Part shown: one piece after another, positions 1-64,000 of the stretch
How the letters are laid out: each line of letters begins with the position of its first letter
Numbering within the stretch: the stretch's first letter is position 1
Program-made: the position numbers and the translations under genes
From: a bacterium
GTDB lineage: Bacteria > Sysuimicrobiota > Sysuimicrobiia > Sysuimicrobiales > Segetimicrobiaceae
Length of the DNA stretch: 64,000 bases
Direction of reading: 5' to 3'
Assembly: GCA_035691305.1 (NCBI GenBank)
Contig: DASSJF010000013.1
Span: forward strand, 1-64,000
The notes under the pieces: model-generated
Seen by the model: only the letters and a program-made list of their open reading frames with translations
The model's database searches: none
What the model was told of the DNA's origin: nothing

Positions 1-44
1 GTTGTCAAGGCGCATACGCGGAGGGGGACTCCGGCTCGGTGCGC

Positions 45-827
45 CTAGCGGTACGGATCTCCGCGCAGGAAGATGTGGCGCCGGCCGTGGCTTTCGAAGC
101 CTAGGCGCCGGTATACGGACGTGCCGGCCTGCGACGCGACCAACACGGCCGTGCGGTAGCCCGCGAGTCGGGCGTCCAGCAGCGCGGCATGGGTGACCGC
201 GGTCCCGATCCCGCGGCGACGCATCGCCGGGACGGTGGCGATCTCGTCGAGGACGGCGGCCCGCTCGGCCGGAAACCACAACGCCGTCGCGACGGGAATC
301 CCGCCTGCGCGCGCGAGGAAGTAGCGGAATCGGGACTGCTCAGGCGGCGCGCCGAGGGGAAGGCGGCGGTAGCGGACCATGCCGCGTTCCGGCACGCCGA
401 AGCCGGCGCCGAACGCCCGCAGCCAGTCTTCGAGCCCGTCTAGGGTCCGCACCCGTTCGATCGTAACGTCGGGAGGGAGCGGCACGGTCTCGGGGATCCC
501 CGCGAGATCCCCGGCCATGCCGAGATCGGAACCCCACTCCGCGAAGCCGTGGGCGGCCAGGCGCGCCGCGAGATCGGCGGGTCGGCTCGGCGGCATGATC
601 CACCACCCCATCAGCCGGCCGCGCGCCTCAAATTCGGCCGTTACGGCCTCGATGGTCCGGTCCGCGTCGTGCTCGGCGAGGCGCGTGCGGATCACGCCGC
701 TGTAAAAGGGCACCCGCGTCGCGGTCGAAACCCAGGTAAAGGACGGCCCCTCGCGGACCTCGCCGCCCCCCTGCCGCACGTAGGCCGCCGCGGCGGCGAC
801 GAGCGCCTCTTCGATCAGGTCGTCCAT
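45..827 (-). CDS. GNAT-family N-acetyltransferase
   Basis: Predicted 260-residue acyl-CoA-dependent acetyltransferase; the substrate cannot be told. The C-terminal half holds the GNAT acetyl-CoA loop (VPAMRRRGIGTAVT, about residues 199-212), followed by a typical final strand and helix ending RRLGFESHGRRHIF. The N-terminal 120 residues are a more diverged region, as in two-lobe GNAT proteins. It is the last gene of the ispE-nucleotidyltransferase-purR series, 23 bases after purR, so it probably shares that transcript. The ATG at 827 fits. Function within the operon is unknown. Confidence 0.85.
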   Translation of the reverse strand: MDDLIEEALVAAAAAYVRQGGGEVREGPSFTWVSTATRVPFYSGVIRTRLAEHDADRTIEAVTAEFEARGRLMGWWIMPPSRPADLAARLAAHGFAEWGSDLGMAGDLAGIPETVPLPPDVTIERVRTLDGLEDWLRAFGAGFGVPERGMVRYRRLPLGAPPEQSRFRYFLARAGGIPVATALWFPAERAAVLDEIATVPAMRRRGIGTAVTHAALLDARLAGYRTAVLVASQAGTSVYRRLGFESHGRRHIFLRGDPYR

Positions 828-850
828 CGGGCCGGGCGCGGCGTTCCCGT

Positions 851-1723
851 TCAGCGGCGGGACCGATCGGACCCGTCCGCGGCGGCGGAGATGCGGCGGA
901 GCGTACGGCGGCTCGGAACGATGCGCACCGTCCCCGACGCTTCGTCCACGCCGTCGAACGTGAGCAGCGCGACGTACTCATCAACGAGCTTCTCGCGGGG
1001 CTCGCCTGTCTCGATGAGCACGCCGATTCCGACGACCTCGGCGCGGCTTTCGCGCATCAGATCGTGAACGCCGCGGGCCGTGCCGCCGCCGCGCAGGAAG
1101 TCGTCGATGAACAGAGCGCGCGCCCCGGGCGGCACGGCCCGCAGGGGCAGCGTCATCTGCTGAACGGTCCGGGACGATCCAGAGACGTAGTTCACCGTGA
1201 CCGACGCGCCTTCGGCGCCCTCTACCGCGCGGCCGCCCCGCCGGATCGTGACCAGCGGGACGTTGAACGCGCGCGCGGTCATGAGCGCGAGCGCAATGCC
1301 CTTGACCTCCATCGCCAGTACGACGTCGGGCCGGCGGTCCGCGAAGAACGTCGCGAACACGTCGCCGAGCCGAGAGGCCACGGAGGGCATCGAAAGCAGG
1401 TCGGTCATGTACAAGAAGCCGCCCGGCAGAATGCGGGACGGCTGGCGCAGGCGTGAGGCGAGATCCTCCGCCATTGCCGCGATCTGGGCCGGCGTGCACA
1501 ACGGCGCGTACCGCACTCCGCCGGCGGCGCCCGCGAGCGTCTCGATCCGGCCCAACTCAAATTCCTCGCAGAGGGTGCGCAACGCGGAGAGATCTTCGCT
1601 GATCGTCGACTTCGCGGCGCCGAGCGCCTCCGTGAACGCGCTCAGCGGAAAGATCTTGTGCGGCTCCTGGAATAGGCGCTGCGCGATCAGCACCATGCGG
1701 TCGCCGCGGCGAAGCCGTCTCAC
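851..1723 (-). CDS. purR: PurR-type purine repressor
   Basis: Bacillus-type PurR, a DNA-binding repressor of purine genes whose DNA binding is relieved by PRPP. Residues 1-75 form the winged-helix N-terminal domain; residues 85-275 form a phosphoribosyltransferase-fold domain with the PRPP loop IDDFLRGGGT at about 206-215. The conserved GAAGGVRY stretch (66-72 region) joins the two. Length (290 residues) is close to the Bacillus protein (285). It overlaps the upstream nucleotidyltransferase gene by 4 bases, indicating translational coupling. The ispE-purR neighbourhood is the same as in Bacillota. No clear PurBox pair was found in this window, so targets lie elsewhere. Confidence 0.95.
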   Translation of the reverse strand: MRRLRRGDRMVLIAQRLFQEPHKIFPLSAFTEALGAAKSTISEDLSALRTLCEEFELGRIETLAGAAGGVRYAPLCTPAQIAAMAEDLASRLRQPSRILPGGFLYMTDLLSMPSVASRLGDVFATFFADRRPDVVLAMEVKGIALALMTARAFNVPLVTIRRGGRAVEGAEGASVTVNYVSGSSRTVQQMTLPLRAVPPGARALFIDDFLRGGGTARGVHDLMRESRAEVVGIGVLIETGEPREKLVDEYVALLTFDGVDEASGTVRIVPSRRTLRRISAAADGSDRSRR

Positions 1724-2613
1724 GAGGTCCCCTGCCCGCTGCCGCCGACCGCGCGCGCCCGCGGCCCGCCCGTCCCCGCGACGGCCAGGCGCCGGCGTAC
1801 AAAAGCCAGCATCTCCGGCGTATCAACGTCGAGGGCGACACCGGCATCGCGGCAGACGATCGCGCGCGCCCGCAGACCCGCCACCGTCTCCGCCCGGCGC
1901 TCAAGCGCCGCGATCCGGAGCCGCCCGGTCGCGAGCCCGAGCAGCGTGCCGATCCCCAACAGCCGCGCGAGTTCCCACGGACGCTTGCGCGCGAGCACCG
2001 CGCGCTCGATCACCGGCCGCGCGCGCGCGAACGCGCCGGGACGTAGCAGGACGAGACTGCCGCCGGTAAACTCGCCGTCCGCGACGCGCACGAAGGTCTT
2101 CCGCACGCCCGGGGCTGCGCGGGCCACGTCTTCGCGGGGGACGATCGCGTACGCGGCGTCCACGGACGCCCGCTGCGCCTCTCGCAGAAACGCCGCGACC
2201 GCCTCCGCCGTCAGCAGCGGTACGTCCGCCGCGGCGACCAGCACCGCCGCGACATCGCCCGGCGACGCGGCGCCGGGCGGCGAGTTGTGTTCGAGCGCGC
2301 AGAGCCCCGCGGCCAAGTTGTCCAAGATTCCGCCGGCCGCGGGGACCGCGAGCGTCGCGACCGCAGCAACCGCCGGCGGCATTGGATCGGGACCGACCAC
2401 GGCCACGCGGCGAATCTGCGGAACGCCCCGCAGTGCCGCGAGGACGCGCTCAACCATGGTGGACTCACCGATGACGGCGAACGCCTTCGGGAGCGCGTCG
2501 CGCGTCAGGGTAGGATCCGCGGGGCCCCCCGCGAGCACAACCGCGTCAACGGCGGCGCGGCTTTCGACGCCGGTGTGCGCCGGCCCGTCCGGCCGGCCCG
2601 CGTCAGCCCGCAA
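1720..2613 (-). CDS. MobA/GlmU-like nucleotidyltransferase
   Basis: Predicted sugar- or cofactor-nucleotidyltransferase of 297 residues. The signature of the NTP_transf fold is VDAVVLAGG near residues 23-31, followed by a lysine-containing segment (LPKAFAVIGESTMVERVL) that binds the activated phosphate in this superfamily. A later AADVP motif resembles the conserved metal-binding aspartate region. It lies between ispE (3-base gap) and purR (4-base overlap). The exact substrate is not clear: MobA-like, GlmU-like and CofC-like activities are all possible. The C-terminal 90 residues are arginine-rich. Confidence 0.8.
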   Translation of the reverse strand: MRADAGRPDGPAHTGVESRAAVDAVVLAGGPADPTLTRDALPKAFAVIGESTMVERVLAALRGVPQIRRVAVVGPDPMPPAVAAVATLAVPAAGGILDNLAAGLCALEHNSPPGAASPGDVAAVLVAAADVPLLTAEAVAAFLREAQRASVDAAYAIVPREDVARAAPGVRKTFVRVADGEFTGGSLVLLRPGAFARARPVIERAVLARKRPWELARLLGIGTLLGLATGRLRIAALERRAETVAGLRARAIVCRDAGVALDVDTPEMLAFVRRRLAVAGTGGPRARAVGGSGQGTS

Positions 2614-2616
2614 CCT

Positions 2617-3483
2617 CTACCGCTCTTCGGCGAAGGTCCGCGTCACGAAGACTTCGCAGCCGTCCTCTGCGGCGAGCGCTTCGCCGAGGGTCCGCGCGTC
2701 CGACTCCTTCGCCGCGAGCGCAAACAGCACGGGGCCGGTGCCGGACATGGATACGCCCAGCGGGTGCTGGGACGCCATCCGCTCGCGCAGCGTCCGAACG
2801 ACCGGGTGATGGTTCTCGACGACCTCCGCGAAAACGTTGCAGAGCAGCCGCCCCACCTCAGCCGGATCCTCCGCGTCGAGCGCACGCACGACCGCGCGGG
2901 TATCGGGCCGGCGCCGCGGCATTTCGTGGTTGACCTCGCCGTACGCCCATTCGGTGGAAACCTGCAGCGGTGGACGGACCAGCACAACCCAGGTCGTCGG
3001 CAGCGGCCGGAGGAGCCTGATCCGCTCGCCGCGCCCTGTCGCGAGGGCCGCGCCGCCGGCGAGGAAGAACGGCACGTCCGAGCCGATCTGCGAGGCGAGG
3101 TCCATGAGCTGCCGCTCGCCGAGGCGGAGTTTCCACATCTGCGCAAGGCCGAGCAACGTCACCGCGGCGTCGCTCGATCCGCCGCCGAGTCCGGACGCGA
3201 TCGGAATGCACTTCGTCAGCTCGACTTCGACGCCGCGCGGCACGTGGAACGTCTCTTTCAACAGCGCCGCCGCCTTGTGGACGATGTTGCGAGTATCCGC
3301 CGGCACGTCCGGGCTCTCGCAGCGCACGGCGATCCCTTCGCCGTTTTCGCGCAGCGTAATTGAATCGTGCAGTTCCACTGTGTGCAGCACAGTCTCGATG
3401 TCGTGATATCCGTCCGGCCGGTCGCCGAGGACGTCGAGCGTCAGGTTGATCTTGGCGTACGCGTTGAGGTGCAGTTCCTTCAC
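2617..3483 (-). CDS. ispE: 4-diphosphocytidyl-2-C-methyl-D-erythritol kinase
   Basis: Catalyses the ATP-dependent 2-phosphorylation of CDP-methylerythritol in the non-mevalonate isoprenoid pathway; cytosolic. The 288-residue protein opens with the typical AYAKINLTLDVLGDRPDGYH segment, carries the GHMP kinase ATP loop PIASGLGGGSSDAA at 94-107, and has the C-terminal GTGPVLFAL-type motif. It is the first gene of the ispE-nucleotidyltransferase-purR-GNAT run. A purine-rich AAGGAGG lies just upstream of the ATG at 3483, supporting this start. The long leader upstream (3484-3759) contains two strong hairpins. Confidence 0.97.
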   Translation of the reverse strand: MKELHLNAYAKINLTLDVLGDRPDGYHDIETVLHTVELHDSITLRENGEGIAVRCESPDVPADTRNIVHKAAALLKETFHVPRGVEVELTKCIPIASGLGGGSSDAAVTLLGLAQMWKLRLGERQLMDLASQIGSDVPFFLAGGAALATGRGERIRLLRPLPTTWVVLVRPPLQVSTEWAYGEVNHEMPRRRPDTRAVVRALDAEDPAEVGRLLCNVFAEVVENHHPVVRTLRERMASQHPLGVSMSGTGPVLFALAAKESDARTLGEALAAEDGCEVFVTRTFAEER

Positions 3484-3527
3484 CGCGGCAGCCTCCTTCG
3501 CATCACCTCAAGACGTCCATTAACACA

Positions 3528-3587
3528 CAACCCGCGGCCCGCCACATGGCGGCTCCGCGGGTTGCTCCACGAACTGAACGTTCGTGG
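3528..3587 (-). promoter_or_regulatory. Two adjacent hairpins in the ispE leader
   Basis: Two inverted repeats sit side by side 45-105 bases upstream of ispE. The first has arms CAACCCGCGG (3528-3537) and CCGCGGGTTG (3555-3564) with an inner GCC/GGC stem; the second has arms CCACGAAC (3567-3574) and GTTCGTGG (3580-3587). The region is also the far upstream DNA of the divergent LCP gene. No uridine run follows either stem, so simple intrinsic termination is not supported; a structured leader or protein-binding site is possible. It does not match a riboswitch family that I recognise. Confidence 0.5.
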
Positions 3588-3731
3588 CCATCGGTGCTGT
3601 GCGTGCCCCTCGCATCCGTTACCCCTACAGGGACAGTCAGTCGTGTGGCCTACTTTCGCCCCTCTCATAACCGTTCCTTCCCCGAACGTTGACGTTCCTG
3701 CCGGGAAAACCGGGCGGCCCGGTCGCCGCCC

Positions 3732-3761
3732 TTGAAACGACGGGCCGTCCGCCCGTAGTAT
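3732..3761 (+). promoter_or_regulatory. Promoter of LCP gene, apparently leaderless
   Basis: A -35 like TTGAAA (3732-3737) and a -10 like TAGTAT (3756-3761) are 18 bases apart. The predicted start of transcription falls at about 3768-3769, exactly at the second ATG (3769) of the LCP gene, so the mRNA may have no leader. Confidence 0.5.
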
Positions 3762-5091
3762 GGTAACCATGTCGCAGCCGCTTCAACCGCAGCCGTCTCA
3801 GTCGCCGTCCCCTCCGCCGGGACGGGCCGTTTGGCCCCGCGCCGTCTCAGCCGTGCTCCGCGGCCTGCTCGCCGCCTTCGCCGTTACGCTCGCGGCCGTC
3901 ATTATCGTCGCGGCCCTGCGCGCACAAACGCCCGGCCGGACGTTCGCCTGGCCGTTTCGCCTGATCGGGCGCACGAACGTCCTCGTCATGGGACTCGACC
4001 GCACCGTGAGCGACCAGAACCCCAAGATCGTCTATCCGATCAGCCGCACGGACACGTTGATCGCGGTGAGCTTCGATCCGGAGCGCCGGCGGATTGAGGC
4101 GCTCAGCATCCCGAGAGACACCCGCGCGGCGATCCCCGGCCACGGCACGGACAAAATCAACGCCGCGTACGCCTACGGCAAGGAAGCGCTCGCGCGCCTC
4201 ACCGTCGAGGATTTCAGCGGTGCCGCGTTCCCTTATTACGTCACGCTCCGCGAGCGCGGATACGTCCACCTGATCGATGCCGTGGGCGGCGTGACCGTTC
4301 GGATCGACAAGGACCTCAACTACGACGACAAATGGGCCGGCCTCCACATCCACCTCAAGAAAGGCAATCGCCGGCTCGGCGGGAAGGCCGCGATCGAATA
4401 CGCGCGGTTCCGGCACGACGCGCTCGGCGACATCGGCCGGATCGCACGGCAGCAGCAGGTCCTCGACGCCCTGATTACGGAGCTGCGCCGTCCGCAGACC
4501 GTGTTCCACGCCGGCCGGATCCTGCGCGTCTTCCGCGAAGATATCGATACGAACTTGGCGCCCGAGCAGTTGATCGCGCTCGGATGGTTCGCTGCGCGGC
4601 TGCCCAAGAACGCCCTCGATCGGGAGACACTGCCGGGGCGCTTCGGCGTCTCCGACTGGCTGCCGAACGCCGCCGACGACCGCGCGGTGATCGCGCGAAT
4701 GTTCTACGGGATCGATGCCGCCGATCTGGCGCAGACGACCGTCGAGGTCGTCGTCTCGGGCGCGGGCCGCGGGGCGGCCGGCGATGCGCTGGCCCGGCTC
4801 AACGCGCTCGGCGTGCAAATCTTGTCGGTGCGCTCCGCCCCGGAGACAGCGGCGAGCATGGTGATCCGTCACGGCGCCGATCCGGCGGCCGCGGCGGTGA
4901 TCGCCGCGGCAACGCAAATTGACCGGGTGACCGCCGACGACGGTCCCGCGCCGGCCGCCGGACGAGGAAGCGCACCGGGCACCCCCGCCGCCCGCGCGGC
5001 GCAGGCCCGCGGCGCCGCCGGTGGTCCCGGGGTCACGCTGATCCTCGGCCGCGATTACGACGGCCGCGTCACGCCGGCCCTCACCCCGTAG
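3760..5091 (+). CDS. LCP (LytR-CpsA-Psr) family protein
   Basis: Membrane-anchored transferase of the family that attaches wall polymers to peptidoglycan from lipid carriers. After a proline-rich cytoplasmic stretch there is one membrane segment (about 32-53). The LCP domain follows at about 72-240, with NVLVMGLD, RTDTLI, SIPRDT and the closing arginine-rich YARFRHDALGDIGRIARQQQ. A C-terminal LytR_C-like domain spans about 327-435. Two in-frame ATGs exist (3760 and 3769); the promoter position favours 3769. It runs opposite to its neighbours and its end overlaps the end of rsmA by 11 bases. The target polymer cannot be told. Confidence 0.92.
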   Translation: MVTMSQPLQPQPSQSPSPPPGRAVWPRAVSAVLRGLLAAFAVTLAAVIIVAALRAQTPGRTFAWPFRLIGRTNVLVMGLDRTVSDQNPKIVYPISRTDTLIAVSFDPERRRIEALSIPRDTRAAIPGHGTDKINAAYAYGKEALARLTVEDFSGAAFPYYVTLRERGYVHLIDAVGGVTVRIDKDLNYDDKWAGLHIHLKKGNRRLGGKAAIEYARFRHDALGDIGRIARQQQVLDALITELRRPQTVFHAGRILRVFREDIDTNLAPEQLIALGWFAARLPKNALDRETLPGRFGVSDWLPNAADDRAVIARMFYGIDAADLAQTTVEVVVSGAGRGAAGDALARLNALGVQILSVRSAPETAASMVIRHGADPAAAAVIAAATQIDRVTADDGPAPAAGRGSAPGTPAARAAQARGAAGGPGVTLILGRDYDGRVTPALTP

Positions 5092-5980
5092 CCGGACGTT
5101 CGGCCAGGGCTCGTGCCAGCGCCGCGAACGCTTCCAGGTCGAGCGTTTCGGCGCGCGCGCGCGGATCCACCCCGGCCGAGCGGCACGCCGCCTCGACCGC
5201 GGACGGGGTGAGGTCGAGGCCGCGCGCGAGGGCGTTCGCCAGCGTCTTGCGCCGGTGCCCGAAACCCGCCGCCACCACGCGGAACAGGAACGCCTCGTCG
5301 CCGGCCGCTACCGGCGATGAGGCGCGCGGCGCCATCACGAGCACCGCGGACTCGACGTCGGGCGCGGGCAGAAACGCACCCGCCGGTATCCGGGCGACGA
5401 TGCGGGCGGCGGCGCGGTACTGCACCGCCACCGACAGCCGGCCGTAGGCCGGGCTTCCCGCGGGAGCGACGATGCGCTCGGCGACCTCGCGCTGCACGGT
5501 AACGACAAGACGGGCGAGCGCGAGCGCGGGTTCCAGAAGACGGAGGAGCAGCGGCGCCGCGATGTTGTAGGGAAGATTGGCCACCGCCTTACGGACGCCC
5601 GGGCCGGCGAAGAGCGCGGAAAGGTCCGCGCGAAGTGCGTCGCCCTCGAAGATTCGGACGTCGGGCAGGCCGGCGAGCCGCGTCCGCAATACCGCGGCGA
5701 GACGGCGGTCTACCTCGATCGCGGTGACGGTGCCGGCACGGGCCGCGAGCGCCTCGGTGAGGGTGCCGAGGCCCGGGCCGATCTCCAGTACCGAATCGGC
5801 GCGGGTCAGCTCGGCGGCGCGGACGATTGCCTCGAGCGCCCGGGCGCTGACCAGGAAATGCTGTCCCCAGCGCTTCGCCGGACGGATGCCGAATTGCCGC
5901 AGCAGCGCGCGTGTTCCGGCGGGCGTCGCCGCGGCCGCGCCCCCGCCGCCGGTTTCGTCCGGCGGCCGCCTAGTGGCGAT
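5081..5980 (-). CDS. rsmA: 16S rRNA dimethyladenosine methyltransferase, no canonical start
   Basis: Dimethylates two adjacent adenines near the 3' end of 16S rRNA using SAM (RsmA/KsgA). The reading frame shows TRALLRQFGIRP, KRWGQHFL, the SAM motif LEIGPGLGTLTEAL, IEVD, and catalytic NLPYN. From 5690 up to the upstream in-frame stop at 6017-6019 the frame contains no ATG, GTG or TTG, yet the essential N-terminal motifs lie there. The first TTG (5687-5689) would remove the SAM motif. I place the start provisionally at ATC 5978-5980, which overlaps the stop of the upstream YabE-like gene; ACG near 5926 or CTG near 5905 are alternatives. A sequencing frameshift in the first codons is also possible. 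Confidence 0.85.
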   Translation of the reverse strand: MATRRPPDETGGGGAAAATPAGTRALLRQFGIRPAKRWGQHFLVSARALEAIVRAAELTRADSVLEIGPGLGTLTEALAARAGTVTAIEVDRRLAAVLRTRLAGLPDVRIFEGDALRADLSALFAGPGVRKAVANLPYNIAAPLLLRLLEPALALARLVVTVQREVAERIVAPAGSPAYGRLSVAVQYRAAARIVARIPAGAFLPAPDVESAVLVMAPRASSPVAAGDEAFLFRVVAAGFGHRRKTLANALARGLDLTPSAVEAACRSAGVDPRARAETLDLEAFAALARALAERPATG

Positions 5981-7007
5981 CGATGATGTAGACCTTGACG
6001 GTGCGGCGGCCGAAGCTCATCGCCTCGTCGTAGCTGTTGAAGCAGAGGTCGATGCGCATGCCCTGGATCGCACCGCCGGTGTCGCCGGCGATCGCGTAGC
6101 CGTAGCCGTCGACGAAGAGGCGGCTCCCGAGCGGGATGACGGACGGATCGACCGCCACGACCCCGCGCTGCGCGAGCAGGCCGATCGCGGTTCGCGGTCC
6201 GATCGCGCCGCCGTAGTTGTTCGGTCCGGCGTAGTACGCCGTCGCCTCCATCATCATGTATTCGTGTCCGGCGAAGTCGCCGCGAGACGCGATCATCGCC
6301 CGCGTCCCGACCGCGACGACCTCGGTCACCGGGGACTTGAGGACGGTCCACTGATGGGGGACCATCGCGGCGGGCCGGTCGTTCGCATACAGCGCTTCCA
6401 CGATCCGCTGATCGATCCCCGGACGGCCGGGCGTGCGGAGCGTGCGGTCGCCCCTGTAGAGTTGCGGATCCGCGACGGTCGTTGAGGTGTACGGGACGGG
6501 GCGTTGCTCAACCCAGGTTCGCCATGCGCGGCGTTCAACCGTGATCTGCATGCCGGGGTATACCGCCTCCGCCAGGCCCGGGTACACTCGGTCGAGCGGA
6601 CCCAACGTCACGCTCAGGGCCTGCAGGGCTTCGTCCACCCTCCCGGCCGCGACTCGCACGGACGATTGCTCGTCTCCAAGCTTCAGCGTAAGCGGCACGG
6701 CCCGGACGACTTTGATATCGATACCCGGGTAGAGCAACGTGCCGGCGGCCGGCACCGTCCGGTCGCCCGGCCCCATCGGGGTCTGCGCCGATACCACGGC
6801 GTCTCCGACGGTTCTCGCATAAGACCGAAACGTCACTTCGTGCCCGTCGGCGGTGACGTGGACCGTGCGTCCGAACGGTAGGCCCCACGTGTCGACGGCT
6901 AGATGCAGTGGGTACAGAAGGCTAACCACCAAACCCGCCAGGACGGCGTGGCGGACACTACCGCCGCGGGGGGACCGCGTCGGCAGCGTCAGCAAGTGTG
7001 GCTGCAT
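5970..7007 (-). CDS. YabE-like secreted 3D-domain cell-wall protein
   Basis: Predicted exported cell-wall-active protein, like Bacillus YabE and related to resuscitation factors and MltA-type lytic enzymes. An N-terminal membrane/signal segment (about 22-36) is followed by two ubiquitin-like DUF348 repeats (about 45-160), a G5-like domain (about 165-245), and a C-terminal 3D domain (about 255-345). The three defining aspartates are visible in VAVDPS, AGDTGG and MRIDLCF. It stands directly upstream of rsmA, as yabE does near ksgA in Bacillota. The ATG at 7007 is preceded by GAGAGGGGGAG, a strong ribosome-binding site. Confidence 0.9.
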   Translation of the reverse strand: MQPHLLTLPTRSPRGGSVRHAVLAGLVVSLLYPLHLAVDTWGLPFGRTVHVTADGHEVTFRSYARTVGDAVVSAQTPMGPGDRTVPAAGTLLYPGIDIKVVRAVPLTLKLGDEQSSVRVAAGRVDEALQALSVTLGPLDRVYPGLAEAVYPGMQITVERRAWRTWVEQRPVPYTSTTVADPQLYRGDRTLRTPGRPGIDQRIVEALYANDRPAAMVPHQWTVLKSPVTEVVAVGTRAMIASRGDFAGHEYMMMEATAYYAGPNNYGGAIGPRTAIGLLAQRGVVAVDPSVIPLGSRLFVDGYGYAIAGDTGGAIQGMRIDLCFNSYDEAMSFGRRTVKVYIIDRH

Positions 7008-7038
7008 GTCTCCCCCTCTCCACGGACTCGCGCCCCAG

Positions 7039-7062
7039 CCGCGAGCGCCTACGCGCCCGCGG
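7039..7062 (-). promoter_or_regulatory. Leader hairpin of the YabE-like gene
   Basis: Inverted repeat with arms CCGCG-GCGC and GCGC-CGCGG around a GTAG/CTAC loop, 32 bases upstream of the YabE-like start. It could affect translation; no riboswitch family is recognised. Confidence 0.35.
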
Positions 7063-7160
7063 TCTCGTTCATGAAAAATGGATAAGTTCTAATCCTTGCC
7101 CTCGGGCCAGGCGTCGAGTCCTGCTGCGATGTGGGGAGGGTGCGCTGGAACCGAAATCTA

Positions 7161-7174
7161 TAGACTCCAGTCTA
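7161..7174. promoter_or_regulatory. TAGACT-CC-AGTCTA palindrome, possible operator
   Basis: Perfect 6-2-6 inverted repeat TAGACTCCAGTCTA placed just downstream of the predicted -10 of the YabE-like gene. A further copy of one arm with its centre, TAGACTGGA, lies at 7193-7201 between the -35 and -10. This layout is typical of repressor operators; the binding protein is unknown. Confidence 0.45.
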
Positions 7175-7181
7175 CGGCGGG

Positions 7182-7211
7182 ACTATAACATATAGACTGG
7201 AATCAATGCAA
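7182..7211 (-). promoter_or_regulatory. Promoter of the YabE-like gene
   Basis: Read on the minus strand: TTGCAT (7206-7211), an 18-base spacer, then TATAGT (7182-7187). It lies about 175 bases upstream of the YabE-like ATG in an unusually AT-rich patch. A half-site of the palindrome at 7161-7174 recurs within the spacer. Confidence 0.5.
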
Positions 7212-7225
7212 ACCGTACAATACGA

Positions 7226-7245
7226 AAGATTTACGGCGAAATCTT
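7226..7245. terminator. Weak hairpin at the end of the epimerase gene
   Basis: Inverted repeat AAGATTT (7226-7232), 6-base loop, AAATCTT (7239-7245) overlaps the stop codon of the epimerase gene at the end of the long minus-strand series. The stem is short and AT-rich and no uridine run follows, so it is only a possible terminator. Confidence 0.3.
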
Positions 7246-7660
7246 AACACTCAGACGGAAACTCAACAAACTCCACGAGCAGCCCGTGAAGCGAGGCGGG
7301 GTGAACAAAGGCCACCCGAGTACCGTGGGCCCCGTCCCGCAGAGCCGGACCGGCCATGCGCAAGCCGGCCGCCGTCGCACGGGCGATGGCCGCCCCGACA
7401 TCGGGAACCCGCAGGGCCAAGTGATGCATCCCCTCGCCCCGGGCGTTGAGGAATCGCCGAAGCGGTCCCTGCCCCGACAGCGGCTCCAGCAGCTCGATCT
7501 CCGCCTGCCCAAGCTGAATGAAAGCGACGGCCCCGTCTTCGCCGGCGACCGAGGTACGGCTCCGCTCGAGGAGGCCCAGGGCGGCAAGTGGAACCGCCGT
7601 CTGGGCGTCGAGATCCCGTACGATGATGGCGAGATGCTCGAGGCGGGGGACCGGGGTCAT
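7244..7660 (-). CDS. mce: Methylmalonyl-CoA epimerase
   Basis: Interconverts (S)- and (R)-methylmalonyl-CoA between propionyl-CoA carboxylase and the mutase. Glyoxalase/VOC fold in a 138-residue protein: [11 protein letters not shown] near the start supplies the first metal histidine, IELLEPL the paired acid, and [11 protein letters not shown] plus the final LLVEFVEF the second set, as in known epimerases. The ATG at 7660 overlaps the mutase stop (ATGA), which fixes the start and indicates coupling to the mutase. Confidence 0.93.
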
Positions 7661-9252
7661 ACGACGGCCGACGGCTGATAGGTCCCGAAACACTCGCGGA
7701 GCGTCGCGCAAATCTCACCGACGGTGGCGTAGGCGCGCACGCACTCGAAAATCACGGGCAGCAGGTTGTCGCGGCCGCGCGCCGTCCGGGCCAGCGCGGC
7801 GAGCACGGTCTGCACGCGGGCGCCGTCCCGCTCGGCCCGCACGCGCCGCAGCCGGGCGCGCTGCCCCTCGACGACGGACGGATCGACGTGCAGGAGCGGC
7901 GGAATGCGCTCGTGCTCGGTCTGGAACCGGTTCACGCCGACAATGATCCGGCGTCCGGCCTCGACGTCGCGCTGCTCACCATAGGCCGCCTCCCCGATCT
8001 CCCGCTGCACGAAGCCCTGCTCGATCGCCGGCAGCATTCCGCCCAGCTGCTCGATCCTGGCAAGGTAGCCCTCGGCGCGGCGCTCGATTTCGGCCGTGAG
8101 GGCCTCCACGTAGTACGAGCCGCCGAACGGGTCCACCGTGGCGCCGGCGCCGGTCTCGTGCGCGATGATCTGCTGCGTCCGCAGCGCGAGCAGGGCCGCC
8201 TCATCGGTCGGAAGCGCGAGCGCTTCGTCCCGCGCGTTGGTGTGCAGTGACTGCGTGCCGCCGAGGACCGCGGCCAGCGCCTGAATGGCCACGCGGACGA
8301 CGTTGTTGTCGGGCTGCTGCGCCGTGAGCGCGACGCCCGCCGTCTGCGTATGAAACCGAAGCATCCACGACCGAGGGTCGAGGGCGCCGAACCGGTGCCG
8401 GATCGTCCGCGCCCACAACCGCCGCGCCGCGCGGAACTTGGCGATCTCTTCGAAGAAGTCCATCTGCGCGTCGAAGAAGAACGCGAGGCGCGGGGCGATG
8501 CGGTCGACATCCATCCCGGCGGCCTGCGCGGCGCGCAGGTACGCGATCGCATTACCGACGGTGAACGCGACCTCCTGCACGGCGGTTGCGCCCGCTTCGC
8601 GAATGTGGTAGCCGCTGATGCTGATCGGATTCCACCGCGGCAACCGCTCCGCGCAGTACGCGAACGTATCCGTCACGAGCCGCATCGACGGCACCGGCGG
8701 ATAGATGTAGGTCCCCCGGGCGATGTACTCCTTGAGGATGTCGTTCTGCGTCGTGCCGTCGATGCGGTCGGCCGGCACGCCCTGCCGCTCCGCGACGGCC
8801 TGATACATGCAGAGCAGGATCGCCGCGGTCGCGTTGATCGTCATCGAGGTACTCACGCGGTCGAGCGGGATGCCCGCCAGCAGCGCCTCCATGTCGGCGA
8901 GCGAGTCAATCGCGACGCCTACCTTGCCGACCTCCGCCTCCGCCAGCGGATGGTCGGAATCGTAGCCCATCTGCGTCGGCAGATCGAACGCGATCGACAG
9001 CCCGGTTTGACCCTGCTCGAGGAGGTACCGGAAGCGGCGGTTGGACTCTTCCGCGGTGGCATAGCCGGCATACTGGCGCATCGTCCACAGCCGGCCCCGG
9101 TACATCGTGGAATAGATGCCGCGCGTGAACGGGTACTCGCCGGGCTCGCCGAGGTCGCGCCCCGGGTCGACACCGGCGGCGGCGGCTGTGTAGACGCGCG
9201 CGACCGGGATGCCCGAGGCCGTCCGGCGGGAGTCGCCGCGCTCCTCCGGCAC
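7657..9252 (-). CDS. Methylmalonyl-CoA mutase, large catalytic subunit
   Basis: Adenosylcobalamin-dependent isomerisation of methylmalonyl-CoA and succinyl-CoA. The 531-residue protein is the TIM-barrel subunit only: [20 protein letters not shown], the [20 protein letters not shown] segment (part shown), [19 protein letters not shown] and [18 protein letters not shown] are all present. The tyrosine-rich active-site segment favours methylmalonyl- over isobutyryl-CoA. The cobalamin-binding domain is not fused, so a small B12 subunit and the MeaB chaperone must be encoded outside this window. It lies 7 bases after the biotin-carrier gene and overlaps the epimerase gene. Confidence 0.94.
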
Positions 9253-9259
9253 GGCCGCC

Positions 9260-9817
9260 CTACTCGACCGTCACCAGCAGGTCGTTGCCCGCGACATCCC
9301 GGCCTGGGGCGACGTGGACCTCGCGGACGACCCCGGCGTGCGGCGCCCGGATTTCCATCTGCATCTTCATCGCCTCCATTATAACGAGGGGTTGTCCCGC
9401 CGCGACTTCGGCGCCGGGCTGCGCGTGAATGGCCACGACCAACCCGGGCATCGGCGCGCGGACCAGGCCCACGGACCCGACCGCGACATGCGCGCCGCCC
9501 CGCGTGCGGGACGAGCGGCCTGTCTCCGCGGCGACCGCGACGCCGTCGAGCAGCAGGTGGACTTCCCGGACGCCGTCTCCCGTTGCGCCGTCGCGCGGCC
9601 CGGGGGCGCCGCCGCGCCAGTTCGCCGCGATGATCGTGTGAGATCGGCCGTCGAGCAGCAGCGAGTAGTATCCGGGAACGATCTCGGCAAGGTCGGCGCG
9701 GCGTGCCGGCCCGGAGGCCCCCCCGGCTCGGGTAACCGTCACGCGCAGGCCGCCCGGCGCATCGTCGATCGCCGCCTCGAACGCCTCGCCGACGATCCGG
9801 AGGTAATACGTCTTCAC
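9260..9817 (-). CDS. Biotin carboxyl carrier protein of acyl-CoA carboxylase
   Basis: Carries the carboxylated biotin between the biotin carboxylase and carboxyltransferase encoded upstream. The last 75 residues are a biotinyl domain with the biotinylated lysine in EAMKMQM and the flanking [10 protein letters not shown] strand. The N-terminal 100 residues resemble the linker domain found in the alpha chains of propionyl-CoA carboxylases, here encoded as a separate 185-residue protein. The GTG start at 9817 overlaps the carboxylase stop (GTGA). Confidence 0.9.
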
Positions 9818-11301
9818 GTCAGTCCGTCGCGCCGGGCGGCCTGCGCCCAGGCGCCCCCGTCGGCCGACACCGGCGGTGGGACCGTCCGACCCGCGCGATC
9901 CGCGAGGACGGCCGCGGCCTCCACGATACCCTCGGGCGGCGTCCGGTCGCGGCGCTCCCACTCCGTCTCGACGAAGCGCATCGTGTAGCTCCCGCCGCGG
10001 ACGGCGGGATGGGCGAGCGCCCAGCGCAAGAACGGCACGGTCGTCGGCACACCGGTGATGACGGTCTCCCGCAACGCCTGCGCGAGGCGCGCGATCGCGT
10101 CCGCCCGCGTCTCGCCCCACGCGATCACCTTCGCGAGGATCGGATCGTAGAATCGCGTGACCTCCATCCCCGGCGCCAGCGCGCCGTCGACGCGGACCCA
10201 GGGGCCGCCGGGCAGCAGGACCTGCCCGACGCGGCCTACCCACGGCACGAAGCCTGCGTCCGGGTCCTCCGCGGAGATTCGCGCCTCGACGGCGTGGCCG
10301 CGCGCGGCGACGTCCCGCTGTTCGAATGGGAGCGCCGCCCCGCCCGCGAGCGCCAACTGGAGGCGCGCGAGGTCGTATCCGGTCACCATCTCTGTGACCG
10401 GATGCTCGACCTGGAGCCGCGCGTTGATCTCCAGGAAATAGAACCCCCGGCCGCCCACGACGAACTCGACCGTGCCGGCGTTCACATAGCCGACGGCGCG
10501 GGCAGCCGTGACCGCCGCGCGGCCCATCGCCTCCCGGAGCGGCGCGTCGAGGGCCGGGGACGGCGATTCTTCGATCACCTTCTGATGGCGCCGCTGGATC
10601 GAGCAGTCGCGCTCGCCGAGGTGAACGAGCGATCCCGCCACGTCGGCGATGATCTGCACCTCGACGTGCCGCGCGTGCTCCAGCCACTTCTCGACGTAGA
10701 GGCGGTCGTCGCCGAACGCGCCGCGGGCCTCCCCGCGCGCCAGCCGGACCGCGGCCGCCAGGTCCCCGGCCGCGCGGACAAGGTGAATGCCCTTCCCGCC
10801 GCCCCCGGCCGCGGCTTTGAGGAGAACGGGAAACCCGATGCCGCCCGCTTCCCTGGCGAGCCCGGCGTCGTCGAGGGGATCGGTACCGGGGAGGATCGGG
10901 ACGCCGGCGGCCCGGGCCGCCCGCCGGGTCTCGGCCTTGTCCCCGCAGCGGGCTAGCGTCGCGGCGGGCGGCCCGACGAACACCACCCCCGCCTCGGCGC
11001 AGGCCTCCGCGAGGGCGGGATTTTCGGCAAGAAAACCGTACCCGGGGTGCACCGCGTCCGCGCCCGACGCGCGCGCCGCATCCATGATCGCGCCGACCGA
11101 CAGGTACGACTCCGCCGCCGGCGCCGGTCCGATGCGGCAGGCTTCGTCGGCGGCCGACACATGCGGCGCCGCGCGGTCCGCGTCGCTGTAGACGGCGACG
11201 GGGACGACACCGGCGGCGCGGCACGCGCGAATTACGCGGAGTGCGATCTCTCCACGATTCGCGACGAGCAGTTTGCGGATGGGACGCCTGTCCACCCGCA
11301 C
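9814..11301 (-). CDS. Biotin carboxylase subunit of acyl-CoA carboxylase
   Basis: ATP- and bicarbonate-dependent carboxylation of biotin. The 495-residue protein shows the full ATP-grasp set: KLLVANRGEIALRVIRAC at the N terminus, HPGYGFLAENPA, the glycine loop LLKAAAGGGGKGI, and the catalytic EINARLQVEHPVTEM. It probably works with the adjacent carboxyltransferase and biotin carrier as propionyl-CoA carboxylase. It starts with GTG at 11301, 83 bases after the carboxyltransferase. A separate acetyl-CoA role cannot be excluded. Confidence 0.93.
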   Translation of the reverse strand: MRVDRRPIRKLLVANRGEIALRVIRACRAAGVVPVAVYSDADRAAPHVSAADEACRIGPAPAAESYLSVGAIMDAARASGADAVHPGYGFLAENPALAEACAEAGVVFVGPPAATLARCGDKAETRRAARAAGVPILPGTDPLDDAGLAREAGGIGFPVLLKAAAGGGGKGIHLVRAAGDLAAAVRLARGEARGAFGDDRLYVEKWLEHARHVEVQIIADVAGSLVHLGERDCSIQRRHQKVIEESPSPALDAPLREAMGRAAVTAARAVGYVNAGTVEFVVGGRGFYFLEINARLQVEHPVTEMVTGYDLARLQLALAGGAALPFEQRDVAARGHAVEARISAEDPDAGFVPWVGRVGQVLLPGGPWVRVDGALAPGMEVTRFYDPILAKVIAWGETRADAIARLAQALRETVITGVPTTVPFLRWALAHPAVRGGSYTMRFVETEWERRDRTPPEGIVEAAAVLADRAGRTVPPPVSADGGAWAQAARRDGLT

Positions 11302-11384
11302 GCCTTCGCGGACGGCGGCGGCGAGTCATGCCGGGCCGACCGACGCAGCGGCGCGCGATCGTGGGGGCTGAGAGACCTGTCCGA

Positions 11385-12941
11385 TCACAACGGGATATTG
11401 CCGTGTTTCCGCGGCGGGTTCCGGTCGCGCTTCCCGGCCAGCATCTCGAGCGCCGAGATTAGGCGCGGCCGCGTCTCCCGCGGCTCGATCACGTCGTCGA
11501 TGTAGCCGCGCGAGGCGGCGATGTACGGCGTCGCGAACTTCGCACGGTACTCCGCGGCGAGGCGCGCCCGCATTGCCTGCCGGTCGTCGGCCGTTTCGAT
11601 CTCGCGGCGAAAGATGATGTCGATGGCCCCCTCCGGCCCCATCACGGCGATCTCCGCGGTCGGCCACGCGAGGTTGAGGTCGCCCCGGATGTGCTTGCTC
11701 GACATCACGTCATAGGCGCCGCCGTACGCCTTCCGGGTGATCACGGCGATCTTCGGCACCGTCGCCTCGCAGTACGCGTAGAGCAGCTTCGCCCCGTGCT
11801 TGATGATGCCGCCGTGCTCCTGGGCGGTGCCGGGCAGGAACCCCGGGACGTCCACGAAAGTGACGAGCGGGATGTTGAACGCGTCGCAGAACCGGACGAA
11901 GCGCGCGCCCTTCACCGAGCTGTTGATGTCCAGGGCCCCGGCCAGTACGGCCGGCTGCTGCGCGACCACGCCGACGGACCGCCCGCCCAGCCGCGCGAAC
12001 CCCACCACGATGTTGGACGCGTACAGGGCGTGCACTTCGAGGAAATCGCCCCGGTCGACGATGCGCGTGATCACGTCCCGCATGTCGTACGGCCGGTTCG
12101 GGTCCGCCGGCACGATCGTGTCGAGCGCCGGGTCCATGCGGAGGGGGTCGTCGCCGGCTTCGGCGCGGGGGACCTCGTCCAGATTGTTCTGTGGCAGGAA
12201 CGTGAGTAGCCGGCGGGCCAGCCCGAGCGCGTCTTCGTCGGAGTCCGCGACGAAGTGCGCGACGCCGCTGCGCGCGGCGTGCACCTCCGCGCCGCCGAGG
12301 TCCTCCAGCGTGACGTCCTCGCGGGTGACCGTCTTCACCACCTGCGGCCCCGTGACGAACATGTAGCTCGTCCCACGCACCATGATCGTGAAGTCCGTGA
12401 TCGCCGGAGAGTAGACGGCGCCGCCCGCGCACGGCCCCATGATCGCGGAGATCTGCGGCACGACGCCGCTCGCCAGCGTGTTGCGGAGGAAGATTTCGGC
12501 GTAACCGCCGAGGCTCGCCACGCCTTCCTGGATGCGCGCGCCGCCCGAGTCGTTGAGCCCGATCACCGGCGCGCCGTTGCGCACCGCGAGGTCCATGATC
12601 TTGCAGATCTTCGCCGCGTGGGCTTCACCGAGCGACCCGCCGAGCACCGTGAAGTCCTGGGAGAAGACGTAGACGAGACGGCCGTTGGCGGCGCCGTAGC
12701 CGGTGACAACGCCGTCGCCCGGCGCGTCCACCTTGTCCATGCCGAACTCCGTGGTGCGGTGGGAGACGAAGCGGTCCAGCTCGACAAAGGTGCCCGGATC
12801 GAGAAACTCTGCGACGCGCTCGCGGGCCGTGAGCTTGCCGGCGTTGTGCTGCCGCGCGACGCGCTCAGCCCCGCCCCCCGCCTCGGTGCGGACGCGGCGC
12901 GCGCGCAGTTCCTCGAGGCGCCGGCCGTCCGGCTCCGACAC
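11385..12941 (-). CDS. pccB: Acyl-CoA (propionyl-CoA) carboxyltransferase
   Basis: Transfers the carboxyl group from biotin to propionyl-CoA to make methylmalonyl-CoA. Two crotonase-like halves: the N-terminal half with [23 protein letters not shown] and [13 protein letters not shown], and the C-terminal half with [19 protein letters not shown] and MGPEGA. The end RKHGNIPL is characteristic of the PccB/MmdA family. Length 518 residues is typical. The mutase and epimerase genes downstream support propionyl-CoA rather than acetyl-CoA as substrate. No sodium-pump membrane subunit is nearby, which argues against a decarboxylase. Confidence 0.93.
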
Positions 12942-12953
12942 CCCGCGACTCCC

Positions 12954-13217
12954 CTAGGCCTGCGCGGCCGCCTTGGACAGGACGCGAATCGAGATGATGG
13001 CGTGCTTGAAGAACAGCTCCAGGCCGTCCGGCGTCTCCACCAGGAGCGCGTAGGTGCCGGCGTCACGCACGATCGCCCGCGGCACTTCGTAGCCGTCGCG
13101 GCAGCGCAGGTGCACCGGCGTCCGGTCGGCGATAAGCGACCGGTAGAATCCGTCCTCCAACCCGGAGCCGCGCGTCGCGCGAACTGAAACGTCGGGCGTA
13201 TCGTGCTGCAGGGTCAT
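12954..13217 (-). other. Internal start for an 87-residue Hfq-like product
   Basis: Within the same frame as the 447-residue gene, ATG at 13215-13217 is preceded at normal spacing by GGGAGGAA, one of the best ribosome-binding sites in the area. Translation from here gives 87 residues, the size of bacterial Hfq, beginning MTLQHDTPDV and covering the whole Sm-like domain. Confidence 0.55.
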
Positions 13218-14297
13218 CGCCGGTTCCTCCCGTGTCCGCGGTGCTTGCATCGCGGCCCCCGGCCGCGCCGTCTCGCGCGGAGGGATTTGCGAACCGCTGC
13301 GGCCGCCGCCGGGTGTATCCACGCGATTGTGGCCGTCGCGCAAAGGCTCCAGATGCCGGGCCAGCGGGCGGACGGGCGCGATCCGCGAGATGCCGCCGTG
13401 TCCCGTCGCCCCCCCCGCCTCCGCCGCAGCGGCCTCTTCGTATTCGGGCCGGAGCGGGATCGGTTCCGCCGGCCGGCCCGGTGCCGGCTGCGCATTCGCG
13501 GGGACGGGCACGTCGGCCGCCGGCGGATCGGCCGGAGCGGAATCCAACAAGAAGTGTCGGATGGCTTCGAGCCGCTCGCGCCGGTGCATCGACTGGACCG
13601 GCTCCGGCGCTGAGACGGCGTGGAGCAGCCAGCGCGTCACGGCGTCGAGCGTAGCCGTAATGGCGGGCTCGGCCGTTTCGTCCGCCGCCGGTGGCGCCGT
13701 GTCCTCGAACGCCGTGCCGACAAACGTCTGCGCCTCAGGGGCCGAGGGCGCGCCGCGGGCCTGCAGCCCCATGGACAGCGCCACCAGCACGACCGGGCGG
13801 TCGAGAAACGTCACCGTCCCGACGCGCTCCAGCGCCAGGTCGGCGTGGGACACGTCCAGCGCCTCCCGCACGGCGGCGAGCGTCGCGGCCGCGAGCGCGC
13901 GCGGGCGATTGCCGCCGCCGCCGCGGCCCCTCGACTGGCCGGTCGCCGACCGCACGTCCGAGCCGCGCGTCCACTGCAGCTTGACCGTCACCGCAAGATC
14001 GGCCGCGGTCGCGGTTTCCTCGACGCGCATGACGCGGAAGCGCGGAATCTCCGCAGGCTGAACGCCGGCCCGGAGCTGCGTCACGCGCACGCGCCACTCG
14101 TCGACCGGGATGCCGAACCGCGACTGGAGGGCGGCCACGACGCCGTGGCGCAGACCCCGGCTGTCCAGGGCGCTCTCGGTCGTGACGTAAACGTACGAGA
14201 CATCGCCGCCGGGACCGGTGAGCACACGGGCGGACGACACGCCGTCAAGCCCCTGGAGAAACCGCTCGATCTCGTCGGCGAAGATTTGGCGCGGCAT
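12954..14297 (-). CDS. Unknown protein with C-terminal Hfq-like Sm domain
   Basis: A 447-residue protein of unknown role. Residues 1-75 form a compact alpha/beta unit, and 85-235 a second one; I recognise no named family for these, though they look well ordered. Residues 240-375 are low-complexity proline/alanine linker. Residues 378-440 match Hfq: LEDGFYRSLIADRTPVHL, then DGYEV, an aspartate-containing YALLV strand, and the Sm2 signature FKHAIISI, equivalent to YKHAIST in Hfq. A GGGAGGAA sits before an internal ATG at 13217, so an 87-residue stand-alone Hfq-like protein may also be made. It heads the carboxylase-mutase gene series, 12 bases before pccB. Confidence 0.75.
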   Translation of the reverse strand: MPRQIFADEIERFLQGLDGVSSARVLTGPGGDVSYVYVTTESALDSRGLRHGVVAALQSRFGIPVDEWRVRVTQLRAGVQPAEIPRFRVMRVEETATAADLAVTVKLQWTRGSDVRSATGQSRGRGGGGNRPRALAAATLAAVREALDVSHADLALERVGTVTFLDRPVVLVALSMGLQARGAPSAPEAQTFVGTAFEDTAPPAADETAEPAITATLDAVTRWLLHAVSAPEPVQSMHRRERLEAIRHFLLDSAPADPPAADVPVPANAQPAPGRPAEPIPLRPEYEEAAAAEAGGATGHGGISRIAPVRPLARHLEPLRDGHNRVDTPGGGRSGSQIPPRETARPGAAMQAPRTREEPAMTLQHDTPDVSVRATRGSGLEDGFYRSLIADRTPVHLRCRDGYEVPRAIVRDAGTYALLVETPDGLELFFKHAIISIRVLSKAAAQA

Positions 14298-14344
14298 TTG
14301 CCCGCCTATTCTCCCACCCCCGAAGCGGTCCCTCCCGTCTTCTC

Positions 14345-17034
<2,690 letters not shown>

Positions 17035-17310
17035 CTATCCACCGGCCATCGCCGGAACGATGGACACCTCCGCGCCGTCGGTGAGCGGCGTGCGCAGCCC
17101 GCCGAGGAACCGGATATCGCGCTCGTTCACGAAGATGTTGACGAACCGGAGCACTTCGCCCTTGTCGTCGATCAGCCGCGCCCGAATCCCCGGAAACTGC
17201 CGGTCGAGCTCGTCGATCGCCTGCCCCAGGTCGGCGGCGCCGACCTCGATCAGCCGCGCGCCGTTCGTCAGCTGGCGCAGCGGCGTCGGAATGCGTACGC
17301 GTACCGCCAT
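17035..17310 (-). CDS. MoaD/ThiS-like sulfur carrier protein
   Basis: A 91-residue beta-grasp protein ending in Gly-Gly (AMAGG), the form that is adenylated and converted to a thiocarboxylate in sulfur donation. The core RVRIPTPLRQLTNGARLIEV and VNIFVNERDI fit the MoaD/ThiS family. It follows the ThrC-like gene by 19 bases behind a SAM-I riboswitch. By analogy with CysO and CysM, it may pass sulfur to the PLP enzyme next door. No MoaE, ThiG or activating E1-like gene lies near, so a molybdopterin or thiazole role has no local support. Confidence 0.85.
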   Translation of the reverse strand: MAVRVRIPTPLRQLTNGARLIEVGAADLGQAIDELDRQFPGIRARLIDDKGEVLRFVNIFVNERDIRFLGGLRTPLTDGAEVSIVPAMAGG

Positions 17311-17329
17311 GAGAGTGCTCCCTCCCCGA

Positions 17330-18562
17330 TTACGCGGGCACCGCCTGCAGCACCCGCTCCTCGAACGACGCCAGCGTCGGCTTGATCCGCACCGCCGCCG
17401 CGAGCCGAGACTCGACGGCCTCGAACGCCTTCAGCCCGATGCCGCTGATGTACGCGACCACGGTCTCATCCGGGTCGATCGCGCCGGCGAGTGCGAGCTT
17501 CCGCAGCACGCCGACCGTGACACCGCCGGCCGGTTCCGTGAACAAACCCTCGGTCTCGGCGAGCAGCCGGATCGCCTCGACGGTTTCCTCGTCCGAGACG
17601 GCGGCGACCGCGCCGCCGGTCCGGCGCGCGATGTCGAGCACGTACGGTCCGTCGGCAGGATTGCCGATCGCGAGCGACTTAGCGAGCGTGTTCGGGATCA
17701 CCGGCACCACGGTGTCCGTCTCCGCCTGGTACGCGGTCGCGACCGGTCCGCAACCCTCAGACTGCGCCGCGGTCATCCGCACCGTGTGCTGCGGGATCAC
17801 GTCGAGCCGCTGAAATTCCTCGAAGCCTTTCTGGATCTTCACGAACATGTTGCCCGAGCCGATAGGCACGACGACGCGGTCCGGCGCCCGCCAGCCGAGC
17901 TGCTCGGCCACCTCGAATGCGAGTGTCTTGGCGCCTTCCGAGTAGTACGGCCGCATGTTGACGTTGGCGATCGCCCAGCGGTGCTCTTCCCCGATCTCGA
18001 GGCAGAGCCGGTTGACGTCGTCGTACGTCCCGTCAACCTCGACCAGCGTCGGGCGATAGACGGACGTCGTCACCACTTTCCCATGCTCGAGGCCGGTCGG
18101 AATGAAGACCACGGCCCGCAGTCCGGCCTTGGCCGCGTGCGCGGCGACCGCGTTCGCCAAGTTACCGGTGCTCGCGCAGGACACCACGGTGAAATCGAAG
18201 GTGCGCACCGCCGCCATCGCGCAGGCGACGACGCGATCCTTGAACGACCACGTCGGGTTGCGCGTGTCGTTCTTCAGGTACAGGTTGCGAAGCCCGAGGG
18301 CCCGGCCGAGCCGCTCGGCGTGGACGAGCGGGGTGTTTCCGGGAGCGAGGTCCCAAGCCGGCACACGTTGGACCGGAAGGAAGTCCTGGTACCGCCAGAT
18401 CGACGCCGGACCGGACAGAATCCGCGTCCGCAGCGCCTCGCCGCTCAGCCCGCCGTGATCGTACTGTGCTTCGAGCGGACCGAAGCAGGCGTCACAGACG
18501 AAGATCGGATCGAGCGCGTACTTCCGGCCACACTCGCGACATGCCAGCTCGGTCACTCCCAT
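17330..18562 (-). CDS. thrC: Threonine-synthase-like PLP enzyme under SAM-riboswitch control
   Basis: A 410-residue fold-type II PLP enzyme, by homology converting O-phosphohomoserine to threonine. The PLP lysine lies in NPTWSFKDRVVA; the N-terminal CRECGRKY and CDACFGPLE form a zinc-ribbon typical of one ThrC branch; the glycine-rich phosphate site is SCASTGNLANAVAAHA. I chose ATG 18562 because GGAGGGG precedes it; an upstream TTG is less likely. The SAM-I riboswitch and the coupled MoaD-like carrier suggest it may instead, or also, make homocysteine from O-phosphohomoserine. This last point is inference. Confidence 0.85.
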   Translation of the reverse strand: MGVTELACRECGRKYALDPIFVCDACFGPLEAQYDHGGLSGEALRTRILSGPASIWRYQDFLPVQRVPAWDLAPGNTPLVHAERLGRALGLRNLYLKNDTRNPTWSFKDRVVACAMAAVRTFDFTVVSCASTGNLANAVAAHAAKAGLRAVVFIPTGLEHGKVVTTSVYRPTLVEVDGTYDDVNRLCLEIGEEHRWAIANVNMRPYYSEGAKTLAFEVAEQLGWRAPDRVVVPIGSGNMFVKIQKGFEEFQRLDVIPQHTVRMTAAQSEGCGPVATAYQAETDTVVPVIPNTLAKSLAIGNPADGPYVLDIARRTGGAVAAVSDEETVEAIRLLAETEGLFTEPAGGVTVGVLRKLALAGAIDPDETVVAYISGIGLKAFEAVESRLAAAVRIKPTLASFEERVLQAVPA

Positions 18563-18583
18563 TTCTCCCCTCCAATCTGGCTC

Positions 18584-18616
18584 AAACAAAAATCCCCCTC
18601 CAACTCCGAGGGGGAT
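18584..18616 (-). terminator. Intrinsic terminator of the SAM-I riboswitch
   Basis: On the minus strand ATCCCCCTC (18608-18616) pairs with GAGGGGGAT (18592-18600) and a run of uridines follows. The 5' arm is next to the P1 strand of the aptamer, giving the usual choice between terminator and antiterminator. It lies 22 bases before the ThrC-like start. Confidence 0.92.
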
Positions 18617-18622
18617 CTCTCC

Positions 18623-18734
18623 CTCTTATCTACCGGAATTGGATCTCCGCGGGATTTAGCACCACGCCAGGCGGGAAAACCTGGTAGGCTGCCGGGTGTC
18701 ATCGGGCCCGTCCCTCGACCACTCTGGATAAGAG
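18623..18734 (-). promoter_or_regulatory. SAM-I (S-box) riboswitch aptamer
   Basis: Read on the minus strand: the P1 arms CTCTTATC (18727-18734) and GATAAGAG (18623-18630) pair perfectly. Between them are the S-box hallmarks: CCAGAGTGG and GAGGGA after P1, GGCCCGATGACACCCGGCA, the CCAGGT / CCTGGC arm, and GTGCTAAATCC. It controls the ThrC-like and MoaD-like genes, normally switching them off when SAM is plentiful. Confidence 0.95.
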
Positions 18735-18756
18735 TTGCTATTCAGTTGTGTCGCTT

Positions 18757-18785
18757 ACGTTAGCATACACACCCCGGGGTGTCAA
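18757..18785 (-). promoter_or_regulatory. Promoter of the SAM-riboswitch transcript
   Basis: On the minus strand a perfect -35 TTGACA (18780-18785) is followed after 17 bases by TAACGT (18757-18762), a weaker -10. Transcription would start about 15 bases before the aptamer P1. Confidence 0.5.
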
Positions 18786-18826
18786 TCGGAATCGCCTGCC
18801 GGCGCCGCGCCGTGTCAAGCCGATGT

Positions 18827-18832
18827 TATACT
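18827..18832 (+). promoter_or_regulatory. -10 element of a leaderless lgt transcript
   Basis: TATACT ends 7 bases before the lgt ATG (18840), so transcription should begin at or next to the ATG. No purine-rich ribosome-binding site is present. A clear -35 was not found. Confidence 0.5.
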
Positions 18833-18839
18833 GGCGGCG

Positions 18840-19637
18840 ATGCACCCCGTGTTCTTCGAACTCGGCCCGCTGACGGTCCGGTGGTACGGCGTCATGATGG
18901 GCCTCGCGTTGTTTCTCTCCATCCCGATCACCGCGCACTTCGCCGCGCGGTTCGGCATCGACCGCGCCGTCGTCGACACCCTTGCCGTGCCGTTCCTCGC
19001 GACGCTCGTGGTCGGCGCCCGCGCCGGCTACGTCGTCACGCACCTCGGGGAGTTCGCCGGACGGCCGCTCGCGGCCGTCCTCCCGCCCTACGCCGGCTTG
19101 GCGTCCCACGGCTCGATCGCCGCCGGCCTCGTCTTTCTCGCGTGGTGGTGCCCGCGCCACCGCGTGCCGGTATGGCGGCTGCTCGACGCGATGGCGCCTG
19201 CGGTGCTGGTCGCGGTCGTCCTGGTCCGGTGGGGCAATTTCATGAACGGCGAACTCTTCGGCGCCCCGACGTCGCTGCCGTGGGGCGTCGCGGTGCCCGG
19301 GGTGCCCGGCGGGCCGCGCCATCCCCTGCCGCTCTACGAAATCGCGGGAACCCTCGTGATTCTCGGCGGCGCGCTTGCCGTCGCGCGGCGGCGGCCGTTC
19401 GACGGCGCCGCGTGGTGGTTCGCGATCGCGGCCTCGTCGGTGCTACGCTTTCTGCTCGATCTCCTCAGACCGGAAGACCGAACCCCGCTGTTCCTGACGC
19501 TCGGGCAGATCGCGGCGCTCGTCCTGCTCGGATGGGCGCTCCGGTTCTTGTGGGCCGGCCGGCATCGGGCATGCTCCCCGTCCGGAGCGAAGAGAATCAT
19601 GTCCGCATCCCGTCCTCACCACGAGGTGCGCCGATGA
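18840..19637 (+). CDS. lgt: Prolipoprotein diacylglyceryl transferase
   Basis: Membrane enzyme that adds diacylglycerol to the lipobox cysteine of prelipoproteins. The 265-residue protein has about seven membrane segments and the family signature VRWGNFMNGELFG, the SHGSIAAGL histidine loop, and HPLPLYE. Divergent from the thrC riboswitch transcript. The ATG at 18840 sits where transcription is predicted to begin. Its stop overlaps the amidase start (ATGA). Confidence 0.95.
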   Translation: MHPVFFELGPLTVRWYGVMMGLALFLSIPITAHFAARFGIDRAVVDTLAVPFLATLVVGARAGYVVTHLGEFAGRPLAAVLPPYAGLASHGSIAAGLVFLAWWCPRHRVPVWRLLDAMAPAVLVAVVLVRWGNFMNGELFGAPTSLPWGVAVPGVPGGPRHPLPLYEIAGTLVILGGALAVARRRPFDGAAWWFAIAASSVLRFLLDLLRPEDRTPLFLTLGQIAALVLLGWALRFLWAGRHRACSPSGAKRIMSASRPHHEVRR

Positions 19638-21046
19638 ACGCGACCGATCTGTGCTTCACGCCGGCGACGGAGCTCGCCGCCGCCATCCGCGCCAAGCATG
19701 TCTCTCCCACCGAAGTGGTCGAGGTGGTGCTCGACCGGATCGCGACGGTCAACCCGTCTATCAACGCGCTCGTGACCGTCACCGAAGACCAGGCCCGCGC
19801 CGCGGCCCGGGACGTCGAGGCGCGGCTCGCGCGCGGCGAGACGCTCGGCCCGCTCGCCGGCGTCCCCATCACGATCAAGGACCTTGTCATGGTGAAGGGC
19901 GTGCGCACGACGTGGGGCTCGCGCATCTTCGAGCGCTTCATCGCGCCTGAAGACGCGCCGTCGGTCGAACGCCTGCGGGCGGCGGGCGCGGTGATCGTCG
20001 GCATGACGAACTCACCAGAGTTCGGCTACAAGAGTACCACCGACAACCCGGTCTTCGGGGCGACGCGCAACCCCTGGAGCCTCGACCACACGCCGGGCGG
20101 CTCGACGGGCGGCGGCGCGGCGGCGGTGGCGGCCGGCGTGGGGCCCCTCACGATCGGCACCGACGCGGGCGGCTCGATCCGCATCCCGGCCAGCTGCTGC
20201 GGCATCGTAGGATTCAAGCCGACGCTCGGCCGCGTGCCGATGGCGCCGGTCTACGGCGGTCTCGAAACGCTGTCGCACGCCGGACCGATGACGCGCACCG
20301 TGCGCGACGCGGCCGTGATGATGTCCGTGATCGCCGGACCCGATCCGCGCGACCTGATGTCGCTCCCGGACGACGGCACGGACTGGGCCGGCGCCGCCGA
20401 CGGCGGCCTGGCGAACGTCCGTGCCGGGTGGACGCCGGATTGGGGCTACGCCGCCGTCGACCCGGAGGTCCGGCGCATCACCGAATCGGCCGTGCGGGAG
20501 TTCGAGGACGCGGGAGTCCGCATCGAGAGTGCGTCGCCCCGCTTCTCCGACCCGTCGGAGGCGTTCGGCGCGCTGTTTCCGGCATCCGTCGCCGCGCGGC
20601 TCGTCGGCTATCTTCCGGAATGGCGTACGCGGATGGACCCGGGCCTCGTCCGGTACGTCGAGTTGGGCCAGCGGTCGAGCGCGGTCGAGTTCATCCAGGC
20701 CGCGAACGTCCGGCGGACGCTCAACGACGCGTTCCGCGAGTTCTTCCAGACCCACGAACTGCTGCTGACGCCCACGCTCGCCGCTCCGCCGCTGCCGCTG
20801 GGACGGCACACGTACGGGGAGATCGGCGGCAACCCCGTCGGCCCGCTCGGCTGGCTGGCGTTTACGTTCCCGATCAACATGATCGGCTATCCGGCGATCA
20901 CCGTCCCGGCCGGATGGACGGCCTCGGGCCTGCCGGTAGGACTGCAGATCATCGGTCCGCGGTTCGCGGACGCGTCCGTCCTGCGCGCGGCCGCGGCGTA
21001 CGAGGCGCGCCGGCCGTGGGCCGGCCGCCGGCCTCCCGTGGCGTAA
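19634..21046 (+). CDS. Amidase-signature family hydrolase
   Basis: A 470-residue amidase-signature enzyme. The Ser-Ser-Lys triad is visible: lysine in GVPITIKDLV, the bridging serine in GGSTGGGAAAVAAGVG, and the nucleophile in TDAGGSIRIPASCCG. Closest in style to GatA-like amidases, but no gatB or gatC is adjacent, so an amide- or aryl-acylamide-hydrolase role is more likely than tRNA amidation. It is coupled to lgt by ATGA and to the next gene by TAATG. Substrate unknown. Confidence 0.9.
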   Translation: MNATDLCFTPATELAAAIRAKHVSPTEVVEVVLDRIATVNPSINALVTVTEDQARAAARDVEARLARGETLGPLAGVPITIKDLVMVKGVRTTWGSRIFERFIAPEDAPSVERLRAAGAVIVGMTNSPEFGYKSTTDNPVFGATRNPWSLDHTPGGSTGGGAAAVAAGVGPLTIGTDAGGSIRIPASCCGIVGFKPTLGRVPMAPVYGGLETLSHAGPMTRTVRDAAVMMSVIAGPDPRDLMSLPDDGTDWAGAADGGLANVRAGWTPDWGYAAVDPEVRRITESAVREFEDAGVRIESASPRFSDPSEAFGALFPASVAARLVGYLPEWRTRMDPGLVRYVELGQRSSAVEFIQAANVRRTLNDAFREFFQTHELLLTPTLAAPPLPLGRHTYGEIGGNPVGPLGWLAFTFPINMIGYPAITVPAGWTASGLPVGLQIIGPRFADASVLRAAAAYEARRPWAGRRPPVA

Positions 21047-21630
21047 TGCGGGCGCGGCGCCGCGTCTCCCGCCGCACCCTGCTCGGCGCCGCGGCGGGCG
21101 TGTGCGCCGTGGCGGCGGCCGGCATGTGGCGCTGGCTCGACGAATCGCGAGGTCCCGGCTGGACGCCCTCGCTCGATGCGAGCGCGCCCGGGCCGCTCGG
21201 GGAGGGCACCGCCTCCACACTCGTGGCCGCCGCGCGGACGGTGATCGGCCGGGCGATCGAGCCGTCGCATTACGCGGAATACTTCCGGTGGCGCGCGGAG
21301 CATCTGCCGGGGTACCGGGCGCTGTACGAGCGCTTCGCGTCGCGCCTCGATCGCGACGCCCGGCGCGCGGCGCGCTGCCCGTTCGCAGCGTGCGGCACGT
21401 CCGATCGCGAACGGCTGCTGCGCCCCGCCTCACGCGCCCGCGCCCCGCGCTCGGCGCTCGACCTCGCCTGGATGGCGGCCGGAGGACGCGCCTGGGCCGC
21501 CTACGACCGCTTCGTCCTCGACGAAGCCCTGGCGCTCTTCGCGGACACCGACGCGTGGGTGCTATCTGGGTACGAAGGCTGGCCGGGGACGCCGCGCGGC
21601 CTCGACCGCTACCGCCGTGCCCCCCGCTGA
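21046..21630 (+). CDS. Tat-exported small subunit (gluconate 2-dehydrogenase subunit 3-like)
   Basis: A 194-residue protein beginning [17 protein letters not shown], a twin-arginine signal with the hydrophobic stretch after it. The rest, with LVAAARTVIGRAIEPSHYAE, resembles the small subunit 3 family that accompanies membrane GMC dehydrogenases and helps carry them through the Tat system. The GMC gene follows with a 14-base overlap. The ATG at 21046 overlaps the amidase stop. Assignment rests on context and the Tat signal more than on strong motifs. Confidence 0.75.
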   Translation: MRARRRVSRRTLLGAAAGVCAVAAAGMWRWLDESRGPGWTPSLDASAPGPLGEGTASTLVAAARTVIGRAIEPSHYAEYFRWRAEHLPGYRALYERFASRLDRDARRAARCPFAACGTSDRERLLRPASRARAPRSALDLAWMAAGGRAWAAYDRFVLDEALALFADTDAWVLSGYEGWPGTPRGLDRYRRAPR

Positions 21631-23194
21631 CCGCCCTTCCCTCACAATCGTCGGATCCGGGATCGCCGGCGCCTTGATCGCCTACCTGCTCACGGCGCAG
21701 GGGCGGCGTGTCGAGATCTTCGAACGCGGCCCCGCGTATCCGTATCCGCACACGCCGCAGTTCGAGGACCGCTTCCTCCACCGGTACGACAACCCCGCGT
21801 ACCGCCTGCCTTCCGACCTGCAGGGCCTGACCGCCTCCGGCACCTACGGCGGCGACGTCGACCGGGAGCGCCACATGGTGGTGGGCGGCACCGCCACGCA
21901 TTGGGCCGGGATCGCGCTGCGGATGATTCCGGAGGACTTCCGTACGAAAACGCTGTACGGCTTTGGAGACGACTGGCCGATCGGATACGACGACCTCGAG
22001 CCGTATTACAGCCGCGCCGAAGCGCTGCTCGGCGTGTCCGGGACCGACGCCGATAACCCGTTTGCGCCGAAGCGTTCGCGGCCGTATCCTTTGCCGCCGT
22101 TCGAACTGAGCTACGAAGACCGGAAGCTCGCCGCGCGGCTGGCGGCCGCCGGCATCGTCCTGCACACAACGCCGCAGGCCGCCACGCGGCTGGCGTACGG
22201 CGACCGGCCGGGCTGCCAGAACTTCGGCGCCTGCGACGTGTGCCCGATCGGCGTGCGCTATTCTCCGAACTACCATCTCGCCCGCGCGGTCGCGACCGGG
22301 CGCTGCACGGTTCACCGCGAGACGTCCGTGCGGCGGATCGCCACCGCGGACGGCGGACGCCGCGCGGCATCGCTGATCTACCGCGCCAACGGCGGGGACG
22401 GCGATCGCGAACACCGCGGGCCCGTCATCGTCCTCGCCGGAGGGGCGATCGAGAACGCGCGCCTCCTGCTGCTGTCGAGCCGCGACCGGTACCCCGACGG
22501 CGTGCCGCTCAGCGGCGTAGTCGGGCGCCGGCTGACGTTCCACCACTTGTGGAGCGGCAGCCTGCGCTACGCGGACCGGATGATGCCGGGCCGCCTCGGC
22601 CGGTGGACCGGACAGAGTCATCAGTTCCTCACACCGCCGTCCCGCGGCCGGCACGGCGCCGTGAAGGTCGAGTTTTCGGCGAACGTCGTGCCGTGGTCCG
22701 CCGACGCCGCGGCCGGCGCCGGCAGCGGCGACGAGATCCTCGACCGGTTCGCGCCGGTCACGGCGCTGCGCGACGTTACCCTGCACAGCGAGGCCGCGCC
22801 GGAAACGCGGCGGACCGTCACGCTCTCGTCCTCCGCCCGCGACCGGTTCGGCGACCCGTACGCGCACGTCCACTACGACCTGAGCGGCTTCGACGAAGCG
22901 ACATACGCCTACGCGCGGGAGCTGTTCGACCGGTTTGCCAAAGCCACGGGGGCCGCCGGCGCGCAGCTGCGCGGGATCGAGACTTATTATTCGGGCGGCC
23001 ACCACATGGGCACGTGCCGGATGGGCCTCGATCGCCGCGACAGCGCCGTGGACTCGTTCGGCGCGCTCCACGGGTGCCCCAACCTGTTCGTCGCCGGCAG
23101 CAGCATGTTCGTCGGTCCCGCCGCCGTCAACCCCACCCTCACGATCGCCGCGCTCGCGATCCGGACCGCCGACCGCCTGGCCCGCATGTTTTGA
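21617..23194 (+). CDS. GMC-family FAD oxidoreductase
   Basis: A 525-residue flavoprotein dehydrogenase acting on an alcohol or sugar outside the cytoplasm. FAD-binding IVGSGIAGALIAYLL is near the N terminus; MVVGGTATHWAG and the C-terminal SSMFVGPAAVNPTLTIAALA are GMC-type signatures. The catalytic-region histidines lie in GGHHMGTCRMG. A cysteine cluster CQNFGACDVCPIG occurs mid-protein. It starts at GTG 21617 within the Tat-subunit gene and probably leaves the cell as a complex with it. No cytochrome c subunit is next to it. Confidence 0.9.
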   Translation: MPPADRPSLTIVGSGIAGALIAYLLTAQGRRVEIFERGPAYPYPHTPQFEDRFLHRYDNPAYRLPSDLQGLTASGTYGGDVDRERHMVVGGTATHWAGIALRMIPEDFRTKTLYGFGDDWPIGYDDLEPYYSRAEALLGVSGTDADNPFAPKRSRPYPLPPFELSYEDRKLAARLAAAGIVLHTTPQAATRLAYGDRPGCQNFGACDVCPIGVRYSPNYHLARAVATGRCTVHRETSVRRIATADGGRRAASLIYRANGGDGDREHRGPVIVLAGGAIENARLLLLSSRDRYPDGVPLSGVVGRRLTFHHLWSGSLRYADRMMPGRLGRWTGQSHQFLTPPSRGRHGAVKVEFSANVVPWSADAAAGAGSGDEILDRFAPVTALRDVTLHSEAAPETRRTVTLSSSARDRFGDPYAHVHYDLSGFDEATYAYARELFDRFAKATGAAGAQLRGIETYYSGGHHMGTCRMGLDRRDSAVDSFGALHGCPNLFVAGSSMFVGPAAVNPTLTIAALAIRTADRLARMF

Positions 23195-23533
23195 TCAGAC
23201 CCCCCGGAGATCGATGTGGCGCGCTTCTACGCGCAGCAACGCAAGCGAGTCGGTGGCCCGCAGACCCTCCTCGGTGCGCAGCGGCTCATCGGACGCCCGG
23301 CCGGCGGGCTCGACGACCTCCTGCTGCGCGGCAAGGATCCGGAACAGCCGCGCCGCCTCCCATGACGTGATCGCGCCCTGCTCGTAGGCGGACCACAGGT
23401 CCGCCACCGCGTCCGCTCCCGCCGGATGCGCGCTGCGCATCGCGTACCAAACGATCGCGGCCGAGCCCGCGAACATACCGCCCGCCACGAGCAGTCCCAG
23501 TTCCCAACCGGGGCCAAATAATTGTGGCCACAT
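23195..23533 (-). CDS. Small membrane protein of unknown function
   Basis: A 112-residue protein with one membrane segment (about 12-32) and a soluble tail; WSAYEQGAITSWEAARLFRI in the tail resembles a short SHOCT-like helix pair. The gene starts directly after the end of the convergent GMC gene and has an upstream GGGAGG. Unrecognised function. Confidence 0.6.
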   Translation of the reverse strand: MWPQLFGPGWELGLLVAGGMFAGSAAIVWYAMRSAHPAGADAVADLWSAYEQGAITSWEAARLFRILAAQQEVVEPAGRASDEPLRTEEGLRATDSLALLRVEARHIDLRGV

Positions 23534-23671
23534 CGCTATCCCTCCCGCGTGTCGAGTACCGCCGCCAGGAAGCGTACGACGGGCGGACGCGGGCGGCTAT
23601 GACCTGGGTCACTGACCGGGGACCCGGTTCGTGATATCCGTGGAGGCGACGGCGGACGGGGAGGCACGGAG

Positions 23672-23881
23672 ATGATCGACCGGTACAGTGTGGAAAAGAT
23701 CATCGACGGACACCGCGCAGACGCTGTGAAGGCAGCGGAGCAGGAACGGCTGACGTCGCAGCTGGCGGCCGCGCCGCCCACGCTCCGGCCGGCCGGGGGA
23801 CGGGCGGCCGGAATACTCCGCGCGCTCGTATTCGCCGGCGGGCGGAGACCGGACGACACAGAGCAGATGGAAGGCTGCTAG
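23672..23881 (+). CDS. Small unknown protein
   Basis: A 69-residue predicted soluble protein starting MIDRYSVEKIIDGHRAD, then an alanine-rich middle and a basic tail. GGGGAGG precedes the ATG at good spacing, supporting translation. Its stop overlaps the end of the crp-like gene on the other strand by 4 bases. No family recognised; it could be a chance frame in this GC-rich DNA. Confidence 0.5.
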   Translation: MIDRYSVEKIIDGHRADAVKAAEQERLTSQLAAAPPTLRPAGGRAAGILRALVFAGGRRPDDTEQMEGC

Positions 23882-24558
23882 ACGATCTGCGCGCGCAGGC
23901 GCTCGACGTTGAGCAGGACGAGGCGGCCGCGTTCGTGACGGAGCAGTCCCTGGGCGGCGTACGAGCGCAGGCACTTGTTGATGCTTTCGCGGGTCGCGCC
24001 CACCATGCTGGCGAGATCGCCCTGGGTGAGGCGCGCGCCGATCGTTACCCCGCCGGGGCCAGGCTTGCCGCGCGTCTCGGCCAGCTCGATGAGAAGACGC
24101 GTCACGCGCGTCCGTACGTCGGAGAACGCCGCGTCGTGGACGAGGCGGTCGGTCCGCCGGAAGCGCCGGCTCAACGCCGCGAGCATGTTCACCGACACCG
24201 TCGGCACCTCGCGAAGAAACCGCAGAAAGTCCTCCCGCGCAAGCACCAGCATCTCGGTCGGCACGGTCGCGACCGCGTCCGCGGAACGCGGCTCTCCGTC
24301 GAGCAGCGCGAGCTCCCCAAAGAACTCGCCCGGCCCGAGCAGCGACAGCACCACCTCTTTGCCGTCCGACCCGCCGAGGAGAATCTTGACCTCACCGGTC
24401 TCGACAACATAGAGGGCCGTGCCGGGATCCCCCTCGCGGAACACCGGCTCACCGGCCCGGTAACGACGGGGCCGCAGGAGCGCAGCGACCTTCTCCAGCT
24501 CGGCGGGCGTCAGCTGGCTGAACAGCGGGCTGTGGCTCAGGAGGTCGCGCCGCGACAT
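23878..24558 (-). CDS. Crp/Fnr-family transcription regulator
   Basis: A 226-residue regulator: cyclic-nucleotide-binding domain at about 13-125 with GEVKILLGG and GEFFGELALLDGEPRSADAV (the phosphate-binding cassette region), dimer helix at about 125-145, and winged helix with LTQGDLASMVGATRESINK as recognition helix. It lacks N-terminal cysteines of Fnr type, so oxygen sensing by an iron-sulfur cluster is unlikely. GELALLDGEPRSA resembles cAMP-binding family members. A good half-consensus Crp site lies between it and the divergent repeat-peptide gene. Confidence 0.93.
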   Translation of the reverse strand: MSRRDLLSHSPLFSQLTPAELEKVAALLRPRRYRAGEPVFREGDPGTALYVVETGEVKILLGGSDGKEVVLSLLGPGEFFGELALLDGEPRSADAVATVPTEMLVLAREDFLRFLREVPTVSVNMLAALSRRFRRTDRLVHDAAFSDVRTRVTRLLIELAETRGKPGPGGVTIGARLTQGDLASMVGATRESINKCLRSYAAQGLLRHERGRLVLLNVERLRAQIV

Positions 24559-24647
24559 CGCCGCGGCTGTTCGACCTTCCGCGCACCGGTCCTGCCGGGC
24601 CCGACCCGCGCGCGGGTGCCTCGCATCGCCGGCGGCTCCGTTGAGGT

Positions 24648-24663
24648 TGTGGCGCGGTTCACA
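24648..24663. promoter_or_regulatory. Candidate Crp/Fnr operator
   Basis: TGTGG-CGCGGT-TCACA matches the general TGTGA-N6-TCACA Crp consensus at 9 of 10 positions with correct spacing. It is centred about 64 bases upstream of the predicted start of the repeat-peptide transcript (-10 TAGGAT at 24708-24713), near the usual activator position, and 90 bases upstream of the crp-like start. Confidence 0.6.
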
Positions 24664-24763
24664 GCGCCGGCGTGAACGAGTTCATCGCAGCGCGCCTCTT
24701 CCGCGGGTAGGATGGCCACGTCAGATCAAAACGCACCGCCCAAACCGGGAGGAGGACACGCTA

Positions 24764-25006
24764 ATGAAGATGCTTCGGAAGGCGCTCGGATTGTTCGTCG
24801 GGGGAAGCCTGCTCATCGCGGGAGCCGGGTTGTTCGTCGAGCACGATGGCCGGCTCGCCAGCGCGCCCGTCGTCGAGAAGGACAGCCGGCTTGCCAGCGC
24901 GCCCGTCGTCGAGAAGGACAGCCGGTTTGCCAGCGCGCCGATCGTCGAGAAGGACAGCCGGTTTGCCAACGCGCCGATCGTCGAGAAGGACAGCCGGCTC
25001 GGCTGA
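24764..25006 (+). CDS. Small secreted protein with four 12-residue repeats
   Basis: An 80-residue protein of no known family. Residues 1-25 look like a signal peptide or membrane anchor (KMLRKALGLFVGGSLLIAGA). Residues 30-77 are four tandem copies of R-L/F-A-S/N-A-P-V/I-V-E-K-D-S, followed by RLG and stop. The ATG at 24764 has GGGAGGAGG upstream. It diverges from a Crp/Fnr regulator and carries a likely Crp site in its promoter. The repeats could be a multi-copy peptide precursor or a wall-associated stalk; both are inference. Confidence 0.75.
   Translation: MKMLRKALGLFVGGSLLIAGAGLFVEHDGRLASAPVVEKDSRLASAPVVEKDSRFASAPIVEKDSRFANAPIVEKDSRLG
24851..24994 (+). repeat. Four 36-bp tandem repeats coding 12 residues each
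   Basis: Units at 24851-24886, 24887-24922, 24923-24958 and 24959-24994. The first two units encode identical peptides and differ by a base (CTC/CTT); the last two change Leu to Phe and the first Val to Ile, and the fourth Ser to Asn. The gradient suggests recent duplication at one end. Confidence 0.95.
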
Positions 25007-25021
25007 GCTACCCTGAGGCGC

Positions 25022-25067
25022 GGCGGTCCTCCCGCAGAGACATACCCCCAGCCCCGGGAGGGCCGCC
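25022..25067. terminator. Hairpin after the repeat-peptide gene
   Basis: GGCGGTCCTCCCG (25022-25034) pairs with CGGGAGGGCCGCC (25055-25067), 15 bases after the stop of the repeat-peptide gene and before the convergent oxidoreductase gene. Only a short pyrimidine run follows. A two-way terminator is plausible. Confidence 0.5.
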
Positions 25068-25173
25068 CGCTTTCTTCGGCAATATCCATCGGCACGGCGG
25101 TCCTTCGACACCGGTGACGCGGGCGGAGGATCTCTTCGTTTCTCTCGGCGCGGGGGACTCGTTCGGGATCTCG

Positions 25174-27132
25174 TCACTCCGCGATGCTCTTCCGCACGAG
25201 CTCCGCGATATCCATCGGACGCCAGGAAGCTTCCTTGGCCGCCTTCGCTTCCTCGAGCATCATCATGCAGAATGGACACGCCGTCGCGACGACGTCCGCC
25301 CCGGTCTCGGCGACGTGGCCGCCGCGCACATGGTTAACGCGCTGTCCCACCCGCTCGTCCACCCAGTAGAGACCCCCGCCGGCCCCGCAGCAAAAGCCCT
25401 TCTCGCGGCACTGCGCCATCTCGACGAAGCGCGCTCCCGGCAGCGCTCCGAGGACCTCTCGCGGCGCTTCGTACTCGTTGTTGTGCCGGCCGAGATAGCA
25501 CGGATCGTGGTAGGTAAGCGTGCCCTCGACCGCGGCCGCCGGCCGGAGACGTCCCTCGGCGACGAGGCGCGCCAGCAGCTGCGTCGAGTGGTATACCTCG
25601 TACGCCCCGCCGAACTGTGGGTACTCGTTCTTCAGCGTGTTGTAACAGTGCGGACAAACGGTGAGGATCTTGGACACACCGTGCCGGCGGAGGGTGTCGA
25701 TGTTCTTCTGGGCGAGGGTCTGAAACAGATATTCGTTCCCCATCCGCCGCGCCGGATCTCCCGTACACTGCTCGGCGTCGCCGAGGATCGCGAAGTCGAC
25801 CCCGCCCCGTCGCAGCAGGTCCGCGAGCGCCCGCAGAGCGCCGTGATTTCGCTCGTTGAACGCGGAGGCGCAGCCGACCCACAGCAGCCACTCCGGGCAA
25901 GGGCCGTCGCCGCTCAGGATCGGAAGGTCCAGCCCGTCCGCCCACGCCGTGCGCGTGATGGCCGCGCCGCGGAACGGCGTGCCCCGGATCTCGAGGCTGC
26001 GCATCGCTTCCTCGATCGTCTTGGGCGCCCGCGCCTGCTCCATCACGAGGTGCCGGCGCATCCCGACGATCTTGTCGATGTGGTCGTTAGTGGCCGGACA
26101 CTCTTCGACGCACGCCCCGCAGGTGAGACACTGCCAGAGAAAGTCGTCCGAGAACACGCCGCCGACGAGCGCGCCGGCCGGTGCGTCTACGCCCCGTCCG
26201 CCTCTCCGCTCCAGCGTTTTTCGCAGGTCGGTATGGAGACGGCGGGGATCGAGCTCTTTGCCGGTGCAGTTGGCCGGGCAGACCTCAGTGCAGCGGCCGC
26301 ACTCCATGCAGGCGAACGTGTCCAGCAGGTCCTTCCAGGTCAGGTGCTCGGGCGATGAGACGCCGACGACCTCGGCATGCTCGATATCGACCGGCTCGAG
26401 CGCGCCCCGCGGACGCGCCCGCCGCAGCAGGATGTTCGGAACAAGGGTCACTAGGTGCAGGTGCTTCCCATCCGGGATCAGTGTCAGGAAATACAGCACG
26501 ATGAGCAGATGACCCCACAGCGCGGTCTCGTAGACGGCCCGGACCGCGGCCGGCGGCGCCGCGACGAAGAGCCGCGCGAGGAGGCTCGACAGCCAGGCAC
26601 TCGGCCCCCACGCGGGCCGCTCGAGCGCGATCTGCGCGCCGCGCGACACGAGCAGCGTGATCATGATACCGGCGATCAGGGCCAGAATGAGGTAGGCCCC
26701 GTGCCGATCCTGCCCCTCCAGGCGCTTGATCCGAGCGCCCACCCTCGCCCACACGGCCATCGCGACGCCCGCCAAGACCAAGACGATGAAGAGATCCTGA
26801 ACGGCGACCAGCAGCGGCAACCCCCCGACCCACGGCAGCGTCCAGCCCGGCGAGGCGGCCTCGCCCACGGCCTGGACGATCGTCGTCAGCAGCACGAGAA
26901 AACCCCAGAAGATGAACAGGTGCAGCAGACCGAACCACGGCCGCCGCAGCACCCGCCGGTGCAGAGCCACCTGCGCCACCAGATCGCGCAGCCGCGCGGG
27001 CAGCGGCGCCAGCGGCACGGGACCGCGTCCCCGCCGAATCAGCCGGTAGATCCGCCGAAGCTTGCCGGCGAAGACCGCACACGCAAGCAGAATGAGAACT
27101 GCTAGAACGACGGCGGGCGCACCCGTGGACAT
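25174..27132 (-). CDS. Membrane HdrD-like iron-sulfur oxidoreductase (likely ETF:quinone type)
   Basis: A 652-residue fusion predicted to pass electrons, probably from electron-transfer flavoprotein, to membrane quinone. About six N-terminal membrane helices form a NarI-like cytochrome b domain (1-235). Two 4Fe-4S motifs follow: CMECGRCTEVCP and CLTCGACVEECP. Then two CCG-type domains as in HdrD: CPHCYNTLKNEYP with YHDPCYLGRHN, and FCCGAGGG with CPFCMMMLEE. The layout matches the EMO family described as ETF:menaquinone oxidoreductases. It lies 15 bases after nuoN and probably belongs to the nuo transcript. Confidence 0.85.
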   Translation of the reverse strand: MSTGAPAVVLAVLILLACAVFAGKLRRIYRLIRRGRGPVPLAPLPARLRDLVAQVALHRRVLRRPWFGLLHLFIFWGFLVLLTTIVQAVGEAASPGWTLPWVGGLPLLVAVQDLFIVLVLAGVAMAVWARVGARIKRLEGQDRHGAYLILALIAGIMITLLVSRGAQIALERPAWGPSAWLSSLLARLFVAAPPAAVRAVYETALWGHLLIVLYFLTLIPDGKHLHLVTLVPNILLRRARPRGALEPVDIEHAEVVGVSSPEHLTWKDLLDTFACMECGRCTEVCPANCTGKELDPRRLHTDLRKTLERRGGRGVDAPAGALVGGVFSDDFLWQCLTCGACVEECPATNDHIDKIVGMRRHLVMEQARAPKTIEEAMRSLEIRGTPFRGAAITRTAWADGLDLPILSGDGPCPEWLLWVGCASAFNERNHGALRALADLLRRGGVDFAILGDAEQCTGDPARRMGNEYLFQTLAQKNIDTLRRHGVSKILTVCPHCYNTLKNEYPQFGGAYEVYHSTQLLARLVAEGRLRPAAAVEGTLTYHDPCYLGRHNNEYEAPREVLGALPGARFVEMAQCREKGFCCGAGGGLYWVDERVGQRVNHVRGGHVAETGADVVATACPFCMMMLEEAKAAKEASWRPMDIAELVRKSIAE

Positions 27133-27147
27133 TCGGCGCTGTCGCTT

Positions 27148-28587
27148 CTACTTGAGCAGGGCGGCGGCCTGCTGTACCGCCGCCGTCAGGCGCGCCGGCA
27201 CGATGCCGCAGAGCAGGACACCCGCGGCGGCGAGCACCAGGGCGGCGCCGGCGAACGCGCTGCGCTGCACCGCGACGTCCGCCGGCGCTTCGCCCGAAAA
27301 GGCGGTGTAGGCGACGCGCATGTAGTAGAAGACCGACACCACGCTGGTCAGCACGCCCACGACCGCGACCGCGGTCTGGCCCGCCCCAAGCGCCGCGCGG
27401 AACAGATACAGCTTCGCGATGAACCCGCCGGTCGGGGGAAACCCGGCGAGCGAGACGAAGCAGAGGGCGAGCGTCGACGCCGCCCAGGGCGCCCGGTCGG
27501 CCAGACCGGCCAGGTCCTCCAACCGGTCGGCTTCCTCGCCGCGCCGGTTTAGCAGCAGCAGGACGCCGAACGCCCCAAGATTCATCGCCCCGTACACCGC
27601 GAGGTAGAACAGCACCGCGCCCGTCCCGGCCGGGCCGCCCGCGGCCACGCCGATCAGCAGATAGCCCGCCTGCGCAACGCTCGAGTACGCCAGCAGACGC
27701 TTCAGGTTGGTCTGCGGCAGCGCCGCCAGGTTGCCGAGCACCATCGTGGCGATGGCGAGCGCCTGCAGCACCGGCGCCCAGGCCGGCGCGGCCTGGGGAA
27801 AGCCCTGTGGGAAGACGCGGATCAGCCCCCCAAACGCGCCCACCTTCGCCGCGACCGACATGAACGCGACGGCGGGCAGCGGCGCGCCCTCGTACACGTC
27901 CGGCGCCCAGCCGTGAAACGGCACGAGCGCGGCCTCGAAGCCGAGGCCGATTGTGAGCAGCGCGAGGCCGCCGCCGAGCAGCGGCGAGGGCGGCTGCGCG
28001 GCGAGCGCGCGCAGGTCGAGGGTGCCGGCCGCCCCGTACACGAGCGCCACCCCGTACACGAAGAACGCGGTCGCAAACGCGCCGAGAAGCAGGTACTTAA
28101 GCCCGGCTTCCTGTGAGCGCGGGCTGCGCCTGGCGATCGCGGCGAGCACGTAGAGCGGCAGACTGAGGACCTCGAGCCCGAGGAACAGCACGATGAGATT
28201 GCGGCTGGCGGCCATCAGCATCGCGCCGGTCGTGCTGAGCAGCAGGAGCGCGTAGTACTCGCCGGCCGGCAACCGCATCCGCCGCACGTAGCCATCGGCG
28301 AGCAAGGCGCCGACCGCGGCCGTGCCGAGCGCGATCATGTCGGCGAGCCGCGTGATCCCGTCGCGCACGTACATGCCGCCGAACGCCGCGACTTCACCCG
28401 CCGGCACGGGCGCCGCCGCAATCGCCGCCGCGCACACCCCGGCCAGCGCGAGCCACGCGGGCGCGGATCCCCGGCGCTCCGCCTCGAGCGCGCTGCCGGT
28501 GGTCCACGAATCTTGAAGAAGTACCACGCAGGCGGTCAGGACGAGAATCGCCTCCGGCGACGCCGCGAAGAGGTCGGTCCAGGTCAC
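27148..28587 (-). CDS. nuoN: NADH-quinone oxidoreductase subunit N
   Basis: One of three antiporter-like proton-pumping subunits of complex I. 479 residues with about 14 membrane helices; LLAYSSVAQAGYLLIGVAAG and the lysine-containing helices after it are typical. It starts with GTG at 28587 overlapping the nuoM stop (GTGA). The order nuoL-nuoM-nuoN is conserved. Confidence 0.95.
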   Translation of the reverse strand: MTWTDLFAASPEAILVLTACVVLLQDSWTTGSALEAERRGSAPAWLALAGVCAAAIAAAPVPAGEVAAFGGMYVRDGITRLADMIALGTAAVGALLADGYVRRMRLPAGEYYALLLLSTTGAMLMAASRNLIVLFLGLEVLSLPLYVLAAIARRSPRSQEAGLKYLLLGAFATAFFVYGVALVYGAAGTLDLRALAAQPPSPLLGGGLALLTIGLGFEAALVPFHGWAPDVYEGAPLPAVAFMSVAAKVGAFGGLIRVFPQGFPQAAPAWAPVLQALAIATMVLGNLAALPQTNLKRLLAYSSVAQAGYLLIGVAAGGPAGTGAVLFYLAVYGAMNLGAFGVLLLLNRRGEEADRLEDLAGLADRAPWAASTLALCFVSLAGFPPTGGFIAKLYLFRAALGAGQTAVAVVGVLTSVVSVFYYMRVAYTAFSGEAPADVAVQRSAFAGAALVLAAAGVLLCGIVPARLTAAVQQAAALLK

Positions 28588-30152
28588 GGCCGCGCCGCCA
28601 CCTTCCGCCGCGCCGCCCCGGACACCGGCGCGCCGTGGTCCACCGAGGCGCGGGCCGGCTCGGGAACGACGACGGCCGGCGGTTTGAGAAGCGCCCGCAC
28701 CGTCGCTTCGCTGCGATCGAGCAACGGACCGGGAGTCCAGCCGACCCAAAAGATCAGCGCGACGAGCGGCGCGAGCACCGCGTATTCACGCGGCCGGAGA
28801 TCCGGCAGCCCGCGCAGATCTGGCCGCAGCGGTCCGTGGAAGATCCGGCCCACGAACGCGAGCAGGTAGGCGGCGGCGAGCACCACCCCCGCCGTGGCCG
28901 GCACCGCCTGCAGCGGATGCGTCTGGAACGCGCCAAGCAGAATCAAAAACTCGCCCACGAATCCGTTGGTGCCCGGCAGCGCGAGGGAGGACGCGACGAC
29001 GATGAGCGTCGCGGCCGCCAACGCCGGCGTCGCGGCCGCCAGCCCGCCGTAGGCGTCCGTGCGCCCCTGCCCCGTCCGGCCGATCAGCATCCCCGCCACC
29101 ACGAACAGCGCGCCGGTGCTGACGCCGTGGTTGACCATCTGCAGCACGCTGCCCTGCACGGACTGGATGTCGAGCGCGAAGATGCCGAGCAGAATGAACC
29201 CCATGTGGCTGAGGCTGCCGTAGGCCAGGAGCCGCCGCAGATCACCCTGCGCCCAGGCCACCGCGGCGCCGTACAAGATCCCCACGACCGCGAGCGACGC
29301 GAACAGCGGCCCCCACGCGCGCGCGGCGTCGGGAAACAGCGGCAGGCAGAACCGCAGCAGCCCGTAGGCCCCGGCCTTGGCCATCACCCCCGCGAGCAGC
29401 ACCGTCACCACGGGCGGGGCTTCCGCGTAGGCATCGGGCAGCCACGTGTGCAGGGGCCAGACGGGCATCTTGATGGCGAACGCGACCGCGAACGCGCCGA
29501 ACAGCAGCGCCTCCGTGGCCGGCGGCCAGTTGAGCGGTCGCGCGGCCAGCGCCGGCAGGTCGAACGTCGGCGTGCCGAGGACGCGTCCCCCCTGCAGGTA
29601 GACGGCGATGATCGCGAGCAGCATCAGCGCGCTGCCCGCCATCGTGTAGATGAGGAACTTGATCGCCGCCCTCCGACGCGCGGGCCCGCCCCAGAGCGCA
29701 ATCAGGAAGTACATCGGGATCAGCATCGCTTCCCAGAACACGTAGAACAATACGAGGTCCTGCGCAAGAAACGTCCCGAGCAGGCCTGCCTCGAGCAGCA
29801 GCAGCGTGAGCACGAACCGATTGCTGCGGTCCGGGACCTGATCCGCGGAGGCGACGAGAGTCACCGGCACCAGCAGGGCGACGAGCGCGGTGAGGCTGAC
29901 CGACAGACCGTCCACCCCGAGGTGATAGTTGATCCCGGCGGCCGGCACCCACGCGACGCGCTCTTCGAATTGCAGCCCGGCGTGGCCCGGGCGGAACGCG
30001 GCCCAAACCCATGCCGCGGCCAGAAACGCGAGGATCGACGCGACGAGCCCGACGGCGCGTGCCGCCCCCGGCCGGCGCGAAGGGACGAAGGCCACCGCGG
30101 CCGCGCCCGCTACCGGGAGCGCGATCAGCAGGCTCAGCACGCTGCCGCTCAC
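28584..30152 (-). CDS. nuoM: NADH-quinone oxidoreductase subunit M
   Basis: Antiporter-like membrane subunit of complex I, 522 residues. Conserved elements include FYVFWEAMLIPMYFLIALWG, with the key glutamate, KMPVWPLHTWLPDAYAEAP, and LLAYGSLSHMGFILLG. GTG start at 30152 overlaps the nuoL stop (GTGA), the recurring coupling pattern in this operon. Confidence 0.96.
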   Translation of the reverse strand: MSGSVLSLLIALPVAGAAAVAFVPSRRPGAARAVGLVASILAFLAAAWVWAAFRPGHAGLQFEERVAWVPAAGINYHLGVDGLSVSLTALVALLVPVTLVASADQVPDRSNRFVLTLLLLEAGLLGTFLAQDLVLFYVFWEAMLIPMYFLIALWGGPARRRAAIKFLIYTMAGSALMLLAIIAVYLQGGRVLGTPTFDLPALAARPLNWPPATEALLFGAFAVAFAIKMPVWPLHTWLPDAYAEAPPVVTVLLAGVMAKAGAYGLLRFCLPLFPDAARAWGPLFASLAVVGILYGAAVAWAQGDLRRLLAYGSLSHMGFILLGIFALDIQSVQGSVLQMVNHGVSTGALFVVAGMLIGRTGQGRTDAYGGLAAATPALAAATLIVVASSLALPGTNGFVGEFLILLGAFQTHPLQAVPATAGVVLAAAYLLAFVGRIFHGPLRPDLRGLPDLRPREYAVLAPLVALIFWVGWTPGPLLDRSEATVRALLKPPAVVVPEPARASVDHGAPVSGAARRKVAARP

Positions 30153-32050
30153 GGCCGCAACATCCAATACGCGAGAATGATCAGCGCCCCGATCAGGACG
30201 AAGGCGGCGTACTGCCGCAGGTAGCCGCTCTGCAGCCGGCGGAGGGCGCCGCCGGCCGATCCGACCGCCGCGGCGATCCCGAGGACGACGCGGTCGATCA
30301 CGCCGCGGTCGAACGCCGCCGCCCACGGCGCGAGCGCCCTCGACGGCGCGACGACGGCGGCGTCGTAGAGATCTTCGATGAAGAAGCGACGGACGAGGAG
30401 CGTCCCGAGCAGCGGCGCCCGCCCGCGAATCGCGCCGCGGGCATAGACGAGCCATCCCAGGACGACGCCGGCCGCGGCGACGGCCACGGACGCGAGGAGG
30501 AGCATCCTCTGCGCGGCGCCGGATTCCGGCGCCGCCCCACCGCCCGCCGGTCCCCGCGCGCCGGCCTCGAGCGCCGGCCGCAACCACGGTGCAAGCCGGA
30601 TGACGTATTCGAGCACGACGCCCATGACGACGGAGAGAAAAAGCAGCGCCGCGACCGGCCACCACATTACCGGCGGCGCTTCGTGAACCGCGTCTCGGTC
30701 GTGGGCGGCGGCGGGCCGCCCGGCAAACGTGAGCGCGTAAGCCCGGGTGATATAGAATCCTGTGAGCCCCGCCGTAAAGAGGCCGACGCCCCACAGCCAA
30801 ACGTGTCCGGCCGAGAACACCTCGCCGAGGATCTGCTCCTTGCTGAAGAACCCGGCGAGCGGCGGGATGCCCGCGAGCGCGAGCGCGCCGGCGCCGAACG
30901 CCGCCGCGGTCCTCGGCAGCCGGCGGGCAAGGCCGCCCATCCTGCGCATGTCGGTCTCGCCGCCGAGCGCGTGCATCACCGCGCCGGCGGCCAGGAAGAG
31001 CAGCGCTTTGAAGAAGGCGTGCGTCATGAGGTGGAAGATCCCCGCGGCCCACGCGGCGACGCCGACCGCGAGGAACATGTACCCGAGCTGGCTGATCGTC
31101 GAGTACGCCAGCACGCGTTTCAGGTCGGGCTCCACGAGCGCCGCGGACGCGGCGAAGATCGCGGTCACGGCGCCGGTGACGGCCACGACGTCGAGCGCGA
31201 ACGGCGCGCGCAGGTACAGGGCGTGCAGCCGCACGATCATGAACACGCCGGCCGTCACCATCGTCGCGGCGTGGATGAGGGCGCTGACCGGCGTCGGGCC
31301 CTCCATCGCGTCGGGAAGCCAGACGTACAGCGGCAGCTGCGCGGACTTGCCGACCGCGCCGAGGAACAGCAGCAGCGCGATCGCGGTGGCGGCGCCCCCG
31401 CCGAGCGGCAGCCGGGCCGCAGCCTCGCGCGTGATCACGGTGAAGTCGAGCGTGCCGAAGACGGCGAACGCGGCGAAGATCCCGAGAAGGAAGCCCACGT
31501 CGCCGAGGCGGGTGACGACAAACGCCTTGACGCCGGCGCGGGCCGCCGCGGGCCGTTCGAACCAGAACGCGATCAGCAAGTAGCTGCAGAGACCGACGCC
31601 TTCCCACCCGATGAACATGACGGCAAGGTTGCCGGCCAGCACGAGCAGCAGCATCGCGGCCATGAAGAGATTCATGTACGCGAAATAGCGCGCAAACCCG
31701 GCGTCGCCCGCCATGTACCCGATCGAATAGACGTGGATCAGCGCGCCGACGCCGGCGACGAGGCGAGCCATCGCCGCGGACAGCGGATCGGCGAGCAGGC
31801 GGAACGGAATGGTGAGCGGGCCGGCGGCGATCCACCGGTACAGGTCGACCTGGACCGTCCGCGCGCCCGGCGGCAGCGCCGCGAGGCGCTCGAACAGCAT
31901 GATCGCCGCCGCGAACGATGCGATGACCGTCGCGGACCCGAACCAACCCGCGGCCCGGGCCGGCCACCGGGCGCCCCACAGGCCGAGGACTACCCAGCCG
32001 GCGAGCGGCAGCGCGGGGATCAGCGCGGCAATGAGGGCGAGCGAGTTCAT
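30149..32050 (-). CDS. nuoL: NADH-quinone oxidoreductase subunit L
   Basis: Largest antiporter-like subunit of complex I, 633 residues, about 16 membrane helices including the long lateral helix at the C terminus. [20 protein letters not shown] carries the conserved glutamate; [20 protein letters not shown] and [17 protein letters not shown] are signatures. ATG at 32050 overlaps the nuoK stop (ATGA). Confidence 0.96.
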
Positions 32051-32352
32051 CCGCGCAACGCGGCCTCGGCGTCGACGTCGACGGTCTCGCGGGACCGGAA
32101 GACGTCCACGATGATGGCGAGCCCCACCACCACCTCGGCGGCCGCGACCACGAGCACGAAGAACACGAGCACCTGCCCGTCGACCGAGCCGCGCAGCCGC
32201 GCGAAGGTGACCAGCGTGAGGTTGACCGCGTTCAGCATCAGCTCGATCGACATGAACACAATCAGCGCGGAGCGGCGCACCAGCACGCCCGCGGCGCCGG
32301 CGGCGAACAAGACCGCGCTGAGCGCGAGGTAGTACGGCGCCGGCACGCTCAC
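32047..32352 (-). CDS. nuoK: NADH-quinone oxidoreductase subunit K
   Basis: Small membrane subunit of complex I with three helices, 101 residues. The second helix carries the conserved glutamate in [18 protein letters not shown] and the third the second glutamate in [12 protein letters not shown], both part of the proton path. GTG start at 32352 overlaps nuoJ. Confidence 0.96.
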
Positions 32353-32873
32353 GTCCGCGGCCCCAGGCGGCGCCCAAGCGCCACGCCGCCGATCATGCCG
32401 GCCAGCAGCACGAGCGACGCCGCCTCAAAGGGCAGCAGGTAGCGGCCGAACAGGGAGCGCCCGACGTCCTGGACCGTGCCGAAGGCGGCGGGGAGCGCCG
32501 CCTTCGGCACGGGCGAGGCGCGGCTCACGAGCGCGACGAGCCCCGCGGCAAGCAGCGCGCACAGCGCGGCGACGAACGGGGCCGCGACGGGCCCCGCGAG
32601 GGCCCCGCCTTTGAGGCCGGACGCCGGAGAATCCGAGCCTCCCGGAGACAGCAACATGATGATAAACACGAAGAGCACGACGATCGCCCCGGCGTAGATG
32701 ATGACCTGGGCCGCCGCGATGAACTGCGCGCCGAGCAGCAGGTAGTCGACCGCCAGGCTCAGCAGCACCAGCAGCAGGCCGAGCGCGCTGTGCACGGGCC
32801 GCCGCGACAAGATCACGCCGGCGCCCCCGGCAAGCGCGCAGACGGCCGTGATCCCGAACAGGACCACGTCCAC
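32349..32873 (-). CDS. nuoJ: NADH-quinone oxidoreductase subunit J
   Basis: Membrane subunit of complex I, 174 residues with five predicted helices. [20 protein letters not shown] and the glycine-alanine helix [12 protein letters not shown] are characteristic of NuoJ. GTG start at 32873, 6 bases after the nuoI stop. Overlaps nuoK by 4 bases. Confidence 0.93.
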
Positions 32874-32879
32874 CTCGCG

Positions 32880-33395
32880 TCACACCTCCCGGTTGGGATC
32901 GCGTCCGGACTCGCCCGGATACTGCTCCGTCAAACGGTCTTTGGTGTAGATCAGGTCCCGCCGGTTCGTGGCGCTCAGCTCGTACTCGTGCCCGAGCACG
33001 ATCGCGCCGGTCGGGCATGCCTCCTCGCAAAAGCCGCAGAAAATGCAGCGCAACATGTTGATCTGGAAATCCGTCGCGTAGCGCTCGCCCCTGGAGTGCG
33101 GCGTCAGCGGGTCGTTCTCGGCCGCGCGCACGAGGATCGACTGGCTGGGACAGACGATCACGCACAGCTCGCACCCGACGCATCGCTCCATTCCGTCGGC
33201 GAAGAGCGTCAGGTAGTGCCGGCCCTTGAACCGCGGCTGCACGTCCGGCTTGCGGTCGGGATACGTCGTCGTCACCGGCGCGCGGAAGAGGTAGCGGCCG
33301 ACGACGCCGAGCCCCCGCACCATCGCCCACGCCTGGCGGAGGCGCCGTCCGGCCCCGCCGCCCCGGCCGTTGGACCCCGGCGCGGCGGGGGTCAT
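32880..33395 (-). CDS. nuoI: NADH-quinone oxidoreductase subunit I
   Basis: Iron-sulfur subunit that carries clusters N6a and N6b between the NuoG arm and NuoB. 171 residues with two ferredoxin motifs: CVGCELCVIVCP and CIFCGFCEEACPTGAI. ATG 33395 overlaps the nuoH stop. The C-terminal tail TKDRLTEQYPGESGRDPNRE is a little longer than usual. Confidence 0.96.
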   Translation of the reverse strand: MTPAAPGSNGRGGGAGRRLRQAWAMVRGLGVVGRYLFRAPVTTTYPDRKPDVQPRFKGRHYLTLFADGMERCVGCELCVIVCPSQSILVRAAENDPLTPHSRGERYATDFQINMLRCIFCGFCEEACPTGAIVLGHEYELSATNRRDLIYTKDRLTEQYPGESGRDPNREV

Positions 33396-34381
33396 AAGGC
33401 GCCTCCCCACACGATCGCGCACGCGGTGGCCGCGACGTTCAGGAGACCCGCGGGGATCAGGATCTTCCACCCCAGCGCCATGAGCTGATCGTAGCGCACG
33501 CGCGGCAGCGTTGCCCGCACCCAGATGAAGAAGCAGACGACGGCGAAAACTTTCAGCAGAAACCACAGCGCGGGCGGCAGGAACAGCCCCTGCCATCCGC
33601 CGAGGAAGAGCGTCGTCACGAGGGCGCTCATCGTGATCACGCCGATGTACTCGCCCACGTAGAACATCGCGAACTTGAAGCCGCCGTACTCGGTCTGAAA
33701 GCCGCCGGTCAGCTCTTGCTCCGACTCCGGCAGGTCGAACGGCGCGCGGTTGGTTTCGGCGAACGCCGCGATGAGGAAGAGCACAAACGCGAGCGGCTGG
33801 CGCAGGATGAACCAGCCGCGCGCCTGCGCGGCCACGATGTCGACGAGGCTGAGCGACCCGGCCGCCATGATCACGCCGAGCACCGCGAGGCCGAGCGCGA
33901 GCTCGTACGACAGCACCTGGGCGCTCGAGCGCAGCCCGCCGAGCCGCGAGTACTTGCTGTCCGACGACCAGCCGCCGAGGATCACCCCGTACACGCCGAC
34001 GCTGCTCGCCGCGAGCACCAGCAGAATGCCGACGTTCACGTCGGCGATGTACAGCGTCACTTCCCGACCGAGGAGGTGGACCGGCGGCCCGATCGGGATC
34101 ACGGCGTACACGAACAGCGCTGCGATCACCGAGACGAGGGGCGCGGCGAGATAGACGACCGCGTCCGCCCCGGCCGGACGAAAATCTTCCTTAAAGATGA
34201 GTTTGATGCCGTCGGCCAGCGGCTGCAGGAGGCCCCACGGACCCACCCGGTTCGGCCCGACGCGGAGTTGAAACCGGGCCAGCAGGCGGCGTTCGAGCAG
34301 GGTGGTATACGCAAAAGCCGTCAGGACGCCGACGAGCACCACGGCGCTCTTGATCGCGTCCACGAGCACCGTCGTCGCCAC
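33392..34381 (-). CDS. nuoH: NADH-quinone oxidoreductase subunit H
   Basis: Membrane subunit lining the quinone chamber, 329 residues with eight helices. [20 protein letters not shown], the acidic [20 protein letters not shown] and [14 protein letters not shown] are family signatures. GTG start at 34381, directly after the nuoG stop (34387). Confidence 0.96.
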
Positions 34382-34386
34382 CGCCC

Positions 34387-37014
34387 CTACCGGCCTGCCG
34401 CCACGAGCGCCCGCACCGCCACCGGCGCCGGGCCGGCTTCATCGAGCAGCGACGCGACCGGCGCCGCGTCGAATCCCCACGGCACGTAGGCGTGTCCCGG
34501 ATGGAGCCCGGCCCACACCCGGGCCGCGAGCCGCAAGGCGCCCTTGGCCGAGCGCACCTCGCAAAGGCTGCCGGCGCCGATACCGAGCCGCTCCGCATCG
34601 CTCGGGTGTAGGGCCACGAACGGTGCGCCGGCCTGCGCGCGAATACCGGGACACCGCACCGCCGCCGGCGCGCGGTCGAACAACCTGGTACCCGTCACCA
34701 GCATCAGCGCGCCGTCCGCCGTCTCGGATGACGCCGGCCCCGCGGGGAGCGACCCCTGGACCGCGTTGGGCGTAATCGGCGGCGGCGCGATCCGGGCGTC
34801 CTCCGCCCAGCCCGGCACGAGCCGCGCGATCTCAGCGGAAACATCTTCCCACGACGAGTACGCAAAGGGATCGCCGAGCCGCGCCGCCAGCGCGACCCAC
34901 ACGGCCGACTCCGGCCGGGCCTCTCCCGGGCCCAGGACCGCCTGGTCCTGGCGCTGCACGCGGCCCTCGAGGTTGCCGACTGTGCCCGACCGCTCCGCGT
35001 AGGTCAGCAGTGGAAGCACCACGTCGGCGGATGCCGCCGTCTGCGTGAGAAAGACGTCTTGCACGACGAGCAGGTCGAGCCGCTCCCTGGCCGTGCGCCA
35101 GGCGCGGGCGTCGGGGTACGCTACGGCGGGATCCGCCCCCGCCACGTACAGCAGGCGGAGGGCGCCGCCGCGCGCGGCGGCCAGCATCTCCCTGACCGTC
35201 CGGCCGGCGGCGGCGGGCAGCGGCCGCCCCCACTCCGCCTCCACCGCGCGCCGCGCGTCCGGATCGTCGAGGCGGCGGTAGCCGGGCAGCATGTCCGGAA
35301 GGACGCCGACCGCCTGGGCCCCCCCAGCGTTGCCGCGTCCCCGGAGAAGTCCTACGGTCGCCGCGGGCCGCACCTCGCGCAGCGCGCCGAGCGCCGCCAC
35401 GACGGCCCGGCCCTCGGGTTGCTCGAGCGCCGTCCGGCCGGCGAGCACAAACGGCCGCTCGGCCGCGGCGAGCAGCGACGCCGCCTCGCGCAGCGCCTCG
35501 ACGCCGGCGCCGGACTGGTCCGCGGCGCCGTCCACCGGTCTCCGGCCGGCCAGCGCGTCCAGCACGGCGACCTCACCGCCCCGCCGGTAGGTGAGCGCGC
35601 GGCGCGCCCACCGCTCGATCTCCAGCGTCCACGGGTTCGCGATCACGAGGCGCGCGCCCCGGTCGACCGCCTTCTTCACGCGGAGCCACACGATCGGGTA
35701 CTCCTCGGTCAGATCGCACCCCAGGAGCACGATCACGTCGGCGCGCTCGACGTCGCCGATCGCCACCGGCAGCCCCCAGGGCGCCTCGGCGGCGGACTGC
35801 GGAAACGCGGTATCGTCGCGGAAGTCGATGGAGTTCGTGCCGACGACGCCTCGAAAGAACCGCGTCATCACGTACGCGTCCTCGTTCGTTCCGGACGCGC
35901 CGCCGATGACGCCGATCTCACCGGCCGGCGTCCGGCGCAGCGCCGCGGCGATCCGATCGAGCGCCTCGTCCCACCCGGCCTCGCGCAGCGCGCCGCCGTC
36001 GCGCACGAGCGGCACCGTCAGGCGGTCGCCGCTCGCCGTAAACTCGTACCCGAAGAACCCCTTGTCGCACAGCCAGACGTCGTTGACGTCGGGATGCTCG
36101 CGCGCGCGCGTCCGCGTGACGTCGTTGTCCCGAATGTCCAGCGTCGTCGCGCAGCCGCAGCCGCAGTGCGGGCAGACGCTCTGCCGGCGTCGGTTGTCCC
36201 AGGGGCGCGACCGGAACCGGTAGGTGGCGCTGGTGAGGGCGCCGACGGGACAGATCGCGATCGTGTTGCCGATGAACTTGCTCGTCACCGGCTCCATGTC
36301 CGGCGTCGCGATCTGGCTGTGGTAGCCGCGCTCGAAGCCCTTCAGCGCGTCGTCGCCCGCGATGATCTCGCCGAACCGCACGCACCGCCAGCAGAGCACG
36401 CAGCGCTCGCGGTCGAGCACGAGCGCCGGGCCCATGCGCACGTGCTTGCCGAACGCGCGCTTCGTCTCGACGAAGCGGCTCGCGCCCGGCCCGAACTTGA
36501 CGGTATTGTCCTGGAGCGGGCACTCGCCGCCCTTGTCGCAGATCGGGCAGTCGAGCGGGTGGTTGACCAGCAGGAACTCGAGGATGCCCCGTTGCCCCTG
36601 TTTCACCCGCTCGGTGTTCGTGTGGACGACCATGTCTTCGCCCGCCTCGAGGGTGCAGGACGTGGCGAGCTTCGGCATTTTATCGACCTCGACGAAGCAC
36701 ATCCGGCAGGCGCCGATCGGCGGCATGTGGTCGTGGTAGCAGAAGACGGGGATCTCGATCCCGAGCTGCCGCGCGGCGTGCCAGACCGTCGTGCCTTTCG
36801 GGACGGCCACCGGCTGGCCGTCGATCGTGAGGTGGACCATGGGCGACGTGGACCTGCCGCCGGCGGCCGCGGACTCGGCGTCGGGACCCGGCGTCGCCGC
36901 GGGCGGCTCCGGCCTGCGGGTCGCCTCGGTACCCTGGCCGGTCGTCGGACCGGGACGGCGCGCCGCGGTCCGCTCGGCGGATTCCACCTCCACGCCGCGC
37001 TCCTCCGGGCTCAC
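34387..37014 (-). CDS. nuoG: NADH-quinone oxidoreductase subunit G
   Basis: Peripheral-arm subunit with several iron-sulfur clusters. The 2Fe-2S domain shows CYHDHMPPIGACRMC; the histidine-ligated cluster and 4Fe-4S sites are in CPICDKGGECPLQD, CVLCWRCVRF and CPVGAL; a molybdopterin-oxidoreductase-like body begins CPHCGCGC. 875 residues if begun at GTG 37014, which overlaps nuoF by 4 bases. This start gives a 58-residue low-complexity N-terminal extension; ATG 36840 (VHLTIDGQPVAVPKG) would give the canonical start. C-terminal half is less conserved than in model organisms. Confidence 0.93.
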   Translation of the reverse strand: MSPEERGVEVESAERTAARRPGPTTGQGTEATRRPEPPAATPGPDAESAAAGGRSTSPMVHLTIDGQPVAVPKGTTVWHAARQLGIEIPVFCYHDHMPPIGACRMCFVEVDKMPKLATSCTLEAGEDMVVHTNTERVKQGQRGILEFLLVNHPLDCPICDKGGECPLQDNTVKFGPGASRFVETKRAFGKHVRMGPALVLDRERCVLCWRCVRFGEIIAGDDALKGFERGYHSQIATPDMEPVTSKFIGNTIAICPVGALTSATYRFRSRPWDNRRRQSVCPHCGCGCATTLDIRDNDVTRTRAREHPDVNDVWLCDKGFFGYEFTASGDRLTVPLVRDGGALREAGWDEALDRIAAALRRTPAGEIGVIGGASGTNEDAYVMTRFFRGVVGTNSIDFRDDTAFPQSAAEAPWGLPVAIGDVERADVIVLLGCDLTEEYPIVWLRVKKAVDRGARLVIANPWTLEIERWARRALTYRRGGEVAVLDALAGRRPVDGAADQSGAGVEALREAASLLAAAERPFVLAGRTALEQPEGRAVVAALGALREVRPAATVGLLRGRGNAGGAQAVGVLPDMLPGYRRLDDPDARRAVEAEWGRPLPAAAGRTVREMLAAARGGALRLLYVAGADPAVAYPDARAWRTARERLDLLVVQDVFLTQTAASADVVLPLLTYAERSGTVGNLEGRVQRQDQAVLGPGEARPESAVWVALAARLGDPFAYSSWEDVSAEIARLVPGWAEDARIAPPPITPNAVQGSLPAGPASSETADGALMLVTGTRLFDRAPAAVRCPGIRAQAGAPFVALHPSDAERLGIGAGSLCEVRSAKGALRLAARVWAGLHPGHAYVPWGFDAAPVASLLDEAGPAPVAVRALVAAGR

Positions 37015-38351
37015 GACCGTGTCCCCGCCCCGTGCGCGGACAGTGCCGAGGGACCGCCTGCCGGCGGACTCGCGGGCACCGATGTCGTTGAAGCCGGCGC
37101 CGCCGCGCCGCCGCGCGAGCCGGCCTCGATCAGCCGGACGTACTCGTCTCGGAAATACTTGAGCGACGCGCGCAGGCTCGGCGGAACGCTCTCGCCGAGC
37201 AGACAGAAGCACGTGCCGGTCATGTTCCGGCTGATGCCGTCCAGCAGGTCGAGATCCTCCATCCGGCCGTGTCCGCCGAGGAGCCGCTCGAAGATCTGGC
37301 TCAGCCAGACCGTCCCCTCGCGGCACGGCGTGCACTTGCCGCACGACTCGTCGCGGTAGAACTCCACCGCGCGCGCGATGACCGCGGGGATGCTCGTGGT
37401 GTCGTCCATCACGATGATCGCGCTCGAACCGAGCATCGTCCCGATCTTCGCGAGCGAGTCGAAGTCGGCGGGCGTGTCGAGGTGTTCCGGCAGGAGGATC
37501 GCCGACGACGAGCCGCCCGGGTAGACCGCCTTGAGCGTCCGCCCCGGCCGCAGCCCGCCCGCGTGCTCGAAGATGATCTCGCGCAGCGAGGTCCCGATCG
37601 GCAGCTCCTTGACGCCGGGCCGCACCACGTGTCCGGACACGGAGTACAGAATCGGCGGCCCCGCGGCTTTGTACGCCTCCGGGCCCATCGCGATGATGTG
37701 TGGGACGTGGGCCATCGTCTCGGCGTTGTTGAGCACGGTCGGCCGGTCGTAGAGCCCGCGCACCGCGGGATAGTACGGCGGCTTCGGTCGCGGAAAGGCG
37801 CGGCGGCCCTCCAGGCTCTCCAACAGCGCGGTCTCCTCGCCGCAGATATAGGCGCCGGCACCGCGGTGAATCGTCAGCTCGAGATCGAAGCCGGTGCCGA
37901 GGATGTTCGACCCGAAGTAGCCGCGCGCGTACGCCTCGGCGAGCGCGCGGCGGAGGCGCTCGTACCCGAGAAAGAACTCCCCGCGCAGGTAAATGTAGGC
38001 GTGGTGCACGCCGTTCGCGTACGCCGTGATCAGGCTGCCTTCCAGGATCGCGTGCGGGTCGCCCTCGATCAGGGTCCGGTCCTTGAACGTGCCCGGCTCC
38101 CCCTCGTCCGCGTTGACGACGAGGTACCGCATCTCCCCTTCGCGCTTCGGGGTTAGCTTCCACTTGCGCGCGGCCGGGAACCCTGCGCCGCCGCGGCCGC
38201 GCAGACCTCCCTGTTCGACCATGCCGATGATTTGATCGGGCGTCAGCTCCTTGAGCGCCCGCGCCGCGGCCCGGTAGCCGCCCGTCGAGAGATACGCGTC
38301 GATCGACGCGCGCTCGGGCCCGAGGTGCTTCGTCAGGATCGGCTCAGGCAT
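37011..38351 (-). CDS. nuoF: NADH-quinone oxidoreductase subunit F
   Basis: NADH-binding flavoprotein subunit with FMN and a 4Fe-4S cluster, 446 residues. GLRGRGGAGFPAARKW and VVNADEGEPGTFKDR are the FMN and NADH sites; SCGKCTPCREGT plus a later cysteine bind the cluster. The C-terminal 40 residues are proline-alanine rich. Overlaps nuoE by 8 bases. Confidence 0.97.
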   Translation of the reverse strand: MPEPILTKHLGPERASIDAYLSTGGYRAAARALKELTPDQIIGMVEQGGLRGRGGAGFPAARKWKLTPKREGEMRYLVVNADEGEPGTFKDRTLIEGDPHAILEGSLITAYANGVHHAYIYLRGEFFLGYERLRRALAEAYARGYFGSNILGTGFDLELTIHRGAGAYICGEETALLESLEGRRAFPRPKPPYYPAVRGLYDRPTVLNNAETMAHVPHIIAMGPEAYKAAGPPILYSVSGHVVRPGVKELPIGTSLREIIFEHAGGLRPGRTLKAVYPGGSSSAILLPEHLDTPADFDSLAKIGTMLGSSAIIVMDDTTSIPAVIARAVEFYRDESCGKCTPCREGTVWLSQIFERLLGGHGRMEDLDLLDGISRNMTGTCFCLLGESVPPSLRASLKYFRDEYVRLIEAGSRGGAAAPASTTSVPASPPAGGPSALSAHGAGTRS

Positions 38352-38826
38352 CGGTCCGAAGTCTCCGCACCAGATCGTCCACGGCGTCGGGCGTGACCCG
38401 CGCGACGCGGTCGGCGTCGGCGAGCAGCACCGGCGCCTCCTCGCAGGCGGCCAGGCACTCCGCGATCTCGAGGGACACGCGGCCGTCCGGCGTCGTCTGC
38501 CCGGGCCGGATGCCGAGCCGGTCGCACAGGCGCGCCACGACGCGGTCGGCGCCGTTCAGATAACAGGACAGGTTGGTGCAAACACGCACGATGTGCCGTC
38601 CCACCGGCGCCGTGTGGAACATCGAGTAGAAGGACGCGACCGCGGCGACTTCCGTGACCGGCACGCCGAGCGCGTCGGCGACGTCCGCGAGAGCCGGCTC
38701 CGGCAGGTAGCCGACCTGCGCCTGCGCGGCGTGCAGCGCGGGCAGAAGCGCCGACTGCGCGCGGGGATAGCGCGCGCGCGCCTTCGCGATCACCTCCAGC
38801 GTCTCCGCGGAGAGCGTTCGGGCCAT
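38344..38826 (-). CDS. nuoE: NADH-quinone oxidoreductase subunit E
   Basis: Thioredoxin-like 2Fe-2S subunit paired with NuoF, 160 residues. The cluster cysteines lie in VCTNLSCYLNG and ECLAACEEAP. N-terminal helical part (ALLPALHAAQAQVGYLPEPA) is typical. ATG 38826 overlaps the nuoD stop. Confidence 0.95.
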   Translation of the reverse strand: MARTLSAETLEVIAKARARYPRAQSALLPALHAAQAQVGYLPEPALADVADALGVPVTEVAAVASFYSMFHTAPVGRHIVRVCTNLSCYLNGADRVVARLCDRLGIRPGQTTPDGRVSLEIAECLAACEEAPVLLADADRVARVTPDAVDDLVRRLRTDA

Positions 38827-39995
38827 CAGCGGTCGATGTCTCCGAGCACGATGTCCAGGCTCGCAATCGCGACGACGAGGTCGGACAGCGGATACCCCTC
38901 GACCATGGCCGGCAGGGCCTGGAGATTGTAGAAGGACGGCGCGCGGACGTGCGCCCGCACCGGCCGGTTGCCGCCGTCGCTCACGATGAAGTAGCCTTTC
39001 TCCCCCCGGGGCGACTCGGTGGCGACGTAACTGTCGCCCGCCGGAGGATGGATGCCTTCGCTCACCAGCTTGAACTGGTGGATCACGGCCTCCATGCTCC
39101 GCGCCAGCTCCGCGCGCGGCGGCAGCGAGATCTTGCGGTCGTCCACGAGGACGGGGCCGTCCGGCAGCCGGTCGAGGGCCTGCAGCGCGATCCGCCGGCT
39201 CTGCCGCATCTCCTCCATGCGCACGAGATAGCGCGCGTACGCGTCGCCTTCTTCCCGCACCGCGACGTCGAACTCGTACTCGTCGTAGCCGCCGTACGGC
39301 AGGACCTTCCGGCAGTCGTGCGCGACCCCGGAGCCACGCAGCACCGGGCCCGTGGCGCCGAGCGCGATCGCGTCGCCGCGCGACAGCGGCGCGACGCCCT
39401 CGAGGCGCCCCCGCCAGATCAGGTTGTCGCTGAGCAGCCGCTCATACTCGTCGATCCGCGCGGGCAGATCGTTCAGAAACGCGCGCGCCGCGGCGCCGAA
39501 CCCGTCCGGAAGGTCCTGCGCGACGCCGCCGGGCCGGAAGTAGCCGGGCATCATGCGCTGGCCGGACAGCATCTCGGAAAGGTCGAGGTACCGCTCCCGG
39601 TCCGTCATCGCGTACATGAACACGCTCGTCAGGTTCACATCGAGCGTGCCCGCGGCGAGGAACATGAGGTGGCTCGCGATGCGGTTGAGCTCGCACATCA
39701 GGATTCGGATGGCACCGGCGCGCGGCGGGGGGTCGATGCCGAGCAGGCGCTCGACCGCCTGATAGAACGCCATCTCCTCGTTGTAGCTCGCAAGGTACTC
39801 GATCCGGTCCACGAGCGTGACGTTCTGGAGGTACGTGCGCGCCTCCATCTCTTTCTCGATGCCGGTGTGGAGGTAACCGATCTCGGGCCGCGCGCGGCGG
39901 ATGATCTCGCCTTCCAAGTCGACCACGACGCGCAATACCCCGTGCGTCCCGGGGTGCTGCGGCCCGACGTTGAGCGTCAGGATCTCCTCGCGCAT
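38826..39995 (-). CDS. nuoD: NADH-quinone oxidoreductase subunit D
   Basis: Quinone-site subunit (49-kDa homologue), 389 residues. LNVGPQHPGTHGVLR at the N terminus contains the quinone-contacting histidine region; EIGYLHTGIEKEMEARTYLQ and the C-terminal SLDIVLGDIDR are standard. Separate from nuoC. ATG 39995 shares one base with the nuoC stop codon (TGATG). Confidence 0.97.
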   Translation of the reverse strand: MREEILTLNVGPQHPGTHGVLRVVVDLEGEIIRRARPEIGYLHTGIEKEMEARTYLQNVTLVDRIEYLASYNEEMAFYQAVERLLGIDPPPRAGAIRILMCELNRIASHLMFLAAGTLDVNLTSVFMYAMTDRERYLDLSEMLSGQRMMPGYFRPGGVAQDLPDGFGAAARAFLNDLPARIDEYERLLSDNLIWRGRLEGVAPLSRGDAIALGATGPVLRGSGVAHDCRKVLPYGGYDEYEFDVAVREEGDAYARYLVRMEEMRQSRRIALQALDRLPDGPVLVDDRKISLPPRAELARSMEAVIHQFKLVSEGIHPPAGDSYVATESPRGEKGYFIVSDGGNRPVRAHVRAPSFYNLQALPAMVEGYPLSDLVVAIASLDIVLGDIDR

Positions 39996-40561
39996 CACGA
40001 ACCGCGCGCCCCGCCCGATCCCGACCCGCTGCCGGGCGGAAAGTACGGGATGATCGCACTCGGTACCTTGGGGGTGTGGCCGCGGAACTCCACCGGCTCC
40101 TCGGAGAGCGAGAAGTCGCGCCGCAGCGGATGGCCCTCCCAATCGTCGGGCATCAGGATGCGGCGCAGGCCGAGATGTCCGTCGAAGAGGATTCCGAACA
40201 TGTCGAAGACCTCCCGCTCGGGAAACGCGGCGGCGCGGTAAAGGCCGGTCGCGGTCGGCAGGCGCGGCGGGTCGCCGCCGGTCTGGACCTTCACCGTCAG
40301 GCGGTCGGCGGAGCCGGCGCGGCCCAAGAGGTATACCGCCTCGAAACGGGGCTCCGCGGGCAGGCGGTCCCACGCCGTAAGATCGACGAGCATGTCGAGG
40401 CCGAGACGGTCCCGCGCGGCGCGCAGGACGTCCAGCAGCGCTCCCACGGTCACGACGATGATCGCGCGGCCGCGCTCCTCCCGCGGCGTCGCGAGACCCC
40501 ACGGCACGTGGGGACGCAGCCGGTCGAGGAGCGACTCCTGATTCACGGCCTCGTGATCCAT
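39995..40561 (-). CDS. nuoC: NADH-quinone oxidoreductase subunit C
   Basis: Peripheral-arm subunit (30-kDa homologue), 188 residues. FPEREVFDMFGILFDGHLGL and RILMPDDWEGHPLRRDF are the NuoC signature. C-terminal glycine-serine tail. ATG at 40561, 7 bases after nuoB. Confidence 0.96.
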   Translation of the reverse strand: MDHEAVNQESLLDRLRPHVPWGLATPREERGRAIIVVTVGALLDVLRAARDRLGLDMLVDLTAWDRLPAEPRFEAVYLLGRAGSADRLTVKVQTGGDPPRLPTATGLYRAAAFPEREVFDMFGILFDGHLGLRRILMPDDWEGHPLRRDFSLSEEPVEFRGHTPKVPSAIIPYFPPGSGSGSGGARGS

Positions 40562-40568
40562 CCCGGAC

Positions 40569-41054
40569 TCAGCGTTGCTGTCCGACGGTGCGGCCGCGGG
40601 CGATCAGGTCTTGTAGAAGGCCGAGGCCGTGCAGGAGGGCTTCCGGGCGCGGCGGGCATCCGGCGATGTACACGTCCACGGGCACGACTTTGTCCACCCC
40701 CTGCACGACCGCGTAGTTGTTGTAGAGACCGCCGGTGCTCGCGCAATCGCCCATCGCGATGACCCACTTGGGCTCGAGCATCTGGTCGTAGATGTGCCGG
40801 ACGACCGGCGCCATCTTCTGACTCACGCGGCCTGCCACGATCATGAGGTCGGCCTGGCGGGGCGAGGCACGGAACAGCTCCGATCCGTACCGCGCGATGT
40901 CGAACCGCGACGCGGCGCTGGAGATCATCTCGATCGCGCAGCAGGCGAGCCCGAACTGCACCGGCCAGACGGAACTCGCCCGCGCCCAGTTGAGGAGCCG
41001 GTCCACGGTCGTGGTCAGGACGTTCCGTTCGACGTCCCGCTGGGAACCGATCAC
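40569..41054 (-). CDS. nuoB: NADH-quinone oxidoreductase subunit B
   Basis: Carries the terminal cluster N2, 161 residues. Cluster cysteines lie in [19 protein letters not shown] and [12 protein letters not shown] start at 41054 overlaps the nuoA stop (GTGA). Confidence 0.97.
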
Positions 41055-41404
41055 TCCCACTCGAGGGCTCCCCGCTTCAGGACGTAGAGATAGCCCACGG
41101 CGAGCAGGCCGAGGAACGTGAACATCTCCACGATGCCGGCCGGCCCCAACTCGCGGACCAGGACGGCCCACGGATAGACGAAGACGATCTCGACGTCGAA
41201 CAAAATGAAGAGCATCGCGATCAGGTAGTAGCGGATGGGGACGCGCCGCCACGCGCCGCCCGACGGCCACACCCCCGCCTCGTACGGCAGGCCCTTCTGC
41301 AGCGTCGCGCGCCGGCCGCCGACCGCCATGTGGAGACCCATCAGCGTGCCGGCCAGGAGAAGCGCAAGCGTGAAGTGCACGAGAACGGGGACGTAGCCCG
41401 ACAC
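41051..41404 (-). CDS. nuoA: NADH-quinone oxidoreductase subunit A
   Basis: First gene of the nuo operon; three-helix membrane subunit of 117 residues. [20 protein letters not shown] and [13 protein letters not shown] are NuoA signatures. GTG start at 41404 lies 6 bases after a good -10, so the mRNA appears leaderless; no ribosome-binding site is visible. Confidence 0.95.
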
Positions 41405-41410
41405 GAATTT

Positions 41411-41439
41411 ATGATTGCAGAAGCGTTAGGGTGTGTCAA
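41411..41439 (-). promoter_or_regulatory. Promoter of the nuo operon
   Basis: On the minus strand, perfect -35 TTGACA (41434-41439), 17-base spacer, -10 AATCAT (41411-41416). The first base transcribed should fall at or next to the nuoA GTG (41404). It is an AT-rich island within an otherwise GC-rich 106-base gap. Confidence 0.65.
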
Positions 41440-41510
41440 CGCGGCGCGTCACGCGGCTCGAGCCCGGGGCGCGGGGAAGCGCGCCCGCCGCGTGGCGCAG
41501 TCCGGCCGTC

Positions 41511-42647
41511 CTAGGCGGCGCGGCGCAGTTGAGGGACGACCGCGCGCAGCACGTCGAGCGCGATGTCGACCTCCACGGCCGTGGTGGGGCGTCCCAGGGT
41601 CAAGCGCACCGCCGACGCCGCCCGCGCCGGCGGGACGCCGAGTGCCGTCAGCACGTGGGACGCCTCCAGCGTGCCCGAGGAGCAGGCCGAGCCCGCGCTG
41701 ACTGCGACGCCGCGCAGGTCCAGGGCGATGACGAGCGACTGGCTGTCGGTGCCGTCCACGGACACGTTCACGTTATTGGCGAGCCGCCGCCCGGGATCCC
41801 CGTTCAGCGCGACGCCGGGAATCGCAAGCGCCCCCGCGATCAGCCGGTCGCGCAGCGCGGTGACGCGCTCGGTTTCGTCGTCCATCTCGCGGCCGGCGAT
41901 CCGGAGCGCCTCCCCAAGTCCCACGATGCCCGGCACGTTCTCCGTGCCGCCGCGGCGCCCGCGCTCGTGGCCGCCGCCGCGCTGCAGCGGCACGAGCGGC
42001 GTTCCCGTGCGTACGTACAGCGCCCCGACGCCTTTCGGTCCGTACCGCTTGTGGCCCGACAGCGATAGCAAATCGACCTGGAGGTCGTCGACCCGCGCCG
42101 GAAGCGCGCCCGCCCACTGGGTGGCATCGGTGTGGAACGACACGCCGCGCTCTCGCGCGATCGCGCCGATCTCCGAGACCGGCTGCAGCGTGCCGATCTC
42201 GTTGTTGGCGGCCATGATCGAAATCAGGGAGGTGTCGGGCCGCAGCGCCCGCCGCACGTCGTCCGGGTCAACGATGCCGGCGGCGCCGACGGGCACCATC
42301 GTAATCTCGTGGCCGCGCTCCTGAAGGAAGTGGCAGGCTTCGTGAATTGCGTGATGCTCGATGGTGGAGGTGACGACGTGGCCGCCGCGCGCGAACGCGA
42401 CGCCGATGACGGCGAGGTTGTCCGCCTCGGTGGCGCCGCTGGTGAAGATGATCTCCCCGGGACGCGCCCCCAGCAGCGACGCGACTTCGACCCGCGCGCG
42501 GTCCACCGCCGCCCGGGCTTCCTGCCCGAACGCGTGCATGCTGCTCGCGTTGCCGGGGCGGTCGGTGAAATACGGCAGCATCGCCGCGAGGACGCGCGGG
42601 TCCACCGGCGTGGTCGCCGCGTAGTCGAGATACACCCCCTCGGTCAA
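41511..42647 (-). CDS. Cysteine desulfurase (IscS/NifS family)
   Basis: PLP enzyme that takes sulfur from cysteine for iron-sulfur clusters and other sulfur transfers. 378 residues: YLDYAATTPVDP at the start, EHHAIHEAC, TDATQWAGALP, PLP lysine in SLSGHKRYGPKG, and the catalytic cysteine loop SAGSACSSGT. The start is TTG 42647; no ATG or GTG lies between it and the end of the upstream MerR-like gene. It precedes the nuo operon, whose many clusters need such an enzyme, and could also serve the MoaD-like carrier. Confidence 0.93.
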   Translation of the reverse strand: MTEGVYLDYAATTPVDPRVLAAMLPYFTDRPGNASSMHAFGQEARAAVDRARVEVASLLGARPGEIIFTSGATEADNLAVIGVAFARGGHVVTSTIEHHAIHEACHFLQERGHEITMVPVGAAGIVDPDDVRRALRPDTSLISIMAANNEIGTLQPVSEIGAIARERGVSFHTDATQWAGALPARVDDLQVDLLSLSGHKRYGPKGVGALYVRTGTPLVPLQRGGGHERGRRGGTENVPGIVGLGEALRIAGREMDDETERVTALRDRLIAGALAIPGVALNGDPGRRLANNVNVSVDGTDSQSLVIALDLRGVAVSAGSACSSGTLEASHVLTALGVPPARAASAVRLTLGRPTTAVEVDIALDVLRAVVPQLRRAA

Positions 42648-42663
42648 CGCGATCGAGGCCGGC

Positions 42664-43026
42664 CTAATGCCGGATCGCGCGTTCGCGCCGGCGGGCGCTG
42701 CGGGGCAACCCGATGGCCACGACGCCCCGGCGGGCGCGGCTCCGCCGCGTCGACGGCGCACGCCGGGCGCGGCCGGGCGCGGCCTTGCGCCGCGTGCGGG
42801 GCTCGACGACACGGAGACCTTGGAAGGCCGCCGGGGTGCCGCCGCGGCCGGATGCCAGGTAGACGGCGCGCTGCAGAATCTCCACTTCGGCCCACGAATA
42901 CCGGCGCGGACGGCGGGCCGCCCGGGGTAGCAGAGCCCTATCCCAGCGGCGCAGCGAGGCGGGCGATAGCCCGGTCAATTCGGCGACAAGACGCGGCTGC
43001 AAAAGCGGTGCGGTGAAATGGCCCAT
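42664..43026 (-). CDS. MerR-like regulator with basic tail
   Basis: A 120-residue protein with a MerR-type winged helix at about 8-60 (LVAELTGLSPASLRRWDRAL then the RRYSWAEVEILQRAVYLA helix). The remaining half is very arginine-rich with no cysteine, and lacks a normal effector domain or coiled coil. ATG 43026 has GGGAG at about 10 bases; an upstream GTG is too close to it. It lies 16 bases before the cysteine desulfurase gene, suggesting it controls that gene, as IscR does elsewhere. Confidence 0.8.
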   Translation of the reverse strand: MGHFTAPLLQPRLVAELTGLSPASLRRWDRALLPRAARRPRRYSWAEVEILQRAVYLASGRGGTPAAFQGLRVVEPRTRRKAAPGRARRAPSTRRSRARRGVVAIGLPRSARRRERAIRH

Positions 43027-43058
43027 GGCAAACACGCTCCCAGATGAGCGATGTGACT

Positions 43059-43067
43059 AGTATACCA
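43059..43067 (-). promoter_or_regulatory. Extended -10 promoter of the MerR-desulfurase pair
   Basis: On the minus strand TGGTATACT is an extended -10 element (TG-n-TATACT), about 33 bases upstream of the MerR-like ATG. Confidence 0.5.
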
Positions 43068-43122
43068 GGAACGGCCGGCGGGCCGCCGCAGGTCGATTGT
43101 CAAGATATCTCACGTTTCGCTG

Positions 43123-43947
43123 TCAGGGTTTGCTGGCGGCCACGATCGCCCAACGGTGCACAAACCGGACGGTCTCGCCCTCGACGGAGACGGCCATCCC
43201 GGCGCGATCGCCCGGCGCCGATTCGAGCAGGCGCGTCCGCACGACCGCCGCGCGGTCGGCCGGCGTGTGCGCCAGGCGCAGCCACTCGTCTAATTCGCGA
43301 TTCTGCGATCCCTCCGCGCGGCCCGTGACCGTCAGTCCTTCGCCCTCGAGCAGCGCCGCGATCCCGCGCGCGCTTTCCATGCCCATGTGGGACGGATCCC
43401 GGAGGTTCTCGATCTCATTTTGAAGCGCCCGCGCGCGCTCATCCTCCGAGCCGACGAGGTCACTCACCACAACCCGCCCGCCCGACTCCGTCACCCTCAC
43501 GATTTCCCGGAGCACGGCGCGAGGCTCACCGAAGTGATGCAGCGCGTACGTGTTCGCGACGAGGGAAAAGGCGCCGTCGCAGAACGGCATCCGCTCCGCG
43601 GCGCCGCGCACCAGAGAGACGATCCCGGCCGGCGACGACGACGACGCCTCGCGAATGCGCCGCCGGGCCTGCTGCAGCATGGCGGCCGTCAGGTCGAGAC
43701 CCACCGCGTGCCGGACCAAGGGGGACAACGTCAGGAGCAGCGTCCCGGGGCCGCAGGCGACGTCGAGGAGGCGGTCCACAAACGCAGGCGCCGCGAGCCG
43801 CAGCAGCGCTTCGTTCTCCTCGCGGCGCACTGTGACACGGCTGTGCGCGTAAGATTGCGCCGTCGCGGTGAAGCGCGCCTCGTTGACGCGCCGGGCGTCG
43901 GCGGGGCCGCCGCGGCCCGCTCCGTCCCGGCCCTCCCGATTCGTCAT
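43123..43947 (-). CDS. SAM-dependent class I methyltransferase
   Basis: A 274-residue methyltransferase, UbiE/Methyltransf_11 type. SAM-binding motif LLDVACGPGTLLL, acidic VGLDLT, FSLVANTYALHHF and the ESGGRVVVSDLVG strand are clear. Substrate unknown; UbiE-like quinone methylation is one possibility. Overlaps the PHP phosphatase gene by 4 bases and is the last of a four-gene run. Confidence 0.88.
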   Translation of the reverse strand: MTNREGRDGAGRGGPADARRVNEARFTATAQSYAHSRVTVRREENEALLRLAAPAFVDRLLDVACGPGTLLLTLSPLVRHAVGLDLTAAMLQQARRRIREASSSSPAGIVSLVRGAAERMPFCDGAFSLVANTYALHHFGEPRAVLREIVRVTESGGRVVVSDLVGSEDERARALQNEIENLRDPSHMGMESARGIAALLEGEGLTVTGRAEGSQNRELDEWLRLAHTPADRAAVVRTRLLESAPGDRAGMAVSVEGETVRFVHRWAIVAASKP

Positions 43948-44801
43948 GCGAGCGCCACCATGGTGCGGCGCCGTCCCGCGAACGTCGCGACCTCCGCGTA
44001 TCCGGCGCCTCGGGCCAGCGCGGCGCCGCGGTCAAAGTCTCGCGCGACGTCCTCGGGCGTGTGCGCGTCCGAATTGATGAGGGTCGGCACGCCGGCCCGG
44101 CGGCAGGCGGCCAGAAACGCGGGAGCGGGATAGAGCTCCCCGACGGGCTTGCGCAGACCGGCGGTGTTGATCTCGGCGCAGACCCCGGCGCGGGCGAACG
44201 CCTCGGCTGCCGCCTCGTACTGGTCGAGGATATCGACGGCCGGACGGTACCCGCACACCTTGATCACGTCCGGGTGTCCGATGAAGTCGAAGAATCCGGT
44301 GCCGGCGGCCGCGGCGATCAGCGAAAAGTATCGCCGGTAGGCGTCGAGCACGTCGCGACGCTCCCATTCCTCGGTCTTCGACAGGTCGTCGAAGCCCCAC
44401 CAGACGCCCCCCCGGTCCTCCGGCGGGATCCAGTGCACCGAGCCGATCGTGTAGTCCCACGGATAGAGATCCATCAGTCGCTCGAGCTCCCGCTCGTAGC
44501 CCGGCAGATAGTCCCACTCGAGCGCGACCATGACGGGCAGCCCGGCCTTGCGCGCCGCCTCGATGAGCTGCAGGTAGTCGTCCAGCGACTCGGTATTCTG
44601 CTCGTCGATCCAGCCGGACACGGCATCGCGCGGTGGATACATCGCGCGGCATTCGCGAAACCGGTGTGGATGCTCGCTGAAGCCGATCTCCGTCAGGCCG
44701 CGCGCGTTCGCCGTCTCGACGAACCGCCCGAGCCATTCGAGCGTCCAGGGTCCGCGCTCGAGGTGTAGGTGGTAGTCGGCGCGCATCGTCGCGGCGGTCA
44801 T
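43944..44801 (-). CDS. PHP-domain phosphatase (histidinol-phosphatase family)
   Basis: A 285-residue metal-dependent phosphoesterase. PHP motifs: RADYHLHLE near the N terminus, GFSEHPH, VALEWDYLPG, the FFDFIGHPDVIK region and NSDAHTPEDVARDF near the end. Family members include HisK-type histidinol-phosphatases, but no his genes are near, so the substrate is uncertain. Two neighbouring in-frame ATGs exist at the start; 44801 is used. Confidence 0.85.
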   Translation of the reverse strand: MTAATMRADYHLHLERGPWTLEWLGRFVETANARGLTEIGFSEHPHRFRECRAMYPPRDAVSGWIDEQNTESLDDYLQLIEAARKAGLPVMVALEWDYLPGYERELERLMDLYPWDYTIGSVHWIPPEDRGGVWWGFDDLSKTEEWERRDVLDAYRRYFSLIAAAAGTGFFDFIGHPDVIKVCGYRPAVDILDQYEAAAEAFARAGVCAEINTAGLRKPVGELYPAPAFLAACRRAGVPTLINSDAHTPEDVARDFDRGAALARGAGYAEVATFAGRRRTMVALA

Positions 44802-44805
44802 ACGG

Positions 44806-45501
44806 TCACAGCCGCCCGCTCCGGATCCGCCGGACGAAGCTCTGCGCGTCCGGATGGTCGCTCGTCAGCAAGTCCTGAATCACCGCCTCGCGGTCGTACT
44901 CGATCCGAACGATCTCCGCGCGCCACGCGCCGCGCTCGAGCGTCAGAATCGCCCACGCCGGACGCGGAATGCCGTCGAATGGGAAGCCCACGCTGCCCGC
45001 GTTGACGATCAGGCCGCCCGCGACTTCACGGATGTAGGCCCGATGGATGTGTCCGTAGACGAGCGTGCGGGCCTCCGCCTGTTCGAACGCGCGGGCGACG
45101 GTCGCGGCGGGAGACGACGGCTCGATCAAATCGGTCGTCGACCACGGCGTCGCGTGCACCAGCACGAGCGGCGGCCCACCGGGGGCGTCGACGCGCCGCG
45201 ACCGCGGCAGCGCGCGCAGCCAGTCCACCTGCTCCGGCGTGAGCCGGGTCCGCGCCCACGCGGCGACGGCGCCGGCCGCGCCCTCGGGGGAGGCGGCGAC
45301 CATCTCGTCCGTGTTCCCGACCACAGCCGGGTAGCCGCCCTCGATGAGGCGCTCGACGGCTTCGCGCGGACGCGGTCCGCCGAACGCGAAATCGCCGCCA
45401 TTGAGGATTCGGTCGAAGGGCCCGCGCGCGCGGATGTCGGCGAGCACCGCCTCCAGCGCGGCGACGTTGCCGTGGACGTCGGAGAAGATGGCGACTCGCA
45501 C
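44806..45501 (-). CDS. Calcineurin-like metallophosphoesterase
   Basis: A 231-residue phosphoesterase of the YfcE/MJ0936-like group with all metal motifs: IFSDVHGNVAALEAV, LNGGDF, VVGNTDEMV, LVHATPW and VYGHIHRAY. Predicted to cleave phosphodiesters or phosphate esters in the cytoplasm; the natural substrate is unknown. GTG start at 45501, 6 bases after the NUDIX gene. Confidence 0.9.
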   Translation of the reverse strand: MRVAIFSDVHGNVAALEAVLADIRARGPFDRILNGGDFAFGGPRPREAVERLIEGGYPAVVGNTDEMVAASPEGAAGAVAAWARTRLTPEQVDWLRALPRSRRVDAPGGPPLVLVHATPWSTTDLIEPSSPAATVARAFEQAEARTLVYGHIHRAYIREVAGGLIVNAGSVGFPFDGIPRPAWAILTLERGAWRAEIVRIEYDREAVIQDLLTSDHPDAQSFVRRIRSGRL

Positions 45502-45507
45502 GGTCCC

Positions 45508-46158
45508 CTAGCGGGCGGCGCCCGCTCTGACGAGCGGCACGCCGAACACCGCCTCGAGGAAGCGGGCGACGATCCGGCCGGTCGCTCCCCAGATCACGTC
45601 GGAGCCCGCCTGATAGTAGTACATCACCACGCTGTCGCCCCGAGGCCGGCGGTAGAGTTCCGTGCGGACGTTGTGCGGATCGAGGAGCGTGCGCAGCGGC
45701 ACGACGAGCACCGCGCGGACTTCATCGGCGCTGACGCGCAGGCGCGCCGGATACGGCAGCGTGCCGGCGAACGGCGAGACCATGAACCCCGAGATCGCCG
45801 CCTCCTCGTCGTCGAGACCGCCCAGCAGCGTGACGTCCGACGGCGGGACGCCGATCTCCTCATGCGTCTCGCGCAGCGCACCGGCGGCCGGATCCTCGCC
45901 GGCGTCGAGCGCGCCGCCGGGAAACGAGATCTGGCCCTTGTGGTGCTCCACGTGATCGGTGCGCCGCGTAAAGATAAGCGCCGGGCCGCCCTCCGTCACG
46001 ACGAGCGGCAACAGCACCGCCGCCCGGCGGAGGCCCGCGCCGAGCGGCGCGATCCGGCGGGGACGATCGAGCACCGTGCGGATATGCGTGAACAGCGCGT
46101 CGGGGTCCGAGAGCAGCGCGGCCTGGTCCGGCCGAGCGCGTGATTCATTCGAATTCAC
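45508..46158 (-). CDS. NUDIX hydrolase, CoA pyrophosphatase type
   Basis: A 216-residue NUDIX enzyme. The full box is present (GALDAGE followed after seven residues by RETHEEIGV), preceded by HHKGQISFPGG, the motif of the NudL/YeaB CoA-pyrophosphatase group that hydrolyses CoA and its derivatives. GTG 46158 has AAGGAGG upstream, which fixes the start. First gene of the NUDIX-metallophosphoesterase-PHP-methyltransferase run. Confidence 0.88.
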   Translation of the reverse strand: MNSNESRARPDQAALLSDPDALFTHIRTVLDRPRRIAPLGAGLRRAAVLLPLVVTEGGPALIFTRRTDHVEHHKGQISFPGGALDAGEDPAAGALRETHEEIGVPPSDVTLLGGLDDEEAAISGFMVSPFAGTLPYPARLRVSADEVRAVLVVPLRTLLDPHNVRTELYRRPRGDSVVMYYYQAGSDVIWGATGRIVARFLEAVFGVPLVRAGAAR

Positions 46159-46265
46159 CAGTGCCTCCTTCACGCCGGACGCCGTCATGATACCACGCGG
46201 TGCCGGAACCGAGAAAGCACGCCTGCGGGTGCCCGCGTTTGAGCGTGCCGGCGGTCGAGCGCGGC

Positions 46266-47816
46266 TCAGGCCCAGGGCACCGCCACGCCGAGCGCGGCGA
46301 GCTTGCCCTCGAGTTCTGCGCGCTCGCGGTTCCGGGCGAGACCGCCGTCTTTCCGCCGCGTAAGGAGCCCGTGCCGCTCCGCGGCGGCGATCGCGCCGGC
46401 ACGGTCGCCGAGGTTGATGAGCCGGATCAACTCGGCCTCGATCGCGGACAGGTGCATCGCGCGGCGCCGGTAGTCGAGGAATGCCTCCCAGACGACCGGC
46501 ACCCACTTCGCCACGATCTCCCCGCCGATCACCCGCGCGTACGAGCGGATCTCTTCCTGTGCGTGGTCGTCCATGCGCAGGTCGAGGAAGTGCAGCAGGT
46601 TGTGCAGATTGATCTTCCAGTACGCCTCGGTATACGTGGAGAGCGGAAGATCCTTGCGGGCCTGCTCGCGCGCGACGCCCGCGGCAAGCCGTTCGTCGTA
46701 CACGCGCCGCGCTTCGTCTTGGAGCGCGCGCTCGGCGGCGGAGAGCGTCTCGCCGACCTCGACCGGCAGCGTGCCGCCGCTCCCCTGCCGGTTCGCCGCG
46801 GACTGGGCGCGCCACCGACCGGGCGGCGTCTGCTGTGTCGCGTCGATGGCGACGGAATACCGCGTGCTGTACTCGTTGACTGAGTTGTGGGTCACGATGC
46901 CGTTGGCGATGAAGTTATGGTACGGCCCCTCGACTTCGACGTCGTAAGTTTCCTTTTCGCCGATGTACTCGAATCGCTCGACGCGCTCGAGTCTAGCCGC
47001 GACGATGTCGGAGGTTCCGGACGGTTGCCGCGCCGGGACCGCGCCGTTCACATACAGGTGGTAGTCGCCGTCGGTCCAAACCGCACGGCCGTTGCGCGTC
47101 CCCAGTCCCGTTGCCGCCTCGAGGGTCTGCCAGCCGCCCGCGAATTTGAAGCGATGGTCGGCGGTGCATTCGATCGCCTTGCCGTCGGATAGCGTCATTC
47201 GGAACACCGGTTTGGTTCCGTTCTTGAACACGCCGGCGACGCGCACGGGCTGAAGCGCTCCCGTGTCCTCGTTCATCTGCCGCACGTGCACCCGGCGGCG
47301 CCGCGCTGCCGAGCTTACCGATGTTTCATACAGTTCTTCGATGCTCACACGGCGTAACGCTCCGCGAGCGTGGGGGGCGTAATTCGCTTCGACAAAAAGC
47401 TCCGCGGCGGCGGCGAGGCACGCGGTGCGGTGCCGCACCCACTGCCGCCACGTATCCATCGGCACGCGCACGTGAAACTTGATGTCGCACATTTCGTAAG
47501 GTGTGCTGTGCCTGTGACGCATCAAGTAGCGAATGAGTCCGCGATCTTCATGGATCTTCTTGGTGCCCGCCCCGTAGGAAATGCGCGCCGCCTGCACGAT
47601 GGCACCGTCATCACCCATGTAATCGAGCACGCGCACGAAACCGTCGTCGAGGACTTTGAACGGTTGGCCGAGGATCGCGTCGAGCGCGGCGACATGCGTG
47701 CGCGTGAGCAGCTCGGCGGCCGGCCGCGCCTCCGGCGTCTCGCCGTCGGGCGGTTCGGGGACGGGTTTCGATGCGTCGCGAAGCTCCGGGTCGAGGTCCG
47801 AAGGGCGGCGGCTCAT
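46266..47816 (-). CDS. thyX: Flavin-dependent thymidylate synthase split by an intein
   Basis: Makes dTMP from dUMP with methylene-tetrahydrofolate, FAD and NADPH. The precursor has 516 residues: N-extein 1-132, intein 133-311, C-extein 312-516. The ThyX signature RHR-x2-S-x-NE-x-S-x-R is cut by the intein: WVRHRTA before it and SVNEYSTRYS after it. RHSTPYEM in the N-extein and the flavin-site helices after the intein are present. ATG 47816 has GGAGG upstream. Protein splicing would give a 337-residue enzyme. No thyA is visible in the window. Confidence 0.93.
   Translation of the reverse strand: MSRRPSDLDPELRDASKPVPEPPDGETPEARPAAELLTRTHVAALDAILGQPFKVLDDGFVRVLDYMGDDGAIVQAARISYGAGTKKIHEDRGLIRYLMRHRHSTPYEMCDIKFHVRVPMDTWRQWVRHRTACLAAAAELFVEANYAPHARGALRRVSIEELYETSVSSAARRRRVHVRQMNEDTGALQPVRVAGVFKNGTKPVFRMTLSDGKAIECTADHRFKFAGGWQTLEAATGLGTRNGRAVWTDGDYHLYVNGAVPARQPSGTSDIVAARLERVERFEYIGEKETYDVEVEGPYHNFIANGIVTHNSVNEYSTRYSVAIDATQQTPPGRWRAQSAANRQGSGGTLPVEVGETLSAAERALQDEARRVYDERLAAGVAREQARKDLPLSTYTEAYWKINLHNLLHFLDLRMDDHAQEEIRSYARVIGGEIVAKWVPVVWEAFLDYRRRAMHLSAIEAELIRLINLGDRAGAIAAAERHGLLTRRKDGGLARNRERAELEGKLAALGVAVPWA
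46884..47420 (-). mobile_element. Mini-intein in thyX (179 residues)
   Basis: In-frame intein from Cys133 to Asn311 of the precursor. N-terminal residue Cys, block B as TADHRF (TxxH), block F as ETYDVEVEGPYHNFIANG and block G ending VTHN, followed by Ser as the +1 residue. The 179-residue length and absence of LAGLIDADG or HNH motifs show that no homing endonuclease is present, so it cannot move by itself. Block A (CLAAAAELFV) is diverged. Confidence 0.92.
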
Positions 47817-47870
47817 GCGGGTACTGCCTCCTGCCGCGGGCGCTGCTGTGATAGACACGGATATTCGTAG

Positions 47871-47899
47871 AGGACATTGCGGAAACCTCGCGGTATAAT
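47871..47899 (+). promoter_or_regulatory. Promoter of the ferredoxin gene
   Basis: Consensus -10 TATAAT (47894-47899) with AGGACA (47871-47876) 17 bases upstream as a partial -35. The ferredoxin ATG follows at 47947 after GGAGAGAAGGAGG. Confidence 0.6.
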
Positions 47900-47946
47900 G
47901 GGGGTCGGCGACGGGAAGTCCCGAAGGAGAGAAGGAGGCACGCAGG

Positions 47947-48240
47947 ATGACCTATACGATCACCGAGCCCTGCATCAACGTCAAGGACCGTTCGTGCGTC
48001 GAGGTCTGCCCGGTGGACTGCATCCATCCGAAGGCGGACGAGGACCAGGGCGAGGTGATGCTCTACATCCATCCGGACGAGTGCATCGACTGCGGAGCGT
48101 GCGAATCGGTGTGTCCGGTAACGGCGATCTTCGCCGAGGCCGACGTGCCGGATCAATGGAAGAACTTCAACGAAATCAACGCGGACTATTTCAAGATGAG
48201 CAAGGAAGAGTTCGCGGCCAAACACGGCCGCAACCCCTGA
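47947..48240 (+). CDS. Ferredoxin with two iron-sulfur clusters (FdxA type)
   Basis: A 97-residue electron carrier. N-terminal cluster motif with cysteines in [19 protein letters not shown] (a seven-iron-type spacing), then [18 protein letters not shown] for the 4Fe-4S cluster. The C-terminal helical tail ([14 protein letters not shown]) is typical of FdxA in Actinobacteria and Bacillota relatives. AGGAGG precedes ATG 47947. Divergent from thyX; monocistronic, ended by a 20-bp hairpin. Confidence 0.95.
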
Positions 48241-48254
48241 GTTTCTCCGGCGCC

Positions 48255-48300
48255 TGAACGACCGGGCCCGGCGGCCACAGCCGCCGGGCCCGGTCGTTCA
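48255..48300. terminator. Bidirectional terminator between ferredoxin and cupredoxin genes
   Basis: A perfect 20-bp stem: TGAACGACCGGGCCCGGCGG (48255-48274) pairs with its complement at 48281-48300 around a 6-base loop. It lies between two convergent genes. A run of T is missing on both sides. Confidence 0.75.
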
Positions 48301-48319
48301 TCTCGAAAAAGGCGCCGCC

Positions 48320-49327
48320 CTACCGCACGATCACCTTGGCCCTCATCCCGAAATCATCGTGGACCGCGCAAAGGTACTCGAAGGTCCCGGCCTTCGTGAA
48401 CGTCAGCGAGTAACTCCGGACTCCCGGCCCCTCCGTCAGCATGAACCCGGAGTTGTAAAACCCTTCGCCGCGATGCACGCTGCCGCCCGACGGCGCCATG
48501 ACGTGGGGCGTCACCAGCAGCGTCGGCGGTCCCTGCTTCTGCGGCCGCATCGTCGCGATGTCAAAGTAGCGCTTGCCGACGCCGAACGACACCGTGTGAA
48601 GTTCGGTCGGGTCTTTCATCACCCACGTCACCGAGTCGCCCCGTTTGATCGTCAGCGCCTGCACGGGGAACCGGTAGAAGGTGGCGCCGTCCTTCGTCGA
48701 GCCGGTCATGTTCAGCGTGTAGGTCTGATGCCCGCCGGCCGCGGCGACGACCGGTGCCCCGACGGCGCGCAGCGCCTTCGCCGCGGCGAGCGCCGTCTGT
48801 CCCTGCAGGGCGGCCTCTTTATCGTACTCCGCCTGAGTCATCGGATACCTGCTGCCGGCCGGCTGGACCACGATCTGACCTTCCATCCCCGGGTGGAACA
48901 TGCACTGGTACCGGTAGGTCCCCGCCTTGGTGAACGTCACGTGGAAGGATTTCGGGGCGTTGGGATCCGCGAGCAGCGCGCCGCCGCTGAACGGGCCGCT
49001 ACCGTCGTACGCGGGCTTCGGCGTGGCGAAAAAGATCCCCGGGTTCCAGACCAACTCGCCCTTCGCCGTACCGGGAATGATCAGATCCGGCGGCTTGCCC
49101 CCGGCGGGAAAGTAGATCGTGTGCTCCGCGGCCGTCAGTTTCCACCGGACCGAATCGCCTTCGTTGATCGTGATGCGCTTAGGGAGAAACTGCAGCGCCT
49201 GGTCGGCTTGGTCGTTGGCCGAAGCCCCGGCCTGCACGACCCAGGTGGTGGCCGCGCTTGTGCGGGCCGGACCGGCCACCAGCGACATAACACCGGCGAT
49301 CAACACCACTGCGAGCCCCCGCGTCAT
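48320..49327 (-). CDS. Secreted protein with two cupredoxin domains
   Basis: A 335-residue exported copper protein, role unknown. Signal peptide 1-25 ending SAA. Domain 1 (about 30-155) has type-1 copper ligands His69, Cys142, His145 and Met148 (CMFHPGM). Domain 2 (about 200-335) repeats them as His244, Cys320, His323 and Met328 (CAVHDDFGM). Both sites look complete. A 40-residue helical linker joins them. It may carry electrons outside the membrane. Divergent from a TetR-family gene that may control it. Confidence 0.85.
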   Translation of the reverse strand: MTRGLAVVLIAGVMSLVAGPARTSAATTWVVQAGASANDQADQALQFLPKRITINEGDSVRWKLTAAEHTIYFPAGGKPPDLIIPGTAKGELVWNPGIFFATPKPAYDGSGPFSGGALLADPNAPKSFHVTFTKAGTYRYQCMFHPGMEGQIVVQPAGSRYPMTQAEYDKEAALQGQTALAAAKALRAVGAPVVAAAGGHQTYTLNMTGSTKDGATFYRFPVQALTIKRGDSVTWVMKDPTELHTVSFGVGKRYFDIATMRPQKQGPPTLLVTPHVMAPSGGSVHRGEGFYNSGFMLTEGPGVRSYSLTFTKAGTFEYLCAVHDDFGMRAKVIVR

Positions 49328-49442
49328 GGCGTTCCCCCTTCGCGGCGTATCGACTTTTCGCAGATGCGAGCGACGTTCGGTATGGCTTTTCGTCCGTCAA
49401 GTGTGTATAGTGAAATCTAGCAGACCCGAGAGGACCGTGTCA

Positions 49443-50111
49443 ATGGCTGAACAGGCGGTCGGTCGCCGCCGGACCTCAAGAAAACGCAAGTACGAAATGA
49501 AGCGGCGCGCCGAGCGTCAGCAGGCGACGCGGCGGCGAATCGTCGAGGCCACGGTGGCGCTTCACGAAGAAATCGGGCCGCTTCGGACCAGCTTCAGCGA
49601 CATCGCGAAGCGCGCGGGGGTGCAGCGGCTCACGGTGCGGGCGCACTTTCCCGCGTTGCCCGGCCTCTTCGCGGCGTGTTCATCCTTGTTCTTCACGCGC
49701 AACCCGCCGCCGGACCCGGAACGCTGGCGCGCGATGCCGGACCCGCGGGTGCGCCTGCGGAAAGCGCTGGGGAAGCTTTACGTATTTTACGGCCGGACCG
49801 AACAGATGCTGGGGAATGTCACCCGCGACGCGGAGCTGGCCCCCGGGCTCGTAGGCGTACCCTACACGAGGTTGCTCTTGCGAATGCGGAAGGCGCTCTC
49901 GGCGGGCTGGCCGGTCGACGACAACCGGAAGCCGCTCTTTCTCGCGGCGCTCGGTCACGCGCTCGAGTTCACCACATGGCGCTCGCTGGTGCGTGACCAT
50001 GGACTGCGGACCGGGCAGGCGGTCGATCTTATGGTGGCCCTCGCGGTCAAGGCGCAGGCGCTACGGAGTCCCGACCGCGATCCGCGTCCAAGTCCTTCGC
50101 CCCGGGAATGA
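49443..50111 (+). CDS. TetR-family transcription regulator
   Basis: A 222-residue regulator with a lysine/arginine-rich N terminus, then the TetR helix-turn-helix (RRRIVEATVALHEEIGPLRT, SFSDIAKRAGVQRLTVRAHF) and a helical ligand-binding domain. ATG 49443 chosen; TATAGT is present upstream near 49410. Divergent from the cupredoxin gene 115 bases away, the usual sign of a local regulator. Ligand unknown. Confidence 0.88.
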   Translation: MAEQAVGRRRTSRKRKYEMKRRAERQQATRRRIVEATVALHEEIGPLRTSFSDIAKRAGVQRLTVRAHFPALPGLFAACSSLFFTRNPPPDPERWRAMPDPRVRLRKALGKLYVFYGRTEQMLGNVTRDAELAPGLVGVPYTRLLLRMRKALSAGWPVDDNRKPLFLAALGHALEFTTWRSLVRDHGLRTGQAVDLMVALAVKAQALRSPDRDPRPSPSPRE

Positions 50112-50165
50112 CGCCGCCGGCGGGTTTCCCGCCGGCGCACGTTCCTCCACGAGTCCGGTTCGGCT

Positions 50166-51227
50166 CTAGTCGCCCGGCGTGCCCGCCTTCACCTTGCCGA
50201 GCGTCGCCTGCGCGATCTCCACCGCCCGCTCCACGTCCGCGCGCGAGACATCAAGGTGCGTCACGGCGCGCACCCGCGTCTTCGACGCCGCGCCCATCCG
50301 GACGCCGGCGTCCGCGAGGCGCTTCACCGCGTCCGGCGCGGTCATGCCGAGCCCGGTCGTGTCGAAGAACACGAGGTTGGTCTCGGTGTGCTCGACGCTG
50401 ATGCGGACCCCGGGAATCTCCGCCAGTCCGCGGGCGAGGATCTTCGCATTGGCGTGATCCTCCGCCAGCCGCTCGACGTTGTGATCGAGCGCGTAGAGTC
50501 CGGCCGCGGCGATGATGCCCGCCTGCCGCATCGCGCCGCCGAAGAGATGCTTGTAGCGGCGGGCCTCCTTCGAGAACTCCCGGTCGCCCGCCACCAGCGC
50601 GCCGACAGGACAGCCGAGGCCTTTCGTGAGGCAGAACGTCACCGAGTCGTAGCCCTTTGCCTGCTCGTGGGCGGACACGCCGGACGCGACGACGGCGTTC
50701 ATCAGCCGCGCGCCGTCGATATGGGAGCGCAGGTTGTGCCGGCGCGCCGCGTCGGCAACCTCGCGCAGCCGCGCGAGCGGCCACACCGTTCCGCCGCCGC
50801 CGTTGGACGTCTGCTCGACCGACACGAGCCGCGTGCGTTGACAGTGCGGATCGTCCTTGCGGATCGCGCCGTCGACGTCGGCTCCGGTGAAGACGCCGCG
50901 CTCGCCGCCGACGGTGTAGAGCATGACGCCCGAGAGCAGCGCCGGCCCCCCGGCCTCCGCGTTGACGATGTGCGCGGTCCGGTCGATGATCACCTCGTCG
51001 CCCGGCCTCGTGTGCACCTTGACCGCGATCTCGTTGGCCATCGTGGCGGACGGCAGATACCACGCCTGCTCCTTGCCGAGCAGCGCCGCCACGCGCTCTT
51101 GTAGCGCGTTGACGCTGGGATCCTCGAGTTTCTGCTCGTCGGCGACCGGCGCGCGCATCATGAATTCGCGCATCCCCTGGGACGGCTTCGTCGCGGTGTC
51201 GCTCGAGAGATCGATGAACGTGGCCAA
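50166..51227 (-). CDS. ltaE: Low-specificity threonine aldolase
   Basis: PLP enzyme cleaving threonine or allo-threonine to glycine and acetaldehyde. 353 residues: IDLSSDTATKPSQGMREFM at the start, LPSATMANEIAVKVH, HIDGARLMNAVVASG and the PLP lysine in FCLTKGLGCPVGALVAG. The TTG at 51227 is preceded by GAGGGGG at 8 bases; no ATG fits as well. It stands alone, after a hairpin that follows the upstream gene. Confidence 0.92.
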   Translation of the reverse strand: MATFIDLSSDTATKPSQGMREFMMRAPVADEQKLEDPSVNALQERVAALLGKEQAWYLPSATMANEIAVKVHTRPGDEVIIDRTAHIVNAEAGGPALLSGVMLYTVGGERGVFTGADVDGAIRKDDPHCQRTRLVSVEQTSNGGGGTVWPLARLREVADAARRHNLRSHIDGARLMNAVVASGVSAHEQAKGYDSVTFCLTKGLGCPVGALVAGDREFSKEARRYKHLFGGAMRQAGIIAAAGLYALDHNVERLAEDHANAKILARGLAEIPGVRISVEHTETNLVFFDTTGLGMTAPDAVKRLADAGVRMGAASKTRVRAVTHLDVSRADVERAVEIAQATLGKVKAGTPGD

Positions 51228-51252
51228 AACCGGTACCCCCTCGAAATTTGGG

Positions 51253-51269
51253 ACGGTCCTGAGGACCGT
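51253..51269. terminator. Short hairpin between unknown gene and threonine aldolase
   Basis: ACGGTCC, TGA loop, GGACCGT; a 7-bp perfect stem at the end of the upstream minus-strand gene. No uridine run follows, so it may be a weak terminator or processing site. Confidence 0.4.
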
Positions 51270-51703
51270 TAGCGCTCGCGCCAGAGCGTCTGCGGTCGCA
51301 GATTGCGGGAAATGCCGAGCTGGCCCGCCATCAGCGTCGTCCAGGAAAGAAACCCTTCGATCATCATCAGCGCTTCGTCTTCGATCTCGTCGGGGTCGAG
51401 AGTCTGGTGGACGTTGCCGAGGTGGTCGCCGATACCGCTGCAGAAGGCGCGGACGTCGCGGAGCAGCTCCACGGCGACGTGCCGGGTCTCCGGCCCGATG
51501 ACTTTGGAGCCTCCCGAGGCGGCCCGCAACCTGGCGGTCTGCGCGCCGGACCAATCGACGAGGTTGTCGAGCACGTACACCGCTTCCCCCGGACCGCGCT
51601 CGACCACCACCGCCACAAAGCCCTGGCAGGCGCGCCACACCTGGCGGATCAGGCTCGCGAGGAACCGCTTTTCGTCGGCGGAGAAGCCGGTCTGTCGGGC
51701 CAC
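51269..51703 (-). CDS. Unknown 144-residue protein
   Basis: An unrecognised soluble, mostly helical protein starting VARQTGFSADEKRFLASLIR with LDPDEIEDEALMMIEGFLSW near the end. GTG 51703 has GAGAGG five bases before it. It diverges from the Ski2-like helicase gene (115 bases), which may hint at a shared function. No cysteine cluster, membrane segment or catalytic motif is visible apart from a conserved-looking acidic C-terminal half. Confidence 0.65.
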   Translation of the reverse strand: MARQTGFSADEKRFLASLIRQVWRACQGFVAVVVERGPGEAVYVLDNLVDWSGAQTARLRAASGGSKVIGPETRHVAVELLRDVRAFCSGIGDHLGNVHQTLDPDEIEDEALMMIEGFLSWTTLMAGQLGISRNLRPQTLWRER

Positions 51704-51817
51704 CGTATCCTCTCGGAGTCGACCGCGCCCCACCGGAACCGGAGGCGCGGACTGGATCTGCGTGCAGGCCTGCGCTTCGACGAGGAAAAATCGGCCTCCT
51801 GTACCAAACGCTTGATT

Positions 51818-54148
51818 ATGAAGGGCATCGCCCAAATTCTCCGCGGACTCGGCGAGCCGCCGGCATCGCCCTTTGCGCCGGCGCCGTTTCAGCAGGCTGC
51901 GCTCGACGCGCTCGGACGCGGGGACGTCTTGGTCTCCGCGCCGACGGGAAGCGGCAAGACGTGGATCGCCGAACAGGAAATCGCGCGCCTGCTCGACCCA
52001 GCCTCGGGCGGCCTCCTGCCCGCCCCGGCCGCCACGCCGCGCGTCTGGTACACGACGCCGCTCAAAGCGCTCTCCAATCAGAAGTTCCGGCGGTTCCAAG
52101 GGATGTACGGGGAAAACCGCGTCGGACTGCTGACCGGCGAGCGCCGCCTGAACGTGCACGCGCCGGTGGTCGTCGCGACGACGGAGATTCTCCGCAACGC
52201 CCTGTACGGCGAGGACCGCGGCGCCCCCGACGTCGTCGTACTCGACGAGGCGCATTATCTCGCCGATCCGGAACGAGGCACGGCGTGGGAAGAAATTCTG
52301 CTGCTCGCCTCGCGGTCGACACGTCTCCTGCTGCTGTCCGCGACCATCCCGAACACCGCGCAACTGGCGGACTGGATGGCAACGGTGCGGGGCGCGCGGC
52401 CCGAGGTGATTACGCTCGAGACGCGGCCCGTGCCCCTCGAGTACCTCCTCGCCGACGGCGACGGCCGGCTCCACCCGCCCGACCCGGCGCAGATCCGCAC
52501 GCGGCGCCGCCATCCGCAATGGTTGCCGGCGATTACGGAGGAACTGCTGCGCCACCGGCTCGCCCCGGCGATCCTGTTCTTCCCGAGCCGCCGCGAGTGC
52601 GACGAATCCGCGCGCCGGCTGGGCGCGCACCACGCGCCCGGCCGGGACGAGCGCACGCGCGTCATCGACGATTGGCTCAGGCGCGTCCCGCAGCTGATGG
52701 GCCATCCCCTGCTGTCGGGGCTGCGGCAGAGCGGCGTCGCCGCCCACCACGCGGGCCATCTCACGGCGTGGCGGATGTGCGTGGAAGAGCTGCTGGAAGC
52801 GGGCCTCGTGCGCTTCGTCTGCGCGACCACCACGCTCGCGGCGGGGCTCGACGTGCCGGCGCGGACGGTCGTGCTCTCGACGCTCCACCGCCACGGTCCG
52901 GCCGGGCCAGAGTCGCTCACGGCGACCGAGTTTCATCAGATGACGGGGCGCGCGGGCCGGCGCGGCCGGGATACTCTCGGCATTACGGTGATCGTCGCGC
53001 CGGTCCGCGACGAGGCCGAGGAAGGGTTGGCGCTGTCGGACGCCGCGCCGGAGCCGATCCGCTCCGCCTTCGCGGCGAGCGACGCGCAGGTCCTCAACCT
53101 GCTGTCGCGCACGACGCTGCCGCAGGCGGAGGAACTCGTCCGGCGGTCGTTGGCGGCCTACACGCGGGCGCCCGAGCGGGACGCGATCCGCCGCGAACTG
53201 GCCGCCCTGCCGCGCGACCCGCTGACCGAGCGGCCGTGCGGGGACCGGCTCGCCACCCGGCAGCGGTTCGACGATCTGCTGCGGCGGCTCCGGCGGGCGC
53301 GGCACGGGCCCGACGCCGCCGCGGAGCCCGCGCGCCTCGGTGAAGAGCTGGTCGGGCTGCCGTGCACCGGCTGCCGCGTGACGGAGCGGTGCCTGGCCAC
53401 CCTGTCGGATCTGCGAGAGGTCGAACGGGAACGACAGACGCTCGAGCGCGAGCTCGCTGCGCTCGAGAATCGCGAGGTCGAGCCGTTTCGCCGGCGCGCA
53501 GAGTTGCTGCGCGCGCGCGGCTACCTCGACGCGGAATGGCGGCCGACTGCGTGGGGCCGCGTCGCCGCCCGCATCAGGCACCCCCGCATGCTCGTCCTCG
53601 CCGAAGCGCTGCGCGCGGCCGCGCTGCCCGACGATCCGGCCGCTCTGGCCGCGGTCGGGGGCGCGCTCGGCACCGAACGTCCCGCGCCCGTCCGCCCGGG
53701 ACCCAGCCGCGGTCCCGGCGCCTACGGCCGCACAGGCTACCGCCGTTACGACCGCGCCGGCACGCTCCACATCGGCCACCGCGGCCCCGCGGCCCAGGTG
53801 CCCCCGTCCGCGCGCGCCGCGCTGTTCGCGCTGCGCCGGATCGTTGCGCGCCTCAACGAGGACCGCAAAGAAGCCGGACTGCCGCTCGATCCGCTCGAGG
53901 CCGAATTCGCCGGCGAAGCGCACGGAGCGCCGGCGGCGCTCTGGCGCGCCGCGGTCGTCGCCGCGTGGGCGGCGGGCCGCGCGTGGGGGGACGTGACGCG
54001 CGCGTTCGAAATTCTCGAAGGCGACCTGCAGCGGCTGGCGTGGCAGGCGGCAGAGATCTTGATCCAGATCGAAGACGTGTCGGACTCGCCGCTTGCCGGC
54101 GCCGCGCGCGCCGCCAGGGACGCGATCCTCCGCACGCCGGTCGAGTAG
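51818..54148 (+). CDS. Ski2/HelY-like DEAD-box RNA helicase
   Basis: A 776-residue superfamily 2 helicase. Motif I SAPTGSGKTWIAEQ, Ia TTPLKALSNQKF, II DEAHYLADPERG, III LSATIPN, and the second RecA domain with ATTTLAAGLDVPAR and the arginine finger QMTGRAGRRGRD. The C-terminal third (about 560-776) has a small cysteine cluster (LPCTGCRVTERC) and a DSHCT-like helical end, as in Mtr4/Ski2 and actinobacterial HelY. Likely role in RNA turnover. The start ATG 51818 has no clear ribosome-binding site. Confidence 0.9.
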   Translation: MKGIAQILRGLGEPPASPFAPAPFQQAALDALGRGDVLVSAPTGSGKTWIAEQEIARLLDPASGGLLPAPAATPRVWYTTPLKALSNQKFRRFQGMYGENRVGLLTGERRLNVHAPVVVATTEILRNALYGEDRGAPDVVVLDEAHYLADPERGTAWEEILLLASRSTRLLLLSATIPNTAQLADWMATVRGARPEVITLETRPVPLEYLLADGDGRLHPPDPAQIRTRRRHPQWLPAITEELLRHRLAPAILFFPSRRECDESARRLGAHHAPGRDERTRVIDDWLRRVPQLMGHPLLSGLRQSGVAAHHAGHLTAWRMCVEELLEAGLVRFVCATTTLAAGLDVPARTVVLSTLHRHGPAGPESLTATEFHQMTGRAGRRGRDTLGITVIVAPVRDEAEEGLALSDAAPEPIRSAFAASDAQVLNLLSRTTLPQAEELVRRSLAAYTRAPERDAIRRELAALPRDPLTERPCGDRLATRQRFDDLLRRLRRARHGPDAAAEPARLGEELVGLPCTGCRVTERCLATLSDLREVERERQTLERELAALENREVEPFRRRAELLRARGYLDAEWRPTAWGRVAARIRHPRMLVLAEALRAAALPDDPAALAAVGGALGTERPAPVRPGPSRGPGAYGRTGYRRYDRAGTLHIGHRGPAAQVPPSARAALFALRRIVARLNEDRKEAGLPLDPLEAEFAGEAHGAPAALWRAAVVAAWAAGRAWGDVTRAFEILEGDLQRLAWQAAEILIQIEDVSDSPLAGAARAARDAILRTPVE

Positions 54149-54220
54149 CTCTTCGCCCGCAACACCCGCGCCGCGGTGCGGCAGGGAGCCGCGCGCGCGC
54201 GCGCGGAATCTCACTCCACG

Positions 54221-55438
54221 ATGAGCCAGACCAGCGGCCCGCTCGCCGGGCTCAGTGTGCTCGACCTCTCCACCATCGTGTCCGGCGGGACGGTCACGTC
54301 GATGCTGGCGGACTTCGGGGCCGACGTCGTCAAGATCGAGCATCCGCGGGGCGGCGATCCGCTGCGGACGTGGGGCCCCTTCGTCGGCGGCCAGTCCGTG
54401 TGGTGGAAGATCATGGGCCGCAACAAGAAGTCCGTGACGCTCGACCTCAGCCGTCCGCGCGGCCAGGAAATCCTTCTCGCGCTCGCCGCGCGCGCCGACG
54501 TTCTGGTCGAGAACTTCCGCCCCGGCACGCTCGAACGGTGGAACCTCGGGCCGGATCGCCTGCGCGACGCCAATTCGAAGCTGATCGTGCTGCGCGTCTC
54601 CGGCTTCGGACAGACCGGCCCGTACCGTCACCGCCCGGGCTTCGGCACGGTGGCCGAGGCCATGAGCGGCGTCGTGGCGGTCAGCGGGTTTCCGGACTCG
54701 CCGCCGCTCGCGCCGCCGATGCCCCTGGCCGACGAGGTGGCGGGCCTCATGGGGGCGTTTGCGATCCTGGCCGCGCTCCACGCACGCGACCCCCACACAT
54801 CCGAAGCGGGGGCGGCGGGTGGCCAGGTTATCGACGTGAGCCTGTACGAACCGCTCTTCCGGCTTCTGATTCCGCACATCACGCAGTACACCGCGCTCGG
54901 CATCATCGCCCGGCGGACCGGCAACCACTTCCCGGACGCGGCGCCCCGGAACCTGTATCGCACCGGTGACGGCAGCTGGGTCGCGATCTCCGCCACGAGC
55001 CAGCGGATCTTCGAACGTCTCGCCGCCGCGATCGGACAGCCCGGCCTCGTCGAGGACCCGCGGTTCCGCGACAACCCGTCGCGCGTGCACCACAACGAGG
55101 AGCTCGACGCGATCCTCGCGGAGTGGTTCGGCCGGCACGGCGAGGCCGAGGCGCTGGCCCGGCTGGAGGAGTCCGGCGCGGTCGCCGGTCCGGTGTACGA
55201 CGTACCGCGCATTGTGAACGATCCGCACTACGCCGCGCGGGGCGACATCGCCACCGTCCACGATCCGGACGTGGGCGATCTGCGGATGCCGGGGATCGTG
55301 CCGAAATTCTCCGCGACGCCCGGCGCGCTGCGCCACGCGGGGCCCGCGCTCGGCGCGCACAACGGAGAAGTCTACGGCGACCTGCTCGGCTTGGACACGG
55401 CGGAGCTCGAACGGCTTCGCGCGGACGGGATCGTGTGA
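54221..55438 (+). CDS. CaiB/BaiF family CoA-transferase
   Basis: A 405-residue class III CoA-transferase. LSVLDLSTIVSGGTVTSMLA, FGADVVKIEHPRGGDP, the catalytic-aspartate region in LADEVAGLMGAFAILAA, and FRPGTLERWNLGP are family features. The CoA donor and acid acceptor cannot be read from sequence. It precedes the two-subunit fumarase-type hydratase by a few bases, so an unsaturated dicarboxylic acid such as mesaconate or fumarate derivative is a reasonable guess. ATG 54221 follows a (CG) run. Confidence 0.9.
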   Translation: MSQTSGPLAGLSVLDLSTIVSGGTVTSMLADFGADVVKIEHPRGGDPLRTWGPFVGGQSVWWKIMGRNKKSVTLDLSRPRGQEILLALAARADVLVENFRPGTLERWNLGPDRLRDANSKLIVLRVSGFGQTGPYRHRPGFGTVAEAMSGVVAVSGFPDSPPLAPPMPLADEVAGLMGAFAILAALHARDPHTSEAGAAGGQVIDVSLYEPLFRLLIPHITQYTALGIIARRTGNHFPDAAPRNLYRTGDGSWVAISATSQRIFERLAAAIGQPGLVEDPRFRDNPSRVHHNEELDAILAEWFGRHGEAEALARLEESGAVAGPVYDVPRIVNDPHYAARGDIATVHDPDVGDLRMPGIVPKFSATPGALRHAGPALGAHNGEVYGDLLGLDTAELERLRADGIV

Positions 55439-55443
55439 GCCCG

Positions 55444-56286
55444 ATGCGGACCGTTTCCGCCGAGGAGATCACCGCGGCGCTGCGCGATCTCTGCGTCACG
55501 GTCAACCACCGCATGGGCCCGGACATGCTCGCCGCGCTCGAGCGCGCGGAGACCGCGGAAGAATCCGAGATCGGCCGGACGGTGCTTGCGCGGCTCTTGG
55601 AAAATGCGCGGGTCGCCCGCGAGGAGTGGTTCCCGATCTGCCAGGACACCGGGACCGCGGTCGTGTTTCTCGATCTGGGACAGGACGTCCACGTGACCGG
55701 CGGCGATCTCCAGGCCGCGATCGACGAGGGCGTCCGCCGCGGCTACCGCGAGGGCTACCTGCGGGCTTCGGTCGTGCGGGGTCCCCTCGACCGTCGAAAC
55801 ACCGGCGACAACACGCCGGCCGTCGTCTACACCCGCATCGTGCCGGGCGAGCAGATCGCCCTCTCGCTCCTCGCGAAGGGGGCGGGGTGCGACAACATGA
55901 GCCGCCTCACGATGCTCACGCCGGCCGACGGGCGCGAAGCGGTCGTCGAATTCGTGGCGCGTACCGTCGCCGAGGCCGGGCCCAATCCCAGTCCGCCGCT
56001 GATCGTCGGCGTCGGGCTCGGCGGGACGTTCGAGTTGGCGGCGCTCCTCGCCAAGCGCGCCCTGCTCCGCCGCGTCGGCGAGCCCTCCCCCGATCCCGGC
56101 GCCGCGGGCCTGGAGGCGGAACTGCTCCGGCGGATCAACGACCTCGGCATCGGCCCCGGCGGGTTCGGCGGCCGCGTGACCGCGCTCGCCGTGCACGTCG
56201 AGGAGCACCCGACGCACATCGCAAGCCTGCCGGTGGCCGTAAACCTCGATTGCCATTCGCACCGCGCCGGCACGGTGGTGCTCTGA
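55444..56286 (+). CDS. Fumarate hydratase-type (class I) alpha subunit
   Basis: Iron-sulfur hydro-lyase large subunit, FumA N-terminal / TtdA family, 280 residues. Cluster cysteines lie in PICQDTGTAVVF and KGAGCDNMSRL; GDNTPAVVYTRIVPG is the substrate-loop motif. Typically adds water to fumarate, or to a related acid such as mesaconate or tartrate. ATG 55444 is used; GTG 55435 overlapping the CaiB stop (GTGA) is an equal alternative. The beta subunit follows at once. Confidence 0.92.
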   Translation: MRTVSAEEITAALRDLCVTVNHRMGPDMLAALERAETAEESEIGRTVLARLLENARVAREEWFPICQDTGTAVVFLDLGQDVHVTGGDLQAAIDEGVRRGYREGYLRASVVRGPLDRRNTGDNTPAVVYTRIVPGEQIALSLLAKGAGCDNMSRLTMLTPADGREAVVEFVARTVAEAGPNPSPPLIVGVGLGGTFELAALLAKRALLRRVGEPSPDPGAAGLEAELLRRINDLGIGPGGFGGRVTALAVHVEEHPTHIASLPVAVNLDCHSHRAGTVVL

Positions 56287-56297
56287 ACCGCCCTTCC

Positions 56298-56849
56298 GTG
56301 GCGCCCGCGGTCCTCGCGACCCCGCCGGCGCGGGCCCAGCTCGAGCGGTTGCGCGCGGGCGACGAGGTGCTGCTGTCGGGCGCGATCTACACGGCGCGGG
56401 ACGCGGCCCACGAGCGCCTCGCCCGAATGATCGCGGCGGGCGAGCCGCTGCCGGTCGACCTCGCCGGCGAGATCATCTACTACTGCGGCCCCACGCCCGC
56501 GCGGCCGGGCCGGCCCATCGGGTCGGCGGGCCCGACGACCGCGTCGCGCATGGACCCGTACACACCGGCGCTTCTCGAGCACGGCGTCCTCGGGATGATC
56601 GGCAAAGGCCGGCGCTCGGCCGCGGTCAAGGAGGCGATCAAGCGCTGCGGCGCCGCGTACTTCGCCGCGGTCGAGGGGACCGCCGCGCTCCTCGGGCGCT
56701 GCGTGCGCAGCGCCGAGATCGTGGCCTTTCCCGATCTCGGCCCGGAGGCGATTTACCGGCTGGTCGTCGAGCGATTTCCCGTCGTGGTCGCGAACGATTG
56801 CCACGGCGGCGACGCATACGAGGACGGCCGCGCAAGATACCGGCGGTAG
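56298..56849 (+). CDS. Fumarate hydratase-type (class I) beta subunit
   Basis: Small subunit of the class I hydro-lyase, TtdB/FumA C-terminal family, 183 residues. VLLSGAIYTARDAAHERL, YYCGPTPARPGRPIGSAGP and TTASRMDPYTPALLEHG are diagnostic; a conserved lysine-rich GMIGKGRRS follows. I start at GTG 56298, since the frame has no ATG near the start; 11 bases separate it from the alpha stop. Confidence 0.92.
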   Translation: MAPAVLATPPARAQLERLRAGDEVLLSGAIYTARDAAHERLARMIAAGEPLPVDLAGEIIYYCGPTPARPGRPIGSAGPTTASRMDPYTPALLEHGVLGMIGKGRRSAAVKEAIKRCGAAYFAAVEGTAALLGRCVRSAEIVAFPDLGPEAIYRLVVERFPVVVANDCHGGDAYEDGRARYRR

Positions 56850-56919
56850 CGGGCTCCGCGCGCCGGGACCTTACTCCTTCGCGTCCGCGCTCCGCCGTCT
56901 GTCGCCGGAGGGCCGTGGG

Positions 56920-56925
56920 TATAAT
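56920..56925 (+). promoter_or_regulatory. -10 element before the DUF305-like gene
   Basis: Consensus TATAAT 60 bases upstream of the DUF305-like ATG, in the 135-base gap after the hydratase gene. No convincing -35 was seen. Confidence 0.45.
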
Positions 56926-56984
56926 CGCGATGGCCGCGCCGTGTTCAAGCCGGCCGCGAGCAGACTTTCACCGAGAGGTGACCG

Positions 56985-57542
56985 ATGCGCAGCACACACG
57001 TACTCGCGCTCGTCCTGGCGGCAATGATGGTGCCCGCGGCGGCGGCGTTCGCGACGTCCGCCGCGCCGGCCGATCCCGCGGTCGCGAACCTGTCCGCGCT
57101 CCACGGGCACGCGTTCGACGTATCGTACCTGCAGGCCGTGATTCCTGTGGACGACGAATCGGTCGAGATGGCGATGACCGCGACGCTCTACGCGGACCAT
57201 CCGGATCTGCTCCACTGGAACCAAAACTTCACCGAACGCGAGCACGGCCAGATCCAGAAGATGGTGACCCTGCTCGGCGACATGGGCGCGCAGCCGGGAC
57301 AGCGGAACGAGGGTGTCGCGACGGCCCCGGTCAAGCAGCTGCGGTCTCTCCGCGGCGCCGCGCTTGAGCGGACGTACATCAAGCTCATGACCCAGCATCT
57401 CGACCGCGCGGTCGCGCTGTCCAAGCTCGCCGCGCAGCGGGCGGACCGCCCGGAGTTGCGCGCGTTCGCCGCAGGCGCGGCGGCCGCGGACGCCAAGGAT
57501 GCCGCGACGCTGCGGAGTTGGATGACCGCTTGGTATCGCTAG
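56985..57542 (+). CDS. Secreted DUF305-like helical protein
   Basis: A 185-residue exported protein. Signal peptide 1-24 (ALVLAAMMVPAAAAFA). The body shows two similar helical halves, each with a long segment like the DUF305 pattern (histidine, then IxxDxxSVEMAM and a hydrophobic helix; later YIKLMTQHLDRAVALSK). DUF305 members are secreted four-helix proteins of unknown function; DUF4142 is a second possibility. GAGAGG precedes ATG 56985. Followed by a strong bidirectional terminator. Confidence 0.7.
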   Translation: MRSTHVLALVLAAMMVPAAAAFATSAAPADPAVANLSALHGHAFDVSYLQAVIPVDDESVEMAMTATLYADHPDLLHWNQNFTEREHGQIQKMVTLLGDMGAQPGQRNEGVATAPVKQLRSLRGAALERTYIKLMTQHLDRAVALSKLAAQRADRPELRAFAAGAAAADAKDAATLRSWMTAWYR

Positions 57543-57576
57543 AGGCGCCGCGAAGCTAACGGCAGGCGACAACACG

Positions 57577-57624
57577 GCGGCCACACGCCGCGCGGCCGGT
57601 CACCCGGCCGCCGCGTGTGGCCGC
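57577..57624. terminator. Bidirectional terminator hairpin
   Basis: GCGGCCACACGC (57577-57588) pairs with GCGTGTGGCCGC (57613-57624), and the inner GCGGCCGG/CCGGCCGC arms extend it. It lies between the convergent DUF305-like and HTH-TPR genes. Confidence 0.7.
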
Positions 57625-57646
57625 TTCGTTCGTGGACGGCCGCTCG

Positions 57647-59032
57647 CTAGTCGGAGGAAATCGCCTCGCGTTCCATCGCGCGGTCGAGCGCCGCGTCCAA
57701 CGTCTCCGTCATGCGGATGACGCCGCATGCGTCCGGCGACGTCAGGCGGCGCAGCGCGGCGAACACCTCGGTGTGCAGGCGGTACGCGTCGGCGGACTTG
57801 CCCAACCGGGACAGCACGCGCGCGGCGGCGTACCCGGCGACGATGCCCTCCATCCTCATGCCGGTCTTCGTGCAGTGCTGGTAGGCGTTGGTCAGATACC
57901 GCAGTCCCTTCAGCGTCCGCCGCTCGGCCACCGACACCACGCCGAGCACGATGCTCGCACGCGCCACCTCGTCGGCCATGCCCCGCGCATGGCTGAGTCC
58001 CACCGCCTGCTCCGCCGCGACGCGCGCATCCGCCACGTCGCCGAGCGCCAGGTAGCACCGGCCGAGCTCCGTGAGCGCCCGGCACTCGCCCATCACGTCC
58101 GACAGCCGCCGCGCCATCGTCACGGCCGGCCGCAGGTGCTCCAGCGCCTCGGCCGGCCGCCCCGATTCGATCAACACCATCGCCAGGTTGTTGCGGACTC
58201 GGAAGGTTGTCTCCAGATCCTCGAACCGCTCCGCACCCCGCAGCGCCTCGCGGTACTCCACGAGGGACTTGGCATAATCGCCGGTCCGGTAGTGGACGAC
58301 GCCGACGTTCATGCGCACGTCCGGCACCCGGTGCGGCGCGTGAATCTCGAAGAGCGTGATCGCTTCCGTCGCGGCGGCGAGGGATTCGTCGTACCGGCCC
58401 AGCCGAAAGAACATCGTGCTCAAGTAGCCGAGCACCTCGCCGTGGAGCACGGGCTCCGGCTTCGGCAGCGACGGAGTGAGCGACAGCATCTCTTCGTACA
58501 ACCGCACCGCTTCGATCAGCCGGCCTCCGCGGTGCTCGATCAGACCCAGGTTGCGGAGCGCCCGGCACTCCATCAGGCGGTCGCGTGTGCGCCGCGCGTG
58601 ATCGAGCGATTCGCGCAGAAGCGGCTCGGCGTCTCGAGGGCGGAACTGTCCGACCAGCGCTTCGCCGATGCCGAGCCTGGCGCTCGCGACGAGCTGCGGC
58701 ATGCCGGCCCCGGCGGCGAATTCCAGCAGCTGTTCAAACACCCCGCGGGCCGCGTCATAGCGACGCTGGCTCAGCGCCTGCCGCCCGCGGTTGTCGAGGT
58801 CGGCGAGCACGCGCGCGGTCCCCTTCCGGTCGAGGGCGCGGAGCAGCGTCGCGACCGGACGGTCGAGCCGCTCCGCCAGATGCGTGAGCGTTTCGAGGGA
58901 CGGCCGGGCGCCGTCCCGCTCCAACAAACTGACAAACGCCTTCGTCAACACCGGAGTCGCAACCTCAGACTGACTGAGGCCGCGCGCGAGCCGAGCTTGT
59001 TTCAATAGTTGCCCGAAGGTCAACTGCGGCAT
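57647..59032 (-). CDS. HTH-TPR regulator (RRNPP-like)
   Basis: A 461-residue regulator: N-terminal XRE helix-turn-helix (about 5-60: FGQLLKQARLARGLSQSEVA, FVSLLERDGARPSLETL) and a long TPR array (about 85-440) with repeats such as DVADARVAAEQAVGLSHARG, YAKSLVEYREAL and RYDESLAAATEAITLF. This architecture is the one used by PlcR, NprR and ComR, which bind secreted signal peptides through their TPRs. A small secreted peptide gene lies 172 bases upstream on the same strand, and near-identical palindromes precede both genes. ATG 59032 follows GGGGGG. Its function as a peptide receptor is inferred. Confidence 0.85.
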   Translation of the reverse strand: MPQLTFGQLLKQARLARGLSQSEVATPVLTKAFVSLLERDGARPSLETLTHLAERLDRPVATLLRALDRKGTARVLADLDNRGRQALSQRRYDAARGVFEQLLEFAAGAGMPQLVASARLGIGEALVGQFRPRDAEPLLRESLDHARRTRDRLMECRALRNLGLIEHRGGRLIEAVRLYEEMLSLTPSLPKPEPVLHGEVLGYLSTMFFRLGRYDESLAAATEAITLFEIHAPHRVPDVRMNVGVVHYRTGDYAKSLVEYREALRGAERFEDLETTFRVRNNLAMVLIESGRPAEALEHLRPAVTMARRLSDVMGECRALTELGRCYLALGDVADARVAAEQAVGLSHARGMADEVARASIVLGVVSVAERRTLKGLRYLTNAYQHCTKTGMRMEGIVAGYAAARVLSRLGKSADAYRLHTEVFAALRRLTSPDACGVIRMTETLDAALDRAMEREAISSD

Positions 59033-59037
59033 TGCAC

Positions 59038-59149
59038 CGTCCCCCCGGGACGTCAACGCGACCTTAACTATTGGGCGGGGGGACCCCCTACTCCTCCAGT
59101 AGGTGCCGTCTCTGATAGGTGACCGTCGTGATAGGTGGCCGTCCGGCCG
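59038..59149. promoter_or_regulatory. Cluster of palindromes and direct repeats before the HTH-TPR gene
   Basis: Four elements lie in the HTH-TPR leader: CGTCCC-CCC-GGGACG (59038-59052), GGGGG-A-CCCCC (59078-59088), CCTACT-CCTCC-AGTAGG (59087-59103), and TGGCCGTCCGGCCG (59136-59149). The last is nearly identical to the reverse complement of the site at 59366-59379. A 15-bp direct repeat lies at 59113-59143. Confidence 0.55.
59113..59143 (+). repeat. 15-bp tandem direct repeat in HTH-TPR promoter
   Basis: TGATAGGTGACCGTC (59113-59127) and TGATAGGTGGCCGTC (59129-59143) differ at one base and are 16 bases apart, one and a half helical turns. A regulator-binding repeat is plausible. Confidence 0.6.
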
Positions 59150-59204
59150 GCTGAACCTACCGCTAACGTACCGAATGTCGGTGTTTGTATCCGTTCTGCG
59201 TGAA

Positions 59205-59342
59205 CTACCCGCCGCTCCCGTTGTCGCCGTCCGCCGCGAGCTGAGTGGGATTATACGCATGCCCTGTCTGCAATCCCGCGCCGCTGACGCCCCCGAGCAC
59301 CAACAGTGTCACGACCGCCACCATTGCAAGGATTTTCCGCAT
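59205..59342 (-). CDS. 45-residue secreted pre-pro-peptide
   Basis: A tiny gene immediately upstream of the HTH-TPR regulator. The product starts MRKILAMVAVVTLLVLGGVSG, a signal peptide with a cleavage-like site GHA-Y, and ends in a hydrophilic tail of about 16 residues rich in Gly, Asn and Asp. GGGGGTG upstream is the only ribosome-binding-like sequence. Size, signal and position match peptide pheromone precursors of RRNPP systems (Phr, PapR, NprX). No database support could be checked. Confidence 0.65.
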   Translation of the reverse strand: MRKILAMVAVVTLLVLGGVSGAGLQTGHAYNPTQLAADGDNGSGG

Positions 59343-59670
59343 TCTGCCACACCCCCATTGAGTTTTGGCCGGACGGCCACATCGATGCAGAGAAACGAAT
59401 TGTGAAGGAGGAATGTCGCGCCGACATATTTGGAAAGTACCTTGGGCGCATGCTCTGCCAAGTTGAGCATTGCTTGCTAAAATACCTACCGAACGACTGT
59501 ACGATTGACTCGCTTCGCCGCCGATCCTCGCCGCCCGCCCAAGGTGGGAGGAGCGGCGCCGGCCCGCCGCCCGAATCCCGACGCGAGGAATTCCGGTCCC
59601 GCGCCTGTAAACGAAACGGGCAGCTTCACACATGTGCCGGGTGCGCGGACGAACAGTCCGGGAGGTAACC
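59343..59670. other. 328-base divergent intergenic region
   Basis: Lies between the divergent peptide gene and TrmA-family gene. AT content is higher around 59395-59515. It holds the palindrome at 59366-59379 and several weak -10-like elements (TAAAAT near 59477 on plus), but no clear promoter, RNA or further gene. GGGAGG just before 59671 serves the downstream gene. Confidence 0.5.
59366..59379. promoter_or_regulatory. Palindrome upstream of the peptide gene
   Basis: TGGCCG-GA-CGGCCA, 24 bases upstream of the peptide start. Its reverse complement matches 59136-59149 in the HTH-TPR promoter at 13 of 14 bases, suggesting one protein may bind both. Confidence 0.5.
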
Positions 59671-61182
59671 GTGATCGGCACGCCCAGCGCGCCGCTGCGG
59701 GATGCGCATCGACCGGTTCTCGGCACCCGCGTGCGGGTCGAGTTTACCGAAATGTCGAACGGCCGACGCGCGGTCGCGCATGTCGGATCCTGGACGGTCG
59801 CCGTCGAGGACGCCGTTCCGGGCGACGTGGCGGACGTCGAATTGCGCGAGCGCCGCGGCGCAGCCTATCGCGGACATCTCCTCGCGCTTGTGCGCCCGTC
59901 GCCACATCGTGTGCGCCCGGCGTGCTCCTACTTCGAGCGGTGCGGCGGCTGCCAGTGGCAGCGCCTCGATACGGCGGCGCAAGCCGAGTACAAGGGCACG
60001 CTTGTGCGGCGGGCACTCCGCGCGGTCGGCCTCGGCGGGGTGCCGGTGCGCGTCGTCCCCGCGAGGGCGGCGTGGGGCTACCGCACCGCCGGCACGTACG
60101 TGCCGGCGGTGGACGGCGGATCGGCGGCCCTCGGCCTGCACGCCGCGGATGCGGCGTCCGCCGTGGCGATCCGCGCGTGCCCCATCCAGTCGCCGGCTCT
60201 CCAGGCGGCGTTCGACGAAATGCAGCGCGCCTGGTGCGATCTGATTTTGCGCCTCGACGACGCGGACGGGGACCGTTCGGCGTGGCGCCAGATCCGGATC
60301 AGGGCCGGCGAGGCGTCGCGCGAGGTCGCGGTCGGACTCGTCCACGCGGGACGTCTGTCGCCGCGCGCGCGCGCGGCCGTCGTCGAGCTGATCGGCGGCC
60401 GGATCACGCGATTGGTCGAGATTACGGTGAAGCCGGCGCGGCGGCCGGCCCGGACGGGCGAGCCGATGAGCGAGCTGCGGTGGGGACGCGCGGGGGTGGT
60501 TGAGGCGATGCTCGACCGCTGGTACCACGTCCCCGTCTTCGCGCCGTTCCCCGTGTCGGGTCGTGGCGACGCCGTCGCCGCGGCAGTCGACGCGCTGGCG
60601 CCCGACGGCGAGACGACCGTGCTCGAGACCGAGGCGGGAATCGGCGCTTACACGCTGCCTGCGGCCGCCGCGGCGCGCCGCGTCATCGGGCGCACGACGG
60701 GAGAACATTTGCAGACGGCCCGGGAGAACGCGCGGTGGAACGAGGCGTCAAACGTGATCTTTGCCGACCGCACCGCCGAGACGTTGACGCGGATGCTGCG
60801 CTCGTACGGTCCGGTTGGACGCGCACTCGTGCAGGTGACGCCCGCGCCCGTCCCGTTCGAAACGCTGCACCGCGCGGGCCTCGAGCGCGTCGTCCTCCTG
60901 GCCGGCTCGCCGGCGCGGCTCGCGGAAGTCCTGACCGCCGGCGCTCCCGGATTTGAGGCCCGCTCCATCACGGTGGTCGACACGCATCCGCAGACGAGCC
61001 GTGCCGAGATCCATGCGGTGCTCGACGCGCGGCACGGCGCGTGGGCTGGTGCGGACTACGTGACGGACTCGGAGGCGGCGCCGACCGCGGCGTCCACGGA
61101 ACCGAACACCGGGCAGAGGGATGCGAAGTCCACCGCGCGGAGGATCCCGCCGACGGGTGATTCCGGAGCCGCGACGAGGTAG
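59671..61182 (+). CDS. TrmA/RlmD-family RNA methyltransferase homologue lacking the catalytic Cys
   Basis: A 503-residue member of the iron-sulfur uracil-5-methyltransferase family. A TRAM-like N terminus is followed by the cluster motif CSYFERCGGCQWQ and a fourth cysteine in ACPIQSPAL. The SAM motif is diverged (ETEAGIGAYTLP). At the catalytic site, where the family has DPPRxG and SCNPATLARD, this protein has TPAPVP and AGSPARLAEV: the nucleophilic cysteine is glycine. The general-base glutamate (AEIHAV) remains. GTG 59671 has GGGAGG upstream and is preferred to ATG 59632. The C-terminal 50 residues overlap the STAS gene in antisense. Confidence 0.85.
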   Translation: MIGTPSAPLRDAHRPVLGTRVRVEFTEMSNGRRAVAHVGSWTVAVEDAVPGDVADVELRERRGAAYRGHLLALVRPSPHRVRPACSYFERCGGCQWQRLDTAAQAEYKGTLVRRALRAVGLGGVPVRVVPARAAWGYRTAGTYVPAVDGGSAALGLHAADAASAVAIRACPIQSPALQAAFDEMQRAWCDLILRLDDADGDRSAWRQIRIRAGEASREVAVGLVHAGRLSPRARAAVVELIGGRITRLVEITVKPARRPARTGEPMSELRWGRAGVVEAMLDRWYHVPVFAPFPVSGRGDAVAAAVDALAPDGETTVLETEAGIGAYTLPAAAAARRVIGRTTGEHLQTARENARWNEASNVIFADRTAETLTRMLRSYGPVGRALVQVTPAPVPFETLHRAGLERVVLLAGSPARLAEVLTAGAPGFEARSITVVDTHPQTSRAEIHAVLDARHGAWAGADYVTDSEAAPTAASTEPNTGQRDAKSTARRIPPTGDSGAATR

Positions 61183-61433
61183 AGCGCGCGGCGGCTCACC
61201 CTGAGGCGCGTCGCCGTCTGGAACAACGTCGCGACGCCGTGGCTGTCCAGATATTCGGCCACGATCAACGAGACGATCACGGGGCCGGCCGTCTGCGCGG
61301 CCGCCGTTTCCAGCGCGGCGGCCAACCTGGGAACGGTTGTCATGTCGACGACCCCGTCCACCTCGACGAATATCCCTCGGCGAGCACGAAGAGCGCCGCC
61401 GCGGCCACGGCGGCCATCATGTGATTGAACCAC
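61056..61433 (-). CDS. STAS-domain anti-sigma-factor antagonist-like protein
   Basis: A 125-residue protein with a basic N-terminal tail (about 1-20) and a STAS fold: GIFVEVDGVVDMTTVPRLAA, VIVSLIVAEYLDSHGVATLF, RALYLVAAPE, and ILRAVDFASLCPVF. The phosphorylatable serine is probably Ser of YLDSHG, as in SpoIIAA-type proteins. GTG 61433 is the start used. The gene overlaps the 3' end of the TrmA-family gene by 127 bases on the other strand. Confidence 0.75.
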   Translation of the reverse strand: MVQSHDGRRGRGGALRARRGIFVEVDGVVDMTTVPRLAAALETAAAQTAGPVIVSLIVAEYLDSHGVATLFQTATRLRVSRRALYLVAAPESPVGGILRAVDFASLCPVFGSVDAAVGAASESVT

Positions 61434-61519
61434 GCCGGAATGCCTCGGCCCGGCGGGCGGCGGGCCCGCAGCGACACCGCGGGCGGCGTCGTTTGCGTGT
61501 GAGGCGGCGGAGGCGTCAT
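61340..61519 (-). CDS. Possible small membrane protein
   Basis: A 59-residue frame with a proline-rich start and one membrane segment (about 31-54: AWFNHMMAAVAAAALFVLAE), ending SSRWTGSST. It overlaps the start of the STAS gene by 94 bases. No clear ribosome-binding site precedes ATG 61519. It may be a chance frame. Confidence 0.3.
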   Translation of the reverse strand: MTPPPPHTQTTPPAVSLRARRPPGRGIPAWFNHMMAAVAAAALFVLAEGYSSRWTGSST

Positions 61520-61545
61520 CCCGGCGGCCCGCATCCCGGCCGGTC

Positions 61546-63996
61546 TTATTGCCCGGCGTCGGCGACAGGCGGCGCGCCGCCTGCCGGCAAAGCGGAGTGG
61601 TTGGACGGCGCCGTCACATACCTGCCGGTAAACAACCACACGAACGTCACACCGAAGACACACGCCCCGGCCATGATCCACAGCGCGACCGGCGGTGAGG
61701 CGGCGTCGGCGACGCGCCCGAGCGCCAAGGCCCCGATGAGCCGCGTGCCCTGGAGCAGCATCTGCCGGTTTCCGAGGACGCGCCCGAGCAGCGCCTGGGG
61801 CGTCACCTGCATGACCAGCGTGGCGTTCACGATGCTCGTCATCATGTTGCCGACCGCGAAGATGAACGCACCCGCGACCAGGCCGAGATACCACGGCGCC
61901 GTGGCGAAAACGGCAACCCCAAACCCCGCCAGGATGTAGGCAAACACCGCCAGACTCGGCGTCGCCCAGCGCCTCGTCAGGCCCGCGAGGACGAGCGCGG
62001 TTGCGAGCTTGCCCACGCCGAGCGCGCTGTTTACGACGCCATAGGCCGCCGGCGAAAGATGCGCCGTGTGGACCACCATCGGTGCGCGAAGCACTTCAAA
62101 CGCGAGCGTCAGGTATCCCGGCAGGATCAGCAGCGCGAAATACCGCTGAAAGGGCGTCTGCCACATGTACCGCAGACCGGACATCAGATCCGCGGTAATG
62201 GTCGCGCCGCCCCGCGCGCCGAGTCCGGCGCCCCAGGCGAGCGGCATCAGCAGAACGCAGATCGCGCTCACGAGGAACGACCCGGCGTCCGCGAACATCA
62301 CCCCGGCGTACCCCAGCGTCAGCACCGCGGCGGCACCGAGCACGCCCCCGGCGATCTCGGCGATGCGTTCCGTCGTCTGAAACAGCGCGTTGATCGCCGG
62401 CAACTCCTCGACCGTCGCGATCGACGGCAAGAGCGCGGTGACCGCCGCCCGGAAGAAGACGGAGCCGACGTTCAAGATGCCGAGGAGAAGGAGGCCGAAG
62501 GGCAGCGACCTCGGCAGCACAAACGGCAGCGCCGCCACGACGATCGCCCGTCCGACGTCGGACAGCGCCACCACGGCTCTGCGGTCGACACGATCTGCCA
62601 CGGCGCCCGCGAGAAAACTGAACAACGCCTGCGCCACGTATCCCGCCGAGAGTGCGGCGGCGAGCGTCACGGCCGATCCGGTCAGCGCGTACACCCACAG
62701 CGTAATGGCGATGAAGAAGACCTCGTCGCCGAGAAACGACACCGCCTCGCCGAACCACAGGAGCGCGAAAGCGGGACGGCGCAGCACCGTCAGCCACGCG
62801 GGGGCCGGCCCGCCGGCGGAGCCGGGCGCCGGGCGGGCGGCGAGGGTCCGCAGCGCCCGCACGAGCACCGGGTCGAATTGCGTCCCGCTGCACCGGTCGA
62901 GCTCGGCAAGAGCCGCCGCGGCATCCCGCCGGGAGCGGTAGACGCGATCGTTCGTCAGGGCGTGATAGGTGTCCGCGATCGCGACGATGCGGGCGGCGAG
63001 CGGGATCTCGCGGCCGCGCAGGCCGTCCGGGTAGCCGGTGCCGTCGTAGTGCTCGTGGCTCGCGCGCACCATCGGCGCGATGCGGGATAAGCCGGCAATC
63101 GACGCGACCATGTCGGCGCTGTCGACGACGTGAGACCGCATGATGTCCCACTCTTCCGGAGTGAGTTGGCCGGGCTTCTGGAGAATGGAGTCCGGGACCA
63201 CCACCTTGCCGACATCGTGCAGCAACCCCGTGAGGAACGCATCGTGCGCAAGCCGCTCGTTCACGCCGATCGCCCGCGCGAGCCGCTTCGCGAGTTGGGC
63301 GACGTCCTGCGAATGCAGGCCGGTCCGGCTGTCTTTGACGTCCATCGCGTCGGCCAGCACGGCGGTCGTGGCAAGCACGCGCCGCTCTTCCTGGCCGCTC
63401 ATGGACTGCGGATGAAAGACGTGCAGCACGACGCCGCCGGCAAGCAGCGGCAACATGCTCAACGCCACTCCTCCGGTTCCGGGAAGCCAGATGCGCTCCA
63501 CGGTGACGGTGGTCAGCGCGAGCAGCACCGAGATGCCGAAGGAGGTACCGCAGGCGCTGGCCACGATCGCGAACGCCCGGCCCCACCCCATCCCCTCGTT
63601 TCTCGCGATCCGCGTCGCCACGAGCGGCGTGCGGATCGCGGCGTAGACGACCGCCGCAAGCACAACGCCGCCGAGCCGGTAGGGCGCGTGAGGGAGCGGC
63701 AGCAGCACGGCCGCCAGCACCGCGCCCGACAACGCGGTCGCTTCCTCGATCGCGCGCAGCCCGCCCCACCGCTCCGCTTCGGTGCCGGCCGCGAGGACCA
63801 GGCCCGCGAGCGCGCCGGCGGCGGCAAGAACCGGCCGCCCGACGCCGAGGGCGACGATCACCGGGACGAACACCAGCGGGAAGTCATCGCTCGGCGAGAT
63901 CCGCAGCGGATAGGCGGCGAGCCACGCGACGGTGGCGGCGGTGGCCAGCAGCAGGGTCGGATCCGCCGGCGTCAGGTGCTCATGAAACCCGATCAC
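61546..63996 (-). CDS. HD-GYP phosphodiesterase fused to MFS transporter (partial at 5' end)
   Basis: An 816-residue frame running to the window edge; GTG 63996 may not be the true start. Residues 1-200 form a 6-helix membrane domain. Residues 203-385 are an HD-GYP domain: LLHDVGKVVVPD (HD at 260-261), KPGQLTPEEWDIMRSH, SHEHYDGTGYPDGLRG (GYP at 321-323) and GTQFDPVLVRAL. Such domains hydrolyse cyclic di-GMP. Residues 402-800 are an MFS exporter with twelve helices, similar to the MFS_3 group. One frame joins them with no stop, so this appears to be a real fusion. Confidence 0.88.
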   Translation of the reverse strand: MIGFHEHLTPADPTLLLATAATVAWLAAYPLRISPSDDFPLVFVPVIVALGVGRPVLAAAGALAGLVLAAGTEAERWGGLRAIEEATALSGAVLAAVLLPLPHAPYRLGGVVLAAVVYAAIRTPLVATRIARNEGMGWGRAFAIVASACGTSFGISVLLALTTVTVERIWLPGTGGVALSMLPLLAGGVVLHVFHPQSMSGQEERRVLATTAVLADAMDVKDSRTGLHSQDVAQLAKRLARAIGVNERLAHDAFLTGLLHDVGKVVVPDSILQKPGQLTPEEWDIMRSHVVDSADMVASIAGLSRIAPMVRASHEHYDGTGYPDGLRGREIPLAARIVAIADTYHALTNDRVYRSRRDAAAALAELDRCSGTQFDPVLVRALRTLAARPAPGSAGGPAPAWLTVLRRPAFALLWFGEAVSFLGDEVFFIAITLWVYALTGSAVTLAAALSAGYVAQALFSFLAGAVADRVDRRAVVALSDVGRAIVVAALPFVLPRSLPFGLLLLGILNVGSVFFRAAVTALLPSIATVEELPAINALFQTTERIAEIAGGVLGAAAVLTLGYAGVMFADAGSFLVSAICVLLMPLAWGAGLGARGGATITADLMSGLRYMWQTPFQRYFALLILPGYLTLAFEVLRAPMVVHTAHLSPAAYGVVNSALGVGKLATALVLAGLTRRWATPSLAVFAYILAGFGVAVFATAPWYLGLVAGAFIFAVGNMMTSIVNATLVMQVTPQALLGRVLGNRQMLLQGTRLIGALALGRVADAASPPVALWIMAGACVFGVTFVWLFTGRYVTAPSNHSALPAGGAPPVADAGQ

Positions 63997-64000
63997 GGCG

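Follow-up and report, generated by a model that had tools for sequence, protein, structure and literature searches.

The window analysed here (the whole stretch of 64,000 nucleotides from contig DASSJF010000013.1 of a Candidatus Sysuimicrobiota genome) contains, on its minus strand, a SAM-I aptamer, a terminator, a ThrC-family gene and a ThiS/MoaD-type gene in this order (Table 1). The two genes, referred to below as metM and metO, are separated by a gap of 19 bases. In the first-pass annotation, this stretch had been described as a SAM-I aptamer with a terminator, a PLP enzyme of the threonine-synthase type and a Gly-Gly-ended carrier, and all three assignments were confirmed by model matches and folding.

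Table 1. Features of the metM-metO locus (positions within the window)
Feature	Position	Strand	Basis
SAM-I riboswitch aptamer (S-box leader)	18623..18734	minus	RF00162 full-length match
Intrinsic terminator hairpin and U-run (expression platform)	18588..18617	minus	folding
metM-like, ThrC-family PLP enzyme, 410 aa	17330..18562	minus	TIGR00260, clade, residue signature
metO-like, 91-aa ThiS/MoaD/CysO-family sulfur carrier, end ...PAMAGG	17035..17310	minus	PF02597

The leader was matched by the covariance model RF00162 with 76.1 bits (E 4.3e-16; gathering score 44.4) and is the sole SAM-I of the 3.58 Mb assembly. It is followed by a terminator hairpin with a U-run (-30.4 kcal/mol, z -3.1). When the leader was folded without the 3' arm of the terminator, the aptamer 3' part CCAAUUCCG paired with the terminator's CGGAGUUGG in the minimum-energy fold, and this alternative pairing in the nascent RNA would be expected to act as the antiterminator. 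A perfect 14-base palindrome, ACACCCCGGGGTGT, was also observed between lgt and the riboswitch (18769-18782), where it overlaps a TTGACA-like -35 in the metM promoter region; it is a possible operator.

The mechanical start of the metM reading frame (TTG 18589) falls within the terminator, and ATG 18562, which has GGAGGGG upstream, is the sensible start. The product scored 300 bits against the thrC model TIGR00260 (cut-off 167) and 238 bits against PF00291. Scores of cysK and cysM models were far under that of the thrC model, and membership of the CysK/CysM family was rejected, the true CysM of the genome being encoded on contig C65. The N-terminus carries a CxxC...CxxC extension, which is absent from the canonical ThrC of the phylum. 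Sequence identity amounts to 54.7% with the Nonomuraea protein, 54% with the Microcystis ortholog and 38% with the ThrC of the same genome, and the nearest named relative among the best 80 loci of a genome-contig scan is Candidatus Segetimicrobium genomatis (79%). The adjoining carrier ends in AMAGG, scored 50.9 bits against PF02597 (ThiS; cut-off 22.5), and has Mycobacterium tuberculosis CysO as its best solved match (3dwg_C, E 6.8e-20). A role as the MoaD of molybdenum cofactor synthesis was rejected because contig C14 carries another MoaD-like reading frame, which is either fused to a MoaE-like region or lies next to one.

The relationship between MetM and ThrC was examined in a tree of 39 proteins, in which each formed one group (split support 100/99). 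The 28 members of the MetM group come from Sysuimicrobiota, Chloroflexota, Cyanobacteriota, Actinomycetota, Nitrospirota and Planctomycetota, and are placed apart from the ThrC of Sysuimicrobiota. In an alignment of 111 MetM members (including that of the window) and 32 ThrC proteins, numbered according to Thermus thermophilus ThrC, the residues K61, S84, T85, N87 and N154 are common to both, whereas positions 88, 155, 157 and 160, which cluster around the ThrC substrate site, hold T, S, N and R in each of the 32 ThrC proteins and L, N, R and Y in each of the 111 MetM proteins, so that the window enzyme does not carry the T88, S155, N157 and R160 of ThrC. MetM also has a one-residue insertion beside N154. 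In ThrC, T88, S155 and R160 are presumably the contacts of the substrate phosphate. From this alignment the active-site arginine of MetM seems to be shifted, not lost, which would fit a phosphorylated substrate that is held differently.

The first-pass annotation had proposed that the enzyme is a homocysteine synthase, and had taken a second thrC and the lack of a classical homocysteine route as marks of such a function. A separate canonical thrC is indeed present on contig C57, inside a hom-thrC-thrB cluster, which argues that the window enzyme is not the threonine synthase of the organism; two further, more distant ThrC-like proteins are also encoded. The outcome for the acyl-homoserine route was also favourable: MetA and MetX were not found in the genome by searches that gave matches in control genomes. 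Two PF01053 enzymes are present. HcyBio was likewise not found by a search that gave matches in the control genomes. The proposal is thus supported in substance, and the locus is very probably a SAM-controlled metM-metO pair whose predicted activity is the formation of homocysteine from O-phosphohomoserine and the thiocarboxylate of MetO.

Because two gamma-family PF01053 enzymes exist, a cystathionine route from phosphohomoserine, without SAM control, is possible. One of them, encoded on contig C79, scored 488 bits against the model for cystathionine beta-lyase (TIGR01324; cut-off 366), and the other, on C19, is an MGL/CGS-like general gamma-family enzyme with no equivalog over its cut-off. 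The latter might act as a plant-like cystathionine gamma-synthase, the plant enzyme being one that uses O-phosphohomoserine, with the C79 protein as the beta-lyase and MetM/MetO in an auxiliary role. It is nevertheless unlikely that homocysteine is made mainly by such transsulfuration, since a SAM-I is absent from both genes and occurs in this genome solely at metM-metO, and the top score of the C19 protein is that of methionine gamma-lyase, which points to catabolism.

The distribution of the metM-metO pair was then compared with that of canonical thrC. The MetM enzyme was found in 37 and canonical ThrC in 38 of the 43 genomes of the phylum, and the idea of MetM as the sole ThrC of the phylum was rejected on the latter count. 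A SAM-I was detected at 20 of the 29 fetched MetM loci of the phylum and at none of 20 canonical thrC loci used as a control; MetO adjoins metM at 24 of the 29, and no MetO-like neighbour was found at 30 canonical thrC loci. In several families, the gene order is SAM-I, thrB, metM and metO, and in other families lysC lies between thrB and metM. As thrB stands between the SAM-I and metM in these loci, the homoserine kinase, maker of the proposed substrate, falls under the same switch. Three near-complete genomes of genus g11 (G008, G010 and G011) have canonical ThrC, with no MetM at E 1e-100 and no HcyBio detected. The same-genus genome G024 carries two MetM copies (contigs C162 and C21), 90% and 86% identical to the MetM of the window, which may reflect a true duplication or contamination of the assembly.

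A carrier match was found at 76 of 80 loci from other species (the best 80 of the genome-contig scan). Streptomyces was absent from these best 80, and Nonomuraea was used as its actinobacterial stand-in, with Microcystis as the cyanobacterial relative. A SAM-I was present at 10 of the 20 MetM loci tested in other species and at none of the three cyanobacterial loci among them. In Nonomuraea gerenzanensis, all three elements (SAM-I, metM and metO) occur in the same order, with identities of 55% (MetM) and 47% (MetO).

At five loci of relatives (L047, L048 and L053-L055), MetM was kept and no MetO was found within the fetched stretch, which reached at most 1.5 kb to either side. The SAM-I and thrB precede metM at four of these five and, where checked, a GNAT acetyltransferase gene and a uracil-DNA glycosylase-like gene follow it. 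Such loci, and the 51% identity between MetO and the CysO of the same genome, would agree with a MetM that works on free sulfide in the cell, MetO being dispensable or replaced by CysO. This appears quite unlikely, however, in view of the adjacency of MetO at most of the fetched loci of the phylum and at nearly all of the best 80 from other species, and of the MetO dependence reportedly seen in Streptomyces.

For a MetM that draws its sulfur from MetO, the genome offers candidate partners, namely a single ThiF-family (MoeB-rhodanese) E1 and one clear Prok-JAB (JAMM) protein, the latter within the cysO/cysM cluster. The E1 would adenylate the C-terminal Gly-Gly of MetO, leading to the thiocarboxylate, and ThrB would make O-phosphohomoserine, which MetM is predicted to hold as a PLP aldimine. 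The phosphate would then be eliminated and the thiocarboxylate sulfur of MetO added, both at C-gamma, and homocysteine would be set free, perhaps through the Mec-type JAMM protease of the cysO/cysM cluster. At high SAM, the riboswitch is expected to stop transcription ahead of metM and to lower the supply of homocysteine and methionine, and threonine synthesis would go on through the separate ThrC.

The cysteine cluster consists of cysO, an SbnI/SerK-like gene, cysM, Mec (JAMM) and Rrf2 (about 49.4-52.4 kb of contig C65; L018/L025, G000). In this position beside cysO and cysM, the SbnI/SerK-like protein could supply O-phosphoserine for cysteine synthesis. A tentative extension is that, throughout the phylum, a phosphorylated amino acid and a protein thiocarboxylate are the precursors of each sulfur amino acid: cysteine would be made via an SbnI/SerK-like kinase, CysM and CysO, and homocysteine via ThrB, MetM and MetO, with one E1 and one JAMM protease common to both. 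Where no MetO adjoins metM, one carrier may serve the two pathways. If so, acyl-CoA-activated homoserine and free sulfide would both be unneeded. The metM-metO pair would fill the apparent methionine gap of this uncultured phylum.

In Streptomyces, MetM reportedly turns O-phosphohomoserine into homocysteine using thiocarboxylated MetO. The homocysteine synthase MetM was described in this genus, and homologs were noted in cyanobacteria (Hasebe et al. 2024, AEM 90:e01247-24, as cited in PMC12172450); in the same summary, S. albulus also has metO, and a SAM riboswitch lies upstream (Hasebe et al. 2024, via PMC12172450). Since MetM/MetO with a SAM riboswitch was thus described in 2024, the idea of the first-pass annotation is right but not new, and the window locus is most likely a further example of this known system, in Candidatus Sysuimicrobiota. 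The pair is not named in the main text of a 2013 riboswitch-regulon survey. The present analysis adds the distribution across the phylum, the linkage to thrB and the residue signature dividing MetM from ThrC. The signature provides a simple means to end the annotation of MetM enzymes as threonine synthase and, together with thrB under SAM control, supports a phosphohomoserine route across phyla.

These features also bear on a report on Microcystis, in which a MetM-family enzyme was named ThrC. In vitro, the Microcystis ortholog acted weakly as a threonine synthase and as a threonine deaminase, in assays with Na2S and not with a thiocarboxylated carrier; the M. aeruginosa protein is given as 51.6% identical to S. 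albulus MetM, a SAM riboswitch is absent in Microcystis, and the authors doubt that the ortholog fully works as MetM in the cell (PMC12172450). This doubt about a methionine role was raised without the thiocarboxylated carrier, and in a relative from Microcystis novacekii the MetM signature is complete and MetO adjoins. In place of S. albulus MetM, the window MetM was compared through relatives (54% identity with Microcystis, 55% with Nonomuraea). Although the activities of the Microcystis ortholog and the thrC match over the cut-off could suggest that MetM is a second threonine synthase (or synthase/deaminase) that is incidentally SAM-switched, with a carrier for molybdopterin or tRNA thiolation, this is very improbable, given the canonical ThrC in hom-thrC-thrB, the substrate-site residues switched in every MetM, the MetO that adjoins most metM loci and none of the 30 canonical thrC loci examined, the separate MoaD-like carriers of the genome, and the wrong direction that repression of a threonine synthase by SAM would represent.

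Among the closest known systems is MetM/MetO of S. albulus, with which the locus shares a ThrC-like enzyme, a neighbouring carrier gene, an upstream SAM riboswitch, cyanobacterial homologs and (as predicted here) the substrate O-phosphohomoserine; it differs in its occurrence in Candidatus Sysuimicrobiota, where relatives have thrB and sometimes hom or lysC in the same cluster. The locus also resembles CysM/CysO/Mec of M. tuberculosis, which combines a fold-type II PLP enzyme, a CysO-family carrier and a phosphorylated amino acid substrate. In that system, however, the product is cysteine and CysM is not ThrC-like, and the window genome has its own cysO-SbnI/SerK-like-cysM-Mec set. The HcyS/MetY route of Wolinella succinogenes reportedly relies on a MetY-type fold-type I enzyme, not a ThrC-like one. 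As summarised in PMC5764234, it is a protein-thiocarboxylate methionine route (Krishnamoorthy and Begley 2011), and thus shares with the present proposal the formation of homocysteine from a protein thiocarboxylate. Finally, ThrC itself (TIGR00260; 1uim, 2zsj, 6cgq) has the family, the PLP lysine and most of the amino-acid binding loop in common with MetM, whereas MetM is distinguished by four switched substrate-site residues, a carrier neighbour and SAM control.

Follow-up and report, generated by a model that had tools for sequence, protein, structure and literature searches.

A short repeat peptide with a signal-like leader behind a candidate paired Crp operator in Segetimicrobiaceae

Introduction

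Small secreted proteins are poorly annotated, and a regulatory mark able to find them without sequence similarity would be useful. The window analysed here, a stretch of 64,000 nucleotides, contains next to a divergent crp-like gene a short open reading frame in which a signal-like start is followed by near-identical 12-residue units. This raises the questions of whether the frame is a gene, of what controls it and of what the repeats are for. The original prediction saw in it a peptide under Crp control that could be a multi-copy precursor comparable to yeast alpha-factor, or a stalk. Below, G000 denotes the genome to which the window belongs, and G001 and G002 are its congeners.

Reading frame and repeat array

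The features of the locus are collected in Table 1. The open reading frame is as claimed, and its product consists of MKMLRKALGLFVGGSLLIAGAGL, FVEHDGRLASAP, three full [VI]VEKDSR[LF]A[SN]AP units and a final IVEKDSRLG. Taken in an earlier phase, the same residues give the four near-identical 12-residue units originally described, R-[LF]-A-[SN]-A-P-[VI]-V-E-K-D-S (24851-24994). They follow a diverged half unit, FVEHDG, which explains the copy number of 4.6 returned by TRF (array 24834-24999, period 36 bp). Tandem near-identical units of the alpha-factor type are thus present, with a TRF score of 248, to be compared with a top score of 98 among 20 dinucleotide-preserving shuffles of the window. 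A 121-aa ORF listed from 24641 corresponds to the same frame with an upstream TTG start.

Table 1. Features of the repeat peptide locus (window coordinates) and positions of the repeat paralogues (locus coordinates).
Feature	Position	Strand	Description
crp-like gene, 226 aa	23878..24558	-	divergent from repeat peptide; PF00027 and PF13545 above cut-off
Crp box 1	24648..24663	+	TGTGGCGCGGTTCACA; 9 of 10 consensus positions; centre -64.5 from predicted TSS
Crp box 2 (degenerate)	24671..24686	+	7 of 10 consensus positions; exactly 23 bp downstream of box 1; centre -41.5
-10 element TAGGAT	24708..24713	+	offset 60 from box 1 start; predicted TSS ~24720
Shine-Dalgarno	24747..24755	+	GGGAGGAGG, read directly; upstream of the ATG
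Repeat peptide gene	24764..25006	+	ATG 24764; stop 25004-25006; product 80 aa
Signal-like leader	24764..24832	+	MKMLRKALGLFVGGSLLIAGAGL; helix 3-25 in AlphaFold2 model
Repeat region	24833..25003	+	12-residue units; 36-bp period; 4.6 copies
Terminator-like 13-bp hairpin	25022..25067	+	MFE -36.5 kcal/mol, z -2.7; followed by CGCTTTCTT
VEHD repeat paralogue, G000	L168:1501-1677 (G000:C82:177567)		10-residue units; beside ECF sigma gene
VEHD repeat paralogue, G002	L167:1501-1710 (G002:C48:36762)		10-residue units

The array could also be a chance or regulatory tandem repeat of the DNA, in which an open frame is incidental. Several other frames of the array are open too, and synonymous changes are not in excess within or between arrays, as would suit such a repeat. 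However, the promoter, the Shine-Dalgarno motif, the ATG, the leader homology and the terminator-like hairpin align in one frame, and a paralogue elsewhere in the genome combines a similar leader with VEHD units repeated every 30 bp instead of 36 bp. The GC content by codon position is also gene-like (0.68/0.45/0.90, next to 0.75/0.47/0.88 for crp and 0.71/0.48/0.86 for the Fe-S gene), a sign of coding that is weak on its own because the array repeats one unit. An incidental frame appears most unlikely.

Codon comparisons gave no clear sign of purifying selection that could be taken as proof of coding. When G000 is compared with G002, 14 of the codon changes in leader codons 1-22 are non-synonymous and 3 synonymous; in the VEHD paralogue pair, read from LPVEHD onward, all 19 are non-synonymous. 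These counts point to rapid change of the peptides and give no support for selection on their precise sequence.

A paired operator with fixed geometry

The Crp box of the original prediction was recovered with the match and distance claimed for it, the start of transcription being placed seven bases after the TAGGAT element and both box centres being measured from that predicted point. Apart from TGTGGCGCGGTTCACA, the window has no site with fewer than two mismatches, and TGTGR-N6-TCACA matches three places in the 3.58-Mb genome, this one among them. A second box became visible on alignment of four peptide promoters. In an offset scan of eight promoters (the four peptide, two cyclase and two lipase-like ones), the summed consensus match for a second box peaks at offset 23 with 55 of 80 positions. 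With shuffled downstream sequence, the maximum was 26.2 (sd 2.0) and none of 5000 shuffles reached 55. Offset 23 was the best one in seven of the eight promoters, the exception being the lipase-like promoter of G000.

Allowing one mismatch, the paired-operator pattern occurs at 26 places in nine of 12 family genomes, one palindromic site of G004 being counted on both strands, and at none for the reversed-pattern control. One further place, with no mismatch, was found in another family (G021), giving a total of 27. The downstream spacing is just as regular: in 22 of the 27 places TAnnnT lies precisely at offset 60, as compared with 8 occurrences in total over the other 119 offsets (mean 0.07 each). 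Seven of the paired operators belong to the eight promoters from which the pattern was defined; among the 20 that do not, TAnnnT is found at +60 in 17.

In E. coli CRP promoters, the class I box is located at -61.5 and the class II box at -41.5 (PMC5957442). Here, TGTGA-N6-TCACA boxes at distances of class I/II type from the predicted start, near those of E. coli, are found and are conserved in four genomes. E. coli CRP promoters share with the present ones the TGTGA-N6-TCACA consensus, a box centred at -41.5 and another placed upstream of it by roughly two helical turns (PMC5957442). They differ in that the present pair of boxes keeps a constant spacing of 23 bp wherever it recurs, with a -10 element likewise fixed in position, and in that many targets are short exported-type peptides.

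A Crp-type regulator is encoded on the other side of the intergenic region. The divergent crp-like gene, which stands as described, has a product with the cyclic-nucleotide and HTH_Crp domains of a regulator of CRP-activated promoters (PF00027, E 4.9e-29; HTH_Crp_2, E 1.2e-15). Its orthologues are 85% (G002), 79% (G001) and 68% (G005) identical. Its full-length matches in the PDB are Crp/Fnr regulators, e.g., the mycobacterial Crp 3d0s (E 1e-38), to which, in the PDB sequence search, it is closer than to E. coli CRP. It can be proposed that this protein binds the tandem boxes at -64.5 and -41.5 and thereby switches on transcription of the peptide gene. At the level of sequence, the case for Crp control now reaches beyond the original claim, as it includes paired boxes, fixed geometry and recurrence.

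In the own genome, the paired operator is present at exactly two places, the repeat peptide gene and a site just upstream of a PF00211 cyclase gene, about 250 bp before the PF00211 domain. This second location fits cAMP as the ligand of the regulator, and cAMP would indeed be the most likely one. A feedback loop between cyclase and Crp is possible. Overall, a PF00211 adenylate/guanylate cyclase gene was seen behind a paired operator in two genomes (L219, G000:C61:95616; L209, G002:C22:198755).

With divergent genes on either side and only 90 bp to the start of crp, the boxes might instead serve autoregulation of crp. Against this, the order of the boxes and the -10 element face the peptide, and the same module lies far from crp in other genomes. 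The arrangement in G001 is particularly informative. There, about 3.7 kb with an 880-residue cyclase-TPR gene (PF00211) separate crp from the peptide operator, and no box with up to two mismatches is found in the 300 bp before crp. Because the peptide has kept the box and crp no longer has one, the box presumably serves the peptide; a role confined to crp autoregulation is very unlikely.

Genes behind the paired operator

Behind 10 of the 27 paired operators, a short ORF with a signal-like start begins 25-230 bp downstream, against none of 27 on the opposite side, as judged by a home-made filter (Shine-Dalgarno motif, 30-125 aa, hydrophobic start) that was written after the first peptides were seen and misses at least two cases, a 36-aa ORF in G003 and the truncated G005 gene. 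Among random positions in the same loci, 118 of 5400 pass this filter. Such an ORF is present behind seven of the 20 paired operators that did not contribute to the pattern definition. The remaining 17 of the 27 have no scored ORF of this kind; downstream of some of them lies a gene for a CxCG mini-protein, a regulator, a sigma factor or a cyclase. The fixed-geometry promoter may be regarded as a testable module that predicts which short ORFs of an uncultured lineage are genes.

The sister-genus genomes contain many peptides of 60-78 aa with leaders like MRNILVALALGVAVLLPA. A profile built from five of them found 7 places in G006 and 9 in G003 (E<=0.1) and matched 10 of 12 genomes overall, mostly weakly. 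Some of these peptides are located behind a paired operator; most of those fetched are not.

Two other targets recur, a CxCG mini-protein of about 67 residues and a small membrane protein akin to that at 23198-23533 of the window. The former, starting with MAW[YF][QR]C[SPA]CG, was observed behind the paired operator in four genomes (L231, L225, L216, L209). Regarding the latter, the window protein (MWPQLFGPGW..., 23195-23533, minus strand) has a relative in G004:C9 that sits behind a paired Crp operator. Two more paired operators, each some 1.2 kb away from crp (L213, G009:C104; L232, G004:C91), are followed by short ORFs whose products contain the membrane stretch GVLLWCLILA; these represent a further type of peptide in the crp neighbourhood, here in a third genus.

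Most single-box TGTGR-N6-TCACA sites have no target in common. A few stand upstream of cyclase loci (G000, G002) or of the gene for a lipase-like secreted protein (G000, G001). The lipase-like protein, which has a signal-like start and follows a strong Crp box (L192, G000:C5:86033; L205, G001:C120:31420), scores just above the PF01674 cut-off in G000 and just below it in G001.

Relatives of the peptide

Homologues were searched for in 61 genomes, of which 23 gave a match at E<=1; matches above E 0.01 were counted as noise unless synteny or the leader backed them. In G002, a syntenic homologue (E 5.9e-7) is divergent from the crp orthologue. Its product starts with METIRKAIGF, contains FVEHDLSQANAP and YVEHD and continues with AGFGSELRGEAP repeats. 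Thus, the leader and the first FVEHD...AP unit resemble those of the window peptide, whereas the later units differ: the 12-residue period is largely retained and the unit replaced. A second short peptide, MNTIRKALGLL..., is encoded after the syntenic gene. In G001, the same promoter type precedes a repeat-free peptide of 48 residues, and two similar peptides are encoded in tandem at a separate location. In G005, a Sec-like start is visible before the contig ends inside the peptide gene. Residues M1, R5, A7 and G9 are invariant in the leaders of seven aligned family members.

In both congeners, promoter and leader are therefore kept while the mature part is different; in other words, leader and control persist while the part to be exported is rewritten. 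The repeat arrays offer a clear case of fast turnover, between congeners, of a probably disordered exported chain. Repeat number and unit vary, contrary to the fixed number that the original prediction had named as a point against a peptide; the other point it had named, a lack of coding constraint, is in part borne out by the codon comparisons given above.

A paralogue, MKSFRKAF..., also carries repeats, with units such as LIVEHDRSMA (58 aa and about three units in G000, 69 aa and four units in G002). A two-unit VE[HK]D-type pattern occurs in 2 of 43 phylum genomes, both of the own genus, and in none for the control. Outside the genus, none of 408 pattern stretches in genome contigs and none of 33 in viral contigs was confirmed as the peptide, and the best match among PDB sequences had an E of 1.5. 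The window peptide stayed below the cut-off of every Pfam and NCBIfam model; the same holds for Pfam on seven relatives and on 10 peptides and for NCBIfam on eight peptides. The literature searches made found no paper on the family.

Fate of the product

The leader was scored as signal-like by a home-made hydrophobicity filter. In a single-sequence AlphaFold2 model (mean pLDDT 63.8), helix 3-25 is the sole part with a pLDDT near 80; values are 53-63 beyond residue 20, and no fold is seen past residue 25. Sec export and cleavage can be envisaged, and the model suggests that the rest of the chain is disordered.

By eye, the signal peptidase site of the G000 peptide is weaker than those of the non-repeat relatives, so the leader could remain as a membrane anchor. 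This raises the possibility of a stalk, in which the leader would stay uncleaved and the repeat chain would project flexibly from the outward-facing side of the membrane. No strong AxA site is apparent by eye in G000, and the modelled helix would be long enough for a membrane span. Nevertheless, non-repeat relatives have clear AxA-like sites (PALA-Q, PVFA-H), which favours cleavage in the family, and a stalk would have no domain to hold out. Such an anchored form is unlikely, although worth bearing in mind.

The original prediction of a multi-copy precursor, exported and then cut between repeats into copies of one signal peptide, is much harder to maintain. Fungal Kex2-processed repeat proteins such as alpha-factor do, as part of PMC7329392 describes them, have a signal-like start followed by tandem near-identical units, and the window gene adds a regulated promoter to its exported-type leader and near-identical units. 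The X-A/X-P dipeptides of LASAP also recall the STE13 motif of fungal alpha pheromones, as given in part of the same source (PMC7329392). However, this is a bacterial peptide whose units are not separated by KR, RR or KK and whose unit is not conserved within the genus. Dibasic pairs are absent from the mature parts of all six members checked, the Lys-Asp and Ser-Arg junctions proposed as ends are missing from the repeats of the syntenic G002 orthologue, and the G001 orthologue has no repeats. Pfam scans of six window genes (Crp, small membrane protein, Fe-S oxidoreductase, GMC oxidoreductase, NuoN-like and Lgt) revealed no processing protease, transporter or receptor, nor a modifying enzyme for a multi-core RiPP precursor. 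These comparisons leave the analogy with alpha-factor unsupported, and a precursor of this kind is highly improbable.

Altogether, we consider it probable, on the sequence evidence, that the gene encodes a Crp-activated, exported, disordered short protein of a lineage-restricted and fast-changing family, the repeats being a local expansion. The family would comprise short Sec-type peptides that share a promoter type and a leader while their mature parts change fast. Within the genus, duplication and homogenisation in each species would have enlarged some mature parts into arrays of 10- or 12-residue repeats. Rather than marking cut sites, the repeats would most likely add length to a chain that is polar and flexible and resides in the periplasm, at the cell surface or in the medium.

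The plain reading is that of a flexible chain outside the cytoplasm, the bold one that of a diversifying signal. For the latter, the operator module would drive, through Crp and cAMP, peptides of signalling or competition diversified by repeat expansion and paralogue turnover, with feedback from the cyclase. Each species would then make its own peptide, and the cyclase under the same operator would close the loop. We hold this to be distinctly unlikely.

Known bacterial proteins offer parallels. Asr of E. coli is also short. It is a periplasmic disordered acid-shock chaperone, and what PMC10746267 reports of it, namely an exported, disordered and strongly regulated protein, matches the putative export and control and the modelled disorder of the present peptide. 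The regulator is different, and the likeness is one of description, not of sequence. DUF680 and DUF4148 are short secreted families with many paralogues. They resemble the present family, again by description, in their conserved leader, variable mature part and several copies per genome; they differ from it in that no Pfam or NCBIfam model reached cut-off for any of the peptides scanned here.

The VEHD motif was considered as a metal site and rejected, its histidine being replaced by lysine in four of the five window units and missing from most G002 units. Finally, a conserved TGTAAC-type stretch lies upstream of both VEHD paralogue starts, so this paralogue may be under ECF control.

Follow-up and report, generated by a model that had tools for sequence, protein, structure and literature searches.

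A probable RRNPPA-like peptide and receptor pair in the phylum Sysuimicrobiota

Introduction

Does a bacterium far outside the Bacillota sense a secreted peptide by means of a cytoplasmic transcription factor? This question is raised by a small locus of an uncultured soil bacterium belonging to the phylum Sysuimicrobiota, also designated CSP1-3 (PMC11604079). The locus lies in a stretch of 64,000 nucleotides (assembly GCA_035691305.1, contig DASSJF010000013.1, positions 1 to 64,000), referred to here as the window.

The known RRNPPA systems belong to Bacillota and their mobile elements. Among 13,513 complete genomes, all but one of the host genera fall within the Bacilli (PMC9765709), and RRNPP_detector has been applied to Firmicutes and viruses (PMC10075063). 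In the accessible parts of the open-licence literature on non-Firmicutes, Actinobacteria and diderms, no RRNPP system outside Bacillota was found, and quorum sensing is not mentioned in PMC11604079. By gene content, Sysuimicrobiota appears to be a diderm phylum, since a gene-content search found LpxC in 38 of 43 genomes (mostly metagenome-assembled), and the genome of the window (G000) also carries an Omp85 gene, approximately 3 kb from that of LpxC (contig C59, 30391-35343). As the original prediction for this locus had stated, the host is not a typical Firmicute.

The propeptide and receptor genes

The original prediction, made from the DNA letters, described a peptide-signalling pair comprising a 461-residue HTH-TPR protein and, 172 nt upstream, a 45-residue ORF with a signal-peptide-like N terminus. 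Both ORFs were found as described; of the span given for them, only the right end (59379) was misplaced, lying 37 nt past the peptide ATG. The propeptide ORF (45 aa plus stop, 59205..59342, minus strand) encodes MRKILAMVAVVTLLVLGGVSGAGLQTGHAYNPTQLAADGDNGSGG and is preceded by the ribosome-binding-like sequence GGGGGTG. The gap of 172 nt separates it from the receptor gene, which follows on the same strand. Its residues 1-22 (59277..59342, minus strand) comprise a basic start, a hydrophobic core, and small residues at the presumed cut, and satisfy the hydrophobicity and charge requirements for a predicted Sec signal; this call follows our own rule, based on hydrophobicity, charge, and a Shine-Dalgarno sequence.

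Two other genomes of the genus retain the pair, with receptors 69% and 60% identical to that of the window and, in both cases, a peptide of 44-45 aa located 131-134 nt upstream of the receptor. In one of them (G002), as in the window, nothing but the pair separates the two flanking genes, which are the same in both. The propeptide evolves as protein-coding DNA, to judge from its substitutions: the comparison of the window with G002 gives a pN/pS of 0.43 and 13, 4, and 21 differences at the three codon positions, and the ORF is kept with coding bias in both orthologous loci (L008 and L009). Among related propeptides, 21 pairwise comparisons give a pN/pS from 0.20 to 0.76, apart from one near-identical pair with too few changes. 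The retention of the peptide frame in related genomes and the coding bias of its substitutions, on which the original prediction depended, were thus both confirmed.

The receptor gene (57647..59032, minus strand) starts with ATG and encodes 461 aa plus stop. An XRE-type HTH occupies approximately residues 6-66 (58835..59017, minus strand; Pfam HTH_3/HTH_31 and the helices of the model), followed by nine TPRs at approximately residues 69-428 (57749..58828, minus strand; Pfam TPR_12 and the model), which presumably form a peptide groove. The AlphaFold2 model shows the HTH, the nine TPRs, and a C-terminal cap, with a mean pLDDT of 93.8. Its best fold matches in the PDB are eukaryotic LGN/Pins proteins, binders of extended peptides. 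The leading bacterial matches are the Rap protein of pLS20, RapF, RapJ with its peptide, NprR, RapH, and PlcR (6t46, 3ulq, 4gyo, 5dbk, and 3u3w at E about 1e-7), all ranking below LGN/Pins. In the model, therefore, the TPR resemblance to Rap and NprR is not specific, as LGN/Pins scores better.

In sequence comparisons, the curated models of RRNPPA subfamilies did not match the receptor, and only generic TPR or HTH families were found at or near the cut-off. Generic families were all that PHROGs returned, and generic TPR proteins all that a viral structure library returned. Against solved structures, sequence comparison retrieved only generic TPRs and the HTH of PlcR; the latter is the sole RRNPPA member matched by sequence, via this domain (E 0.006).

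Recurrence of the pair in the phylum

The flanks of receptor homologs collected from the phylum were scanned with one rule, namely a short ORF with a basic and then hydrophobic N terminus and a Shine-Dalgarno-like stretch. Of the 76 receptor-family genes of the phylum that have enough upstream sequence, 42 are preceded by such an ORF on their own strand, at a distance of up to 320 nt. The same rule recovered 1 of 72 downstream and 1 among 44 unrelated long ORFs taken from these contigs, a control set whose gene calls are crude (Fisher p 9e-15 for upstream versus downstream and 4e-10 versus control genes). Counted by locus, pairs are present in 32 of 43 phylum genomes, with a peptide-receptor distance of 16-277 nt. 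A relaxed scan added two propeptides (L029, of 139 aa, and L166), which brings the set to 44. Two upstream ORFs (L010 and L011) were rejected as peptides because they encode cupredoxin-like proteins; the receptors next to them are 40-42% identical to that of the window.

About half of the family receptors, including three paralogues in the genome of the window, lack an adjacent peptide. Peptide presence is clustered on the receptor tree (10 changes versus 25 in shuffles), on which peptide-less paralogue clades can be recognized. Receptors without a peptide are also common among RRNPPA systems, and PMC9765709 describes them as possible eavesdroppers. The family was found in 35 of 43 phylum genomes versus 1 of about 343 others (match at 1e-45). 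The sole outside match (G368) has no upstream peptide, and the same is true of a relative labelled as Chloroflexi (L049). At the threshold used in this sequence search, the receptor family is nearly confined to Sysuimicrobiota. A peptide-bearing receptor was also seen on a contig deposited as Candidatus Nitrosymbiomonas (L048, G037:C107); the contig appears to belong to a genome placed in the order of the window, and the deposited name seems wrong.

A synteny search for a constant neighbor of the pairs found none, and the contexts are many. In one clade, a patatin-like phospholipase gene begins 27-68 nt after the receptor (L024 and L034, 2821-3921 in gene orientation; L021, 2865-4268), followed in L024 and L034 by an amidase-like gene (Pfam Amidase_2 in L024). 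The patatin-like gene is a possible regulated target. In another locus (L165), the ORF at 2622-3101, right after a peptide-bearing receptor, resembles a SagB-type dehydrogenase by eye and has no Pfam match.

Repeated units and the predicted signal

The polar tails of the propeptides offer an indication of the mature signal. Exact repeats, scored from a length of 6 aa, occur in 19 of the 44 propeptides, with units of 7-30 residues; 0.03 would be expected from shuffled tails. Between repeat copies, 89 of 236 codons differ, all silently, although this silence follows from choosing exact repeats. For instance, the serines of AGDSLPGGS in L036 have TCG codons in one repeat copy but AGC codons in the second; the repeats are therefore not the product of recent DNA duplication alone. 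A signal-peptidase-like AxA often precedes the first copy. In 10 of the 19 repeat-bearing propeptides, the last unit is flush with the C terminus, and these units include AGDSLPGGS, AGDVGPGDS, VAGDTGPGQNG, AGDTWPGGG, GDDPPDSD, GQDGPGQ, and APELPGEN. This position suggests a C-terminal signal of 7-9 residues. RRNPPA systems offer precedents for a mature signal at the C terminus as well as for tandem copies (PMC10075063, PMC11343458).

By analogy with the tandem C-terminal units of its homologs, the mature signal of the window is predicted to be residues 38-45, DGDNGSGG, or the shorter GDNGSGG (59208..59231, minus strand; 562-678 Da). The predicted signals as a whole are hydrophilic and small (562-817 Da), near porin-passing size.

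Conservation of the TPR groove

Groove-facing positions of helix A were assigned by the canonical TPR register. In peptide-bearing receptors, these positions are more conserved than the others (p 0.004), whereas in peptide-less receptors they are not (p 0.89). Conservation of the HTH is equal in both groups (0.515 versus 0.519). Compared directly, the groove is more conserved in peptide-bearing receptors (p 4e-6; p 8e-4 without divergent clades), and the gain is concentrated at TPR4-7 (p 3e-8; p 3e-4 without divergent peptide-less clades); shared ancestry is not fully controlled in these p values. The original prediction had expected a peptide groove in the TPR domain. The model does contain a superhelical groove, with TPR4-7 positions conserved specifically in peptide-bearing receptors, which partly bears out this expectation.

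One groove position deserves separate mention. Asn227 of RapF, located in TPR4 of seven, is a strictly conserved RNPP asparagine that contacts the peptide backbone (PMC3601957). Its candidate counterpart here is Asn282, at position 6 of helix A in TPR6 (codon 58187..58189, minus strand), because the nine-TPR form has two extra N-terminal TPRs (PMC5131891); this assignment comes from repeat count, not superposition. At this position, 21 of the 41 peptide-bearing receptors have N and 18 have S, while N was found in 3 of 37 others. On this register, Asn282 may match the helix position of the RNPP anchor asparagine.

The peptide and receptor genes share a reading frame at two loci, which allows a natural read-through chain to be folded with its tail tethered. 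In the AlphaFold2 model of such a chain (L050), the tail and linker have a pLDDT of about 30, which means no confident docking; the model is weak evidence either way for peptide binding.

Comparison with known RRNPPA systems

RRNPPA systems are recognized by a receptor of 250-500 aa with TPRs and a propeptide of 10-100 aa at a distance of -60 to 400 bp (PMC10075063). The pair of the window, with a TPR receptor of 461 aa that also carries an HTH and a propeptide of 45 aa at 172 nt, falls within these limits. Its phylum lies outside the known host range, a matter of range and not of mechanism.

The closest likeness is to individual features of several systems. NprR-NprX of the Bacillus cereus group shares an HTH plus nine TPRs in a receptor of 430-460 aa, a short propeptide adjoining the receptor, and, as predicted for the present pair, its export and a C-terminal pheromone. 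Its peptide contacts, from TPR2 to TPR7 (PMC4970707), overlap the groove conserved here at TPR4-7. However, NprX lies downstream of its receptor (PMC9765709), and the present pair differs in phylum, diderm envelope, and Gly/Asp-rich signals. No specific sequence similarity between the receptor and NprR was detected, and no evidence was found in the window receptor for a Spo0F-type phosphatase role. Rap-Phr systems resemble the pair in the TPR fold (RapF, RapJ, and the Rap of pLS20) and in their propeptides, which are exported by Sec, as predicted here, and in some cases hold several pheromone copies in tandem (PMC11343458); Rap proteins, however, lack a DNA-binding HTH, their phr genes lie downstream, and they are found in Bacillota and their phages and plasmids. 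PlcR is, like the present receptor, an HTH plus TPR transcription factor, and it is matched by fold and through its HTH by sequence, but it has five TPRs, its PapR gene is downstream, and it belongs to Bacillus. Nine-TPR receptors are also found in AloR and related systems of Paenibacillaceae and in AimR-AimP (arbitrium), and many pairs are encoded in some Paenibacillus (PMC7425212). The DPG motif in the peptides of AimR and subfamily 08 (PMC12700828) is loosely similar to the GDDPGG/PGG found here. The TPRs of AloR and AimR are degenerate, both belong to Bacillota and their phages, and they are likened to the window family by these features and not by homology.

The original prediction contrasted the upstream location of the peptide with that of PapR and Phr genes; among RRNPPA systems, however, this arrangement alone is nothing out of the ordinary. 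The unusual features here are the phylum, the envelope of the cell, and repeated signals rich in Gly and Asp. Architecture and adjacency agree with RRNPPA, the curated models remain unmatched, and the fold is unspecific. The pair is most likely a lineage-specific RRNPPA-like switch that works as these systems do and may or may not share their descent.

Proposed mechanism and alternative explanations

Taken in this way, the pair is likely to be a switch formed by a secreted peptide and a cytoplasmic receptor, working as RRNPPA systems do. We infer its export, processing, import, peptide binding, direction of regulation, and targets along the following lines. Sec would export the 45-residue propeptide; after cleavage by signal peptidase, further trimming would leave the last 7-8 residues, (D)GDNGSGG. 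This peptide would be re-imported, most likely via an Opp-type ABC importer, and would bind in the concave groove of TPR4-7, altering the DNA binding of the receptor. The latter would most probably act at least on its own locus, where a conserved box and dyads surround the peptide gene and would be its sites. Because the host is diderm, two routes can be envisaged: the signal may leave the cell as a porin-sized peptide (562-678 Da) or circulate through the periplasm. A Sec-out/Opp-in route is possible, as the genome of the window (3.6 Mb) encodes two type I signal peptidases and has 78 matches in the SBP_bac_5 oligopeptide-binding family, although such genes are not specific evidence for it. 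Seventy-eight matches represent a very large import repertoire for a genome of this size.

A broader reading, to which we assign even chances, is that of intercellular RRNPPA-type signaling in a diderm phylum, with multiple pairs per genome and porin-sized Gly/Asp-rich signals, whose receptors would be either a sister or outgroup to those of Bacillota or an independent invention from HTH-TPR regulators. The periplasmic route leads to a different interpretation, in which the peptide would only reach the periplasm, be processed, and be re-imported by the same cell. The pair would then be a cell-autonomous export or envelope sensor, reading secretion, proteolysis, or Opp activity and not population density. 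Such a sensor agrees with the diderm phylum (LpxC in 38 of 43 genomes, Omp85 in that of the window), and all other evidence on the pair fits it equally well; nonetheless, we consider it unlikely, given that the predicted signals, hydrophilic and with a mass of 562-817 Da, are small enough to be near porin-passing size, and that tandem repeats and diverse signal codes resemble those of intercellular pheromones (PMC9765709, PMC11343458).

The small ORF might instead encode a secreted product (an antimicrobial, a RiPP precursor, or an envelope peptide) that is merely regulated by the HTH-TPR protein. Repeated Gly-rich cores exist in some RiPP precursors, and some receptors adjoin enzyme genes, e.g., those for patatin-like proteins or an amidase. 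This is improbable, however, as no conserved modification, transport, or immunity gene was found beside the pairs, the pair of the window and G002 stands alone between its flanking genes, and groove conservation tracks peptide presence. More improbable still is a small hydrophobic toxin, or a leader peptide that acts on the downstream gene through attenuation: it would explain the hydrophobic N terminus and the hairpins between both genes, but neither the selection on the polar tail, whose repeats keep their amino acids while their codons differ, nor a receptor distance that varies from 16 to 277 nt. Lastly, a chance ORF without function, conceivable for a short frame in GC-rich DNA, can be practically dismissed in view of its conservation, coding bias, and recurrence (42/76 versus 1/72 and 1/44).

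The preferred reading, a secreted-peptide switch, would mean that cytoplasmic peptide sensing spans both monoderms and diderms, with the same architecture in most sequenced members of the phylum. As most of them carry pairs, the peptide signaling known from Gram-positive Bacillota probably exists far outside them too. What is new is the occurrence of many pairs, with Gly/Asp-rich signals, in a diderm phylum distinct from Bacillota, which raises the question of how a signal passes the outer membrane. In addition, the family could serve as an outgroup to root the RRNPPA tree, as called for in PMC12700828, and its many receptor/signal pairs, with units delimited by repeats, lend themselves to specificity tests with synthetic peptides.

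Control elements at the locus

Several conserved elements surround the peptide gene. A 28-nt box upstream of it, TCAATCGTACNNTYGTTYGGTAGGTATT (59481..59508, minus strand), is a candidate promoter or operator. It is conserved in the genus, with a single copy in each of three genomes (G000, G001, and G002), always upstream of the peptide gene; a regulon search with this box in these genomes retrieved the locus of the pair itself and no further targets. Closer to the gene, GGCCGTCCGGCC occurs just upstream of the peptide start (59367..59378, minus strand), as one arm of an inverted pair that is kept in L008 and mostly in L009. The second copy, located by sequence search, lies in the spacer between the two genes and points the other way (59137..59148, plus strand). 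These are the only two copies in the window, and they flank the peptide gene. Three other copies of CGGTAGGT in the window were dropped, since each falls within a long coding frame, in two cases that of a nuo-like gene.

The intergenic region also contains a conserved hairpin or dyad, GGTAGGT...ACCTAYC (59130..59161, minus strand), with little covariation in the three sequences compared. A further inverted repeat, GTCCCCCCG...CGGGGGGAC, with inner GTYAA...TTGAC (59039..59084, minus strand), also conserved in three sequences, covers the ribosome-binding region of the receptor gene and, by pairing with it, might control receptor translation. The box, the GGCCGTCCGGCC pair, and the dyads are candidate operators or RNA elements on the basis of these three sequences. 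Elsewhere in the window, a SAM riboswitch (RF00162, 76 bits) is located at 18623-18734 on the minus strand.

Follow-up and report, generated by a model that had tools for sequence, protein, structure and literature searches.

Does the gene at one edge of the analysed window (the whole stretch of 64,000 nucleotides) encode a single protein in which an HD-GYP domain is joined to an MFS transporter, and does such a domain destroy cyclic-di-GMP or read it? Motility, biofilm and secretion are the main processes that cyclic-di-GMP is known to control. With an HD-GYP domain covalently attached to a transporter, and the separate form present in sister families, direct gating of small-molecule export by the messenger could be tested.

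Extent of the fused gene

The frame at positions 61546-63996 on the reverse strand contains 816 open codons, and a sensor, an HD-GYP domain and an MFS domain stand in it together, as the first-pass annotation had proposed. The length given there did not hold, however, as the window truncates the gene; on the longer contig the frame is still open beyond base 64000. By comparing relatives we placed the start at a GTG at window-equivalent position 64065. Its first base is found 65 bases beyond the edge of the window and 69 beyond the start assumed before, and the protein, further called fused B, has 839 residues. Pfam detected HD_5, HD, HDOD and MFS domains only, with 132.3 bits for HD_5 (cut-off 27.2) and 85.3 bits for MFS_1 (cut-off 33.4). 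The HD_5 profile and the GYP motif place the protein in the HD-GYP family. The HD, SHE and GYP motifs could all be read as they had been annotated. The features are presented in Table 1.

Table 1. Positions of the parts of fused gene B and of its partner gene A, in window coordinates.
Feature	Position	Strand	Description	Basis
Fused gene B	61546..64000 within the window, continuing past the edge	(-)	839 aa	ORF and relatives
N-terminal membrane sensor domain	63466..63975	(-)	residues 31-200	ECF S-component-like fold, MASE9-related
Helical stalk	63358..63453	(-)	residues 205-236, from membrane domain to HD-GYP	model helix 205-244; dN/dS 0.02-0.07
HD-GYP domain	62851..63357	(-)	residues 237-405	Pfam HD_5; PDB relatives V-cGAP3, PmGH, PA4781, DvhD
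HD diad	63214..63219	(-)	H283-D284	sequence; invariant in 8/8 fused proteins
SHE motif	63052..63060	(-)	S336-H337-E338, Ser in place of the first His of HHE (H276 in PmGH)	sequence, alignment
GYP motif	63028..63036	(-)	G344-Y345-P346	sequence; 8/8 fused proteins
Linker from HD-GYP to MFS	62791..62850	(-)	residues 406-425	poorly conserved; pLDDT low near 414-418
12-helix MFS exporter domain	61621..62790	(-)	residues 426-815, motif A GAVADRVDRR	Pfam MFS_1; fold match
Partner gene A	window-equivalent 64062-65339 (L017:3563-4840)		directly upstream of B, outside the window	homology

Distribution of the fusion and selection on its parts

The search of the phylum covered 43 genomes, which belong to one order and seven families. 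This make-up is reminiscent of Sysuimicrobiota (CSP1-3), a phylum with a single class and a single order (PMC11604079), which would be a tentative assignment. We found the full-length fusion with intact frame in 8 of the 12 genomes of family f1 (43-82% identity), three of them from one genus (G000, G001, G002) and five from other genera (G004, G005, G006, G007, G009). The first-pass annotation had named a stop or frame break between the HD-GYP and MFS domains as the sign that a sequencing error had joined two adjacent genes; there was none in the eight assemblies. Since the protein is full length in eight independent assemblies of one family, the fusion is not an assembly join, and with purifying selection on both halves as well, the probability that assembly or sequencing merged neighbouring genes is negligible.

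Selection was assessed within the genus by simple Nei-Gojobori counts from three genomes, for which synonymous sites are partly saturated and the linker comprises 20 codons. The dN/dS values indicated purifying selection on both the HD-GYP (0.11-0.18) and the MFS domain (0.10-0.13); they were looser for the linker (0.28-0.82) and lower for the stalk (0.02-0.07). By these counts fused B is a pair of constrained domains joined through a freer linker.

The fusion was absent from four members of family f1, all of genus g2 (G003, G008 and the incomplete G010 and G011), and therefore it seems dispensable. A search for other proteins with the same domain order, which had been suggested as a check, yielded the eight full-length fused proteins, all within family f1. 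There was no such fusion in two other phyla, of which 392 and 291 genomes were screened (two to three candidates scored per genome), in approximately 340 genomes outside the phylum searched with a profile of the fused protein (two candidates scored per genome), or in a phylum with four genomes; these wider screens can miss a fusion to a different MFS or in another domain order. In a collection of 84,980 species the loci found carry an HD-GYP domain without the MFS half. The sole long match in that collection (L035) was rejected, as it consists of two separate HD-GYP genes.

Partner gene A and relatives with separate genes

The product of gene A is likewise a membrane protein and has an HD-GYP-like domain of its own. 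The overlap of A with B amounts to 4 bases in seven of the eight fused loci, and also in outgroups G015 and G017. In families f2, f5, f6 and f7 of the same phylum, each of the three parts has a gene of its own next to the others, as a rule arranged MFS–A–B. Such separate genes, all in one direction, were present in 11 genomes of four families other than f1; in a twelfth genome (G026) the MFS gene lies about 4 kb from A-B on the opposite strand, and in a thirteenth (G012) A-B stands at the contig start. Clear unfused orthologues of the MFS (E < 1e-35) had A-B beside or near them in every genome except G035, where the orthologue sits on a contig of only 3.5 kb. A supposed relic of A in G003 proved to be a different HD-GYP protein.

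In the MFS tree the fused and operon MFS formed one group, apart from the phylum's other MFS proteins (support 95/96); a long branch leads to the fused clade. In terms of sequence, the fused MFS is orthologous to the operon MFS. Because the parts are neighbours elsewhere and the fused MFS groups with the operon MFS, the fusion most likely welded members of a functional set that existed before. Such a history would require the MFS, which precedes A in the operon form, to have ended up downstream of B, and the tree does not settle which way the change went. As the parts sit side by side as separate genes in relatives, signalling and export probably belong to a single machine. The link between messenger and transport, which had been proposed from the fusion, is supported by the conserved neighbourhood of the separate-gene form.

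Predicted structure of the membrane domains

The full-length protein was modelled with a mean pLDDT of 86 and a pTM of 0.60; in this model a membrane domain at the N terminus is followed by a long helix, then by the HD-GYP domain and the MFS helices. The N-terminal domain was also modelled alone, by AlphaFold (pLDDT 88, pTM 0.85). In the VIA comparison of this model the best 12 chains were all ECF transporters (Z 9-14.1; next 5.9), nearly all matches being S-components (RibU, ThiT, BioY, PanT), while the Foldseek E-value was not significant. At the sequence level, the Pfam MASE9 family was matched by 8 of 36 homologous N-terminal domains (best E 3.7e-11), the window copy not among them, and the ECF riboflavin S-component family by 5 of 36. 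As modelled, the domain has the fold of an ECF S-component, with which sequence agrees weakly. The model and the sequence suggest a sensor that binds a small molecule. ECF S-components serve vitamin uptake together with EcfT/EcfA; the S-component-like domain of fused B is joined to an HD-GYP domain instead. The first-pass annotation was right about a membrane sensor-like domain; it missed its ECF-S/MASE9 nature, gene A and the separate-gene relatives.

The MFS part matched solved MFS transporters, including SotB, VMAT and VAChT, with Z 35-39 over approximately 370 residues. The MFS exporter was described as complete, and both the MFS_1 profile and the 12-helix fold of the model agree with this. 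Its closest named subfamily was the H+ antiporter family TIGR00900 (2A0121), for which it scored below the curated cut-off (165.8 bits, cut-off 319.6). The nearest MFS models, EntS, Mef and Tap, all scored far below their own cut-offs.

Active sites of the HD-GYP domains

Active-site residues were numbered by alignment to PmGH. All eight fused B proteins have Ser at H276, His or Asn at D308, and Asp, Ala or Ser at R192, the residue that contacts D308. All eight keep D183, H189, H221, D222, K225, H250, H277, D305, the GYP motif and R314, the substrate arginines included. Therefore six of the seven standard metal ligands are retained, the H276 position being the exception. The unfused B proteins follow the canonical pattern of the class that has Tyr at the E185 position, and carry HHE in 11 of 13 cases and SHE in 2 of 13; three unfused B proteins of family f2 share the changes at R192 and D308. 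The SHE motif, which had been flagged as unusual, is indeed so: it occurred in 8/8 fused proteins and in 2/72 other HD-GYPs sampled. Because the sample was not drawn at random and the fused proteins are relatives of one another, these counts stand for one or few events.

In every A protein (21/21) K225 and R314 are gone and D305 is replaced by Glu, and on these grounds A is predicted to be inactive. In genus g1 (L017:3563-4840, L091, L092) even the GYP motif of A is lost; A of other families mostly keeps it.

In PmGH the mutants H276A and D308A lose activity (PMC4159591), and active HD-GYP phosphodiesterases have the full ligand set H...HD...H...HH...D (PMC8177086). Fused B lacks the full set in 8/8 cases owing to Ser at the H276 position. 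The extra histidine is described in the same review as an addition of HD-GYPs (PMC8177086), so a HD metal site without it is conceivable. The first-pass annotation had labelled the domain as a cyclic-di-GMP phosphodiesterase. The HD-GYP domain is real, but turnover of cyclic-di-GMP is doubtful, since a metal ligand whose alanine mutant is inactive in PmGH is lost and D308 is changed as well. With these two residues gone, the fused domain is likelier to be a receptor, or a slow and altered hydrolase, than a full phosphodiesterase, and it may read the signal rather than destroy it. Our main doubt concerns hydrolysis: that the D183/K225 pair is kept favours some catalysis, and that a ligand is lost speaks against it.

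An inactive HD-GYP domain can serve as a receptor of cyclic-di-GMP, as seen in DvhD of Desulfovibrio vulgaris, a membrane protein that binds this messenger without hydrolysis (PMC13090378). DvhD (9rbz/9rc0) is a relative of the fused HD-GYP domain in sequence and fold; it differs by a PAS sensor, by its tie to a protease-adhesin system and by having no transporter fused. The active phosphodiesterase PmGH (4mcw) shares the fold, nearly the same ligand set and the GYP loop with fused B, but keeps H276, E185 and D308 and is without a transporter. The best-scoring solved relative was V-cGAP3 (PDB 5z7c), a 3'3'-cGAMP phosphodiesterase of Vibrio. It has two stretches that match HD-GYP, the first degenerate and the second with HHE, which resembles A plus B. 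However, V-cGAP3 is one chain without a transporter domain and its second domain has HHE, whereas A and B are separate proteins.

Cyclic-di-GMP genes in the genome

The check for genes of cyclic-di-GMP signalling was extended here to the whole genome. This genome, G000, contains 8 GGDEF domains and roughly a dozen further HD-GYP matches; neither EAL nor PilZ gave a match. Since there is no EAL match, HD-GYP proteins are the only breakdown enzymes of known kinds found in G000, and breakdown of cyclic-di-GMP seems to run through them, judged from gene content. The natural series of canonical B, SHE B and degraded A may show how HD-GYP enzymes turn into receptors, in a genome without EAL or PilZ matches.

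Possible mechanism

We favour a complex of sensor and exporter under the control of cyclic-di-GMP or a related dinucleotide, in which A would be the inactive partner, and we give this reading a little less than an even chance. We infer that A and B would form a membrane complex via their membrane domains and stalks. The S-component-like domains would have a small molecule as ligand, either outside the cell or within the membrane, and on the cytoplasmic side the HD-GYP domain of B would bind cyclic-di-GMP or a related dinucleotide. The two inputs would together determine how active the attached exporter is, which may move a related small molecule out with protons, both the substrate and the direction being presumed. 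Two observations speak against this reading: the catalytic D183/K225 pair and six of seven ligands are kept in 8/8 fused proteins, which would be odd if hydrolysis had been abandoned, and two unfused B proteins also have SHE. A more specific proposal seems doubtful. According to it, the ECF-S-like sensor and an HD-GYP domain turned from phosphodiesterase to allosteric switch through loss of the metal-ligand His would gate the MFS directly, together with a dead HD-GYP partner.

The roles may also be reversed. The MFS and the S-component-like domain would then sense the substrate, and the transport state would switch a working HD-GYP domain and lower cyclic-di-GMP upon export. This would fit the conservation of the catalytic pair, the six ligands, GYP and R314 in all fused B and the canonical H276 in 11/13 unfused B, and it has a precedent in CbrA, where transporter and histidine kinase are fused (PMC13022988). 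We consider it unlikely; H276 and D308, whose alanine mutants are inactive in PmGH, are lost in all fused B.

It is more improbable that the fusion is one of convenience, in which sensor-HD-GYP and exporter are co-expressed in one pathway with no mutual control, and only stoichiometry or location is fixed by it. The linker is weakly conserved and of low confidence in the model, and in the operon form the parts are separate polypeptides, which agrees with such an arrangement. Against it, four genera have preserved the fusion at 43-48% identity, and the HD-GYP changes are common to the fused clade.

Transporter and signalling enzyme are known to share one polypeptide in CbrA and the SLC5-STAC histidine kinases (PMC13022988, PMC7096432). 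They differ from fused B in having SLC5 and not MFS, and a kinase and not a cyclic-dinucleotide domain; by its Pfam domains fused B is not an SLC5-STAC-HK transceptor. The transport-system domains PTS_EIIC/EIIA_1 rarely occur with cyclic-di-GMP enzymes (PMC8846402); they are sugar phosphotransferase domains, called phospho-receivers in that review, whose main text does not contain the term MFS. Thus fusions of transporters with signalling domains are not new, and it is the HD-GYP–MFS combination that was not found in the literature or genome screens covered. In the open-licence literature, fifteen papers mention HD-GYP together with the major facilitator, and by their titles, openings of abstracts and word counts none of them deals with a fusion; no open-licence paper was found that combines 'MASE9' with 'HD-GYP'.

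Other genes at these loci

Two copies of the operon-type MFS gene were present in G015 (C92, C104) and in G018 (C2, C283), and G018 has a further A-like match next to its second copy. Among the 12 separate-gene loci that hold an MFS, mraZ was within approximately 5 kb in seven (L078, L081, L082, L086, L087, L088, L089). In several of these, rsmH- and Mur/Fts-like genes of the division/cell-wall cluster then follow, as read by eye.

Just downstream of the fused gene, at positions 61056-61433 of the reverse strand, lies a gene for a STAS protein of 125 aa. This protein shares 67% identity with the C-terminal end of a multidomain protein of 1173 aa encoded at the same place in G002 (L092:10115-13636), which appears by eye to be PAS/GAF/SpoIIE-like. 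The STAS copy in the window looks like a remnant of that larger gene.
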